From Panorpa germanica (taxonomy: Eukaryota > Arthropoda > Insecta > Mecoptera > Panorpidae), in the NCBI GenBank assembly GCA_963678705.1, contig OY783208.1:23586207-23650206 (forward strand): 64,000 nt of DNA, written 5' to 3'. The position numbers and the translations under genes are program-made. The notes beneath the pieces are model-generated. The model ran no database searches and was not told the origin of the DNA. It saw only the letters and a list, made by a program, of their open reading frames with translations. Each line of letters opens with the position of its first letter. The stretch's first letter is position 1. Below, piece after piece: positions 1-64,000 of this stretch.

Positions 1-710
1 ATTCATCGAACATTTTATTGTATCATATGTATTTCTATATTTAAGTTTCTAGTGTAATGCGTACTCTTTCTTGTTTAACACGGCCTTTATTATATATTTA
101 TTTTCAGTTTGAATTTTGTATTGATGACGTCACGAACTGAATAGAATATAATAAGTAGTGTTATTTATGTTTCTATGTAGTAAATATATTCAAAGGTTTT
201 TAGCAAATGTCTGGGAGCAAGAGTAGCGCCATCGCTTTCACACTTGACTATCTCTTTCTAACACATGCAGTTACCGTATTCCAGGCTGGTTCCAACATGT
301 CTGTATTATAGAACTGGTTGTGTGAGCGAGACAGCATGATAAGTAGTGCTCTACAAAATGCGTCAGTTTTAGACTCAATGTTAAGGGCCGTCCTTGTCAA
401 ACGGCCTCGTCCTTGCCTATTCCTGCTCTGCGGAGGTTACTTCCGTCTTCATGAAGTCCTTCCGGTTAGTGTGGACTGCGTTCAGAACCATCTCTCTGTC
501 CCATAATTATTGTCATTTTTGTTATTAGTAAAACTATTTAAATTTTTGACAGAATTTAATGAAATTTAAATATGGTGTTCTCATATAGGTGTCCTTAATT
601 TATTGACAAAATTTCGAAAGTTTTGACCAGCTGTCAAGCGAGATATCAGTAATTAAAGTGCACCTACACAGTATAAAAAGGGAAGTCGTTATTTTAGCGT
701 ATATAATAGC
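1..710. other. Intergenic, no gene seen
   Basis: The stretch is AT-rich apart from a more GC-rich patch at about 290-500. That patch has a 62-codon open frame on the plus strand with no family resemblance and no convincing splice context, so I do not call it. A short FB-B repeat fragment lies at 118-180. Confidence 0.5.
118..180. repeat. FB-B foldback family, fragment
   Basis: It contains the string GATGACGTCACGAACTGAAT followed by the AATATAATAAGTA segment. The same sequence is found in the arms of the complete foldback at 43020-43840 and in the copy at 63255-63590. Only the inner part of one arm is present. Confidence 0.7.
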
Positions 711-1130
711 GATTTCTTAATATTTTTTGATGCAGTTATGTTCATTTATATTTAAGAAAACGAACTGCGTTAAAAAAATTAAAATATCTTATTTATTTTG
801 GATTTTATAAGGGTTTCTAAAAATTCATGGACTTTTTTTTCAAAATGAAAAATTATTGATTTCTTAATATTTTTTGATGCAGTTATGTTCATTTATATTT
901 AAGAAGACGAACTGCGTTAAAAAATTTGAAATATCTTAATTATTTTAAATTTTATAGGGGGTTCTAAAAATTCATGGACATGATAAGGAACCCCCTATAA
1001 AATCCAAAATAATTAAGATATTTAAAATTTTTTAACACAGTTCGTCTTCTTAAAGTTTAGTGGATGTAACTGCATTAAAAGTTTTCAAAGATCCTAAATT
1101 TTGTCTAGAATAAAATGTCCATGAATTTAA
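711..1130. repeat. Repeat K, direct plus inverted copies
   Basis: Two direct copies (about 711-831 and 858-980) share the segment TTTTTGATGCAGTTATGTTC and an 'ATTCATGGAC' end. A third, inverted copy follows at about 980-1062. Related pieces occur at 41990-42060 and as the inverted pair inside the foldback at 44820-45155. Nothing in it looks coding. Confidence 0.65.
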
Positions 1131-1299
1131 AAAAGGTCGCATAGAAACCTAAAAAGCATTGATGGTCAAAGTGTAATAAAGCAGTTGCATCAAACCATGA
1201 CAAGCAAATAAACTTTTATTTTTGTCAAAAGCCTATAAATATAGAAGAGATATTAAGATATTTTAAATTTAAATTTAACAGTTTATCAAAACAAAAAAA

Positions 1300-1566
1300 C
1301 TCGACAGGGTGTCCTGCAGAAACTTATCAACTAATGAAATCATTTTGGTTTTTTGATTTCAAATAATCCAGTGATGAGTTATGAGGGGCACCGCAATGAA
1401 ACTTTTTTTTGTGACGTCACCGGAGATTCGCTGTCAATGGCTCATTTCTTGATATTTATTTATGAAAATTTCACAAAGTATTCTTTAAATGTTATTTTAT
1501 CATGTAGTACTTATAGAAATAGTTATATATTAACTGTGTCGTCAAAAAACATTATCGAAAATATGC
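1300..1566 (-). repeat. Repeat D, truncated copy
   Basis: It matches the repeat D copies at 19463-20011, 31233-31668 and 54341-54858, from the CAGGGTGTCCTGCAG segment to the common ATATTTTCGATAATG end (seen here on the minus strand). The half carrying the conserved small open frame is mostly missing. Confidence 0.75.
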
Positions 1567-1665
1567 TTTTTTGTATTGATTTTACGCTATGTGTTACATA
1601 GACTGAAACTATGAGATTTTAATTTTTAGGAAGTGAACTAACTTTGTGATTATATATTTCACCGC

Positions 1666-2022
1666 TTGGCGTCTCTAGAGAGCAACTTTAATATTGTAAA
1701 AGTTATCCATTATTTCAATAAATATATTTCATCAACTCCTGCCTCCCCCCTCTCCTCTCTCCACCCTCGTGGTGGTGTTTCAGGGAAGCCCACACATTGT
1801 GTCAGGCAGGATCCCGTTGCAATTTACTTTTCGAGCCGATCTGGTTTCATTTGCGCTGCTGTGGTGCTGGAATGGTTTACTGACACTGTGAGAGTCCCTC
1901 GGGAACATCATACTCTGGAATACGATCGGGAACACAATATTATAAAGCCATGTGTTGATCACAAATGCCAGCGTCGTGGGAGACTGATTCATGTGTTTGA
2001 AAATAGGAGTAAAACTTTGCTG
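1666..2022 (+). CDS. Unidentified open reading frame, possible exon or relic
   Basis: An open frame starts at an ATG at 1666 and runs into the MITE-A copy that begins at 2023. Beyond that point it is repeat-encoded to a stop at 2119-2121. The part from about 1790 to 2022 is clearly richer in GC than its surroundings and has ordinary amino-acid composition, for example VLEWFTDTVRVPREHHTLEY. A possible splice acceptor (pyrimidines then CAG) lies at about 1780-1790. I do not recognise the family. It may be an exon of a gene outside this window, a captured gene piece, or part of a transposon. No start or partner exon could be fixed. Confidence 0.25.
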
Positions 2023-2572
2023 AATGGGTTTGTGTTCTATGTCTTAATTTCTATAAAAGTGTACCACATATTGATAAAGTTGACTAGAACTCCTTATATG
2101 TTAAGAGATATTAACAATTAAAAAAGTCATTTTGTCTCTTTAATTATTAAAGGGATTCAACGTTGTACACATTCCAAGTGCATGTGACATCACAACCGCT
2201 GCCAACCTTACAGCTCATAAATCTCTGCTATATGTATTTATATATCAAAATATCAAATATTATTTACAGCTATGTCAAAGAACAATCAACTTTCAATATT
2301 ATGTCTGCCTTAGCAGGGTTAAATAAAATAAAAACTTACTATTCTTTGATTTGACTTGATGATTTAACTACCAACACCTACAAAACATTACCACAGCACT
2401 GACCTACTCAACAAATAACTGACGTTGAAATGCATATCACGTCATACAAATATGGCCGGCCATTTCTAGCGCTAAAACTACAATTCAAACTTTTAATTGC
2501 TATATCTCCGTCAACATTTAGATATTTAATAAAATAGACACGCCAATACACATTTATTAACATCAATTTCAT
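2023..2572 (+). mobile_element. MITE-A copy, 3' end lost
   Basis: It begins with a diverged terminal repeat (AATGGGTTTGTGTTCTATG against the family ATGGGCTTGTGTCCTATG). It continues through the family landmarks AAAGGGATTCAACGTTGTAC and ATTTATTAACATCAA, then stops before the right terminal repeat. Confidence 0.85.
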
Positions 2573-3396
2573 ATGACTCTAATTATAGTTTTTAAATTAC
2601 CGCGCTGTTTTTATAAAAACAAGTTCCAACTTGCAAACGAATTACATATTTCTTTAAATTCAAATGAGTGTTAATTTTTTTGTTACGATTAATCTGAAAA
2701 CTATATCCATCTCTTTCCTTCAACAGGCAATCACGCTATCGAACAAAAAGTCTCAAGCTCGTCTTTAACAGCAACACATCCACCGACATAACCCTAACAC
2801 TAAATTCAATTGTTTACTTTTTAAATATTTTTATAACAATATTGCTGTCTCTTTCTTTTACACATAAAAATCTTATGCACTGCTCTAACACATTGTAATA
2901 ATTTTTCTCTAAAATGAAACACTGCAAAATAATGAACAGAACTTGTGATGACTTACCGGTCATTGATCTCAGTGCAGGTGTGCAACATAACCAAAACAAG
3001 ATGCGTTGTTGCCATATTTACATTATTAAAATGAAAGTTATGTTTTTATAAATTTACAATGTTGCACGATCTAAATATATAAAGATAAATAATTTTATTT
3101 CTAATTAATATTAAGCATGTCAACTTAACCAACATATTTTGTAGGTTGTTTTCTTGTAAAACACAACGGTGATTTCTTTAGCGATAAGTCGGTCGTTATT
3201 TCTAAGTAATGCGTGTTACTATATGTTAATATTTTTGTCTAATGATTTTGCCGTTCCTTTACAATTTACTGTGTGTTCATGATATATCTTAGTAGGCGGC
3301 AATAACAAACCTTTGTAGGTCATTAGGTCATCTAGACTCGTAAAAATAGCGAACGTATTTCAAGAAATGCATTATGCTAAATAAATTTATACACGC
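2573..3396. other. Intergenic, nothing recognised
   Basis: AT-rich sequence without a supported exon, RNA gene or known repeat. The 61-codon minus-strand frame at 2814-2999 has low-complexity composition and no splice context. Confidence 0.5.
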
Positions 3397-4280
3397 AGAT
3401 GAACTTGATGTTAATAAATGTGTATTGGCGTGTCTATTTTATTAAATATCTAAATGTTGACGGAGATATAGCAATTAAAAGTTTGAATTGTAGTTTTAGC
3501 GCTAGAAATGGTCGGCTATATTTATATGACGTAAAATGCATTTTAACGTCAGTTATTTGTTGAGTAGGTCAGTGCTGGGGTAATGTTTTGTAGCTGTTGG
3601 TAGTCAAATAATCAAGTTAAATCAAAGAATAATAAGTTTTTACTTTATTTAACCCTGTTACGGCAGACATAATATCGGAATTTTATTGTTCCTTGAAATA
3701 GCTGAAAATAATATTTGATATTTTGATATATAAATACACTAGCTGTCCCGGCCACGCGTTGCTGTGACTAACGTTTTTGTCATATTACATTACATAGCGC
3801 CATCTATTGAATATTTACTCAATCTAGTCAACAGATGTCGCCATCTTTTACAATCGTTTGGAGCTAACAGATAATTAATAGACAAATAATTTGCAATAAG
3901 ATAATATTGCAATCATAAATTGAGATGTAAGCTATCCTATCTTTCAAGTTGGATCAAACTGCACACGGTGTACAAATTTGATTAAAATCGGTTAAGTAGT
4001 TTAGGAGTCCATCGCGGACGAACAACGTGACACGTAATTTATATATATTAAGAAGAAGATATAGCAGAGATTTATGAGCTGTAAGGTTGGCAGCGGTGTG
4101 ATGTCACATGCAGTTGGAATGTGTACAACGTTGAATCCCTTTAATAATTAAAGAGAGAAAACGACTTTTTTAATTGTTAATATGTCTTAACATATAAGGA
4201 GTTATTAACAAATAATTGAACATTTGAGGTTCTAGTAACCCACTTTATCAATATATAGTACACTTTTATAGAAATCAACG
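3397..4280 (-). mobile_element. MITE-A copy interrupted by a Helitron
   Basis: It is an inverted MITE-A copy, read from the AACTTGATGTTAATAAATG side to the CACTTTTATAGAAAT side. A 321-bp Helitron-like insert at 3739-4059 splits it. Removing the insert restores the family sequence ATAAATACATATAGCAGAG exactly. Confidence 0.85.
3739..4059 (-). mobile_element. Non-autonomous Helitron (H2)
   Basis: On the minus strand the insert begins TCTTCTTCT, ends CAGCTAG, and sits between an A and a T of the host MITE with no target duplication. This is the Helitron signature (5' TC, 3' CTRR, insertion between A and T). An imperfect palindrome, GCAACGCGTGGC, lies just inside the CTAG end, where Helitrons carry a terminating hairpin. 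At 321 bp it has no coding capacity. The interior phrase AAAATCGGTTAAGTAGTTTA is, from memory, widespread in insect repeats. Confidence 0.8.
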
Positions 4281-5345
4281 CGCCTGGATGTTATGCAACT
4301 CAACTCACACCAAAATTAATCAACACTTTCTTTAAGTTTTCAAGCTCCTGACAATTAAATTCGATATATGGTGAGCTGGTATGCAAATTAAAACAACAAT
4401 AAATTAATCTAGGTGCATGTGCACCGGTGAGCGCGCTAACCTGTCTTAAATCTTGATAAATCACAAGTAAATGTTAAGATAATGAAACAATTTGTAGTCC
4501 AACGGGGCACGCGATTATTACCTTCAATGATTGTATTAATAGAATGAAGTATTACGCGTTTAAATGCAAGGGGCTTGATTTGACAGTTCAACATAACCTT
4601 AGAATGAAAGAATTCTTAGTCGGGATCACAACCATATATTTCACTACATAAATCAATGCACGCACACCCATAGAAATAAATAATTCTTTAAAATATGTGA
4701 ATTTATTTGATTAGAATAGTTAAAAAGTAGAACAGTGTAGTATTGTATCTGATTAAATCAAAAATAAAATAAAAACACTGTCTCGTAATTATAATTCGTA
4801 GACCGTTATGTTATTTAGTTTGATAGTTTACCGCCAGAAGCGCTGGGATCGTCTTTGCATAGCGTGACTACAAAAATATAAATGAATGACAAATTCACAA
4901 TTAGGTTTTACTAAATTCTAAACACAGGTTTAATCTTATGTAGTTGTCATACATTTTCTATCATTACAGCTAAACTACAGAAGCTAGAGTACTAATTCTT
5001 TTTTTAAATTACTGCTATTATAATAAACTTTACTTATATGTATGACACGTACTACATATTAAAAAAATTTGTCAGTTATTTAACCTTAAACTTGTGACAT
5101 TTTTTATTTAATAGATTTTTAAATCCTATATTACATTATACATTTATATGAAAACTACCAATTTTATTAAAAAAATGTTTAGATAAGAGTTGTAGAACGT
5201 AAAAAATCCTTTAAAATGATGTCTAATGAGTTTATATGCTATAAAGGGTTTAAGAGATATGTGCAAAATTGTAAGCGCATGCAGTCTCAAAGAAGTGGTC
5301 TACTTTACAGCGGTGTAACTACTAATTCTAATGAAACTAATTCTA
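4281..5345. other. Intergenic, nothing recognised
   Basis: No exon, RNA gene or clear repeat was found. The first about 50 bases (4280-4330) reappear inverted at about 37975-38020, in both places next to a MITE-A end, so they may be part of another old repeat. Confidence 0.45.
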
Positions 5346-5348
5346 ATG

Positions 5349-5850
5349 TGTCCCAATTTCTATAAAAGTGTACTATATATTAATAAAGTTGATTACTAGG
5401 AACTCAAATGTCCAATTATTTGTTATGAAATATTGCCAATTAAAAAAGTCATTTTTTCTCTTTAATTTTTAAAGGGATTCAACGTTGTACACATTCCAAT
5501 TTATACCATTTACAGCTTTTTCAAGGAACATTAAATTTCAATATTATGTCTGCCGTAACAGGGTTAAATAAATTAAAAACTTATTATTCTTTGACTTGAC
5601 TTGATTATTTGACTACCAACAGCTACAAAATATTACCAGCACTGACCTACTCAACAAATAACTGACGTTAAAATGCATTTCACGTCATACAAATATGGCC
5701 GACTATTTCTAGCGCTAAAACTACAATTCAAACTTTTAATTGCTATATCTCCGTCAACATTTAGATATTTAATAAAATAGACACGCCAATACACATTTAT
5801 TAACATCAAGTTCAATCAACAATTGAAAAATCGACGATTCAAGCCCCTGA
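5349..5850 (+). mobile_element. MITE-A copy, ends degraded
   Basis: It runs from AATTTCTATAAAAGTGTAC to ATCAACAATTGAAAAATCGA. It has an internal deletion in the central region and both terminal repeats are lost. Its left part carries TCCAATTATTTGTTA, a variant shared with the older relatives at 14838-14960 and with FB-B. Confidence 0.8.
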
Positions 5851-5862
5851 AAGTTATGTGAC

Positions 5863-6399
5863 ACTTCTAACACTTCCATAAGCTTATTCATTTCTGTTGT
5901 GAAAGCGAGACAGCAATAGTTTTCACAGTTGCATTATGACTTATTAATAACTAATTATATATGTGAGGTTATGATTGCCAATTCTATTAATATATAGTAC
6001 AGTGTTATATAAATAAAGAAGATTACAATCCTATTAAGCAAAAGAATGTCTACAAGTGTCTGACACCACATATTTCTGTTAATACTTTAAATATATTAGA
6101 GTGCTAATAAGTTTATCCAGTAATTTGAACTTGTAGTGTTTCAAAAAGGTGAACCAGCCTTCATAGAATATCCAGGAGGCCGGAGAAATGGAGAACTGAG
6201 AAGTCAGAACACCCCTAAGTGTTCTAATGGCAAAAAGTCACGGAATGTATTATTTTAACTCAATACTATTTTGCATATCTCTTTCCGACGGTGTTTTTTA
6301 AGTGCTTAACATCGCTAAGGGCTGGTAAAACGTGCTGTCAATAAAAAAAAGGTTAGGAACATCGATGTATCGTGAGATTTATCTTAGCTAAGAAACAAA
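5863..6399. other. Intergenic, nothing recognised
   Basis: AT-rich, with a degenerate MITE-A/FB-B-like end near 5985-6010. No supported gene. Confidence 0.4.
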
Positions 6400-6727
6400 T
6401 CAATTGTTGATTGAACTTGATGTTAATAAATGTGTATTGGCGTGTCTATTTTATTAAATATCTAAATATTGACGGAGATATAGCAATTAAAAGTTTGAAT
6501 TGTAGTTTTAGCGCTAGAAATGGTCGGCCATATTTGTATGACGTGAAATGCATTTTAACGTCAGTTATTTGTTGATTCGTTCAGTGCTGTGGTAATGTTT
6601 TGTAGCTGTTGGTAGTCAAATAATCAAGTCAAAGAATAATAAGTTTTTATTTTATTTAACCCTGTTATTTCAGACATAATATTGAAACTTTATTGTTCCT
6701 CGAAACAGCTGTAAATAATATTTGATC
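6400..6727 (-). mobile_element. MITE-A copy, right half only
   Basis: It starts CAATTGTTGATTGAACTTGA and follows the family to the GCTGTAAATAATATTTGAT segment. It then switches abruptly to unrelated sequence, so the other half is deleted. Confidence 0.8.
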
Positions 6728-6878
6728 GATTTATCGATATTTGTACTTTGACGTCACTCCTGTTGGTCTAGGGATCATGATGACAATGAAGGACATTTAA
6801 CATTGTGAAAATATCTGGGACCAGTGCTTGTCAAACTAAGGGTTGAATCAATAAAGCAAATTTATTGCAATGGACTTG

Positions 6879-7310
6879 CGTCTTAATTTCTATAAAAGTG
6901 TTCTATATATTGATAAAGTGGGTTACTAGAACTCCTTATATGTTAGGAGATATTAACAATTAAAAAAAAACATTTTGTCTCTTTAATTATTGAAGTGATT
7001 CAACGTTGTACACATTCCAAATGCATGTGATATCACAATCGCTGCCAACCTTACAGCTCATAAATCTCTGCTATATGTATTTATATATCAAAATATCAAA
7101 TATTATTTACAGCTATTTCAAGGAACAATAAAGTTTCAATATTATGTCTGCCTTAGCACGGTTAAATGAAATAAAAACTTATTATTCTTTGATTTGACTT
7201 GATTATTTCGACTACCAACAGCTACAACACATTACCACAGCACTGACCGAATCAACAAATAATTGACCTATCCTACTACACGTTACGTCATAAATATGGC
7301 CGGAAAGTGA
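6879..7310 (+). mobile_element. MITE-A copy, truncated at the right
   Basis: It follows the family from GTCTTAATTTCTATAAAAGT through the central part to about ATATGGCCG at 7300. The last about 150 bp and both terminal repeats are missing. It ends some 300 bp upstream of the PREB start codon. Confidence 0.8.
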
Positions 7311-7611
7311 AGAAAGTGTTTGATGCGCAGTGCCCTCTTTCGCCCTATTAAAAAAAAAAAATTAAAGAAAATTACCATCCGTAAGCTGAGCTTCCAACTA
7401 CCAAAATTATTAGTTAAGAATCAAACCATTTCTATTACCACACCAATATTACGTTTAAAAAAAGATCAATAGATGGAACTACTATCGTTGGAATTTGACA
7501 TATTTCAAAACACTAGAATACGTGGAAGTGAAACAACTTTGTGTGATTTCTTTAGTTTTAATTTATAATTAAATTCATTTAGATAAAACTTATATATATA
7601 TTTATATAAAA

Positions 7612-10600
7612 ATGCCTCCTACAAGAAGAAATCAAGATGGTTTATTGGCTAGAGTTAATTTTCCTTTATATTCATTACAAATGTTAACAAACCGTCATGT
7701 CCTAATTGCCGGGGGTGGTGGATCATCAAATACTGGGGTTGCAAATGGGTTTGTACGTATTTTTTATACATTATTATTATATATAGCTAATAATATTATC
7801 ACATACAATATTTCTATACAACATTATAAAACATAACCTAATTCTTCCTACTGTCATTCCGTATGGTAAATTTGTTTACAGATAGCAATTAAAAATGCTT
7901 TGTTAATTGTTTATACTTGATAAATATACATTGTATTTATAAATAATTGTCTCTAAAATTTGACACATATAATATGGTTCAATATAAATGACTTATTTTA
8001 CATAGGTCATTGTTTTCATTCTGTTAGAAATATTTAAGCCAATTAACCTTATTTATATAATTAGCTTATGAACTTCGTTTTTAAAATCGAATTGTTGATA
8101 TGTTTATTGAAATATATGCTATTATATATCTATTGGCGTTCTTGTTTCCTTAAATATTTAAAAGTTGACGTAAATATAGATAATTAAAAGTTGAATTTGT
8201 AATTTTGAAGTGTTATGATTCATATTATTGCACTAGGGATGTATTTAATTTAATTGTTTTCCACTTCATAATACCTAAACGTTTTTATTGTTTCCTGATA
8301 TCATAATGAGATAAAAGCAGATATGAATCAAATTAAAAACTGAAATATCATGGTCTCCAATTCCTAGAACGTAGAATTTTATTAATATCTTGCTTTTAAT
8401 GTTCAGCTATAAAGGAAACTTGAATTTTTGAAACAATACCCCTTAATTTTGATAGCTTCACCTATAACACTTCTACTAAATAATATATTAATATAGTAAT
8501 TCGTTTATTTCAGGAAATATTTGAGTTATATCATGATGGTGATAAATTTATCGCAGAGGAAGTCGTGCGCCATGAAACAGGTCCCAGTGTCGTCATGAAT
8601 TGTGCGGCTTATTCAAACCCAAGACATAATTATTTAGTAGCAGGCCAAGAAAGCCATTGCCAATTATACAATGTTAATACGAGAATAGTTGATAACAACA
8701 CTGGATCAAAAAATATAAAAGTAGAAGAAATCAAAACAACAGTACATAAAAGAAAAGCTTCTGTAAAATCGGAGGACACTATCAAAAAAGATAAAAATTC
8801 TAATACAAATGAAATTAAAAAAATTCAATTCGATGTAAGTATATTAAGAATAGTTAGGCACTACATTCTTCAGCATTACAATCATTAATTTACATATTAT
8901 AGTCCTTAATTACATTTTGTGATTCTTATTCTATCTACACACTCTCACTCTTTCCAAAAGAAACAAGATATATACAAGCAAAACAGATAAATTTAAACCT
9001 TCTCTCTATTTCCGCCATCCACCTCTTCTCTTTAACAACTGCACAATCTTCTTTTCACTTTTTACTATTTTCTCACATTAATACTTAATGTTCTCCAGCG
9101 TTGCTATCCCTCCAGCCCACCTTGCACATCCTTTCTACCTATTTTCCAAGTATCTGCTGCTTTTCTCTTCGTTTCCCAATCTAAATCTCGCGATTCTTCT
9201 GGTATCTCTCTTGCAAATCTACTTGTATCTTTTATTATATTTGCTATTATGAATTTTTTCCATTCTTTCCTATATATAATATTCATATATTTCAGTAATT
9301 CACTTATTAATTTAGAATAAAAAGGTAGTACCACTAGGAAAGTTTAAACCACATCCATTATTAAATGATTTAAATGTCCAAGGCTTCCACATTAACATCT
9401 ATCGTCTGTTTTGATATAAATTTCATTTAATTTAGCTTTACTTTTAATTAAAGTTGACACAATTTCACTTGGCTAATCTTTAAATCATATTTCTTTACTT
9501 AAATTTGTACCCAACAAAGATATTCCATCTTTGCTCTTCCAATTGTTGTTTTATTTTTTAAGTATACTAAACATTTCGAAAGCAAGATGTTCAAATTCAT
9601 TACAATTATCAAATTTATTGATTCTAGGACTGGAATCGATATGAATATTATTTTCTTTTAATGGGCTTGTGTCCTTATTTTTTAGTGGTCGATTTTTCAA
9701 TTGTTGATTGAACTTGATGTTAATAAATGTGTATTGGCGTATCTATTTTATTAAATATCTAAATGTTGACGAAGATATAGCAATTAAAAGTTTGAATTGT
9801 AGTTTTAGCGCTAGAAATGGTCGGCCATATTTGTATGACGTCAACGTCAGTTATTTGTTGAGTAGGTCAATGCTGTGGTAATGTTTTGTAGCTGTTGGTA
9901 GTCGAAATAATCAAGCCAAATTGAAGAATAATAAGTTTTTATTTTATTTAACCCTGCTAAGGCAGACGTAATATTGAAATTTGATTGTTCCTTGAAACAG
10001 CTGTAAATAATATTTGATATTTTAATATATAAATACATATAGCAGAGATTTATGAACTGTAAGGTTAAGGAATGTGCACACCGTTGAATCCCTTTAATAA
10101 TTAAAGAGACAAAATGACTTTTTTAATTGTTAATATCTCCTAACATATAAGGAATTATTAACAAATAATTAAACATTTGAGGTTCTAGTAACCCACTTTA
10201 TCAATATATAGTACACTTTTATAGAAATTTAGACATAGGACACAAGCTCATTATGCATGTTAAGAAATAATTAATTAGTTTATAATAATTCAAATTCATC
10301 ATCACCATCTGCTTTTAGTGTTTTCTCCAATTACATATCCTAATTCTTTTCTTAAAGCAATTTTCTTGAGTTCCTTTATCTCTACTTGTCTTAACCATTG
10401 GAATCTTTTCTTTTCTTATTTCTGCGACAATGCCTACTTCTCTATATCTACCATCTATTTTAATATTACTTCTTATTCTGCATACATTTTTCTTTCTAAA
10501 TCTACAATCGCACTTTCACGAAGTTCTGGTTTTATTATAACTTTATATCTAACAGTTTTTAGTTTACAAGTTTCATAGACAGATGAATATCTTTTGAATC

Positions 10601-13600
10601 AGATACAAGTATTATTACTAATCAAATCTGTTAAGACGAGAGCAAATTTAACACTTGAAGATAATTCATACGCCAATTTTCTACAAAAATAAACAACAGT
10701 TTATATTTTCAGATCAAACCATCCGACAGTGTCCAGACAGACTTTAACAAAGCGGAAGAGCCTCTCCAACGGGTGGTCCGAATAGGCCATCTTGGTAAAT
10801 TGATGGTAACGGGAGGAACCGATGGTTATATACGAGTATGGAATTTTCCAAAATTGACTAAAAAGTTAGAAATAAAAGGACATACAAAAGATATTGATGA
10901 TATGGATTTTAGTCCAGATGATAAAGTGCTAGTAAGTATAGCGAAAGATGGTCTGGGAATTCTATGGTCGACTGAAACTGGAAAGAAAGTTCATGATCTA
11001 ACATGGCAGCAACCGGAAGGCTCAAAATATCGTTATAATAGATGTAGGTTTGGTATTCAAGAAGGAATTAAGGACAAATATAGATTGTATATGTTGGCTA
11101 ATCCAACTGGAAAAGCTGGGAAACAGAAAGGATATATCCAGCAATGGGATCCGGAACAAGTAAGACATATTTGTAATGTGTGTGTAATCAACCAAATAGT
11201 TTCACTTTCTCACAAATTTTATAAAGAAACTAATAATGCTTGTTGTAGTTTTTTTACACGACAATATTTGTCAGATTCTCAATGAATGATGCTAAGTTTT
11301 TCAAAAGAATCGTAAGAAAATGACAATTGTTATAAATGATACCTTAAAAGAAAGGCCAATAACCGAGCATGTTTTTAAAAAGGTTCTAATTGCCATAAAA
11401 CTGCGCAGTTTTTTTTAATTTTAAACGTTTTTACAATTTCACAAGCATCTAATATTTTTTATAAATAACACAGATGCTTGGAAATTGGTTTATTAGATTA
11501 GGTACACATCTGACAAACGCCAAAAAATAAAACAATTAACATACCAACTTAAATTGGGCCATTATTGGCATTTATCTGTCAGAAATTGTGTTTTTGTAAA
11601 AACAGCAAAAGTCAGACTTTGCCTAAGACATGTATAGCTCAATATTTTTTAAATGGTGTCAACTATCATCCCCTTTAGGTTTTGCATCTTGCTACCAAAC
11701 ACCCTGTATATATTTATATTTGTCTGAGATATAGCTATTTAAATCTAACAGCTCAATAGACAACATTGCAAATACCTTAAATATCAAAAGATTTGCTTTT
11801 ATAATTGCTAATAAGGTTTATATAACATTACAAAAGTTTCGCAAACTGTTTGACTTAATATAGAACATTTTGTGGCTTATTTGATGGTGCATTAGCTTGA
11901 GCCATAGCCTAATGGGCTTGTCATATGTCTTAATTTCTATAAAAGTGTACCACAAATTGATAAAGTGGGTTACTAGAACTCCTTATATGTTAGGAGATAT
12001 TAACAATTAAAAAAGTTATTTTGTCTCTTTAATTATTAAAGGGATTCAACGTTGTACACATTCCAAATGCATGTGACATCACAACCTTACAGCTCATAAA
12101 TCTCTGCTATATGTATTTATAAATCAAAATATCAAATATTATTTACAGCTATTTCAAGGAACAATAAAATTTCAATATTATGTCTGCCTTAGCAGGGTTA
12201 AATAAAATAAAAACTTATTATTCTTTGACTTGACTTGATTATTTCGACTACCACCAGCTACAGAACATTACAACAGCACTGACCTACTCAACAAATAACT
12301 GACGTTAAAATGCATGTCATACAAATATGGTCGACCATTTCTAGCGCTAAAACTACAATTCAAATTTTTAATTGCTATATCTCCGTCAATATTTAGATAT
12401 TTAATAAAATAGACACGCCAATACACATTTATTAACATCAAGTTCAATCAATAATTGAAAAATCGATCACTAAAAAATGAGTACACAAGCCTATTAATGT
12501 ATTATTTTTATAGGCGCAGCTTATTCGTTGTGTAGGAATCGACGAAAGTCTCTCAGCACTAAGTGTCCGTGACGATGGTCGTTTCCTGGCTGTTGGAACT
12601 ATGTTCAGCGGATCCGTATCTGTCTATATTGCATTTAACATGCAGGTATTTAATATATTTCTAATTAAGGTGAAACGATACTTGGCCATTTTTGATTCGC
12701 GAAATATATGTGGCGATACTATACAGCAGGTTAAATATTATCAAAAAACCATGTTTTTTTATGTTTAAATCGTTTTATGTAAGTAACTATAAACGCGAAT
12801 CAAAATCTAAAGCTGCAATTAGTTAGATGAATAACGTATCTACATTTTAAGCTTTCTTCCACTGACTTTTAATGAGTTGGAACCGCAAAAATATGTTTTG
12901 AAAATAAATATTGTTATATTTTCTAGTTAAATTCCAATTTTTATATGAGTGATAACATTTCTGCGCAGACTTAAAAATATATAGAGTATTCGTTAAATTT
13001 TTGCGGTTCCAACTCATTAAAAGTCAGTGGAAGAAAGCTTAAAATGTAGATACGTTATTCATCCAACTAATTGCAGCTTTAGATTTTGATTCGCGTTTAT
13101 AGTTACTTATATAAAACGATTTAAACATAAAAAACATGTTTTTTATAATATTTAACCTGCTGTATAATATTTCGCGAGGAAAAATGTCCAAGTATCGTTT
13201 CATCTTAAAACTAAATAATTTAATGAAAACATATATAAAACTAATTAAATTTAAATTCTACAGCGTGCCCTACACATTCCTGGTGCTCATTCGATGTTTG
13301 TGACAGGCCTGGAGTTTCTGCCACTGCGTGGTGAAGGCCCCCCCATCACCAGTAATTCAGAAGCTGCTGTATTATCAATTTCTGTAGATAACAGACTTTG
13401 TATTCATAACATCCCATTCAGAAGTTAGTATTATATGCGTTTTTCAAATACATATACTCAAAATGCAAATACAAAATACTTAATACCTATTTTCTTAAGA
13501 GTATAGGATTTTTTATTTTATTTGAAAACTTTTACAAACCTATTTCCTATTTGGAAAATACAAAATACGTTTTTCATTTTTGTTACTTCATAGTGTTAAT

Positions 13601-14637
13601 CAGTAAACATTATTTTTCGAATATAAACTTAAAACCCCACCAACATTAGCACCATCTATGATCTAAAAGTATCTGCACAATTGTTTTAATAATTCTAATT
13701 TAAAATGATAGATGTGCCTATTATTTTATTATCCTTCCTGTTACCCCCACCCCACCATAAGACATCTGATTTTCGTTTACTTAAATTTGTTTATCATATT
13801 TTCTCGTTCATTATTTGTTTTTCTACAAGACAATCACTCCACTACATTCCTTACTGAAATATATATACATAAATATATATTATTTTACCTACTACCCTTA
13901 ACACTTGTCCGCTTTAATCCCTAAACTACCCCAACTACATATAAATATTTTATCCTTCTACAAAATAAAAATAATTCCTGTTAAAACGCCCTGCCTATAC
14001 TTAAGTTATCCATTATCAATTTTTTAAACTTAAATGGGTGCCGCAGCCAAACAAGGAATACGTAAAAGAATTGTTAGTCTCTGAAGTACGGAAAATAAAA
14101 CAGGAAAATATGAAAATTGTATGTGATACAAGTAATAAGAAAAAGGAAAACAACGAATCTTATTATATGTTTGTGGATGACTTGGACTCTTCGACAGCCA
14201 GTGACCATGGTAACACAACCATAGAACTGCATAGAAACATTGCAGTATTTAAAAGACAATAATACTAACTTAGATTCTTTAATTAATTATCCATACATAA
14301 AGAAAATATTTTTAAAATGCAACACCTGTTTCAATGATAATGAGACCTCATCGACGAAAAATGAAAGATAAATTGTTTGAACAAATAGTGGCATTAAAAT
14401 CCGTGACATAAATAACATTTATATTAGTAACATAAAGAGTATTTTAAATTCTCAAAAGTATTTTGTATTTAAATACGTATTTTGTATTTAAATACTAACA
14501 TGAAATTTATTTTTTATCGTATTTTTTAATATAGTAATTTATTTGTTTCAGGAACACTGCCCGCCTGGTTTGCAATTATTTTGATTGTTATCACTCTATT
14601 CTTTGCATTTATGCTCTGTTCATATTTAGGCATTTAA
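7612..14637 (+). CDS. PREB: PREB / Sec12-like guanine nucleotide exchange factor for Sar1
   Basis: Six coding exons: 7612-7752, 8514-8834, 10713-11159, 12514-12645, 13264-13423, 14552-14637. All have GT/AG borders and join in frame to give 428 residues; human PREB is, from memory, about 417. PREB/Sec12 is an ER-membrane WD40 protein that loads Sar1 with GTP to start COPII vesicle budding. Seen here: an N-terminal glycine loop (GGGGSSNTGVAN, residues 34-45) matching the potassium-binding loop that Sec12 uses on Sar1; WD-type strands such as LMVTGGTDGYIRVW in exon 3; and a single C-terminal membrane anchor (about residues 405-424) ending CSYLGI, with a very short lumenal tail. A lysine-rich insert (exon 2 end, about residues 117-154) is of the kind that varies between species. 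The start is the first ATG before the conserved FPLYSLQ motif. Introns hold a LINE fragment, two MITE-A copies and one MITE-C. Confidence 0.95.
8890..9640 (-). mobile_element. Degraded LINE 3' fragment (RNase H / zinc-knuckle end)
   Basis: On the minus strand, broken frames around 9330-9560 read like the end of a LINE second open frame. There is an 'IYIKTDDRC' stretch with a damaged Cys-x-Cys-Gly, followed by His, at the same spacing as in the better copy at 20660-21475. A 76-codon open tail at 9104-9334 follows (AREIPEESRDLDWETKR). It lies in PREB intron 2, antisense to the gene. Stops and frameshifts make it non-functional. Confidence 0.6.
9661..10251 (-). mobile_element. MITE-A, complete, TA-flanked
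   Basis: Both terminal repeats are present (ATGGGCTTGTGTCC and, at the other end, GGACACAAGCTCAT). TA lies immediately outside each end. About 591 bp, in PREB intron 2. Its 63-codon open frame recurs in other copies and is not a gene. Confidence 0.9.
11912..12494 (+). mobile_element. MITE-A, complete, TA-flanked, beside a splice acceptor
   Basis: Starts ATGGGCTTG, ends ACACAAGCCTAT, with TA on both sides (11910-11911 and 12495-12496). It lies in PREB intron 3. Only about 19 bases separate its right end from PREB exon 4 at 12514, so the pyrimidine tract of that acceptor abuts the element. Confidence 0.9.
12669..13204. mobile_element. MITE-C, complete, TTAA-flanked long inverted repeat
   Basis: The ends read GGTGAAACGATACTTGGCC and its inverse, with arms of about 240 bp that pair almost along the whole element. 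TTAA lies directly outside both ends (12665-12668 and 13205-13208). This is the target preference of piggyBac-type elements. No open frame. It makes up most of PREB intron 4; without it the intron would be about 80 nt. Confidence 0.85.
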
Positions 14638-14789
14638 TATATTAATTAATAATTAACATATTATGTAAATCAATTTATAATATTATTTTAATTTAATTTA
14701 TTATTTATCATTTTTTAAAACGGTTGCTTTTACTTTGTAAATACATAATTATTATCACCATTTTATATGTACTTAGTTATATAGACTAT

Positions 14790-14795
14790 AATAAA
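14790..14795 (+). promoter_or_regulatory. Poly(A) signal of PREB
   Basis: AATAAA lies about 150 bp after the PREB stop codon at 14635-14637. It is the first canonical hexamer downstream on this strand. Confidence 0.6.
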
Positions 14796-14837
14796 GTTCA
14801 ACAATTCCCATAGACAGTTCGCTGGCTCTTTTTTCAT

Positions 14838-14960
14838 GTCAAGACTGTCTTAATTTTTATAAATTGTGCTATATATTGATAAAGTTGGCTATCAGGATCT
14901 CAATTATCCAATTATTTGTTAATAACTCGCAATATTTGAGGAGATACTATTATAAGTCAT
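14838..14960 (+). repeat. Old MITE-A/FB-B-like end
   Basis: A diverged match to the left part of MITE-A (GTCTTAATTTTTATAAATTG, then a TATTGATAAAGTTGGCTA-like segment and TCCAATTATTTGTTAATAAC). The rest of the element is not recognisable. Confidence 0.5.
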
Positions 14961-17476
14961 TTACGACAGCTGCATCGTGCAACGCATACAGTTTTGATAT
15001 TATAAATGTGGTAAGTAAGGATAAAAAGAATATAGAATTGTAGGCTAAGAATATTGTTTACTAATAAATCGTCAAGTTTCAGATGTTTTGACCGAAAAAT
15101 CTCTTGATAGAAATTTGTATTCGAGATATAATAACTTAAATATCATTTCTTTTAATTCCAACACGTTCTTTTCATGGTCAATTGTAATCAAACAACGCTG
15201 CGCGCGAAATTATCTCCAGTAGTGTAAAATAAAGAACGAGAATTTCAAATCTTTGATGCTTAAGATTGTATATTTAAAAATATTTGAAAAAACCGCGCTT
15301 TTTACTTTCGTTACTTCTTAGTTTGAGAGCTGATAACTAAGATAAGAAGTATAATTAATATCGTTTATAAACTAAATGCTTTTTCTTTTACATTTGATTT
15401 ATTTTACAACATTTAAAAAGTAATATTTAGTTTTATATTTGTTAAAAATTAAGACATTTTTTCGTCCATATTTTTTTGTGCATTGGTAACATAGAAATAA
15501 AAATGCGGGAATTTGAAATCTTATAATAAAATTCAATGCACTCAATTACTGTGTAATTTAATTAATACATTAATAAAACTAATTAAATTTTCTATAATTA
15601 AGTGATTGATTATAATATTTAAAAAATATTCATACTTTTTCTTCAATTGTTTTAGTAACTAATAATATTTTATAGGTTATATTATTTTATTGAAAAAACA
15701 ATAAATTTATTTAAATTTATTTGTATATTCAGATAATTATAATAAATTTTGAAAAGTTTTAATTACAAATTAATATGTATTACAATGTTGGTACTATGTT
15801 TATGTCAGATTATTGATTTTAGTCACCAAAAGATTTCTGTATACAATAAAATAAGTGGGCCGTAACTTTATTATCTCAAATATTTAAATAATTTTTACAG
15901 AAAGTGTATTAAAACTAATTAAATTATACATTAATTAAGGTAATAATATATGTTTATATTTATTTACATCGAAAGTTATTCAAGCTATAAAATAATGTCA
16001 AATTGAAACTGTCACTTTACTATTTAAAAAATGTAATAAATATCGAAAAATAAGTAAATTGAATACTTTTAATAAATATTTGAAATATTGTTATTATATC
16101 TGATAATAATTTATGATTTTGCAATAGTTTAATTAAGTTATTTCAAAAATAATCGCTGTGACAGTAATCTAACCTAAAACTATGATAAAAACCTCTTCCT
16201 GTATTAATGATTATTTATCTTTTAACTGTGGAATTTAATATTATTAATGCTTATTTTTATATGCACTATAATATTTTAAATATATTTATTGCAATTAAAT
16301 ACTAGAATCGTTATCTACTAAAAAGTAGGACATTCTTTTATGGAGAAGTAAATTAGAAATTCAACAAATGTTTTAATTAATATACAAAAGTACACTAAAA
16401 TATGAAACATGCTTAATTTTTTGAATCAAGGAAATGTTTTTAATGTTTAATGTTAATGTTAAAGTATTTTTGGGGCCCTTTATTGTCAATATTCACTTCA
16501 ATTTGAGCACCCAAAGTCCTTAATTAGTGCAATAATTTCTATCAGTTTCAGTAAAAATTTCAACGTTATATTTCAATTATGCTCTTTGTATAATGAGAAA
16601 GCAGTTATTAATTCAGCGGGTTCGTAGTAAAAGGGCCGATTCCAAATTTCGGACCGAGACGGGCCTGTTTTTTTTAAATTAAATATTTCCAAGAGAAAAA
16701 ATAACATTGAATATAAAGAATTCCAAAAATTACAATTATGTATTACAATTTAGATCATATTTTAATAACGCCTGGTTTTTAGGCAACCTGTTATACATTT
16801 CTAAATTAAAAATATACCGATATAGGCTCTCATTTTTTAAATTATTAATTGCAATATAGATTAATATATTTATCTAGACAGTATATAAAAGTTGATTAAG
16901 ATATAGCTATTTAAATTTGATTTTTTATGTTAGCAGCTGATTTTTAACCATCTTTTGAAGTCTTTGGCCAACTGTAGTTCATAATGTCAAAACTTTATGC
17001 GTTGTACGAATCAGCTGTAAGTAGTAAATGACGTTTATGCACCACTATTACACTTAGGTTCTATAAGAAGTAAAAATGATTGAAATTGAAGGAACCTCAG
17101 AAGGAAATGAGGTCCTGATAGCCAAGTTTATCAATATATAGTACAGTTTTATAGAAATTCAGGCATGGCTCGTAAGCCTATTTGAATTTGGTGGTGTAAT
17201 TATGATATACAACAAGTAAATCTTTCATTTTATAACGTCGTTCAATAACAGCGGTCATTTTAACGCAATATTGTGTTGTATTACTAACCTCAGAGTTTGT
17301 ACTTTAGATTAAAATAAAATTATCACCACTTTTCACGAAAATATTGCGTTTTTCTGTTGGTTTAAAATGTCTATAGGACAAAATTCTAAATCATTTTTAC
17401 CAATTTAATTGTTTTAAATATTATTTTTACTCATTATTCATCTATTTTACTTTCTGATGCAATTTAGGTTGCAGCA
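14961..17476. other. Intergenic between PREB and Dap160
   Basis: Very AT-rich, with no supported exon or RNA gene. A degraded MITE-A-like end lies near 17110-17170 and a short repeat-J-like segment at about 17305-17370. The bases just before the Dap160 ATG look like a 3' splice site (TTTAG or GCAG, at about 17465-17475), so a non-coding first exon of Dap160 probably lies upstream. I could not place it. Confidence 0.5.
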
Positions 17477-20400
17477 ATGTCTGCCGACCCGTGGTGCATT
17501 ACACCTAGAGAACAGACGCGCTATGAGGAGCAGTTCAAAAGTTTGCAACCTCAAGGAGGAGTTGTCACCGGAGGGCAGGCTAAAGGATTCCTCCTACAAT
17601 CTCAATTACCTCCACCAGTACTCGGCCAAATATGGTTTGTATATTCTTCAAATTCCTCGAAAACTGATATCAATGTCTTATTTAATTTTTTATTACATTC
17701 CAGGACCTTATCAGATACAGACGCTGATGGAAAAATGGATATAAATGAATTCAGCATCGCATGCAAGCTGATAAATCTTAAACTCCGTGGATTTGAGATT
17801 CCAAAAGCGTTGCCGCCATCTTTATTGAAATCTTTGAAGCCTGCCAATGGTCTTTCAAACGCAATGCCCCCAGCAATACCTCCTCTACCTTCACAAATGC
17901 TCAGGATGGGATCTTTGGGTAAAATAGATCCTCTAGTCGGTGCTATTCCTCCAATGCAACCCCCTATTGCAGTTGCTCCACTTCAAAGTAACATTTTGGA
18001 TTCTCAGCACAACTCTCCAGTGCTTGATATGGGAATGTTTAACGCGCAGGTCAAACCTACGCTACCACAAACGCAATTTAAAGCGCCTGTTGCTCCTATT
18101 AAGCCCCTGGGGGGCTCTCTAATAGGGGACGGCTCCGATACTTCATTTATGGGAGGTTTGTGACGTCACAATCGAAATTTTTGTAGAGAGTTGTTACTTA
18201 TTTAAGGTGAAACGATACTTGGCCATTTTTCACTCGCGAAATATATATGGCGATACTATACACCAGGTTAAATATTATCAAAAAAACCAGGTTTTTTAAT
18301 GTTTAAATCGTTTTATGTAAGTAACTATAAACGCGAATCAAAATCTAAAGCTGCAATTAGTTAGATGAATAACGTATCTACATTTTAAGCTTTCTTCCAC
18401 TGACTTTTAATGAGTTGGAACCGCAAAAATAAGTTTAGAAAATGAATATTGCTATATTTTCTAGTTAAATTCCAATTTTGATATGAATTTTGATTACTTC
18501 CAATGGAAGAAAGCTTAAAATGTAGATACGTTATTCATCTAACTAATTGCAGCTTTAGATTTTGATTCGCGTTTATAGTTACTTACATAAAACGATTTAA
18601 ACATTAAAAAACATGATTTTTTTAATAATATTTAACCTGCTGTATAATATCGCCATCTATATTTCGTTAGAAATAATGGCCAAGTATCGTTTCACCTTAA
18701 TTAAAATTTAAACCTTGATCGATGCTTTAGTTTCGTTGTTTTGTTGAATCATTAAATACTGATTTATTTGAAATGCCTTGTAGGTATGCAACCAATGATG
18801 CAGCCAATGGTTTCTGGCATGCAGCCTCTTGTTGCAGGGGTGCAACCAATGATGCCAGTGGCTCCGATATCCTGTGTTATCCCTCCGTTATCCTCAGGAA
18901 TACCGCCAATGGCTCCAGTAGGGCCTATAGCTCCAGCTCAAGTAATCTCTCCTGTTTTATCTATGTCACCAATCGCTTCTTCTGTTATTAGTGGTGTTGC
19001 GGCCCCGAAACCGCTGTCAGCAGCGGACAGAGCAGCGTCTGTAGAATCTCCGTGAGTATAAACAAAACACTTATTCTCCTTTTATCGAATTGTTAATATT
19101 TTTAACATTTTGTTGAAGAATTCAAGTGGAATGGGCGGTACCACAAGCAACAAAGCTAAAATATACTCAAGTCTTTAATACAATGGACCGAGCCAGGACC
19201 GCATTCCTCTCAGGGCCCCAGGCCAGAAATATCATGGTGAATATGCATTTATTAACTACAAGAACCTCACTTAAAAGTTATGCTTAATAATATGAAATAA
19301 TTTCAGGTGCAAACAAAATTACCGCAAAATATTCTAGCAGCGATTTGGGCGTTGTCGGATATGGATAATGATGGCAAACTAGGATGCGAGGAATTTGTAT
19401 TGGCGATGTATTTATGCGACCAGGTATATTACTAAAAACATGTACCTGTACTTTTTCATCGTCAAAATCAAAACGATAAAAGTAAAACATATTTTCGATA
19501 ATGTTTTTTTGACGACACTGTTAATATATAATTATTTCTATAATTACTACATGATAAAATAACATTTAAAGAATACTTTGTGAAATTTTTATAAATAAAT
19601 ATCAAGAAATGAGCCATTGACAGCGAATCTACGGTGACGTCACAAAAAAAGTAACTCATAACTCATCACTGGATTATTTGAAATCAAAAAACCAAAATGA
19701 TTTCATTAGTTGATAAGTTTCTGCAGGACACCCTGTTAAGTAACTCGACAGCGTTACCTCGGCATTTATGTAAAGAAAGAGTGTGCAAAATTTCATTGCG
19801 GATCGGTGCAGTAGATTTTGAGCTAGAGAGGACACCGACTCTGAAAAAGCTAAGTGTGAGAAAAACGCGTTTAAAAGTTTCAAAGAAAGACGAAACCAAA
19901 CCAGAGAGGTGAAGACTTAAAACTCTATATCTCCGACAGTTTTACTCCAATCGACTTCAAATTTTCACACAATAAACTTAATATGTTGTACATTCATATA
20001 AATAAATAAGTAAATTAAATTTATCAACGCGTACTTAATTTTTTATATTTCTTTAATTCAGGCATCAATTGGAGAGAAAATACCCATTGCGTTACCAGCA
20101 GATTTGATCCCTCCATCATTTCGACGCATTTCTCGCCATCCTTCTATATCTGGGGGCCCTCCTCTTAGTACAACAGGATCTCAAGGTTCTCTAGATGGCG
20201 GAGAGCTCGTTAGCCCGGCGTCAACCTTACCTCAAAGTAAAAAGAACAACAATTATTTCAAATTTCCGTTTTATGTGTAATTAAAATTAATGGCACATTT
20301 TTTTGTTAGCATCCTTCGAAGATAAACGAAAAGAAAATTACGAGAAGGGTCAAGCTGAACTTGAGCGTCGTCGGAAGACGCTGATGGATATTCAAAGAAA

Positions 20401-23400
20401 GGAGCAAGAAGAACGTGAGAGGAAAGAACGTGAAGAAGCTGAAAAGCGAGAGAAAGCAAGATTGGAACAAGAAAGAAGAAGGCAACAAGAATTGGAGCAA
20501 CAGTTGCAACTACAGAGGGAGATAGAGCAAGAGAGGGAGGAGCAACGAAAGAGACAACAAGAACAACGGGAAGCTGCAAGAAAGTATGTCTTAAATTATT
20601 TAAATCGGTAAAAAAAAGAACTTTCTTAGCTAAATTTGTTAAAGATTGGTTTGACACACTTTAATTTGTGTTGTGAACAATATCTTAAATTTATAAATCT
20701 TAATTTAATCGTCATAGCCACCATCAAACATTTTTTTATATTTTTCACATTTTGTAATTCAATTTCACAAATTTCTAATTATTTAAATAACTCACTAATT
20801 AATTTTAAATCACTTAACAAAAATTTAGTATTAACAGGAAAAGTTTTAACCACATCTAATATTTCACTATTCAATTTGGATTTTTCTAAACTATAATTTA
20901 TGCATTCAAATATAATATGATCCAAAGTTCCTTCTTCACCACATTGACATCTATCGTCGGATTTAATATTAATTTTGTACAGGTGAGCTGGACAGGTGAG
21001 TTTTACAATGATTACTTTTGATTCTGATTATAGTTGATATCATTTTGCGGGGCTCATTTCTAAACCATCTCTTCTTACTTAAATTTGGATGAAACATATA
21101 ATAATCTCTTCCTTTTAACTGACTTTTGTTAATGAAATCTGTGTTTCTCAAATTGAAGTTTAATTTTTTGATTATATTAATTAGTAATTTCACTTTCATC
21201 TCAATTTCCAAATTTATTGATTCCTTTGCCAATTTATACGCAATTTCGTTTCCTCTTATTCCACAATGTCCTGGTATCCACATAAATTTTATGGTATTAT
21301 TCTTATTTATTAAATTGAAATACACCCCCTTAATTTTGCGTGTCAAAATATCATTATTTGATTTGTTATCATTAGAATTTAAATTTTTTTAAAACTTGTT
21401 CATATTTTCATTAATTTCCAGTGCTTTTAATATTGCTAATTGTTCTCCAGTATAATGGAGCAAATTATTAACAAATAATTAGACATTTGAGGTCTTGGTA
21501 ATCAACTTATAAATATTTCAGAGAAATGGAACGACAGCGTCAGTTGGAATGGGAGAAAACAAAACTTCAAGATCTGCAGCAACAGCGGCAAAAAGAACAG
21601 GAGAATGTTTTAAGATTAAAAGGTCACAATCAATCGCTCAGCATAGAGCTATCCACACTAAACGAAAAGGTAAACTTCATCCCTAACAATCTTATAATAT
21701 ATAAATTTATTTGTAATAAATATTTCTGCAATAGGTAAAAGAATTATCTCAAAAAATCTGCGACACTCGCGTTGGGGTGTCTTCAGTGAAGACAACAATT
21801 GACGGAATGCGGACAACGAGGGATGCTCAAGTTTCTGAAATGTCTCAGCTGAAAACAAAACTCAAAGATCAAAACGCTCGGCTCGTGATGATGACTCAAG
21901 AGAAAGCTCGGCTCGAAGCTAAGAATAAGCTGAACCAAGCATCGAACAACGCAACTCAAGAGCAAGTTAACGCTGCCTTCTCCAGCAAGCATATCACGTT
22001 GAAGCAACTGCGTGACAAGTATGAAGACACTCAATCACAAATCAATTCCAAGATGTCGGACATTAAGAACAACAATTCGAATTTGTCTGACTTGAAAACA
22101 CAACTCAGTACTCTGGTGCAGGAATGTGAAAATCTTTATGGAATTTATGATGACCACAGAAATAAGGTGATTTTAGTGATTTCTTCGTTCCACATACTAT
22201 TTGTATTATTTGAATCGAAAGCTTGATGTTTTCTGAACCATATTCAATTGAAATAATAATTTTCTCCATTAGATACTTACATGAAATTTTCAATCAAATG
22301 CACAAGTTAATGAAATTAGTTTTTGAAATTAATTATTTCCTTAAAAGTTTCGGAAACCTACCCTTATTTAATTTTTTTATTAATGGGCTTGTGTCCTCAT
22401 TTTTTAGTGGTCGATTTTTCAATTGTTGATTGAAATTGATGTTAATAAATGTGTATTGGCGTGTCTATTTTATTAAATATCTAAATGTTGACGGAGATAT
22501 AGCAATTAAAAATTCGGCCAGTTATTTGTTGAGTAGGTAGGTCAGTACTGTGGTAATGTTTTGTAGCTGTTGGTAGTCGAAATAATCAAGTCAAGTCAAA
22601 GAATAATAAGTTTTCATTTTACTTAACCCTGTTAAGACAGACATAATATTAAAATTTTATTGTTCCTTGAAATAGCTGTAAATAATATTTGATATTTTGA
22701 TATATAAATACATATAGCAGAGATTTATGAGCTTAAGGTTGGCAGCGATTGTGATGTCACATGCATTTGGAATGCTGTACAACGTTGAATCCCTTTAATA
22801 ATTAAAGAGACAAAATGACTTTTTTAATTGTTAATATCTCCTAACATACAAGGAGTTCTAGTAACCCACTTTATCAATATGTAGTACACTTTTATAGAAA
22901 TTAAGACATAGGACACAAGCCCATTATTGATTATCGTAGAACAAATTTACAAAGTTTAGCATTTAATACTTCACAAGGATCATATTTGAGATCCTGATAG
23001 TTAACTTTATATTGTTCACAACCCAAATTAATAAAATTTGACGTTAATAATATTCCAAATAAAAGGAGATTATACTCCAAGAAATAAATAAAGGTTCCTT
23101 TTGACAGCGTTGGCAAAATTATTATTACCTTTTAATTTGATATTACTTTTAGGTAATTTAATTATTAAACTATGATATGCATCAAAAAAGAAAATCGATT
23201 CGAAAATGATTTTGTGTTACCGAGAGATAAACTTACTGCATTAGGCCCAAAAAAAGCGATTTTTCAAAAAAATTTCCAGAGAAAACTATTTATTGTATTA
23301 CGGTAAAAATTTGTACACATATTACGGTAACTTTTTACTGTGTTTAAATATTTTTAAATTTACAAGAATAATAATTTGGAAGCTGCTATAGCTGATCCCG

Positions 23401-26400
23401 GAGTTCCTCTCAAAAAAGGCTTCTTGCTGACCACTATATCTTAAGACTGGATCATCCAAAATTAATAAACTAAACGGACTCGTTAAATTGTTTATAATAT
23501 ATAATAGTCCATATAAAAATTGGAATTCAACTAGAAAATATAGCAATATTCATTTTCAAAACTTATTTCTGCGGTTCCAATTCATTAAAAGTCAGTGGAA
23601 GAAAGCTTAAAATGTAGATACGTTATTCATCTAACTAATTGCAGCTTTAGATTTTGATTCGCGTTTATAGTTACTTACATAAAACGATTTAAACATAAAA
23701 AAACATGGTTTTTTTTATAATATTTAACCTGCTGTATAGTATCGTTATATATATTTCGCTAGAAATAATGGCCAAGTATCGTTTCACCTTAAGGTAGATC
23801 ACTAATTAATATGATGGTAATATAAGTGTATTTAACTTAATTACAAACTTTCAAATGTATTAATATTTTCATACTGTATATTCCACAAGTTAACAAGTTT
23901 TAAAATCAAATTCAGTTCATGTTATTCTCTTGAAAGCTAGCTCTTGTTAGGTTCTTTCCTTATATTTACTTTTTCCTTGCCATATCTTCTCCCGACCAAA
24001 TCCGTTGTCCACTTCTCCTTACACCTGTTGTTGATATGTTCTAGTGTTTCTTCTTCCTTGTAACTCACCCTCTAACATATGCCTGGAGAAGGATTCTACA
24101 TCACTTAAACCTCATGATTACTAAATCTCCTAGAAAGAGAGTACTATTCTTACATCACTAATTCTTTGAATATATTGCAGGTAATAGAACTAAAGCGTTA
24201 TAAAGATTCGTCATACAATCCTACTTCTGCTTGGGGTACTGATGATCAGTGGGGCACTTCAACACCACCTGCTGATGCAGCATGGCCTCCTGCAGCTACA
24301 ACAACAACTACAATTGACCAAGTTCCAGGATCTTCTCCGAATATGATTAAATATCGAGCTGTGTACGAATTTGTAGCGAGAAATAACGATGAAATCTCTT
24401 TCCAACCTGGAGATATTGTAATGGTAACATACTTGTCTTTCTAATCTATGTGTTTAAAATGCTACACAAAATTAATGTTAGTGTAGTTGCATGTGGATCA
24501 GGCGCATCGATTATAAGTAACTACAATATATAGTCCAAATTACGAAAGTTCGGTGGCGACTTATACTTAAAAGAGGTTATAAGAGCGATATAAATCTATA
24601 ATACGATAATGAATTGTATTTTATTCGTTTCTATATACTTTATAGAAAAATAAGTGAGTCAGTGCTTTTTAGTTATATCGGTAGTTTATACCCCACAACT
24701 TGTTTTAAGGTGAAACGATACTTGGCCATTTTTGATTCGCGAAATATAGATAACGATACTATACAGCAGGTTAAATATTATCAAAATACCATGTTTTTTT
24801 ATGTTTAAATCGTTTTATGTAAGTAACTATAAACGCGAATCAAAATCTAAAGCTCATCATCTACAAAGGTCACACCTGTAGAATCTAATTATAAATGTTT
24901 TGATAGTGGAAAACGCCATCCTGAAAAGAAAGGTGTATAGTTTTTTGGGTTTATCTTGAAAACTATACCTCACACAAAAATTTTGTAAAGAGCTTTTTTG
25001 TACATAACAATATTATCTACAACTTTTGTTTATAACTTTTTATTGCAACTTTTATATTAAAAAAGTTATAAGCAAAAATACACCACTTTAATTAAAATAA
25101 TAGTATCACCACTTTTCTTGAAAATATTGCGGTTTTTTGTTGATTTAAAATGACAGTTCTGGCTGAAAGACTCTTACAATGATCGCCCTTTTGAAAGACC
25201 GTATATTAAGGACGTTGTCGCACTAAGTAAGCAAAATCTTTTGTAAATGGGCTTGTGTACTCATTTTTAGGGTCGAGTTTTCGATTGTTGATTGAACTTG
25301 ATGTTAATAAATGTGTATTGGCGTGTCTATTTTATTAAATATCTAATATGTTAAGTATGCTATCTCTTTGACGCTGTTTTGTATAAAAGAGTCACATGCA
25401 TTTGGAATGTGTACAACGTTGAATCCCTTTAATAATTAAAGAGACAAAATGACTTTATTAATTGTTAATATCTCTTAACATATAAGGAGTTCTAGTAACC
25501 CACTTTATCAATATGTAGTACACTTTTATAGAAATTAAGACATAGGACACATAAAATGCTTTTAGCGACAATGTCCTTAAGTATTTTCCTCCTTATTTCC
25601 ATTTCTATCTTCAAATTATTTTTATTTCTTTGTTACCAGGTACCATTGGAACAAAACGCTGAGCCAGGTTGGATGGCTGGAGAAATAAGAGGGCATACAG
25701 GATGGTTCCCTGAATCCTATGTAGAACCTGTAGATCCTGCGGGACTACCTATTGCTGTTGTACCTACAGAAACACAAATTCCCAAACATCAATTAGAGTA
25801 AGAATTCAACACTACGTTTTAAAAACTTAAAATTAATCATAGACACAAACCAAATTTAATAGATTTCTAGAAAGTGTCTGATTAGTAGTATATATAGTAA
25901 GGGGTTTTTAATCGTCTTGTAAGAATATATATTCTTTTATAGAGGTATAGCAGAAGTCCCTGAGAATAATGTTGTTGAACCTACAATTGCACCTGTACCG
26001 GAAGCAACGTTTGAAGCTAATTTTGAAAATGCTAATGTTGAAGAACCGGAACAAGCTCCAGAATATTATGTAGCTTCTTATCCATACCAGGTAAGAGATC
26101 TGGGGGTGGTGCCCCCTCTCCTCCCACGTTGTTTTTGATTATAATGAAATAAACACCAAAAAATTTAAGTTACGTAACGGACTAATTGACGAGAAGTTTC
26201 GTTAAAAGAAATATATATTAATAAAAGATGAGAATTTTTCAATTGTTGATTGAAATTGATGTTAATAAATGTGTATTGGTGTGTCTATTTTATTAAATAT
26301 CTAAATATTGACGGAGATATAGCAATTAAAAGTTTGAATTGTAGTTTTAGCGCTAGAAATGGTCGCCCATATTTGTATGACATGAAATGCATTTTAACGT

Positions 26401-29400
26401 CAGTTATTTGTTGAGTAGGTCAGTGCTGTGGTAATGTTTTGTAGCTGTTGGTAGTCGAAATAATCAAGTCAAGTCAAAGAATAATAAGTTTTTATTTTAT
26501 TTAACCCTGTTAAGGCAGACATAATATTGAAATTTTATTGTTCCTTGAAATAGCTGTAAATAATATTTGATATTTTGATATATAAATACATATAGCAGAG
26601 ATTTATGAGCTGTAAGGTTGGTATCCTTACACAAGGATTGTGATGTCACATGCACTTGTAATGTGTACAACGTTGAATCCCTTTAATAATTAAAGAGACA
26701 AAATGACTTTTTTAATTGTTAATATCTCTTAACATATAAGGAGTTCTAGTAACCCACTTTATCAATATATAGTACACTTTTATAGAAATTAAGACATAGG
26801 ACACAAGCCCATTAAACTAACGTAAAACTCAGTATAAAATTAGTAAATATTAGGATCAATTTCTTTAATTATTTCGTTTTTGCAGTCAACCGAGCAAGGA
26901 GATTTAACGTTCAACGCTGGAGAATTCATCACAGTAATCAAAAAGGAAGGGGATTGGTGGACGGGGGTGATAGAAAATCGTACTGGTATCTTTCCATCAA
27001 ATTACGTACAAAAAACGGAACCACCACCGGTAAGTGAATATCAATTATCAGTAATATAACTAAAAGAAGAATCTATTAACACAAGTAGCATAATAATAAA
27101 ACGCTAGCAAAAATATATTGCTTTTGAATGTTAGCAAATATCCAAACCAAAGAAATATATGTATAGAATATATAGACGCCATCTGTTAATTAAATCCAAC
27201 AACACATATTAGTAAATATTTTATTTATTTTAATTAAAGCTTATAATACATTTTAATTAGCTTTTAAAGTTAGTATACTTGATGGAATAATCGTCCAATT
27301 TGTGTTATTTTTGCTATAAAATAGTTTTTTTTAAATATTGATTATAAATAGTTGACGGATTTTTTTAATAGATGTCTCTGAATGCTAGATTGTAAATAAT
27401 TAAAAGTACAAATTAACACTGCTTTTTAGAAAAGATAATTGTTCTCAATTGTTTTTGAAGTTAAACAATTATCTAGATATATTTATTACTATGTTTTACT
27501 GGTTTATTATTAAATTATATTAAAACCATTAAAGTGTAGTAATATTGAGAAGGTTTACTCACTTTAAAAGCCATGGTTATTCCAAAACGGCGGCCACTCT
27601 TGACAGATTCATTTAAAGAAAATAAAGGTGTAACAGTTTTTCTTGTTTATCTTGAAAACTATAAGCCCCACAAAAAATTTGTGAAGAGCTTTTTTGTAGA
27701 TAGCAATATTATCTACAACTTTTGTTAATTACTTTTTGTTGTAATTTTTATAATAAGAAAGTTATAACCAAAAATATATCACTTAGTGCAAGATTTATTC
27801 AAAATGGCCGCCAATAGGTTTTCTTTGTATGTGTAAACCATTTCTATGAATATGTATGTTCACTAAACAACACGTATATGTTTTCTTTGTGTGTGCGTCC
27901 AAAATAACCAGGATAACGGACAATTCACCCCTGCTACAGCTGACCAACAAATTGCTGAAGCTATTGAATCAAGTGGGGTTGTTGACAATGTAAATAATGT
28001 CGTTGATTTTCCATCAAATGTCAATCAAGCGATCGAACCAATGGCAACAACTCCAATTGATTCTGAAATATCGCAAATAACGCAACAAGCTAGTATTGAG
28101 CAGCAACAAGAGCAGCTGCAGCTGCAGCAGCAGCAGCAACAAATTATTGATGCGACACCTGATTTCGCTGCTCTAGCTGCTAACAACCAGGTATACCAAC
28201 ATTGTACATATGTTTTTATATTCTATGTTGCTTTTGTTTCTTGTGTTTTACTTGCAGAAATATTACGACAGTATAAGGTTGATGTCTTTGTTGTTGCGTA
28301 TGTTGTGTCACATAACTTTCAGGGGCTATTTGTTTTCTATTTTCAACAAGGGTATCTCTCTCAGTCACAGTAATCAAACATGTTTTTTCTCGTTAATATT
28401 CGCCTTTGCTCGGATTACATCGTGTCAATATATAAGGCTGTCTCACTCTAACCTATTGTTTTATATCTTTCTATTAAAATATTCCAAATACAACGTTATT
28501 ATTTATTTCTTGCTGTGCTGTAAACATAACCTTAAAACTATTTGTCACGGAAAAGTATTTGAGGTTAGTTAATTCAGTTGGTGCGCATGCGTCGTTAGTA
28601 ATATAAATTTTGACAGTTCGATTGAATGTGGAATAATTAAAATTGCTGTTTTTAATAACAATTAGTAATAGAAATTGTTTTTACTTCTTTATTTTTGACA
28701 AACTGACATTGAACTTCTTTTAAAAATAAATCTGACTGCGTTTTGACAGATTGTCACATTTTTGGAAGTTATAATGTAATACTAGGGTTTACCCCTGTCG
28801 CAAGCGACGACTGTTTTTTGTGTGTAAATTGAATTTCATTTCAAATTTTAATTTCATATTTATTTCACATATATTTTTTTTTTATTTAATTTATTTAACG
28901 TCGGCTATTTCCGATGCTGAGTCCTATCACGGACGACCTCCTTCAATGTTGGCAGTATTTATGGTGTTGAGGCCTCATATATGTGAGCTACACCGCTGCA
29001 TAATAAGTGTACGATTATGTATGACTATAATCAATATAAGTTCATAATAACCAAACCCAGAAAATATATATCTTGTCCGGGGATCGAACCCGAAGACACA
29101 GCAGTCAGCGTGAAGCTTCAACTATGTCGTCTATGTTTTGCATATAAGAACTAATAATTTTTCATATAAACTAACTAAAAAAATATATTTTTTCCAATTT
29201 ATAAATTATTTGTCCAAATTTTTTTCAAAATTTGGGATTTTTTTTTTCGATTTTTAAATAGGTACCAAAGTTAGTCCATATATAAAATTTCAACTTTCTA
29301 GCCCTATTTTTACGCTAGGTAAAAACCGCCCCGTGCCCCCAAATTAATTTTTTTTATTATATATATTTAATATTTCATTATTATGTAATTCAAAATTTGA

Positions 29401-32400
29401 TTTCCTACCGCGCCCCCTAATTTTCTTAACGCCCCCTTTTTGAATTTCTAATTTTCAAAAAATGTCAGCATTGTATACCTTAATACACATGCCAAATTTC
29501 AACTTTCTGTCTTTTACGAATTAAAAGTAATACAGCAAAAAGTAAAATTTCTTTTTTTTAATTTTTACAAAATTACGGGTTTCCAAGAAATTCAGGGAAA
29601 AATCCGAAGACGCCAAAAGTCTTAGAATTTTTTCTTCTACGAAATAGGTAATTTTAAAGAGCCACCATTCGAATCGCGTAAACATATAAATATACACCTG
29701 AAACAATACGTTAGAGTGAGATAACCTTATATCTAGTTTCATTTCATAATCCAAAATGGCGGCTATAATATACATATGACAGTTCTTCTGTAAAACATTT
29801 TCTTCGTATCTTCTTTCTCTTTCTATCATTGTGTGTTCATCAATGTGTATACATCTGTCCTTGTCTACGTTTTTAATCATTTCTAAATCTTTCAGAGTAT
29901 AAGATCGAAAAAGCCTGAAATAGCTCAGGTAATAGCGCCCTATGAAAGCACCAGCAGTGAGCAGTTGAGTCTGCAGCGTGGCCAACTGATCATGATTCGC
30001 AAAAAGACTGAGAGTGGGTGGTGGGAGGGAGAACTCCAGGCTAAAGGTCGTCGGAGACAGGTTGGATGGTTCCCTGCAAGCTACGTCAAGCTGCTAGTGG
30101 GTGGCCGAAATAGTGGACGGAACACACCTGTGTCTGCCAGCAAAACCGATATGATGGAAACAGTACTAGGTAAATAAATGAGTAGTGTAACTAAACAAGT
30201 TCTAGCCTAACTTAATAAAACTTTGCTTAAGGATGTATGAGCGAGAAAATAATATTTTAAAGAAATTAATTGTTGAAAAGTGACATAAAATACATTGCTC
30301 TTATGGAGAAATGGGTACATGTGATCATAAATCAATAAATATGAGTATGTTCTATATTGTGTGGTTTAAAAAAAAACTATTCATTAGAAAGGTGAATATT
30401 GGCGTGACAGGTCAATATTTTAAAAATTCTATGTATCCGTTCATCCTGAAAAGAAAATTAGAAATGAAATTCAAATTATGATATTTAATAAATTATTTTT
30501 CGCTATTGGCAACGTCGCACTGCTATAATAAGCGCCACAACACGACAGCGGGAAAAACGGTAATTAAAGATTTAAATATAACCTCGTTCAGAACTGTCAA
30601 AATTACGTAAATATTACGTGATAGTAACAGCTAAAATTAAGTACAAAAATTAAGAAAATAGCACATATGGTATATAGAATTAAAATATTTATAAACACTT
30701 TAATAATTTAATAACATAACCTAAAAATTATAATAGTAGTGATTCAAATTTATGTAGATACATAAAAATTATTTTTAAGTTTTTGAATTAATGACTTTAT
30801 AATCATTTGTTTTTTTATTTTACTATGTAAATTATTATCTATTTCTAGTGGTCGTTTTTTACAAAATAATCCTTGCTTGTTACGTTTTTGAGGTATATCC
30901 ATCTTTACAAAACATTCAAATGTCACCGGGAAAAAAATAACCAAAAAAAGCGGTGTTGCCAAATGTATATTTTGGTACAGATTTGACAAGAAAACAACAA
31001 TAAAAACTGTGAATTTAAAGCGGGGGTGTGCAAATTGTGTCCGTGTACAATAACCAGCAGTCATGCTAGCAATTACAACAAACAATTGGCTTGTGCCCTA
31101 TGTCTAATTTCTATAAAAGTGTACCACATATTGATAAAGTGGGTTACTAGAACTCCTTATATGTTAAGAGATATTAACAATTAAAAAAGTCATTTTGTCT
31201 CTTTAATTATTAAAGGGATTCAACGTTGTACAAATTCTGGTCTGGTTTCGTCTTTCTGGTTGAAACTTTTAAACGCGTTTTTCTCACACTTAGCTTTTTC
31301 AAAGTCGGTGTCTTCTCTAGCTAAAATGTACTGCACCGATCCTTTTGAAATTTTGCACACTCTTTCTTTACATAAATGCCGAGGTAACGCTGTCGAGTTA
31401 CTTAACAGGGTGTCCTGCAGAAGCTTATCAACTAATGAAATCATTTTGGTTTTTTGATTTCAAATAATCCAGTGATGAGTTATGAGGGACACCGCAATGA
31501 AACTTTTTTTTGTGACGTCACCGGAGATTCGCTGTCAATTTCTTATTTCTTGACATTTATTTATGAAAATTTCACAATGTATTCTTTAAATGTTATTTTA
31601 TCATGTAGTAATTATAGAGTTATTATATATTAACAGTGTCGTCAAAAAACATTATCGAAAATATGCTTAAATTAAAAATAAAACCATTAGATGTATTCCT
31701 AATTAATTTATTTTGCCAATTATATATAAGAGTTAAAAACTATTGAAGTCTATTTAAAATGCACTCGCAGTAGAGGATGACAGCTTCCTTTTGGAATGTC
31801 CTGCAAAATAATTAGAAATTAAAACAATGTTAAAGATGTCACATAACCTCCAGGGGCAATATGTTAGTTTATGTATTTTAAAAATGTTATTAAAGTTGTT
31901 AGTACAAACCTCTTTATGAAATTCAACTTCATGGAACGTTACATCTAAAATATTCGTCCTGTTTTTTTGTTGCGTCAGAACTTCGATTATTTTCAGGACT
32001 GAATCTGGTTCTACTGTGTCTCCACTAAGTTGCAAATTCTGCAAATAAGAATACCAGTTATTTAGAGCAATGGGCTTGTGTCCTCATTTTTTAGTGGTCG
32101 ATTTTTCAATTGATGTTAATAAATGTGTATTGGCGTGTCTATTTTATTAAATATCTAAATGTTGACGGAGATATAGCAATTAAAAGTTTGAATTGTAGTT
32201 TTAGCGCTAGAAATGGTCGGCCATATTTGTATGACGTGAAATGTAGTCTTATAGCGAGAGAAAGGTATTTGTTCCAGATATCTGTCACTTTCGACGCATA
32301 CGCATAGAGCACAAATATGAACATATACCTTTCTCTCTCGCACACATTTTGGACACACTTTTAATCTATAGGAAGTAATTAAAATTAAAGTTTTAAAACT

Positions 32401-35400
32401 CACCTGTAAAATGCTGGAACCCTGGATCAGCATTAGGATATCTTTTGTCTGTAAACCTTGGAACCATCTTAAATTTATTGTCGTCAAAGTCTTGCTAGTA
32501 GAGAGCCAACGCATCAATGCCGTGTAATCCGTATCTCTCCTGTCATGCCCGATTCTAATGTCCTTTAGCTTCGGCATTTTCGCAATTGTTTTGAACAAAG
32601 CTGCGCTATAAGTCATCATTTCTCCATCGATATCCAGGGAGGCCACGTTGGCGCACCTGCGGAACATCTGCGTAAGTCTGGCATTATGGTTGTGTCTCAA
32701 TTCCGACATCCTGAGACTTTGCAAATGTCTTAGCCTCCTTAAGGAGCCAAAGGGAAGCCAGAAAGGAAATTCACAGCACTTTACTTCCAGGTGTCTTAAG
32801 GGTGGCAGTTCAGCCATTATATGTGGGCAGACAAATGTCAAGATAATGTCCATGGTAAAGGAATCGAGATGCCAATCTCGGAAAAACTCTATTAAGGCGC
32901 CCATGGTCATACCTTCACAATTGAGCAGACGTAAGTGTTTTAGAGTCTTCGGTAATCGGAGTAGACAACTTCCGTCTTCGTTGTTCCCTGCCAAGGTCAC
33001 GACCTCAAGCTGTGGGTTGTTGGCAAAGATCTCACCAATGATATCTTGATCGATGGTTTCAATCGTTAAAGATTTCAAAGATCTTTGCGTTGCAGCAACA
33101 TCTGATAAAAAGAACAGACTCATAGTCACATTATTCGCTTGTCCTCTCCTATTTTTTACATATCCATCCACGGATAGGTGTTCCAGCTGGGTTTCTGGGT
33201 GGAATAATCCTCGCGAAGGCGTTTTCACGCGATACATCGGTATACAAACGCTTAAAGACTTTAACTGTGGGCAGGAGCTTAAAAAGCTTGTTCTGTCAGG
33301 TGTCAGGTCTATGCCGGAGATGTCCAGTGTTTCCAGAGCGCGAGAATGAAGACCAATCGTGTTTAGGAGCGAGTGTGTCATGGGGACACTCATGGAGCAA
33401 CTTATAACCAATTCTTTAAGGGAAGGACACAACCGCAAATACTGCAGGAGTCTGTCATCTACCGTCATACATTCACTAAATCGTATCACAGTTGTTTTTC
33501 GCCAGTAGGCATCTGTGGCTTCCTGATCCAGGAAGACTTTGCTGCACTCTAAGACATCTGGCTTGTCCAAGAAGGACACCAAGTGCTCCATGCAGTAAGT
33601 GTTTAGTTCTGTGATTAACATGGCGACGAATTAATAAGTTGGAAAACTATTTCAACAGTAGAGATTCACCTAGAAACAAAAATTACTTTAAAGTCAATAT
33701 ATAGAAACCAGAATTAAAACAACTAGAGACATCTAGCGGTATGGATTACTACTATTATGTTTAATGAGGTTAAAAAAAGGTTTTTCAAAATGGTGGTCTG
33801 CAAGATATTAAGGGGGACTTTTGTTTTTACAATAGTTTCGTTTCTACAGCCGTTTTAGCATATAAAGTTCAAATTACGAGAGTTCGGCGGCGACTCATAC
33901 TTAAAACAAGTTGTGGGGTTAAACTGCCGATACAACTAAAAAGCACAGACTCACTTGATTTTCTCTAATGTATATAGAAAGGAATAAGATAAAATTCATT
34001 ATCGTATTATAGATTTATACCGCTCTTATAACCTGTTTTAAGTATAAGTCACCGCCGAACTATCGTGACTTGGACTATACCTCAAAACTACTTTTTCGGC
34101 ATGGTGTTGTAGAAAACAAAAACTATTTAACCGAATCGTCTGAAATTTTAATATGTTATTCACAACATCAATAGCTATCGTTGGAACTAGAATCATTTTT
34201 TTATTTCAATAATTTCGTATTTTTTTTATTAAATAACTGGTAAAAAAACCTTTTTTTTAGAATTTGAAAAGCTCGCCATTTTGTCAATTTATAATTATTT
34301 TTTTGTATCTCTAGCTCCGATTATAGCTGTACTCGTACTAATTAATAATTTTGTTGGTTTTTATTTATCAGATAAATAGAAGAGCCAAATTCGGCAACAC
34401 CGTCCAGGTACAATTTTTGGACAGGGTCTACTTCACCGTCATTTTTAACATACTTAACAATATTTTTAAATTTCAAAAAAGATTTTTTGGTTTGTAGAAT
34501 AAGTGTGATAATAACCCTAAAAAGTTAAAATACCGTTTTTCATTATTTTTATTATAAACAGACATTCCTCAAAATACCCTAAACTTTAGAGGTCTAGATC
34601 TATTTTTTATGAATTAAAAGATATAGACCAAAAATTAAAAAACTTTTTTTTAGTTTTTCCAAAATCTGAGGCCTCCAAAAATCTTAGAATTTTCGAGCTA
34701 TCATACGAATCGCGTAAACATATAAACAAACAAACATATAAACATTCACTTGGAACATTATAATATAGGACGTATTTTTATATTTATTAATTAAATATAA
34801 AATGCAATTTAGGTTTTTTTTTGTATCTAAAACATTTTTAATAAGTTGAATAGCTAATTAAGTAAAATGCATCGGCGTATAAGAGCTTTAAAATAACGAA
34901 GATAATTTCAAAACACGTGGCACTATGACAATACAAATGAAATTCAATATTTGAGGTTATGTATACAAAGTTTGACATACCTTAAGTCAGGTAGATGCGT
35001 TCTGTTCACTTGCTGGTTGCAATTTAAGTGAGTTGTCTTCAAATCAGGTCCTGTTCAATTGCTGGATGCAGTTTAAATGAATTGTCTTCAAAATAGGTCC
35101 TGTTCAATTGCGGGTTGCAATTTAAATGAGTTGTCTTCAAATCAGGTCTTATTACTTAGATTAAAAATGTCTGACATGAATTGAGCCGCTTTAAGGGTGA
35201 TGGAAGGGGAAGGAAATGAGGCGTAAACATTTTAAAGTATACTCCCTCTGCAGAAAAGGTTTGTGAGGTATGAAAATCAGGTACTGTCATAAATATGCTA
35301 TCTCTTTTACGCTGTGTTGTGTAAAAGAGATAGCAACATTGCAGAACTGATTCACCTCTTGGAATGTGTACAACGTTGAATCCCTTTAATAATTAAAGAG

Positions 35401-38400
35401 ACAAAATGACTTTTTTAATTGTTAATATCTCCTAACATATAAGGAGTTCTAGTAACCCACTTTATCAATATACTAGAGTTATAGTATACTAGAGCAAGCG
35501 ACGACTGTATTTTGTGCGCGAATTGAATTCCATTTTTGAATTGAAATTTTTAACTCGTTCTATATTAATTTTACAAATAACAACAAATCATTTTTCATAT
35601 AAACTAACTAACAAAATATATATTTTTTAACAAAATAAATTTTTTTTCAATTTATTCGTTAAATGACCAACTTTTTTTCAACATTTATAAATTAGGTACA
35701 AAAGTTAGCCTATATAAAAAATTTCAACGTTCTAGCACAATTTTTACCCTCGGCAAAAACTACACCCGTGCCCCCAAATAAAATTTTGTAATTTTGAATT
35801 TTTCTTTTTTAATATGATATTTATTTATTACAAAATCCAAAATTTGAGCTTTCTCAAAAGTTCTCTATCGGGCTCCATAATTTTTTTCAGGGCCCCTTTT
35901 ATAAAATTTTAAATTTTGAAATATGTTCATATTTAACAGCGTAATGCACATGCAAAATTACGAAAAAAGAGTTTCATAGCAAAAATTGCCCATTTTTCCT
36001 AAATTACGGGTTTCCAGGAAAGTCCGGGGACGCTGAAAGTCTTAGAATTTTTTTCTCTACGAAATAGGCAATTTTCAAAAACATTGACGGAGCCGTTTTC
36101 GAGCCACCATACAAAATTCACTACAAAACATATAAGAATATAAACATACACTTGGAACATTATAATATGGACATTAAAGTTTTATAGAAATTAAGACATA
36201 GGACACTAACCTATTTTATAACTTTTGCTCTCTTCGGGAGCTAATTGTGCAAAGGAATAATGTGTCCTGGAGAAATTCAATTTAATCCAGGATAAGAGGA
36301 ATGGGCTTGTGTCCTATGTCTTAATTTCTATAAAAGTGTACTACATATTGATAAAGTGAGTTACTAGAACTCCTTATATGTTAAGAGATATTAACAATTA
36401 AAAAAGTCATTTTGTCTCTTTAATTATTAAAGGGATTCAACGTTGTACACATTCCAAATGCATGTGACATCACAACCGCTGCCAACCTTACAGCTCATAA
36501 ATCTCTGCTATATGTATTTATATATCAAAATATCAAATATTATTTACAGCTGTTTCAAGAAACAATCAAATTTCAATATTATGTCTGCCTTAGCAGGGTT
36601 AAATAAAATAAAAACTTATTATTCTTTGATTTGACTTGATTCTTTCGACTACCAACAACTACAAAACATTACCAAAGCACTGACCTACTTAACAAATAAC
36701 TGACGTTAAAATGCATTTCACGTCATACAAATTTTTAATTGCTATATCTCCGTCAACATTTAGATATTTAATAAAATAGACACGCCAATACACATTTATT
36801 AACATCAATTTCAATCAACAATTGAAAAATCGACCACTAAAAAATGAGGACACAAGCCCATTGTTTGATTAACATTTTTAACATAAGATTTGAATTTGTA
36901 GGAATGCAAATTATTTCAATTTTAGGGTTGATAAATTTGTTTTGGTTTTATCAGGTAGAAAAGTATCGGATTGTCCTGGCGCTATCCCTGGAATGTCTTA
37001 ATCGTTTTTGCAAACCGACAAAAAGGTTCTTCTCTTTTCCAGAATGTTGTTTACTTAGGCTCTGAAAATGTCTGTTTTACGACCTGCAATCAGACGAGTA
37101 AATATACTGGTACCAATTAAGAAAATAAGCGAGAAAATAAAATTCGATTTAAAGGCTCAAATATTTGTCTGTTCAAAGAATTTACCATTAAAATTTCAGG
37201 GTAGGTAACGGTTCATATTTTAAAGAAATTAATTGTTGAAAAGTGACATAAAATACATTGCTCTTATGGAGAAATGGGTACATGTGATCATAAATCAATA
37301 AATATGAGTATGTTCTATATTGTGTCGTATAAAAAAAAACTATTCATTAGAAAGGTGAATATTGGCGTGACAGGTCAATATTTTAAAAATACTATGTATC
37401 CGTTCATCCTGAAAAGAAAATTAGAAATAAAATTCAAATTATGATATTTAATAAATTATTTTTCGCCATTAACAACGTCGCACTGCTATAATAATAATCA
37501 AAATTAAGTGATTTTTGGTTTAAATTCCAAACGTAATGCAGGAACTTCATGAAAATTTGATATGTTATAAAAATCGTAGTCACAGACCTCATAAAGGAAA
37601 ATGAACATTATTGACCACGTCGTTATCGAGATATTATTATTTAAAATGTTGTCAGGATCATTTCTGTATTACTATAGGTGTTTTTATTTATTTCAGATAA
37701 GGTTGTAGCTTTGTATCCCTACACCGCTCAAAATGACGACGAATTGAGTTTTGAAAAGGACGATATAATTAGCGTAACAGGACGTGACGAGCAAGCTTGG
37801 TGGCGAGGAGAGAAAAATGGAGTTTCAGGACTCTTTCCCAGCAACTATGTGGGCCCTCTTGCAGGTACAGCCAGTTAACAGTCAAACTGTTTGAAGACAG
37901 TCACGTAAATTATCATATATCATAGTCATTTTTGAATCAATCAATTTGAATAATGAAAGAGTACATTAATATTGGTGTAAGTTGAGTTGCATAACACCTA
38001 GGCGCGTTGGTTTACTTGAGCTTGTGTCCCATGTCTTAATTTCTATAAAGTGTACTACATATTGATAAAGTGGGTTACTAGAACTCCTTATATGTTAGGA
38101 GATATTAACAATTAAAAGTCATTTTGTTTCTTTAATTATTAAAGGGATTCAACGTTGTACACATTCCAAATGCATGTGACATCACAACAGCTGCCAACCT
38201 TACAGCTCATAAATCTCTGCTATACGTATTTATATATCAAAATATCAAATATTATTTACAGCTATTTCAAGGAACAATAAAATTTCAATATTATGTCTGC
38301 TTTAACAGGGTTAAATAAAATAAAAACTTATTATTCTTTGGCTACCAACAGCTACAAAACATTACCATAGCACTGACCTACTCAACAAATAACTGACTTA

Positions 38401-38653
38401 ACGTCATACAAATATGGTCGACCATTTCTACCGCTAAAACTACAATTCAAATTTTTAATTGCTATATTTCCGTCAACATTTAGATATTTAATAAAATAGA
38501 CACGCCAATACACATTTATTAACGTCAATTTCAATCAACAATGAAAAATTGACCACTAAAAAATGAGGACACAAGCCCATTAAGCCCAACAAATTTTGGT
38601 TTATTCTGTGAAATTTCAATACATTTTTTTTTGTTGTTGCAGGTAATCCTTAA
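17477..38653 (+). CDS. Dap160: Dap160 / intersectin, short form (endocytic scaffold)
   Basis: Seventeen coding exons: 17477-17634, 17704-18155, 18784-19051, 19119-19236, 19307-19423, 20062-20236, 20310-20583, 21522-21669, 21735-22166, 24181-24423, 25640-25797, 25943-26090, 26886-27029, 27912-28190, 29896-30169, 37697-37864, 38643-38653. They join in frame to 1188 residues. Intersectins scaffold clathrin endocytosis and synaptic vesicle recycling. EH domains bind NPF proteins such as epsin; SH3 domains bind dynamin and N-WASP. Seen: EH1 (about 1-105; EF loop DTDADGKMD from residue 57), a Met/Pro/Gln-rich linker, EH2 (about 295-390; DMDNDGKLG from 350), a charged coiled coil (about 430-714), then SH3 domains at about 771-825, 888-940, 1047-1106 and 1130-1186. 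A Gln-rich linker lies in the 27912-28190 exon. By residue similarity the four SH3s correspond to vertebrate A, B, D and E, and no DH-PH-C2 tail is present, as in fly Dap160. The introns are swollen by transposons, and one holds the F-box gene. Confidence 0.95.
17635..17703 (+). other. 69-nt intron of Dap160, in frame and stop-free
   Basis: The intron runs from GTTTGT to CATTCCAG. Its length is a multiple of three and the frame stays open across it, so retention would insert 23 residues into EH1 directly before the EF-hand loop. Family similarity ([11 protein letters not shown]) supports the spliced form as the normal one. Confidence 0.75.
18206..18696. mobile_element. MITE-C, complete, TTAA-flanked
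   Basis: Second full copy of the long inverted-repeat family, with TTAA at 18202-18205 and 18697-18700. The middle is shorter than in the PREB copy. It fills most of the Dap160 intron 18156-18783. Confidence 0.85.
19463..20011 (+). repeat. Repeat D, full-length, filling a Dap160 intron
   Basis: About 520-550 bp, nearly identical to the alsin-intron copy at 54341-54858. It carries a 71-codon open frame (19697-19912) starting [14 protein letters not shown] that differs at one residue from the frame in the alsin copy. It occupies most of the 638-nt intron between exons ending 19423 and starting 20062, in the same direction as Dap160. No inverted terminal repeats or poly(A) tail are obvious, so its class is unknown. 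Confidence 0.8.
20660..21475 (-). mobile_element. LINE fragment: RNase H domain and zinc-knuckle tail
   Basis: The minus strand reads as the 3' part of a non-LTR retrotransposon. First comes an RNase H-like stretch ([13 protein letters not shown], then [20 protein letters not shown]), then a Cys/His tail ([17 protein letters not shown]). These are features of the I/Jockey-type LINE groups that carry RNase H. A stop and frame breaks near 21360 and 20800 disable it. It is antisense within a Dap160 intron. The fragment at 8890-9640 is a poorer copy of the same family. Confidence 0.8.
22383..22924 (-). mobile_element. MITE-A, TA-flanked, internally deleted
   Basis: Both 15-bp ends are intact (ATGGGCTTGTGTCCT and AGGACACAAGCCCAT), with TA directly outside each. 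About 60 bp of the interior is missing. It lies in the Dap160 intron 22167-24180. Confidence 0.9.
23520..23788. mobile_element. MITE-C, one arm
   Basis: The right arm of the family is present, ending CGTTTCACC next to TTAA (23789-23792). The left arm is gone. Same Dap160 intron as the MITE-A copy upstream. Confidence 0.75.
24525..24704. repeat. Repeat G
   Basis: It matches, inverted, the element at 33853-34085, including CGAAAGTTCGGTGGCGACTT and the CCCCACAACTTGTTTTAA end. The two inverted outer segments of the element can pair with each other. A shorter related piece is at about 48985-49020. Confidence 0.65.
24709..24854. mobile_element. MITE-C, left-arm fragment
   Basis: GGTGAAACGATACTTGGCC follows TTAA at 24705-24708. 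The arm continues to about AATCTAAAGCT and then stops. It directly abuts repeat G. Confidence 0.75.
24895..25150. repeat. Repeat J
   Basis: It contains the family segments TTATCTACAACTTTTGTTTA and AAAAGTTATAAGCAAAAATA. Further copies are at 27585-27805 and 38990-39372. Non-coding; class unknown. Confidence 0.65.
25247..25552 (-). mobile_element. MITE-A, recombinant or deleted copy
   Basis: Both outer segments match MITE-A, but the middle is replaced by about 45 bp around ATCTCTTTGACGCTGTTTTG. A similar replacement is seen at 35296-35340, which points to a sub-family rather than a chance deletion. Confidence 0.75.
26228..26812 (-). mobile_element. MITE-A, near full length
   Basis: It runs from ATTTTTCAATTGTTGATTGA to GGACACAAGCCCAT with TA following. 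The terminal repeat on the low-coordinate side is lost. It lies in the Dap160 intron 26091-26885. Confidence 0.85.
27585..27805. repeat. Repeat J
   Basis: Same family as 24895-25150, with TTATCTACAACTTTTGTTAA and an AAAATGGCCGCC end. It lies in the Dap160 intron 27030-27911, about 100 bp before the next exon. Confidence 0.65.
28101..28143 (+). repeat. Glutamine-coding CAG/CAA tract in Dap160
   Basis: A run of CAG and CAA codons, interrupted by GAG and CTG, encodes a Gln-rich segment in the linker between the second and third SH3 domains. Interrupted tracts of this kind are usually length-polymorphic. Confidence 0.8.
28640..28781. repeat. Short dispersed repeat, second copy at 47160-47300
   Basis: About 130 bp, including TTTATTTTTGACAAACTGAC and CGTTTTGACAGATTGTCACA, appears inverted at 47160-47300. 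It directly precedes the Helitron end at 28782. Class unknown. Confidence 0.6.
28782..29710 (-). mobile_element. Helitron H1 with a nested SINE
   Basis: Read on the minus strand, the 3' end is a hairpin (GTCGCTTGCGAC), about 11 bases, then CTAG followed by a T. This is the Helitron end structure. The other side matches the H1 copies at 35473-36171 and 60867-61359 (ACGGGTTTCC, GACGCCAAAAGTCTTAGAAT). A SINE is inserted at 28868-29150. It lies in the large Dap160 intron ending at 29895. It is non-coding; the 154-codon minus frame at 29521-29985 runs out of the repeat into the Dap160 exon and is an artefact. Confidence 0.8.
28868..29150 (-). mobile_element. tRNA-derived SINE
   Basis: The minus strand has an A-box-like stretch (CATAGTTGAAGCTTC) and, about 40 bases on, a perfect B box (GGGTTCGATCCC), as in an internal RNA polymerase III promoter. 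The body ends in an A-rich tail (AATTAAATAAAAAAAAAA). It interrupts Helitron H1. The region has no intact tRNA fold, so I call a SINE and not a tRNA gene. Confidence 0.7.
30253..30530 (+). repeat. Repeat F, first copy
   Basis: About 278 bp, almost identical (a handful of differences by eye) to 37213-37493 in the same orientation and the same Dap160 intron. It starts TATTTTAAAGAAATTAATTG and ends GTCGCACTGCTATAATAA. Non-coding; no inverted ends noticed. Confidence 0.8.
31084..31232 (+). mobile_element. MITE-A left fragment joined to repeat D
   Basis: The left about 150 bp of MITE-A (end TTGGCTTGTGCCCTATGTC) stops at ACGTTGTACAAATTC and passes directly into repeat D. One element therefore inserted in, or recombined with, the other. 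Confidence 0.8.
31233..31668 (-). repeat. Repeat D, copy downstream of the F-box gene
   Basis: It matches the full copies with internal deletions. The small open frame (31220-31444, minus) starts identically, [14 protein letters not shown], but differs in the middle. It lies about 80 bp past the F-box stop, in that gene's sense direction and antisense to Dap160. Confidence 0.8.
31707..31712 (-). promoter_or_regulatory. Poly(A) signal of the nested F-box gene
   Basis: On the minus strand AATAAA lies about 38 nt after the F-box stop codon (31750-31752). This implies a very short 3' untranslated region. Confidence 0.55.
31750..33621 (-). CDS. F-box / leucine-rich-repeat protein, nested gene
   Basis: Three exons on the minus strand: 33621-32404, 32038-31910, 31800-31750. 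They join in frame to 465 residues. The N-terminus ([20 protein letters not shown], residues 6-25) reads as an F-box, the Skp1-binding motif of SCF ubiquitin ligases. It is followed by leucine-rich repeats through about residue 450 ([40 protein letters not shown]), the usual substrate-binding module of FBXL proteins. No signal peptide or membrane segment, so cytosolic or nuclear. It lies wholly inside the 7.5-kb Dap160 intron 30170-37696 on the opposite strand. Intron 1 holds a MITE-A fragment and a MITE-E relic. I recognise the architecture but not the exact orthologue. A continuation of the open frame past 32404 is intron read-through. Confidence 0.85.
32071..32242 (-). mobile_element. MITE-A fragment in the F-box intron
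   Basis: It begins ATGGGCTTGTGTCCTCATTT and follows the family to GTATGACGTGAAATG, then meets the MITE-E relic. This is the right part of the element only. Confidence 0.85.
32254..32363. mobile_element. MITE-E relic, internally deleted
   Basis: It keeps parts of both inverted ends of the element seen at 55491-57798: GCGAGAGAAAGGTATTTG on one side and CTCTCGCACACATTTTGG plus ACACTTT on the other, about 110 bp in all. Confidence 0.75.
33853..34085. repeat. Repeat G, foldback
   Basis: AATTACGAGAGTTCGGCGGC on the left and its inverse (GCCGAACTATCGTGACTTGG) on the right frame about 230 bp; the left segment is followed by a CGACTCATACTTAAAA piece whose inverse also precedes the right segment. The copy at 24525-24704 is inverted and shorter. 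Confidence 0.65.
34600..34770 (-). mobile_element. Helitron H1, 5'-end fragment
   Basis: It matches the H1 terminal part (CCAAAAATCTTAGAATTTTC, CTTGGAACATTATAATATAG, then GA). Read on the minus strand it starts TCCTATATTATAATG. The CTAG end is absent. Confidence 0.65.
35296..36212 (-). mobile_element. MITE-A copy split by Helitron H1
   Basis: MITE-A sequence (TGTGTACAACGTTGAATCCC to CACTTTATCAATATA) ends at 35472 and resumes after 36171 with TTTTATAGAAATTAAGACAT. Helitron H1 occupies the gap. The unusual start (CTCTTTTACGCTGTGTTGTG) is shared with the copy at 25247. Confidence 0.75.
35473..36171 (-). mobile_element. Helitron H1 inserted in MITE-A
   Basis: On the minus strand it runs from TCCATATTATAATG to a hairpin region and CTAG followed by T. 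The CTAG end is duplicated (two CTAG motifs about 15 bp apart). The insertion point in the MITE consensus is the A/T step of CAATATA-TAG. Non-coding. Confidence 0.8.
36301..36861 (+). mobile_element. MITE-A, complete (reference copy)
   Basis: 561 bp with perfect inverted ends ATGGGCTTGTGTCCT and AGGACACAAGCCCAT. The flanks are GA and TG, not TA, so any target duplication has decayed. It lies in the large Dap160 intron. Confidence 0.9.
37213..37493 (+). repeat. Repeat F, second copy
   Basis: Near-identical to 30253-30530, in direct orientation. The pair flanks the nested F-box gene at a distance of about 7 kb. Confidence 0.8.
38018..38580 (+). mobile_element. MITE-A, near complete, inside the last Dap160 intron
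   Basis: The left end is worn (GAGCTTGTGTCCC). The right end GGACACAAGCCCAT is intact and followed by TA. It ends about 60 bp before the final 11-nt coding exon of Dap160. Confidence 0.85.
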
Positions 38654-38757
38654 CAGTTGGGGGTGGAATAACGGAAGAAATATTGAATCAATAATACTAT
38701 TTAGAAATATATATATAAATATTATTGTTTTAGATTAATATATTAATTAATTATTTA

Positions 38758-38773
38758 AATAAATATAAATAAA
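38758..38773 (+). promoter_or_regulatory. Overlapping poly(A) signals of Dap160
   Basis: Two AATAAA hexamers (38758-38763 and 38768-38773) lie about 105-120 nt after the stop codon at 38651-38653. Confidence 0.6.
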
Positions 38774-38989
38774 ACTAGTGAAATAGAAATCGAAAAAAAT
38801 ATATGAATTATGTTAAAACTTCATGCATAAAATTGTTATTAGTTCAATGAAGAAGAAATTAGTGGACACTGTAAAAGTAAAGTATCATTCTCAGCTACTG
38901 TTTTAGCTTTATGTTTCTCCTCAGAGAAATTTGTCACGGACAACCAATTTTCTTCCTTCATCACCTAAAAGTGATAAACACGGATTTAA

Positions 38990-39372
38990 ATTTTTAGATC
39001 GAAGTGAAAACAAAAGCATCATCATTGTTTTTTATCTACAACTTTAACAAAAAATTAGTAAAGAACTTTTTTGTAAATAACATTATTATCTACAACTTTT
39101 CTTAACTACTTTCAGTTGTAACTTTAACAACAAAAAAGTTATAAGCAAAACTAAATCTATATTGCAATTAGACAACGTGTTCATTTATATTCGCGTACAA
39201 CTTTCTTATTTTAAAAGTAAGAATAAAAACTTATGAATAAAAGTTGTAGAAAATATTGTTTTCTACAAAAACGTTTTTTACTAATTTTTTGTCAGAGTTT
39301 CAGTTTTCAAAATAAATAAGAAAATAGTTACACCTGTATTTTTAAGATGGCTGCCAAAAACGATTACTAAAT
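38990..39372. repeat. Repeat J, foldback form
   Basis: The left arm (AATAACATTATTATCTACAA) and right arm (TTGTAGAAAATATTGTTTTC) are inverted copies. The inner parts, around AAAAAGTTATAAGC and ACAACTTTCTTATT, also pair. This suggests that copies at 24895 and 27585 are single arms or deleted forms. Confidence 0.65.
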
Positions 39373-39593
39373 TAAAATGTATGCTAAAACAGTGGGTGAT
39401 GATGATATTTCTATTAATATTGGAATCTAGTGATATTTATTTGCCATATAGAGAAGTATACGAGTGTGGCTACGTCATTTACTACTAACAGCTGGGTTGT
39501 GTATCCCATGAAGATATAACGAAGTTGCGAACAAAGAAAAATAATCTCGTTTACTTATTTCTTGTAAAACAACTGCGGCAAAACTGAGATCAA

Positions 39594-39682
39594 ATTTTTA
39601 ATTGCTATATCTCCGTCAACATTTAGATATTTAATAAAATAGACACGCCAATACACATTTATTAACATCAATTTCAATCAAA
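39594..39682 (+). mobile_element. MITE-A right-end fragment
   Basis: About 90 bp matching AATTGCTATATCTCCGTCAA through TATTAACATCAATTTCAATC. Nothing else of the element is present. Confidence 0.8.
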
Positions 39683-40590
39683 ACTATTTTTAGCAACAAA
39701 AAACTAAATAACATGTTGTAAGTGTTGTATATATATCAGGGGTTTTAATCCACTACACTTGACAAATTAATATCACTAGATTCTAACCTAATTGTTGATT
39801 GTAAGACTGTCTTGGCGTTGTTCGTTTCACTAAATATAATATCGTGTCTCTTGTAAAAGGATTTAACAATCTTTCAGACTTAAATTAATGGACCCTATTT
39901 GACATAATTTCTTTTAGAATAATAAATAAATTTGAAAAGAAAATGCACAAACCATTGGAGTGAAACGTTCGAATGCATTAAGTACTATCTATCTATCTCT
40001 CTCTATCCTATGTTATAAGACTACATATAGTTGAATATGTTATGTATTGCTTGTATGTTTTTAAAATGCTAAATTGTAGCAAACACTCATTAGATTTAAT
40101 TATTGAATGTTAAATATACGATAACTCATATTGTTGTGTTTTAATTAATTAATTAATAAAGACAGGCGCCATTTTAGGTTTTATATTGAGCTGTGGTCAA
40201 TTTTGACAGTTCAGCGGAGACTCAAACCGTTTAAACTTTCGATACAAAGAAAACGCGCTGTCTCACTCATATTACGATAATACATATAGGAGCGAAAGAG
40301 ATATAGAATTCGCATAATATATTTTTACAAGAGTATAAACTTCTTTCATCTTAAATAATGCAGTATATCTAATTTGTATGCAACTGTATCTACACAAATA
40401 AAAGTATAGTATTGCCATCTATGAAAGAAATAGTTAACTGATAAATATTTTCAGTATTTCTTTAGATTGGTTACTCCAGGTCCTGCTTTATTATTATAAA
40501 ATAATAATATTTAGTAAAAATAAGATTTTCTGCATTTCTGGAGAAGTAAGAAGGTTATACTCTTGTTAAAAATGTTGAATTTTTAATTTA
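39683..40590. other. Intergenic, nothing recognised
   Basis: AT-rich with no supported gene. A segment near 40503-40590 (GATTTTCTGCATTTCTGGAG) recurs at about 41897-41960 and 44040-44110, so it is an additional dispersed repeat of unknown class. Confidence 0.45.
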
Positions 40591-40596
40591 AAAAAA

Positions 40597-41195
40597 ATGG
40601 ACTTGTGTCCTATGTCTTAATTTCTATAAAAGTGTACTATATATTGATAAAGTGGGTTACTAGAACTCCTTATATGTTAGGAGATATTAACAATTAAAAA
40701 AATCATTTTTTCTCTTTAATTATTAAAGGGATTCAACGTTGTACACATTCCAAATGCATGTGACATCACAACCGCTGCCAACCTTACAGCTCATAAATCT
40801 CTGCTATATGTATTTACATATCAAAATATCAAATATTATTTACAGCTATTTCAAAGAACAATCAAATTTCAATATTATGTCTGCCTTAGCAGGGTTAAAT
40901 AAAATAAAAACTTATTATTCTTTCACTTGACTTGATTATTTGACTACCAACAGCTACAAAACATTACCACAGCACTGACCTACTCAACAAATAACTGACG
41001 TTAAAATGCATTTCACGTCATATAAATATGGCCGACCATTTCTAGCGCTAAAACTACAATTCAAACTTTTAATTGTTATATCTCCGTCAACATTTAGATA
41101 TTTAATAAAATAAACACGCCAATACACGTTTATTAACATCAATTTCAATCAACAATTGAAAAATCGACCACTAAAAAATGAGGACACAAGCCCAT
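40597..41195 (+). mobile_element. MITE-A, complete
   Basis: The left end ATGGACTTGTGTCCT has one change; the right end AGGACACAAGCCCAT is perfect and followed by TA. About 599 bp, intergenic. Confidence 0.9.
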
Positions 41196-41699
41196 TAAGA
41201 TTTTCTACATTTATGCTTTATTATTTATTATTTTAAAATAGAAAATCCAGTAAACGTGTCTTTGTTACTAATTGTGTTTATTGTGATATCGTCATGCTGC
41301 ACTTCCGTCATCAATGTTTTCATCTTGAGATAAATTTCTACTTCCGTTGTGGTATTTCTAGTGCCAATACTTTGACAGGTGTCACAATTTGTAGGTTATG
41401 GACATGAACATAGATAATGAATTATTTTTCAGTTTAGAATAACCATGGACTATATATATATATCTAAAGATGGCAGTTAAAATGACACTAAGGTAAATAT
41501 TTCACGACTGGTACCGCGGGAAATTTGAAAGTTGATGTGCAATGAAACCATTAAACTATTACCTGGCTGGTGTAACTCAGGTTGCAGTCGTCCAGGCGCA
41601 CTTGTGTCATTTGCAATAATTTTTATTAGAGCTTCAATGAATTTAATGTTTATGGCTCTATAAAAGCAACAGGGCGAAGTGCTGGTAATTTGTAACTAA
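41196..41699. other. Intergenic, nothing recognised
   Basis: Less AT-rich than its neighbours, with no open frame of note and no recognised repeat. Confidence 0.4.
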
Positions 41700-41895
41700 C
41701 CAGCGTTTCGCCCCGTCGCTAAGCAACGTCTGTTTTGTGTGTATGATTCAAGTTCTTTGTAATTTCAAATATTTGCCGTGAAAATTGTTCACTCTCAAAA
41801 ATCTTTATTCAATTTTCGAAATTTATGCGTTATTTAACATCTTTTTACTAGAAATTTGTTATTTAATTTGTAAATTAGGTCGCAAAGTTAGCAAA
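41700..41895 (-). mobile_element. Helitron H1, 3'-end fragment
   Basis: The minus strand shows a hairpin (CGTTGCTTAGCGACG), a short spacer, CTGG and then T, a variant of the CTRR end. Only about 200 bp remain. Confidence 0.65.
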
Positions 41896-42452
41896 TTCTA
41901 GCAAAAACAAGTTTTTCTGCATTTCTTGAGATGAAAGAAGATTATAGCAACTTTCTTAGATTCATGGACACTTTTTTCTCTAACAAGATTCACATTTTAT
42001 TCAATTTTTGATGTAGTTATGTTCGTTATGCTTTAAAATAAAGAACTGCTGCATTACATTTTTATTATCTTCGCGATAATCTGACAGTTCAACGTAGACA
42101 ACAACTAGCGCCATCTACCAGACAGTAGTGACACTAAATAAAAATAATTATAAAATTAAATAGCTTGAAATTAATTAAAATCCTACAAAATATCCACTAA
42201 AATAACAAGAAATGTTTAAAAAATATATATTACACAAAGCTATTTGATAATTGACTTAATTTATTATATTAATTGTTGTCCAACGTTCCACACGCGTAAT
42301 CAAGTGACCCGCGCTTTTCAAACAAAACACAAACCATATTATTTCTTTAGCCGCGTGAGCGCACGCACGTTTTGTAACACAATTTATTTTTGTAACATTA
42401 TTTTTATATCACATTTATATAAATCATCCATTGGTTTGAAATAAAGTGCAGA

Positions 42453-45400
42453 ATGAACCTGAACGACGTAAAGGTGCTCATCTTTGCTTTCGTGGCATTC
42501 TTCGTCTTACTAGTCCGCGTAGACGGAAGAACGAGATATGGAAGAAAGAATTCCTCTTCCGGGAACAACACGGAAGGACAGGCCTGTAAGTATCTTAAGG
42601 ATTTCATCTTACAAAGTTTGTCAGTTTTGCGTTTTTGGTTTTAATTGATGTTTCTTTTTGTTCCAGTCCATGATATCTACAGCCCATTTGATAACGTAAA
42701 TAGCACTTACTCTGGACTCCTAGATAACCTTACTTCTAACTCCTCCTCCGCCTCCTCACGCTCTAAAGAAGATGACAGTATAAGTTTTGATTCGTCCTCC
42801 TCGGAAGACGGTAAATATTGGGCCCGTTGTTTCAATAATTCGCTGTTAAACGCACAAAACATTTTTTAATCATTTTTTTCTTTATTTACAGATAGCAGTT
42901 ACTATAGTGAGGAAACAAGTGAGAGAGAACGAAAACAACACCCCAAAAGTGAGTACCTCTTTAAGTATTCCATTAGTTTACAATTAGCCCCTTCCTGTCC
43001 CTTTAAATCGCACTTTCAATTGGGTAGTGGACTCATTTCTTAATTCTTTATTGAAATATTGGTTATTAAACGTATATTGGCGTTTTCATTTTGTTACATA
43101 TCCAAAAATTGATGGAGATATATCTATTTAAAGTTTTAATTTCGTTTTACAGCGTAATATTGCTATTTTAATCCCAGAAATTGATGACGTCACGAACTGA
43201 ATAGAATATAATAAGTAATGTTATTTATTTTTCGTTTTATACCACGACATTATAATGAAACATTATAAGTCGACGCAACAGCTGCTATAGCTTTGACGTT
43301 TAATTCTGCATCTCTTTTGCACTTCTCTTGTTTAAGAGTGATGGTAAATGCTTGTGGGAAAAAGGTGAGGAAGCAATGACTATTTCAATCGTTGATAACT
43401 TCTAAAATATGGCGAATTGAATAAAAATAATTGGATAATTGAGGTTATGATGGTTAACTTTATCAATATACGGTGCAGTTGGCTATCATAACCTCAAATA
43501 TCTAACGATTTTTGTTCAATTCGCAATATTATAGAAGTTATTAACGATCGAAATAGCCATTGCTTCCTCACCTTCTTCCCCACTACCATTTACCATCACT
43601 GTTAAACAAGAGAAGTGCAAAAGAGATGCAGAATTAAACGTCAAAGCTATAGCAGCTGTTGCGTTGACCCATAATGTTTCAATATAATGTCGTGATGTAA
43701 AACGAAAAACAAATAACACTACTTATTATATTCTATTCAGTTCGTGACGTCATCAACTTCTGGGATGGAAATAGGAATATTGCGCAGTAAATTCAAACTT
43801 CAAATAGAATAGATAAATTAAGAACGCCAATGTACGTTTACAAGCGTTTACCCCGTTGCAAAGCGACGTCTTCTTCTTGTCTATGATTTGGATTCAATAA
43901 AATAATTCGTAATTTCATTTCAAGTTTTAATTCCATTTTTAATTTGGATTTTTAGATTTAACTATTGCACAAAATGCAGTTTTGCAATTTATTTTCAAAA
44001 TTTGGGAATTTCTAAATTAGGTACCAAATACAAAATTAAGATTTTCTGCGTTCCTTGAGAAGTAAGGAGATTGCACTCTTGTTGAAAATGATGAAAATGT
44101 TGTATTTTTAATTTAAACAAAAATTAGATTTTCTTAAATTCATGGACATCTTTTTTTAAACCTAATTTTTTTATGTTTCAATTGTAGTTTTTTAAATTGA
44201 TTTTAAAAAGGCAAATCATTTTTAAACATCTATTACCGTTAGACTTGAATATGTCGATATCTCGTAAACCAAAGCACTTTTCTAAAAATTAATTCCAAAT
44301 TTGAAATCAGCGTTTAAAATTATGTGAAACCCTATTATAAAACTAAGGACTTTCTTTTTTCAACTTTTGTAAAATGTAAGAAGAGTAAAGTCTTTTTACT
44401 TTTCATAAAAATTGAAGAAATAAATTTCTTAGTTTTATAACGGATTTAACGTAATATTGAACGCTGATTTCAAATTTGGAATTAATTTTTAGAAAAGTGC
44501 TTTGGTTTACGAGATATCAGCATATTACTGCCTAACCGTAATTGATATTTAAAAATGATTTTCTTTGATGAAATCAGTTTTAAAAACTACGCAAGATAAC
44601 ATAAATTAAGCCCCATTCCCACTCAGTTTTTAGTTTTATTCTAAAGTTTTAACCTTAAATGTAATTTTGAACTTGTACATACATTTTTTTGTAATAATTA
44701 CTATCTTTATTTAATATAATTAATTTGTTTCTTTATGTTTAACAAGCTGAAACTCACATTTTATGTTAAAACCCTAAATTAACACTAGAACTCATTGAGT
44801 AGAAATTTGCGACTCTTGGCATCCCAGAATGCATTTCTTTTTGGGGGAAAATGTCCCGTAAAAGACAGAACCGCGTGGATATTTAAAATGTAAAGACACA
44901 GTTCTTTATTTTCGAGCCTACCGAACATAACTGCATCAACAATTTGAAGGAGAGTCATTCTTCTGCTAAAAAAAACGTTTTTCTTTTCATGGACCATGTT
45001 TTCAAGAAAAGAAATTACAATTCTTGAAATGTTTTGATGCAGTTATGTTGGGTAGGCCCGAAAATAAAGAACTGCGTCTTTAGAATTTAAATATCCACGT
45101 GGTTCTGACTTTGACGGGACATTTTCCTCGAAAAGAAATGCATTCTGGGACGCTGAGGCCCTCCGCAGACGAGACGACTGGTTGCAAACCTTAGCCCCGA
45201 ATCTGCGTGAACCGAATGTCATTGCAACTGTGTTATTAGTGAGAGAACAAACGTGTTTACGAGTGAGATAAAACACACGGCACGAACGTAACTAAACTAA
45301 TTTCAAACTGGTTTTGAGCATATATTCAGCGACTATATTTCTCGGTCGCAGGGCATTGTTGGTTTCATCAACAGAGATGCGCACGAATACTATTGAATAG

Positions 45401-46497
45401 TATTTAAATACATACACAACAGAATCCCTTGTTTTGGTATTGTTAAAAATTCTATAGAGTCACGATACACGGCTCTACGGTCCGTGACTTGTGTTTTATT
45501 TCACTCGTAAACACGTTCGTTCTCTCACTAACAACACAGTTGTAATGACATTCGGTTCGGGCAGATTCGAGGCTAAGGTTTGCAACCAGTCGCGTCGTGT
45601 GCGGAGGGCCCAAGAGTCGCAAATTCTCACTCGTTCAGTTCTAGCGTTAATTCAGGATTTTAACCTAAAAGGTAAATTCAGCTTGTGAAATATAAAGAAA
45701 CAAAATTAATTGTTTTAAATAAAGATAGTAATTAGTACAAAATATTATATGCACAAGGTTAAAATTACATTTGAGGTTAAAACCCTGAATTAAAACTAAA
45801 AACAGTAAGTGGCTATGGTGCCTTAGGGTTTATAAACATACTCCTGGAACATTATAATAGTAAGATTAACCGATATTTCAATAAACGATTCTAAAATCGA
45901 TTTCACTTTTATTAACAAATATATTCTGTAATGAATTCAAGTAGTGATCGTTGAATAGAGTTTGAGAGTAAGGACACTACCTAATTGTGGTCTAAGTGTT
46001 TTGAATGTTGTTTGTGCGTGGACCAGCGTTCTTTGTAATGTGGTTGTGTTCTTGTTGCAGGGAAAAGGGAAAAACGTGAAACTGCTGAAACTATTACTGA
46101 TGGAAAGCATGAGTTACACCAATGTGGGGTGGCTTATACCGCGCTTTGCTGCGACGCTGCTACTGACCGTGCAGTTTGCAAGTGTCGCTGCAGCGACGAT
46201 GTAGTAACTGACGGAATAAGAGCAGCAGGAGAATCATGCCCCGCCAGTAAGTCATCCCTCATCACACCACCGTCACATTACCTCACACGAACTTTATGAA
46301 AATAACCCCCTGTGTGTTTGTTTACAGATATGGGGCAATTCGGGACTAGGCCTACATTGGTCAGTGGTATTGGAGACGGAGACGGCGCAGGGGGCCCAGG
46401 GGGCTCAGACTCTTCAACAGCCTCCCGAATAACAGCAATAGACCTGATCTCCATATTATCCCTTATTTCGTGCGTTTTACTCATCTGCGCGTTCTAA
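42453..46497 (+). CDS. Unrecognised small secretory protein, cysteine-rich, probably GPI-anchored
   Basis: Five exons: 42453-42585, 42667-42810, 42892-42948, 46061-46246, 46328-46497. All are joined in the same phase, giving 229 residues. I do not recognise the family. Seen in order: an N-terminal signal peptide (VLIFAFVAFFVLLVRVDG, residues 8-25); a Ser/Asn-rich acidic region with possible N-glycosylation sites (about 33-92); a basic run RKREKR at 112-117 that fits a furin-type cleavage site; a compact cysteine cluster with Cys 133, 141, 142, 151, 153, 155 and 171 (CCDAATDRAVCKCRC); a Gly-rich stretch; and a hydrophobic C-terminus (DLISILSLISCVLLICAF) running to the stop, preceded by small residues (SDSSTAS). 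This is how a GPI-attachment signal looks. A single-pass tail anchor is the alternative. Inferred role: a cell-surface or processed extracellular factor. Intron 3 (3.1 kb) holds three foldback elements. Confidence 0.75.
43020..43840. mobile_element. FB-B foldback element, both arms
   Basis: About 400-bp inverted arms meet around 43455-43485. Arm landmarks are GATGACGTCACGAACTGAAT, TCGACGCAACAGCTGCTATA and TTTGACGTTTAATTCTGCAT. Its outer end (TGGGTAGTGGACTCATTTCT) and the AACGCCAATGTACGTTTA part resemble MITE-A, so the two families are probably related. The right end is cut by Helitron H1 at 43841. Confidence 0.8.
43841..44035 (-). mobile_element. Helitron H1, 3'-end fragment inserted in FB-B
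   Basis: The minus strand carries the hairpin (CGTCGCTTTGCAACG) and H1 spacer, ending CTTG before a T of the FB-B arm. About 195 bp remain. Confidence 0.6.
44165..44605. repeat. Second foldback, about 160-bp arms
   Basis: The left arm (about 44185-44345, with TCGATATCTCGTAAACCAAA) pairs with the right arm (about 44425-44600, with TTTGGTTTACGAGATATCAG). The loop is about 80 bp. No other copy was noticed in the window. Confidence 0.7.
44606..45822. repeat. Third foldback, 1.2 kb, with an inserted inverted repeat
   Basis: Outer arms pair 44631-44818 with 45606-45812 (CCCTAAATTAACACTAGAAC against TTCTAGCGTTAATTCAGG). Inner arms pair 45162-45275 with 45490-45605 (GGTTGCAAACCTTAG against CTAAGGTTTGCAACC). 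A separate inverted pair (44820-44960 and 45020-45155, each with CCCAGAATGCATTTCTTTT or its inverse, and repeat K) sits in the left arm only. The simplest reading is an insertion into a pre-existing palindrome. Confidence 0.75.
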
Positions 46498-46611
46498 ACT
46501 AACCTAACTAAACCCGGCTAACTCAACCCTCAACGATTTCGAACTTTAACTAAATGTGAAGCACAGTGCCACCCTTAATTAATTGTAACAAACTGTTCGC
46601 TACCCGGAAAC

Positions 46612-46617
46612 AATAAA
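46612..46617 (+). promoter_or_regulatory. Poly(A) signal of the secretory gene
   Basis: AATAAA lies 115 nt after the stop at 46495-46497 and is followed within about 20 nt by a TTGTGCTGATTC-like T/G-rich segment. Confidence 0.65.
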
Positions 46618-46619
46618 TC

Positions 46620-47640
46620 CCTTGTGCTGATTCTATTTGCCTTGTTGTTTATTTCACGTTTTTTTTATTTTTAACAACAGGGAATATGATGCAATGAATC
46701 ATTACACAACATAAATAATGCGAAGAGAAAATTGATAATAAATGTATTTATCGTAAGACCGTTCCTTTAAAATATGTCCAACAATTCCCTTTAATAATAA
46801 AAAGAAAAAAAATGAAGGCTTTTAATTGTTAAAATCTCCTGAATTACAGCGAGTTATTAATAAGTTGTTGGACATTTGAGGTTATGTGCTGTATTCCCTC
46901 TATAGATATTTTTAACGAAAAGAAAAACCAATTTAAGGAATTGAAAACTTCTACTAACAAAATTTAAATAAGATTGTTGGTGTAGCTGCAATCAATTCAT
47001 AAACAATGGCTCTTATTTTAGCTTCTGAAGAACACGTCACCTCGTTTTTACTTAAACTCGTTTGATTTCTTTATTTCATGTTTTCTTTATTTTTAACAGC
47101 AGAGAATATGATGCAGTGAATGTTCTAAAATCATAACGCAATAAATGTAAAACTATGTGACATTATAACCACAAATTATAACCTCCAAAATGTGACAATC
47201 TGTCAAAACGCAGTAGGATTTATTTTTAAAAGAAGTTCAATGTCAGTTTGTCAAAAATAAAGAAGTAAAAACAATTTCTATTACTAATTGTTTTTAAAAA
47301 CTGTGAATTAAAAAGTGAAAATAAGGATTTACTGCTTTACCAAGTTGGCCCTCTCCTCCTTCACCCCAAACAAATATTTTCTAATCTAAGAAATAACATC
47401 TTCTAATTTATTGATATGGTACATTCATTTATTTAACATTTAATAGACTTATATAAATTGTTTATTTGGTTTTCCTTAAATTTGGATTTTCTGGAATTTC
47501 AAATTTTACAAAAATAATCACATCTTTACCAGAATTTATTTCTTGTCTGTTCAATGAACCTTGGTTTTTGTGTAGGGGCTACACCACTAACCTAGAAAAT
47601 TCTTTTTCTTTGCTTAACATATTTTCTTTCTTATAAAGAT
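46620..47640. other. Intergenic, short repeats only
   Basis: A degenerate MITE-A/FB-B-like end lies at about 46775-46895. The inverted partner of the repeat at 28640-28781 lies at 47160-47300. No gene seen. Confidence 0.45.
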
Positions 47641-47644
47641 TTCA

Positions 47645-47958
47645 TTTTTCAATTGATGATTGAAATTGATGTTAATAAATATCTAAATGTTGACGGAGAT
47701 ATAGCAATTAAAAATTTGAATTGTAGTTTTAGCGCTAGAAATGGTCGCCCATATTTATGACGTAACATGTCGCACTATTAAGGGATACTGTGTTAAGTAT
47801 AAAACTTTTCGAATGTGTACAACGTTGAATCCCTTTAATAATTAAAGAGATAAAATGACTTTTTTAATTGTTAATATCTCTTAACATATAAGGAGTTCTA
47901 GTAACCCACTTTATCAATATATAGTACACTTTTATAGAAATTAAGACATAGGACACAC
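47645..47958 (-). mobile_element. MITE-A, internally deleted
   Basis: Right-hand part 47645-47770 and left-hand part from 47808 (CGAATGTGTACAACGTTGAA) to GACATAGGACACACGCC, joined by about 40 bp of different sequence, as in the copies at 25247 and 35296. Confidence 0.8.
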
Positions 47959-49670
47959 GCCAAGAAATTGACAGCTATATCAAATCGTGTTCAATGTGTC
48001 ACATAACATTCACGCTCTGTCAGAATTTGTTCATATATAACATTCTTTCTTTTTTCAACATCACACAGTTAAAAAGACATTTTTTGCTAACAGTGTACTC
48101 TCTAGCTCCATTATTATTAATCGGATTAATTTGACGTTTGACAGTGGTACGAAAATACGATCTTTGTCGATCTTTGGTTCAATCTTATTTAAAAATAATT
48201 AGAAACAAAATCATTCCTAAAGCAAATTATTCTCCAATGCTCCATCGCACAGACAAAACTGTATTACGCCTGAAGACTACAAGCAGATATTTGCAAGCAC
48301 CTTATTGACTTTATCAATAGAACTAATTTAATCTCTTTATTTTAAACACCCATACTCGTGTTTATAGATCATAAATTATGTTTTACAAATGTTTATAAAT
48401 GTGTTTATTGTTTTAAGTTCTAATAACTATCGAAAGTTGATGCACTCAAATATATATTAAGAAACAAGATCTCCAAACAAAAAGAAAGCCTCCTCAAATT
48501 AACTATTGGCCAGCTGTGAAGTATATTTTAACTTATATCTCAAAAATGCTTTTAGAAACTTCTTTAAAAAATTCATATATTGTAAAAGAAAAATTAAGGA
48601 AGGTTTTGACTACTTTTGAGATTGTTTGACCAGTTAGTAAAAAAGATATAGAGCTTCAAAGTTGATGTCTTTTAAAACATCTTGAAAATAAAATACTATA
48701 CAAAATGGAGAGTACGTGACGGTGGTATTTAATACTTTTACCTAGGATTGTTTCTAGTGACACCTTAAGACATATTTTCAACACACATTATTGTTTTGGT
48801 GAACTTTCAGGTGTGACAGTGGTGTACCCCCTTAAACAAATTGAACCATGACACAAATTATTGGTGGTCAGGTAAAATCTATAATAAATTTATTTGTACT
48901 CGGATATTCTCGTCATCTGCGTTTATTTTAAGCTTCTGTCGCTTTTAAAAATATACTTCGTGTAACACAAGAACTATAGTTCAAATTAGGAGAGTTCGGT
49001 GGTGAAAACAGGAGATATATGTGGCTCTAGTAACCGGCGAAGTCTCATAATTTGACTATAAATAAGTTGTTAAGTACTTCAAAGGCTATAAAAATATTTT
49101 GTATATAAAGAATAACATTTTTAAGAACGTTGCCAAGTAGTTGTACGATACCGCTTGTTGTAATTTTCTTTACAGGACAATATTTGTCATATTCCCAAAG
49201 AATCGTAAGAAAATGACCATTGTTACATCACGAAACATCCGTTTCCGTTTATAAACGACTTTATTTATTTAATTTTCAAGACGATCGTAAGGAAAATGTT
49301 TTTGTTGGGAACGTTCTTAAGAAATTGAGGTTTGTTTTCTGTAATAAATACATCATCTTATTTATTACTTTATTTTGCATCTTTAATTAAAACAGGGGGC
49401 CCCTTCTCCACTCTAATATCGTTTTCTTTTCATAAAATTGTTGCTCCCAGTACAAATATTTACAACAGTGACAAAAATAACTTCATCAACTTAAAGTACA
49501 AAACAAGAGCAACATTATTTCTTAAAAAGAAAACGCCGTTGTGTTTTTCCACCGCTAAACACAGTTACAGCAATTTGTCTTTCTTTGTCTTAAGTTAAAT
49601 AGTAAAACCAGTAAGGGCTACTGTCCACGACAGCTTCATTTGTTCTCTGAAGTTTACCATTGAGAAAGCA
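47959..49670. other. Intergenic, nothing recognised
   Basis: No supported exon. A stretch at about 49135-49235 resembles 11230-11340 (GACAATATTTGTCA and AAGAATCGTAAGAAAATGAC), and a repeat-G-like piece is at about 48985-49020. The 88-codon frame at 49332-49598 is low-complexity and has no context. Confidence 0.45.
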
Positions 49671-49678
49671 CGCAAGCA

Positions 49679-49900
49679 ATGTCAAGTGATGAAGAAGATG
49701 TGATTACAGCACACATTTTTATTAGAAGACGACGAATCAGACGTAGAATGTATTGGCTTCATCCATACATCGAAAAGAACATTAACCGCAGATTGTTTGT
49801 TGCTGCAAGAGAGTTATCAGAGGATGATTCAGTATTTCAATCAGTATACCGAATGACTGATGTTCAATAATATGAACAACCTCTATATGAAGCGAAAGGT
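49679..49900 (+). pseudogene. HARBI1-like (PIF/Harbinger) transposase, N-terminal fragment
   Basis: From the ATG at 49679, 63 codons are open. They include FIRRRRIRRRMYWLHPYIEK and FVAARELSEDDSVFQSVYRM, then a stop. The arginine-rich start followed by a Tyr-Trp-x-His-Pro core and a 'F..FYRM'-like end resembles, from memory, the start of HARBI1-type transposase-derived proteins. No catalytic region follows; MITE-A begins at 49915. Probably a relic of a Harbinger element. Confidence 0.5.
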
Positions 49901-49914
49901 AATAATTGTTTTTA

Positions 49915-50523
49915 ATGGGCTTGTGTCCTATATCTTAATTTCTATAAAAGTGTACTACATATTGATAAAGTGAGTTACTAGAACTCCTTATATGTTAGGA
50001 GATATTAACAATTAAAAAAGTAATTTTGTCTCTTTAATTATTAAAGGGATTCAACGTTGTACACATTCCAAATGCATGTGACATCACAATCCTTGTGTAA
50101 GGCTACCAACCTTACAGTTCATAAATCTCTGCTATATGTATTTATATATCAAAATATCAAATATTATTTACAGTTATTTCAAGGAACAATAAAATTTAAA
50201 TACTATGTCTCCCTTAGCAGGGTTAAATAAAATGAAAACTTATTATTCTTTGATTTGACTTGATTATTTAACTACCAACAGCTACAAAACATTACCACAG
50301 CACTGACCTACTCAACAAATAACTGACGTATAAATGCATTTCACGTCATACAAATATGGCCGACCATTTCTAGCGCTAAAACTACAATTCAAACTTTTAA
50401 TTGCTATATCTCCGTCAACATTTAGATATTTAATAAAATAGACACGCCAATACATATTTCTTAACATCAAGTTCAAACAACAATTGAAAAATCGACCACT
50501 AAAAAATGAGGACACAAGCCCAT
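49915..50523 (+). mobile_element. MITE-A, complete
   Basis: 609 bp with intact inverted ends, preceded by TA (49913-49914) and followed by TG. It abuts the HARBI1-like relic. Confidence 0.9.
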
Positions 50524-51103
50524 TGCTAAACCATTTAAAAATAATAAGAACATTTTATCAACAATTTTGACGCCATTTTGAATATTATAAAATGCACAAA
50601 TGTGATTTTCTAATAGTAGACGTTATTACCTTTCATTTGATACCAAAAACAATACTACAGAACCTAAATTGTACTTGTCACCTCAAAAATCAGTTTAATC
50701 ACAAATCTAATTGAAAATATACTTGCATTTTACAAATCTACTTTAAATTTTGTGCTAATATATTAGTTTAATATGTAACTTTACATAATCTTGCATAAAA
50801 AGTTTTACTAACGTAAATTTATAGCAAAATAATTTATTTTATGTAATCAGACATCATAATTTTTTTAACTGTGTTTAGCGGGGCTACATCTGGGGTAATA
50901 TCATTGTATATATCTCCTAGGGTAGCAGCCAAACAAGTAAACCAACCCCTAAATTAAATCAAACTTAGGAAATTGTCACAAATTTCATACGGAGCAAATA
51001 TATCATTATATTAAATATCTTTGTTTTTTTTTTAAGTTATAAAATTATATTTTTCTAATAAATATTATTGGCTACTTTTTTTAAAATATATTATGTACAT
51101 TAT
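50524..51103. other. Alsin 3' flank
   Basis: AT-rich. A minus-strand AATAAA at 50833-50838 lies about 270 nt past the alsin stop and may be its poly(A) signal. Nothing else recognised. Confidence 0.45.
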
Positions 51104-54100
51104 TTAACTATTCGTATAAATTTTCTCCTGTAGTATTTGGTGATAGCAAGCCTGCAACAAAAACAAATTAATATTAATGTGTTGATAACGCCTGAAAAAT
51201 ATGCAATTGTTTATACACCGTTCATATTAAATTTAAATCTTCAAAGTATCACGAAATTAAGAACCCGATGAAATCCGAACAAAATCGAATGCTGTCGATT
51301 TAAAACATGTATACATTCAATGAGAGAGATAGCAATATGTTATGTACTTGTTTGTTGAAAAGAGAAAGTATATTTACATATGAATAAATCGACAGCCCCT
51401 GAAGGTTATGTGACACCTTGAACATATTTGAATATATTAAGTACTGTATTTTCTAGGTGGCGGAAAATGACGATCTATTTTTGATTCAACTTACTTTTAA
51501 TGTCGTGATCATGACGTCATCTTCTCCTTGATATTGGACATGTTCTTCTACGCTCATATTTTGGATGCATCCATTTTGTTCCACATTTAAATTGCCATTA
51601 ATTTGCACACTCTTCTCATAAATATTTGATTGTTCTAAAAGGTCTTCTATTAGTGCCACCTGTTATTAAAAATAATAACTATTAATACGTAATCATCGTA
51701 GATTGTATTTTGATAAAAAAAACCATTAATGTTAATAACTCCTTATATGTTAAGAGATATTAACAATTAAAAAAGTCATTTTTTCTCTTTAATTATTAAA
51801 GGGATTCAACGTTGTACACATTCTAAGTGCATGTGACATCACAACCGCTGCCAACCTTACAGCTCATAATTCTCTGCTATATGTATTTACATATCAAAAT
51901 ATCAAATATTATTTACAGCTATTTCAAGGTACAATCAAATTTCAATATTGTCTGACGTAACAGGGTTAAATAAAATGAAAACTTATTATTCTTTGACTTG
52001 CTTTGATTATTTCGACTACCAACAGCTACAAAACATTACCACAGCACTGACCTACTCAACAAATAACTGACGTTAAAATGCATTTCACGTCATACAAATA
52101 TGGCCGACCATTTCTAGCGCTAAAACTACAATTCAAACTTTTAATTGCTATATCTCCGTCAACATTTGGATATTTAATAAAATAGACACGCCAATACACA
52201 TTTATTAACATCAATTTCAATCAACAATTGAAAAATCGAGCAGTTTCTCTTGGAATTTGATATAAATATGAGTAAAATAAGATACTGTACTTTTGCCTAC
52301 GATTGTCCCTAATAGATTGTATTACGCTCCACATTATTCTTAGGGCATTACCTCTGATCCCAGCTGTAAAATCCTGGCGCGAATCACCAAAATCAAAAAT
52401 AAGGGAAACAATGTATCCATCCCCAACAAGAAATCACTCCCAAGTTGTTCGTACACCGCCTCGCTGAGCATCTTGAACGTTGTCCTCAACACCTGCAGCT
52501 TATGATGCGCGCAAAACGTTGTCTTAATTTGTTGCAGAGATTCGACGGCCCCCTGGAATAACTCACAAGAAATGACGCCTCGAAACCTGCTGTTAAATGA
52601 AAATAAATATTATAGGTGGTTTGTGTCTTTGCTAAGTTTATTATTTTTATAAATACTTACTTGTCTATACCTAGGAAGACCATCACCTCGGCGTTGTCTT
52701 TAACATTCCACGCGCACAGCCGCCTCCAGTAGCTGTCGTCATGCTCCTTGTGCGCCAGGGCGTAGAGCACGAAGAGCGCTGAGTTCAATCTTGGGAGGAT
52801 TATAGGATGCAGAAGAGCACTCGGAGAAACTAAAGTACTGCAAATAAAATAAAGTTTTAGCTTCGGGCATGTTCGGGTACCGAACGACTATGACACTAAA
52901 ACACAACATCACTTATTTGTTGAGTAGGTCAGTGCTGTGGTAATATTTTGTAGCTGTTGGTAGTCGAAATAATCAAGTCAAATCAAAGAATAATAAGTTT
53001 TTATTTTATTTAACCCTGTTAAGGCAGACATAATATTGAAATTTGATTGTTCCTTGAAATAGCTGTAAATAATATTTGATATTTTGATATATAAATACAT
53101 ATAGCAAAGATTTATGAGCTGTAAGGTTGTGATGTCACATGCATTTGGAATGTGTACAACGTTGAATCCCTTTAATAATTAAAGAGATAAAATGACTTTT
53201 TTGATTGTTAATATTTCCTAACATATAAGGAGTTCTAGTAACCCACTTTATCAATATGTAGTACACTTTTATATAAATTCAGATATAGGACACAAGCCCA
53301 TTTGGGATTTTTTTTTCGATTCGTAAATAAGTTACCCTATATACAAAATTTCAACTTTCCAGCACAATTTTTACCCTTAGCAAAAACCGCCCTTGTGCCC
53401 CCAAATAAAATTTTTGAATTTCGTTTTTTTAATATGATATTCAATTATTACGCAATACAAAATATGAGCTAACTCCAAATTTTCTTAGCGCCCCTTTTAT
53501 AAAATTTTGAATTTATAAATTTTGAAAAATGTTCGCATTCAATAGCGTAATACACATGCCAAATTTCAACGTTCTATCAATAACGAAGCAAAAGGGACCA
53601 CTTTTTTTCCAGTTTTTCCAAAATTACGGGTTTCCAGGAAATTCAAGGAAAAATCCGAGGACGCCAAAAGTCTTAGATTTTTTTCTCTACGAAATAGGCG
53701 ATTTTCAAAAACATTGACGGAGCCACCATACAAAATTCACTACCAAACATATAAGAATATAAACATACACCTGGAACATTATAATAAAGGATAATCAAGA
53801 TGATCTTCAGAACGTTTTTAGTACTTACCATTTATCCAACCAGATTTTCGTCTCTGGCAACGCTGGGAACAAAGTCTTCACGATTTGGTAGAGCCCCTGG
53901 GTAATCGCACTCAGCTCCCTCAGCGCGTGGTAACACAACAGGGGGCTCACAATGACGCCCCCGTATGTAAACGTAAACGCATTGCCTAGCGTCACCAGCA
54001 ACGAGTACAGCGGATGGGTCGGACTGTCGAACGCTTTGAACAAATACTGTTTTATCTCCAGGTAAACTTCCTTGTCCAGACACTCTATCCCGAACGCAGG

Positions 54101-57100
54101 GATCGTGTCCAGGTCATCAGAATTAAAACTACTTTCATGCTTTTTTCCAGGAGTTTTCATAGAGTTTTCCATTCTAGAATTTGATATGTATACCGCAATG
54201 TTTTGCCAAACTTTCTGAGTTTCTGTGGATAGACTTGAATTGCAAAGAACTTGTTGGTAGTGTTTGAAAATTGACTTCCATTTTTGTGAAGCCTGCACAG
54301 AAAGTTTTCCGAAGGAACTGCAAAAGAAAAATAAGAATTAAATTTATTTATATGAATGTACAACATATTAAGTTTATTGTGTGAAAATTTGAAGTCGATT
54401 GGAGTAAAACTGTCGGAGATGTAGAGTTTTAAGTCTTCACCTCTCTGGTGTGGTTTCGTCTTTCTTTGAAACTTTTAAACGCGTTTTTCTCACACTTAGC
54501 TTTTTGAGAGTCGGTGTCCTCTCTAGCTCAAAATCTACTGCACCGATCCGCAATGAAATTTTGCACACTCTTTCTTTACATAAATGCCGAGGTAACGCTG
54601 TCGAGTTACTTAACAGGGTGTCCTGCAGAAACTTATCAACTAATGAAATCATTTTGGTTTTTTGATTTCAAATAATCCAGTGATGAGTTATGAGTAACTT
54701 TTTTTGTGACGTCACCGGAGATTCGCTGTCAATGGCTCATTTCTTGATATTTATTTATGAAAATTTCACAAAGTATTCTTTAAATGTTATTTTATCATGT
54801 AGTAATTATAGAAATTATCGAACATTATCGAAAATATAATTTTTTTATCGTTTTGACCTTACCTAGGCTTATCCTGTATCGTTTGATTTGTTTTTAAGTT
54901 GCCAGTACACTTGACATTGTCCCAAGTTCCCCCCAATGTTCCTTCCAGCACTCTACCGCCCATAGAGAGCGCCCCCTTTCCTGCTGGTCCTTGCAGACCC
55001 TTCAAATCTCCTTCGTAGTGGGAATCATCTTCAAAGACAACAACCCCATGGCCCTATGGAACATAAATCCATTAAATATCCATCAGATACATTTTAGAAA
55101 TTAAATTCGTGAATTGCTTACTGTTAGCGTGTCCTGCATGAAGACCCCTTCATAATAATTCCCATCCAGGGTCACCAGAAGTCCGCAGCCGTTCTTCTTG
55201 TTGTCGCTCCAATTTCCCAGATATTTCTCACCGTTGGCAATATCGTCTAGGACCCCGTAGCCGCATTTCACGCCGTTGACAAACTCCCCGACGTAAATGC
55301 AGGCCCCCACGCTGTTGAAATGACCTCTGCGAAGGACCCCGTGCCCGTGACGAAGACCGTCCTTGAATTGGCCTTCGTACACGTCACCGTTGGCGTGGTG
55401 GAAGATTCCGTAGCCGTTGTACATGCCGTCCTTCCACTGCCCTTCATAGGTTCCTTGAAAATGTTATTAAGTACAGATTAATATAGATTAAAAGTGTGTC
55501 CAAAATGTGTGCGAGAGAGAAAGGTATATGTTCATATTTGTTCTCTATGCGCATGCGTCGAAAGTGACAGTTGTCTAGATATAATAAATATTAATATTCT
55601 ATTAAGATATAATAAATATTAAATATGTAAAGAAATTATATTTTTTTAGTTCGTACAAAGCTCGTATGTCGGTAAAACAGTGACCGTTCAGTGGAAACAT
55701 ATACGCCATTGATGTCGATGTAGGGATAACGGCCAACACAGTTGATATTTGGAGTGATCAGAACTCACGTTTTTAGTTATATTTATATTTATATAGTCCT
55801 ATATTATAATGTTCCAATTGAAAGTTTATTTGTATGTTTGTTTAGGTGTTTACGCGATTTTCTTGAAAATTGTCTATTTCGTAGGGAAAAAAATTCTAAG
55901 ATTTTTGGCGTCCTCGGATTTTCCCCTGAATTTCCTGGAAACACGTAATTTTGGAAAAACTAAAAAAAAAAAAGATAGAAAGTTGAAATTTAGCATGTGT
56001 GTTACGGTGTTCAATGCTAAAATTTTTTGAAAATTACAAAATTAAAAATTGGAAAAGGGGGCGTTGAGAAAATTAGGGGGCCCGGTAGAAAGCTTTGCAG
56101 AAAACGCAAATTTTGGATTACTTAATAATGAAATATGTTCTTAAGAAAAAAAAATTCAAAATTAAAAAATTTTATTTGGGGGCACGGGGGTGGTTTATGC
56201 CGAGTGTAAAAATAGGACTAGAAGGTTGAAATTTTATATATGGGCTAACTTTAGTACCTAATGTAGAAATCGAAAAAAAAATTCTCAAATTTTGAAAAAA
56301 AGTTGGTCAAAGAATGAACAAATTAAAAAAATATATTTTTTTAGTCAGTTTATATGAAAAATTATTTAGAACAAATATAGCAAAATAAATATAGAACAAG
56401 TTAAATATTTCAATTTAAAAATGGAACTCAATTCACACACAAAATACAGACCATGGGCTGATACCTTAGTATAAAGCAGTTGGTTTACTGACTAACGCAA
56501 AAATCAGTCACATTAGCGCCACTGGTATGCTTTGAAATCTGCTAAAATATCCGAAATAATAATAAGAAGAGTTTTTGACTGTTTTCCTGTTTGACTGTAC
56601 TACACTGTACTAGTTTATATTGTTTACAAGTTGTTTGAATTAAAAAAGTACATGTACTCTTATATCAGTTTCATAGAAAAGAAAAATCAGTGTATCAATT
56701 TTGTTGTTTGTTGTCAGCAAGCATTTTATTTAATATATTATTCTTACAGACTTTTTTTATCATAATAATAATAATTGTTATTAATATTATTTAAAATGAT
56801 TTTAAAGTGCTGTGTACCAAATTGCAAGTCGTGCAATTTCTGCATGCATGAGAACATTAGTACGCTTAAGTAAGTGTTAAAAAATGTATTAAACCTACAA
56901 TAAATAACATTTATGGAGGAATAAATTTATTAATAAATTGTTATTTTTCAGATGCAAATAATTGTCCCAAAAGTTTTAATGATACTGTAGATTTTTTATT
57001 GTTTATCAATAAATTATTTGATGGCGTGAATGGGGCAGCAATTGAATCCCAAAAGAAAAACATGTTGAGGTGAGTACTGCTAATTCCAAGCACTTAGAGT

Positions 57101-60100
57101 TTTGGAACAACGAAGCACTGCCAGTGTTAAGAACTATAAAATATAAAGGAAAAAATTATGCTCCACCATCAGTGAAAAATTTTATTACAACAATTCAAGG
57201 ATTAAGGTGTGTATAACAATATTAAATGTTATTAAATATAATTTATTTCTTTCAGATACATCTGAAAACAACTGCAGCCAATTGGTTTTAAGTACCTTAT
57301 TTTAAGGAACTTTAATCAAGATCCCCTGCAAAACTTTTTTGGCTGCATACGTAGCATCTAAAATAATATGCATGAAACAATTAAAATAAAAGTTTATTGT
57401 AAATGTAATAAATATTGTTATGAAATAAATGTGTTGTACTAAAAATTGTGTAATTTATATCTTTATAATATATGTTTATGAGAACCAATATTTATTTAAA
57501 AAAAGCGGTTGTAAACCAGGGTAAAATAGTAGCGCAGCAGCGGCGCCTTGCGACTGGTTTATCGTTAAAAAAAGTTCCCAAAATATAGCTGAGTTTCCAT
57601 TCTATATATACTTTCTTTTCTATGATACAGACGTCGCTTACGACGAGAGTAAACTCTAGTTACTTATATTTATACATATCTACATTATTCTACATCAGTA
57701 AAATGTCATATTTAACAACTGTCACTTTCGACGCATGCGCATAGAGAACAAATAGCAACATATACCTTTCTCTCTCGCACACATTTTGGACACACTTTCA
57801 GGTCCAGCATTCTCTCTCCATTATATATGCTCTAAGAACTTACCTAGCGTAGGATTCTCCATCCTTCCAAACCCCTGCATCTGGTTATTCTGGAACTGCC
57901 CAACATAAACTCGACCATCCGGCCATTTCAATTTCCCAGCGCCGTACATCTTGCCAAGTGTCCACCTCCCAGAATACTTAGCGTCCCTGAAATGAACACT
58001 TTTAGACGTGAAATTATAACTCGCCATTCGCACGATAGGTGGCTGATGCGTATTTGGTTTGTTCAACGCGATTTTCACTGCATTTTGAAGCGCCTGCACC
58101 CACTGCATCTTCTCCGCGGGGGATGGCGTGTACACAACGAACGATTCTTCGGGGGTGGTTATAGTAATCGCGTTTTGTAATCCGTCGGTGTCCTGCAGCG
58201 ACTCCACCCACAAAGTTTTTAACGGATACGTGTTGTGATTTCCGTTTACCACGTGCAGGAGAATATCCGAGAGAAGAACGAACCAGTGCGTCGTAAAACG
58301 GCTAGAATTGTGGACATAGAGGTTATTTGTCCTCGAGTCACGGATAAGCCTCCTTTCCGGAAGCCGGAAACAATCAATAGGCTTTCCCAAACCCTCCCAA
58401 AAGAGTTTCGTTGCATCCGCTTCACGGATTCTTCGATTCTGATCTTCATTTATTAAATCCAGTTTCGTTATTACGTCGTTATACCGTTTATCCATTGCGG
58501 CTTTGTCGTGAACAACGACATTCTTAAACAAATCCGTTACCATCGTTTTGTAGGTTAGGATTCTGTTCAACGGATGTTGGAAAATGTAATTAATAACATT
58601 TTCGTTCGTTTTCTTTTGTTTATTCTGCGGCATGTAATACTGGATCACACTTTGAGGAACGTCTATGTTCTTCGCTATTTGAATAAAACCTCCTGAAGAT
58701 ATAACGTCGCACAACGAATTTAAATATTCGTTGTAAACATGAATCAGCTCCTCAAATCTAGCTATTAGTATTGTTTCATACGGTTCTATATGATTCTCAG
58801 TTAGTTTTATAAACGAATCTACATTTAACGCTGTTATATGAAGTATATCAACATATCTGTTACACATAACCTCAAATATTTTAATATCATTTAACACATT
58901 CGTTATCTTTTTAATTAACGGTTTCGTTATATTTATTTGTACTGTCAAAAGTTCTTCGAGAAATGTTTGTTCCAAAGACACAAACCTTTCTGTTTTATTT
59001 ACAGAATTACAGTAAGTAAACAAACCGTTTGAATAAAGATTACTGTAATTATTGTTATATTTTTTATTTATTATACTATTTTTACTATTTATTTTCTTTA
59101 GTTCTATATTCACATCACCAGTTACGTTTGTTTTATCTTCGTATTTATATAACTCTATTATTTTATCCGTGATTCCATTAGAATGGCGTCCGGTATAGAA
59201 TAAATGGAGGTTGTGAGTTAAGATAATGGAATTAAAGGGGCCACACGATCCGTCCCGCACCCTGTCAGTGTTGCAAATAGACGTGAATTGTTTTGGGAAG
59301 CTTTGGTCCGTTTTCGAATCCGAATGGATTTGATGATTGTTATTTTGACCCCAGAAAAACGCCCGTCCATCTAAAGTGAGGGCCAGGGCGTGAGAATGCC
59401 CGCTATAAATCCGTTTAACACCAACACCACTCAATTTAGACACTATCGTAGGTCTGGACCGTTTTATATTGTCCCCCGTTCCCAACTGCCCCTGATTTAT
59501 CATCCCCCAAGTCCACAAATCCGAATTTAACATATTTTGTCCACTTTTTAATAAATTTTGAACTTTTTCACAAATATCATGTTCGGAATTTTCTCTATCA
59601 CTAAAAGTACTACACGAGCCTAAGAAGTCATATAATTTAGCCGGAAACTCGTCGTTACTTTCCGGAACTTCTAAAACATCAGTGTTTTCGAGTGTGTCGT
59701 TATCACTTCCGCTCATGTGGCGGGATAAGTTTTTAACGCCTTCATACACTAAACTTGTGAGGTTTGAAACATTCTCCTTAATAATCCTGGTTGGCTTCTC
59801 CGTGCAATCCGCTAGATACTCCTCCCCCGCTGATACCCAACTTAATTGCTTCGTTAAAAACTGCCTGGCTGCTTCGGAGGTTATAAAATTGTGGATTCCA
59901 TTCGACGTGCCTTCGCTTTCGCTGGTCTTCTTCACACAATCGCATTTCTCCTTGTCTGCGACATCTTCGCTAACCTCCCCATTATCTTTAAGACGTTTGT
60001 GTCGCTTAGAATCCTCTGTAGACGTTGAATCCTCGTTAACCTCGCTCACGTTGGTACCACTGCTGGTGTCTTCAGTGCTCTTGCTGATGTGGAGCCCCAG

Positions 60101-60757
60101 AGGACACGTGTCCATCGAAACTGGCGAAGACAATCGACTCATCAACGCACATTGTGGACAATTACTCACAAAAACATTTTCACTGGTTTCACTGTCCGAC
60201 TCGCGTTCGTATTTCATGCTTTTTCGCGCCAAAACCATCGCGAAGTTGTTGCCAACTGAAGCGGCACTAATTATCTTACCCTCAAAGAATAAAACGCGTT
60301 TTGGGATTTCACTTTCAACGCCAATTTGTGGCATGTAACCGGAAGCCCACAATTCGGATGTTTCCGTTACGTACAAGCAGCCATATTCCCCGACGGAAAC
60401 TTCCCTAACCTTCATTTGACATCCTGGTGACTTAAAGCCATGCGAACAACTTTTTGCTTCTTCTTCTAAGACTACTTCGATGATGTCTTCAAAGTTTGTT
60501 GTTTTGTAAAGCCTCCCGTCTTTTTTAACAATGTATAGATTATTTAAGGTGGCTCCTATATCGATTACATCGATGGATTCGTATTTATCTAACGATAGTG
60601 ATAATTGATTATCGATTTCTTTCACTTCTCCATAGTATAACTCGAAATTTGAGGTTAATAAATATATATTATCATTAATGGCGCATAATTTTCTTATATT
60701 ATAATTAAGTTCCAAATTTATTGCATCGAGACCTTTCCAACATTTTGGTAAATTCAT
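51104..60757 (-). CDS. Als2: Alsin (ALS2), Rab5 guanine nucleotide exchange factor
   Basis: Eight exons on the minus strand: 60757-57844, 55453-55122, 55053-54863, 54317-53829, 52837-52661, 52586-52352, 51659-51495, 51151-51104. They join in frame to about 1516 residues; human ALS2 is, from memory, about 1657. Alsin activates Rab5 through its VPS9 domain on endosomes and also acts on Rac. Seen: RCC1-like blades at about 134-180 and 411-475 (LWTWGMINQGQLGTGDN); a DH-like region from about 588 (LEQTFLEELLTVQ); a PH-like region about 820-900 ending WVQALQNAV; about eight MORN repeats from about 929 through exon 2 (YEGQFKDGLRHGHGVL, YLGNWSDNKKNGCG); and a VPS9 region over exons 4-7 (LHPIILPRL, then LFPLFLILVIRAR). 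The first exon alone encodes 971 residues. The start is the first Met of MNLPKCWKGLDA. Exon 6 has a CAGCAG acceptor, so one residue is ambiguous. Its introns contain MITE-A, H1, repeat D and the MITE-E nest. Confidence 0.95.
51731..52238 (+). mobile_element. MITE-A, ends missing
   Basis: It runs from AATAACTCCTTATATGTTAA to CAATTGAAAAATCGA without terminal repeats. It lies in an alsin intron (51660-52351). Confidence 0.85.
52910..53301 (-). mobile_element. MITE-A, left two-thirds
   Basis: It starts within the family at TTATTTGTTGAGTAGGTCAG and reaches the terminal GACACAAGCCCAT. It is followed at once by Helitron H1 sequence. It lies in the alsin intron 52838-53828. Confidence 0.85.
53302..53791 (-). 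mobile_element. Helitron H1, 5' part
   Basis: It matches the H1 interior and ends CTGGAACATTATAATAAAGG then A. Read on the minus strand it starts TCC after an A, as Helitrons do. The CTAG end is missing at the MITE junction. Confidence 0.7.
54341..54858 (-). repeat. Repeat D, full-length, filling an alsin intron
   Basis: It occupies nearly all of the 545-nt intron 54318-54862. About 4-5 nt remain at the donor side and about 24 nt at the acceptor side. It points the same way as alsin. Its 71-codon frame (54652-54437) differs at one residue from the Dap160-intron copy. Confidence 0.8.
55797..57659 (+). mobile_element. Helitron H1 carrying a P-like transposase remnant
   Basis: The 5' side starts TCCTATATTATAATGTTCC and follows H1 to about 56452. 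H1 resumes at about 57622 with the hairpin CGTCGCTTACGACG and ends CTAG followed by T at 57660. The intervening 1.17 kb (56453-57621) is foreign to H1, and the same ATACAGAC stretch occurs at both junctions. Confidence 0.7.
56796..57390 (+). pseudogene. P-element/THAP9-like transposase remnant
   Basis: Four short segments with GT/AG-like borders resemble a deleted P-type transposase. A THAP-like start (MILKCCVPNCKSC, 56796-56869) comes first. Next are FNDTVDFLLFINKLFDGVNG (56952-57069), HLEFWNNEALPVL and IKYKGKNYAPPSVKNFITT (57091-57206), and NQDPLQNFFGCIRS (about 57314-57355). The spacing of these phrases is far shorter than in a full transposase and the frames do not join, so the RNase H-like catalytic core is missing. 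Family assignment rests on remembered similarity. Confidence 0.65.
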
Positions 60758-60866
60758 TTTTTTTACTAGAAGCTGCTTTTTTATCAGTCTGAAAATAATA
60801 AAAAATAATTATAAATTAGTCTCATGACAAAATAAAGTCAATGGCGTTTAAGGCATTATATTAAAA

Positions 60867-61359
60867 TAGAGTTTACCCCCGTCGCAAGCGACGACTGTCC
60901 TTTGTGTGTTTTCAAAATTTGGAATTTTTTTTTCGATTTGTAAATTAGGTACCAAAGTTAGCCCATATAAATAATTTCAGTTTTCTAGCACAATTTTTTC
61001 CCTCGACAAAAAGTTTCCTACCGGGCCCACTAAATTTCTCAGGGCCTCTTTTATAAAATTTTGAATTTCAAAGTTTTAAAATATGTTCGCATTAAATAGC
61101 GTAATACACATGCAAAATTTCAACCTTTTATCTTTTACGAATTAAAAGTTATAAAGGAAAAAAGGGCCCAGTTTTTCCAAAGTTACGGGTTTCCAGGAAA
61201 TATTCAGGGACGCCAAAAGTCTTAGAATTTTTTTCTCTACGAAATAGGAAATTTTTAAAAACTTCTTTGGAGCCGTTTTCGAGCTACCACACAAAATTCA
61301 GTACCAAACATGTAAACATAGAAACAGATAAGAATCACCTGGAACATAATAATATAGGA
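60867..61359 (-). mobile_element. Helitron H1, short copy
   Basis: The minus strand has the perfect hairpin CGTCGCTTGCGACG and the H1 spacer, with a mutated CTAG (CTAT). The other end reads TCCTATATTATTATGTTCC. About 490 bp with an interior deletion. Intergenic, about 110 bp upstream of the alsin start. Confidence 0.75.
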
Positions 61360-61375
61360 AGAAGGCAGGATTTAA

Positions 61376-61590
61376 ACAGTTGCTATAGTTTTGACGTTTA
61401 ATTCTGCATCTCTTTTCCACTTATCTTGTTTAATATTGATGGTAAATGGTAGTGGGGAAGAAGGTGAAGAAACAATGACTATCAATTGTTAATAACTTCT
61501 ATAACATTGCGAATTGAATAAAAATAATTGGATATTTGAGGTTATGTTCGCCAACTTTATCAATATACGGTGCAGTTTTATATAAATAAG
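61376..61590. repeat. FB-B, single arm
   Basis: It matches the inner arm of the foldback at 43020-43840 (TTTGACGTTTAATTCTGCAT to ACTTTATCAATATACGGTGC). It follows Helitron H1 almost directly. Confidence 0.75.
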
Positions 61591-61599
61591 CTTGTAATT

Positions 61600-62690
61600 C
61601 ACAACCCAATTATTTAAATCAAAATAATATATAGATTTTCCTTTATATGTAGAACTATACAAAAATTTGTTAATATAGAAACGAATTAGATAGAATTTAG
61701 AATTAAAATTTTTTTTTCCTTTATGTTGACCCTAATAACTATCCAAGGAAAACTCCTAAAGATTAACAAGTTTTATCTTCGCAATTTCTATTTTTGAATA
61801 TAAAAACAATTCTCATAATTACTTTGACAGGTATTAACAATTATTTTGACAATTGACAGACAATGACATTGGCCCTTTTTAGGACCAAGCCACAGGTAAA
61901 ACACTGCATAATAAGATGAAGTAAATTAATATGATTTCTTTTTGCTTTACTTACAATTGTTTGTTTAAATTAAAATTATATAATTTTATTATAATATATG
62001 TATGCAAATAAATTAACAATTCACTTTCATTAACATTATTTACACTGTGTTGTAGGCGTTAAGTGACAAATGATAATAATTATGTAATTAAATAAATAAT
62101 TATCATATAAATTCTAAGAATTTAATGACAAATCAAATAAGATTACATTTATAAAATGAAACACCCAAATTATTCATATTTACCTTGAAATATGGTTTAA
62201 TATATGTTAACTTAGAATTTATAACATTTTGGTTTTGATATGTAAATAAATAGCTACTGTTTTTTGTACTTTATTATTATAATTTTTACATGTTTTTACT
62301 ATATTTTTTATGTTTTTTTTTTTAATTTTAAAACATTTATGATATGTTGAAATATGAACTGTCAATTTGACATTTTACTACTAATCATATGATTGATGTC
62401 AATGGCGGAAAAGGATTGTTTCCCAGGTTCATAAAAAACCGGGTTATAAAATAGTCAAAAGATGTCATTAAACTATCAAATACAATAATTAAACTCAATG
62501 TTTTCTTTATTTAAAAGCAAATAGATAATATCTTTGATTTAATAATGCTACAGCCTATTACAAAATTTGTTTTTATCTTGAGGTACAGCAAAGATATAAA
62601 GTGGTCTTCACACTCCGTTAAGTTTGTGCAAACTTAAACCTGAACTGTATTAACCTAAAGAAAATGTTCTACGAAGCCTATAGCTTGTGC
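61600..62690. other. Intergenic between alsin and ITPA, nothing recognised
   Basis: Very AT-rich, with no supported exon or RNA gene. The alsin promoter should lie at or before this stretch (the gene reads away from it), but no motif could be fixed. Confidence 0.45.
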
Positions 62691-62699
62691 CTTAATTAT

Positions 62700-63240
62700 G
62701 TTATATAAGGCAATATATGTTAAGATATATTAACAATTAAAAAGTCATTTTGTCTCTTTAATTATTAAAGGGATTCAACGTTGTACACATTCCAAATGCA
62801 TGTGACATCACAACCGCTGCCAACCTTACAGCTCATAAATCTCTTCTATATGTATTTATATATCAAAATATCAAATATTATTTACAGCTATTACAAGGAA
62901 CAATCAAATTTCAATATTATGTCTGCCGTAACAGGGTTAAATAAAATAAAAACTTATTATTTTGCTTTGACTTGACTTGATTATTTGACTACCAACAGCT
63001 ACAAAACATTACCACAGCACTGACCTACTCAACAAATACCTGACGTTAAAATGCATTTCACGTCATACAAATATGGTCGACCATTTCTAGCACTAAAACT
63101 ACAATTCAAACTTTTAATTGCTATATCTCCGTCAACATTTAGATATTTAATAAAATAGACACACCAATACACATTTATTAACATCAATTTCAATAAACAA
63201 TTGAAAAATCGACCACTAAAAAATGAGGACACAAGCCCAT
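62700..63240 (+). mobile_element. MITE-A, left end worn
   Basis: It follows the family from ATATGTTAAGATATATTAAC to a perfect right end GGACACAAGCCCAT followed by TA. Confidence 0.85.
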
Positions 63241-63254
63241 TAGAAAAAATGACT

Positions 63255-63590
63255 TAGTTCACGACGTTATTGCCTCCTCACCTTCTTCCCCACTACCTTT
63301 ACTATTAAACAAGAGAAGTGCAAAAGAGATGCAGAAATAAACGTCAAAGCTATAGCAGCTGTTGCGTCGACTCATAATGTTTCAATATAATGTCGTGATA
63401 TAAAACGTAAAGTAAATAACATTACTTATTATATTCTATTCAGTTCGTGACGTCATCAACTATTAGGATAATAACCAGAATATTACTTTAAATAGATATA
63501 TATCCGTCAAGTTTTGGATATTTAATAAATAAAAACGCCATGTATATTTATTAACCAATATCGCAATAAATCATTAAAAAATCACAATTT
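63255..63590. repeat. FB-B, single arm with outer part
   Basis: It matches the right arm of the foldback at 43020-43840 (AAACGTCAAAGCTATAGCAG, then CAGTTCGTGACGTCATCAAC). It then continues into TTTAATAAATAAAAACGCC, a segment that also resembles MITE-A. Confidence 0.75.
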
Positions 63591-63808
63591 AAAAAATTAG
63601 TTTACAATGCTATTGTCTCGACATGCACAAGTCGAGTGTGCAGGCATATCTGCAGTGTGTAGACTCCTTTAGATCAACTTATGAAATGCCGCCATGTGAC
63701 AGCTGCTATTAAGTAACGTTGTAAATTGAGGTTATGTCTATTGTTACGTTATATAAATATATAAACTGATTGTAAAATATATTATAATATTTACATAAAA
63801 TAATAAAA

Positions 63809-64000
63809 ATGTCTAAAACTCTAACATTTGTAACTGGAAACGCAAAAAAGTTAGAAGAATTAGTAGCAATACTTGGTACAAACTTTCCACGTAATGTGGT
63901 AAATAAGAAAATCGATCTTCCAGAACTGCAAGGTGAAATCAATGAAATATGTATAAAGAAATGTCAAGAAGCAGCTAGACAAGTAGGGGGCCCTGTTCTT
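63809..64000 (+). CDS. ITPA: ITPA, inosine triphosphate pyrophosphatase (5' part)
   Basis: An open frame from the ATG at 63809 to the window edge gives 64 residues beginning [20 protein letters not shown]. The TGNAKKLEE motif is the nucleotide-binding start of the HAM1/ITPA family. [10 protein letters not shown] and [15 protein letters not shown] follow at the family's positions. ITPA hydrolyses ITP, dITP and XTP to monophosphates in the cytosol, keeping deaminated purines out of RNA and DNA. A family member is about 190 residues, so roughly two-thirds lie outside the window. No intron is seen so far. The gene is divergent from alsin, about 3.05 kb away. Confidence 0.95.

Follow-up and report, generated by a model that had tools for sequence, protein, structure and literature searches.

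A P element within a Helitron within a MITE in an alsin intron of Panorpa germanica

In the 64,000-nucleotide stretch of Panorpa germanica DNA analysed here (the window), 2355 nt of one alsin (ALS2) intron, or 98.5% of its length, are derived from transposons, raising the question of how this load was assembled and how the gene may tolerate it. We found that the intron holds a genuine nest, in which a MITE (MITE-E) contains a Helitron (H1) and the Helitron contains a P element. The three layers, their ends, the TSD of the P element and the empty sites were observed directly; the arms, the Helitron ends and the P piece were all recovered where an earlier note on this DNA had put them. The anatomy is clear, and we regard the locus as an unusually readable instance of ordinary transposon build-up: a clean three-layer nest, 7 nt off a splice donor, with empty sites for its two inner layers. 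We recognised no published account of this alsin-intron nest from titles and abstracts, a scope from which absence cannot be claimed. The intron and its native remainder are as follows.

55454..57843, minus strand: alsin (ALS2) intron, 2390 nt, phase 1, GT-AG
57837..57843, minus strand: native intron remnant on the 5' side, reading GTAAGTT in gene sense, outside the MITE end set by genomic copies
55454..55481, minus strand: native 3' intron remnant including the acceptor, 28 nt; MITE similarity begins at 55482
57837..57844, no strand assigned: would-be TSD 8-mer adjoining the intact MITE end and spanning the exon-intron border, reading GGTAAGTT in gene sense

Splicing at the borders 57843 and 55454 is predicted from sequence. 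Open reading frames of the flanking exons matched alsin domains and MORN in Pfam, and the junction was free of gaps in all 95 alsin homologs that span it in the alignment (120 were listed), upholding the borders given in the earlier note. That note had also allowed for about 80 nt of native intron, a normal short insect size; instead, the MITE is longer than its arms and 35 nt remain (28 + 7). Because so little remains, native intron DNA was probably lost as well as the MITE end. The age of the intron was gauged using short alsin relatives that seem to have been read unspliced. Just after the same glycine, 24/28 of these relatives end, and 20 carry the residue expected from a phase-1 GT donor, indicating that the intron is old and predates the MITE. 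These relatives also bear on whether the MITE insertion itself created the intron as an introner, with its TSD supplying the donor. The donor does lie within GGTAAGTT, the non-MITE remainder is short, and TSDs and TIRs are common in introner families (49/130 and 72/177, respectively, in excerpts of PMC9860276). However, the 28-nt acceptor side lacks similarity to the MITE, and the intron position is shared with the short relatives, whereas an introner should find no intron before the element. We therefore consider an introner origin very unlikely.

The outermost layer comprises four features.

55482..55796, plus strand: left part of MITE-E, 90-93% identity to genomic copies in alignments
57660..57836, plus strand: right part of MITE-E with the intact end ...ATATATGCTCTAAG, from alignment to genomic copies
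55491..55574, plus strand: left arm of an 84-nt inverted repeat, from sequence comparison
57715..57798, minus strand: right arm of the same 84-nt inverted repeat, from sequence comparison

The two 84-nt arms are 98% complementary, and over 55000-58300 the longest perfect inverted match was 42 nt, whereas none of 200 dinucleotide shuffles exceeded 22. They are not the ends of the MITE, as had been supposed. Instead, genomic copies show that the right end, 57836, lies 7 nt away from the splice donor, and the left remnant begins at about 55482, the window copy being without ~45 bp of its left end. A genome survey for MITE-E gave 2814 first-look candidates, the best 40 of which were scored; in this survey, nineteen second-arm matches lay close to MITE-E copies. 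Two-ended copies measured 494-653 bp. A lone MITE arm was observed at 32273-32370. Such a solitary arm fits the idea that the two arms are separate short-repeat insertions or a chance palindrome, but the second-arm matches and the two-ended copies refute that idea, leaving it scarcely credible. At least six of eight flanking bases matched in 11/16 two-ended copies, versus 4/240 mismatched pairings, indicating that the family makes 8-bp TSDs; the remaining 5/16 lack one. The window copy likewise shows no TSD, the left twin of GGTAAGTT being absent from the left side of the element. MITE-E resembles other MITEs with 8-bp TSDs in being short and non-coding, with long inverted ends and a high copy number. 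The MITE arm had no exact 22-mer match in IMG/VR viral contigs and no match in 140 kb of retrieved loci.

Helitrons are marked by a 5' TC, a 3' CTRR, a hairpin just before the 3' end and no TSD, and usually insert at A|T (or T|T) sites. In the window, the following features delimit H1.

55797..56451, plus strand: 5' part of Helitron H1 with a TCC start, kept in 4/7 aligned copies and the same in the MITE+Helitron loci
57633..57659, plus strand: 3' end of Helitron H1 with CTAG, from alignment of copies
57632..57645, plus strand: Helitron 3' hairpin CGTCG-CTTA-CGACG, by eye and aligned; its first base is shared with the P TSD

H1 has the 5' TC, the CTRR end and the preceding hairpin (the latter identified by eye), and shows no TSD. 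Its ends at 55797 (TCC...) and 57659 (...CTAG), placed there in the earlier note, match those of other copies (start 4/7, 3' end 6/7). Its flanks are G|T in the window, A|T in L021 and L025, and C|T in L022 and L024. Genomic copies supplied the empty sites: the Helitron is absent at this site in 29/29 retrieved MITE-E copies. H1 is comparable to non-autonomous insect Helitrons such as Hel-2 of Lepidoptera and Lep1; its TC start, 3' hairpin, CTAG end and want of a TSD are shared with Hel-2 as described in excerpts of PMC4344730. In contrast to these Helitrons, with which it was compared by structural features, H1 occupies a G|T insertion site.

The innermost layer is bounded by a perfect duplication.

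56452..57624, plus strand: internally deleted copy of a P-superfamily element, 1173 bp, unable to encode a transposase
56444..56451, plus strand: left copy of the perfect 8-bp TSD ATACAGAC
57625..57632, plus strand: right copy of the perfect 8-bp TSD ATACAGAC

What had earlier been described as 1.17 kb with P-type phrases is this element, whose deletion breakpoints were taken from BLAST. Its full-length relative, L009, carries P transposase domains: Tnp_P_element, TNP-like RNaseH N and C, GBD and THAP were found in 3/4 pieces, with the THAP match barely above cut-off (24.4 vs 23.9 bits), while one 95-aa piece had no domain match. Among 14 two-ended copies of the family, including that in the window, 9 have an exact TSD, 3 match at 7/8 and 2 have none, L028-L031 being copies of one insertion; the TSDs of L064 and L065 were exact by eye. 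The nest thus also shows a recently active P family in this insect. The family has in common with the P superfamily (Drosophila P, Anopheles AgaP, zebrafish P-like), as portrayed in excerpts of the literature, the 8-bp TSD and many internally deleted copies, and its full copy also the THAP, P-type HTH, split RNase H and GTP-binding insertion. In contrast to those elements, for which the same excerpts give terminal inverted repeats of 31 bp (Drosophila), 27-31 (Anopheles) and 13 (zebrafish), this family appears to have nearly none, only CATGG/CATAG being seen at the very termini. The best local alignment of the L009 ends sits inside rather than at the termini, and the window copy has a 13-bp inverted match to its 3' end ~220 bp inside its 5' end.

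Because the P element is absent from 7/7 aligned H1 copies, we conclude that it landed in an existing Helitron. Its left junction with the Helitron was found in the window only, among 40 scored of 488 candidates; a P insertion into a similar Helitron position in C3 (L063) was rejected, its 5' flank not being Helitron. Helitrons can acquire host DNA (excerpts of PMC4344730), and H1 might accordingly have picked up the P piece and carried it along as it spread, with no insertion by P transposase. That alternative is highly improbable: both P ends are complete, the exact TSD around them rules out capture in the main, and P occurs in neither the aligned Helitron copies (0/7) nor the other MITE+Helitron loci (0/3). 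The baculovirus 1006-bp Hel-2 with a TE inside, as reported in PMC4344730, is likewise a transposon within a Helitron; the present nest differs in having three layers and in lying in a gene intron. The earlier note had held that the order of events could be read from the junctions. The spatial nesting stands, as does the placement of P after the Helitron (TSD, P-free copies), but junctions cannot prove each step within this intron.

In three further MITE copies (L066, L067 and L068), a Helitron occupies the corresponding place in the element, its 3' end falling at the same base. We therefore asked whether the MITE already carried the Helitron, and perhaps P too, on moving into alsin, in which case the order of events would belong elsewhere. 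A single origin for the window, L066 and L067 was not rejected (p 0.067), nor was one MITE clade for all four loci (p 0.864). However, between any of these loci and the window the Helitrons have diverged about two or more times as far as the MITEs (14% v 7% for window-L067, 19% v 9% for window-L066 and 21% v 8% for window-L068), the window Helitron is nearest to L023 and L021, and no P match was found in L066, L067 or L068. The L068 Helitron belongs to another lineage and was rejected as partner of the window copy (p 7e-7), and an AU test of the Helitron sequences rejected one origin for all four loci (p 1.6e-7). Arrival of a pre-loaded MITE is thus improbable. Since the L068 Helitron is of another lineage, this MITE spot, ATAG|TTTATT, has been hit by Helitrons at least twice, and it can be tested whether Helitrons favour one place in the MITE for landing. 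L069-L073, with an apparent ~10-base crossing, were discarded as MITE/Helitron junctions, as there is no Helitron there.

We consider it very probable that the whole history comprised a MITE insertion with a later deletion, the entry of the Helitron and then of P, and a load that would be tolerated via a predicted RNA stem. A MITE of roughly 550 bp, with 8-bp TSDs, would have inserted 7 nt downstream of the donor in the old alsin intron, and the donor would have survived because the target duplication covered it. The distal MITE terminus and the other TSD copy would later have been lost in a deletion that also took part of the native intron and spared 28 nt including the acceptor. Both the insertion point and the deletion are ones we infer, since the window MITE has neither its left end nor a visible TSD. 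A non-autonomous Helitron would have entered an AT-rich MITE spot where other Helitrons also landed. P transposase would then have inserted a P copy with an internal deletion at the foot of the Helitron 3' hairpin.

In the pre-mRNA, the arms may pair as an 84-bp stem looping out the 2.1-kb nest; we propose that such looping would keep the splice sites ~82 nt apart, so that the load is tolerated. One testable point is whether the inverted ends of MITEs form a bridge between splice sites and so buffer introns against growth. By extension, the MITE might make its own intron safe, with insertions between the arms spliced out as if absent, and such MITEs might serve as sheltered landing pads. We hold this extension to be doubtful; if true, landing pads with a Helitron spot would let short introns swell harmlessly. 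In the predicted folding of the arms, 82/84 positions were paired, with a mean pairing probability of 0.975; 45 and 37 nt separate the arm edges from the donor and the acceptor.

Exon ORF 57824-60805 (minus strand) matched the PH, DH and RCC1-like domains of alsin together with one MORN repeat; the ORF of the following exon also matched MORN, and on this basis the gene was identified as alsin. Among the 120 of 176 homolog matches listed, the closest named one was from the caddisfly Arctopsyche grandis (43% identity), 2 unnamed proteins ranked above it at 50 and 49%, and the remainder were for the most part from Lepidoptera or unnamed; by this ranking, the host is probably related to caddisflies. 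Since the exon-exon junction was gap-free in all 95 of the 120 listed homologs that span it, the predicted splice is exact:

Alsin intron: donor 57843, acceptor 55454, minus strand, phase 1, 2390 nt.

Homologs shorter than 1300 aa were informative regarding the age of this intron. Twenty-four of these 28 stop within 24 residues past the end of the alignment with this exon, directly after the same glycine, and the other 4 run on into the next MORN repeat. The residue following the glycine in 20 of the 24 is K (14), M (3), E (2) or R (1), as expected from read-through of the phase-1 donors GTAAG, GTATG, GTGAG and GTAGG; N, Q or T follows in 3, and one stops at the glycine. We infer that these 24 homologs represent ORFs of unspliced DNA. 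The 92 longer homologs, all gene models, carry no information on introns. The shared glycine, followed in 20 of 24 cases by a donor-like residue, indicates that the position of the intron is old.

Within this old intron, 3 elements are nested one within another, as the earlier note had proposed:

MITE-E, outermost: arms 55491-55574 and 57715-57798, 84-nt inverted repeat.
Helitron H1, inside MITE-E: 55797-57659.
P element, inside H1: 56452-57624, 1173 bp, CATGGG...CTATG, target site duplication (TSD) ATACAGAC on both sides.

The MITE-E arms are 98% complementary, far above shuffled sequence. A search of the genome (464 Mb, 249 contigs) with the left part of MITE-E returned 2814 first-look candidates, the best 40 of which were scored, with 90-93% identity besides the window itself. 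On the left side, similarity in the window begins at 55482; on the right side, genomic copies extend to ...ATATATGCTCTAAG (window 57836), beyond the 84-nt arm that had been taken as the end of the element. Copies with both ends readable (16 of 29 fetched) measured 494-653 bp. Their flanking 8-mers were identical in 4, matched at 7/8 or better in 8 and at 6/8 or better in 11, compared with only 4 of 240 mismatched pairings reaching 6/8; a TSD was absent from 5 of the 16. The window copy of MITE-E has lost its left terminus, and no TSD is demonstrable for it. The bases adjoining its intact right end read AACTTACC, or GGTAAGTT in gene sense, and include the splice donor. If GGTAAGTT were a TSD, MITE-E would have struck the donor itself, and the duplication would have preserved it. 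Only 28 + 7 of the 2390 nt remain as native intron, rather than the ~80 nt supposed previously. Because this is too short for an intron, some native DNA was probably lost along with the missing MITE-E end. A lone MITE-E arm, 95% identical to the left arm, lies at 32273-32370 near the apparent splice donor of another gene.

Splicing would still rely on what is left of the native intron, 7 nt with the donor and 28 nt on the acceptor side. When the pre-mRNA was folded together with 20 nt from each flanking exon, 82 of the 84 arm positions were predicted to pair with the opposite arm (mean probability 0.975), as expected for any near-perfect inverted repeat of such length. The predicted duplex energy is -149 kcal/mol, and the base of the stem would be separated from the donor by 45 nt and from the acceptor by 37 nt. 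According to a review (PMC7404189), splice sites are drawn together by pairing within introns in yeast and fish; the arm stem may act likewise on the alsin intron.

Seven genomic Helitron copies were aligned with window H1 after excision of the P element. The Helitron start TCCTATATTATAAT was kept in 4, altered in one (L026) and lost in 2 (L020 and L023). At the other end, every copy extends to the 3' hairpin region, and the CTAG terminus is intact in 6. The window insertion reads ...TATATAG/Helitron/TTACTTATATTT..., without duplication. Empty sites, for which the earlier note had advised a search, were found: none of the 29 fetched MITE-E copies carried a Helitron at the insertion point. The target stretch ATAG/TTTATTTATATTT, or a near version, was readable by eye in ~19 of them, and the remainder displayed small changes or deletions in the AT-rich run. 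Further H1-type copies or pieces occur in the window at 28782-29696, 34661-34770, 35528-36168, 53300-53791 and 60867-61261.

A query with the MITE-E/Helitron junction (best 40 scored of 2460 candidates) led to 8 other loci, a survey selected for this very junction that supports neither an insertion rate nor a peak. In 3 of these, the Helitron 3' end joins MITE-E at exactly the base found in the window (CTAG/TTTATT, CTAG/TTTATT and CTAG/TTGATT, respectively); left junctions vary by a few bases:

L066: 572-985, H1-type Helitron in MITE-E.
L067: 604-1277, reverse, H1-type Helitron in MITE-E.
L068: 571-1150, H1-type Helitron in MITE-E.

None of the 3 contained a P-element match, and the other 5 loci had no Helitron at the junction. 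AU tests rejected a single clade for the Helitrons of the window, L066, L067 and L068 (p 1.6e-7), as well as each pairing of L068 with one of the other 3 (p 7.5e-7, 3.2e-5 and 3.9e-6). Pairings without L068 (p 0.127, 0.084 and 0.205) and the trio of window, L066 and L067 (p 0.067) were not rejected, nor was a single clade for the 4 MITE-E parts (p 0.864), but the tree behind this last test has just 1 of 30 branches starred. The rejections indicate that one MITE-E spot received at least 2 Helitron lineages, unless Helitron sequence was later replaced by exchange.

The P element, previously placed with or after the Helitron, arrived last: its TSD is present on both sides, and the 7 aligned Helitron copies all lack it and read straight through its insertion point, which is the 5' base of the Helitron hairpin. 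The left P/Helitron junction was found in the window only, among the best 40 scored of 488 candidates. Fourteen two-ended P copies, window included, displayed 9 exact TSDs, 3 matching at 7/8 and 2 without (L013 and L019), although independent events number fewer than 14 since L028-L031 all represent a single insertion lying in a duplicated region.

Full P copies are ~3.7 kb; 5 (L009-L013) are mutually 99.5-99.7% identical and a sixth (L016) is 97.8-98.0% identical, and this near-identity points to recent movement. THAP, P-type HTH, RNase H and GTP-binding insertion domains were recognised in pieces of L009, and the largest exon has relatives of up to 54% identity (best named, the beetle Brassicogethes aeneus, 50%). 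Two interior stretches of L009, ~1.79 kb and 0.71 kb, are absent from the window copy, in which the THAP exon is reduced to its first codons; this copy therefore codes for no transposase. The first 381 bp of the window copy are 96-97% and the last 272 bp 97.5-99% identical to near-full copies, versus 88% and 76%, respectively, for the divergent L018.

The end structure of the window copy is odd for the P superfamily: 13 bp of the 3' end (57612-57624) are repeated inverted ~220 bp inside the 5' end (56672-56684), a repeat that some other copies carry with a mismatch, and the very ends scarcely match each other. Reverse nesting occurs at L019 (G000:C19:47000-55300), where 2 H1-type Helitrons lie within a P copy. 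A single internally deleted P copy is found repeatedly in G000:C5:14.49-14.89 Mb (L029, L030 and L031) and again at L028; in L028, L029 and L030, a Helitron scrap lies 14 bp away from the 3' end of this P copy. The recurrence at 14.49-14.89 Mb is probably a local segmental amplification. Finally, L065 (reverse, 794-1184) holds a 391-bp P-derived miniature element with an exact 8-bp TSD, ATGGCAAC.
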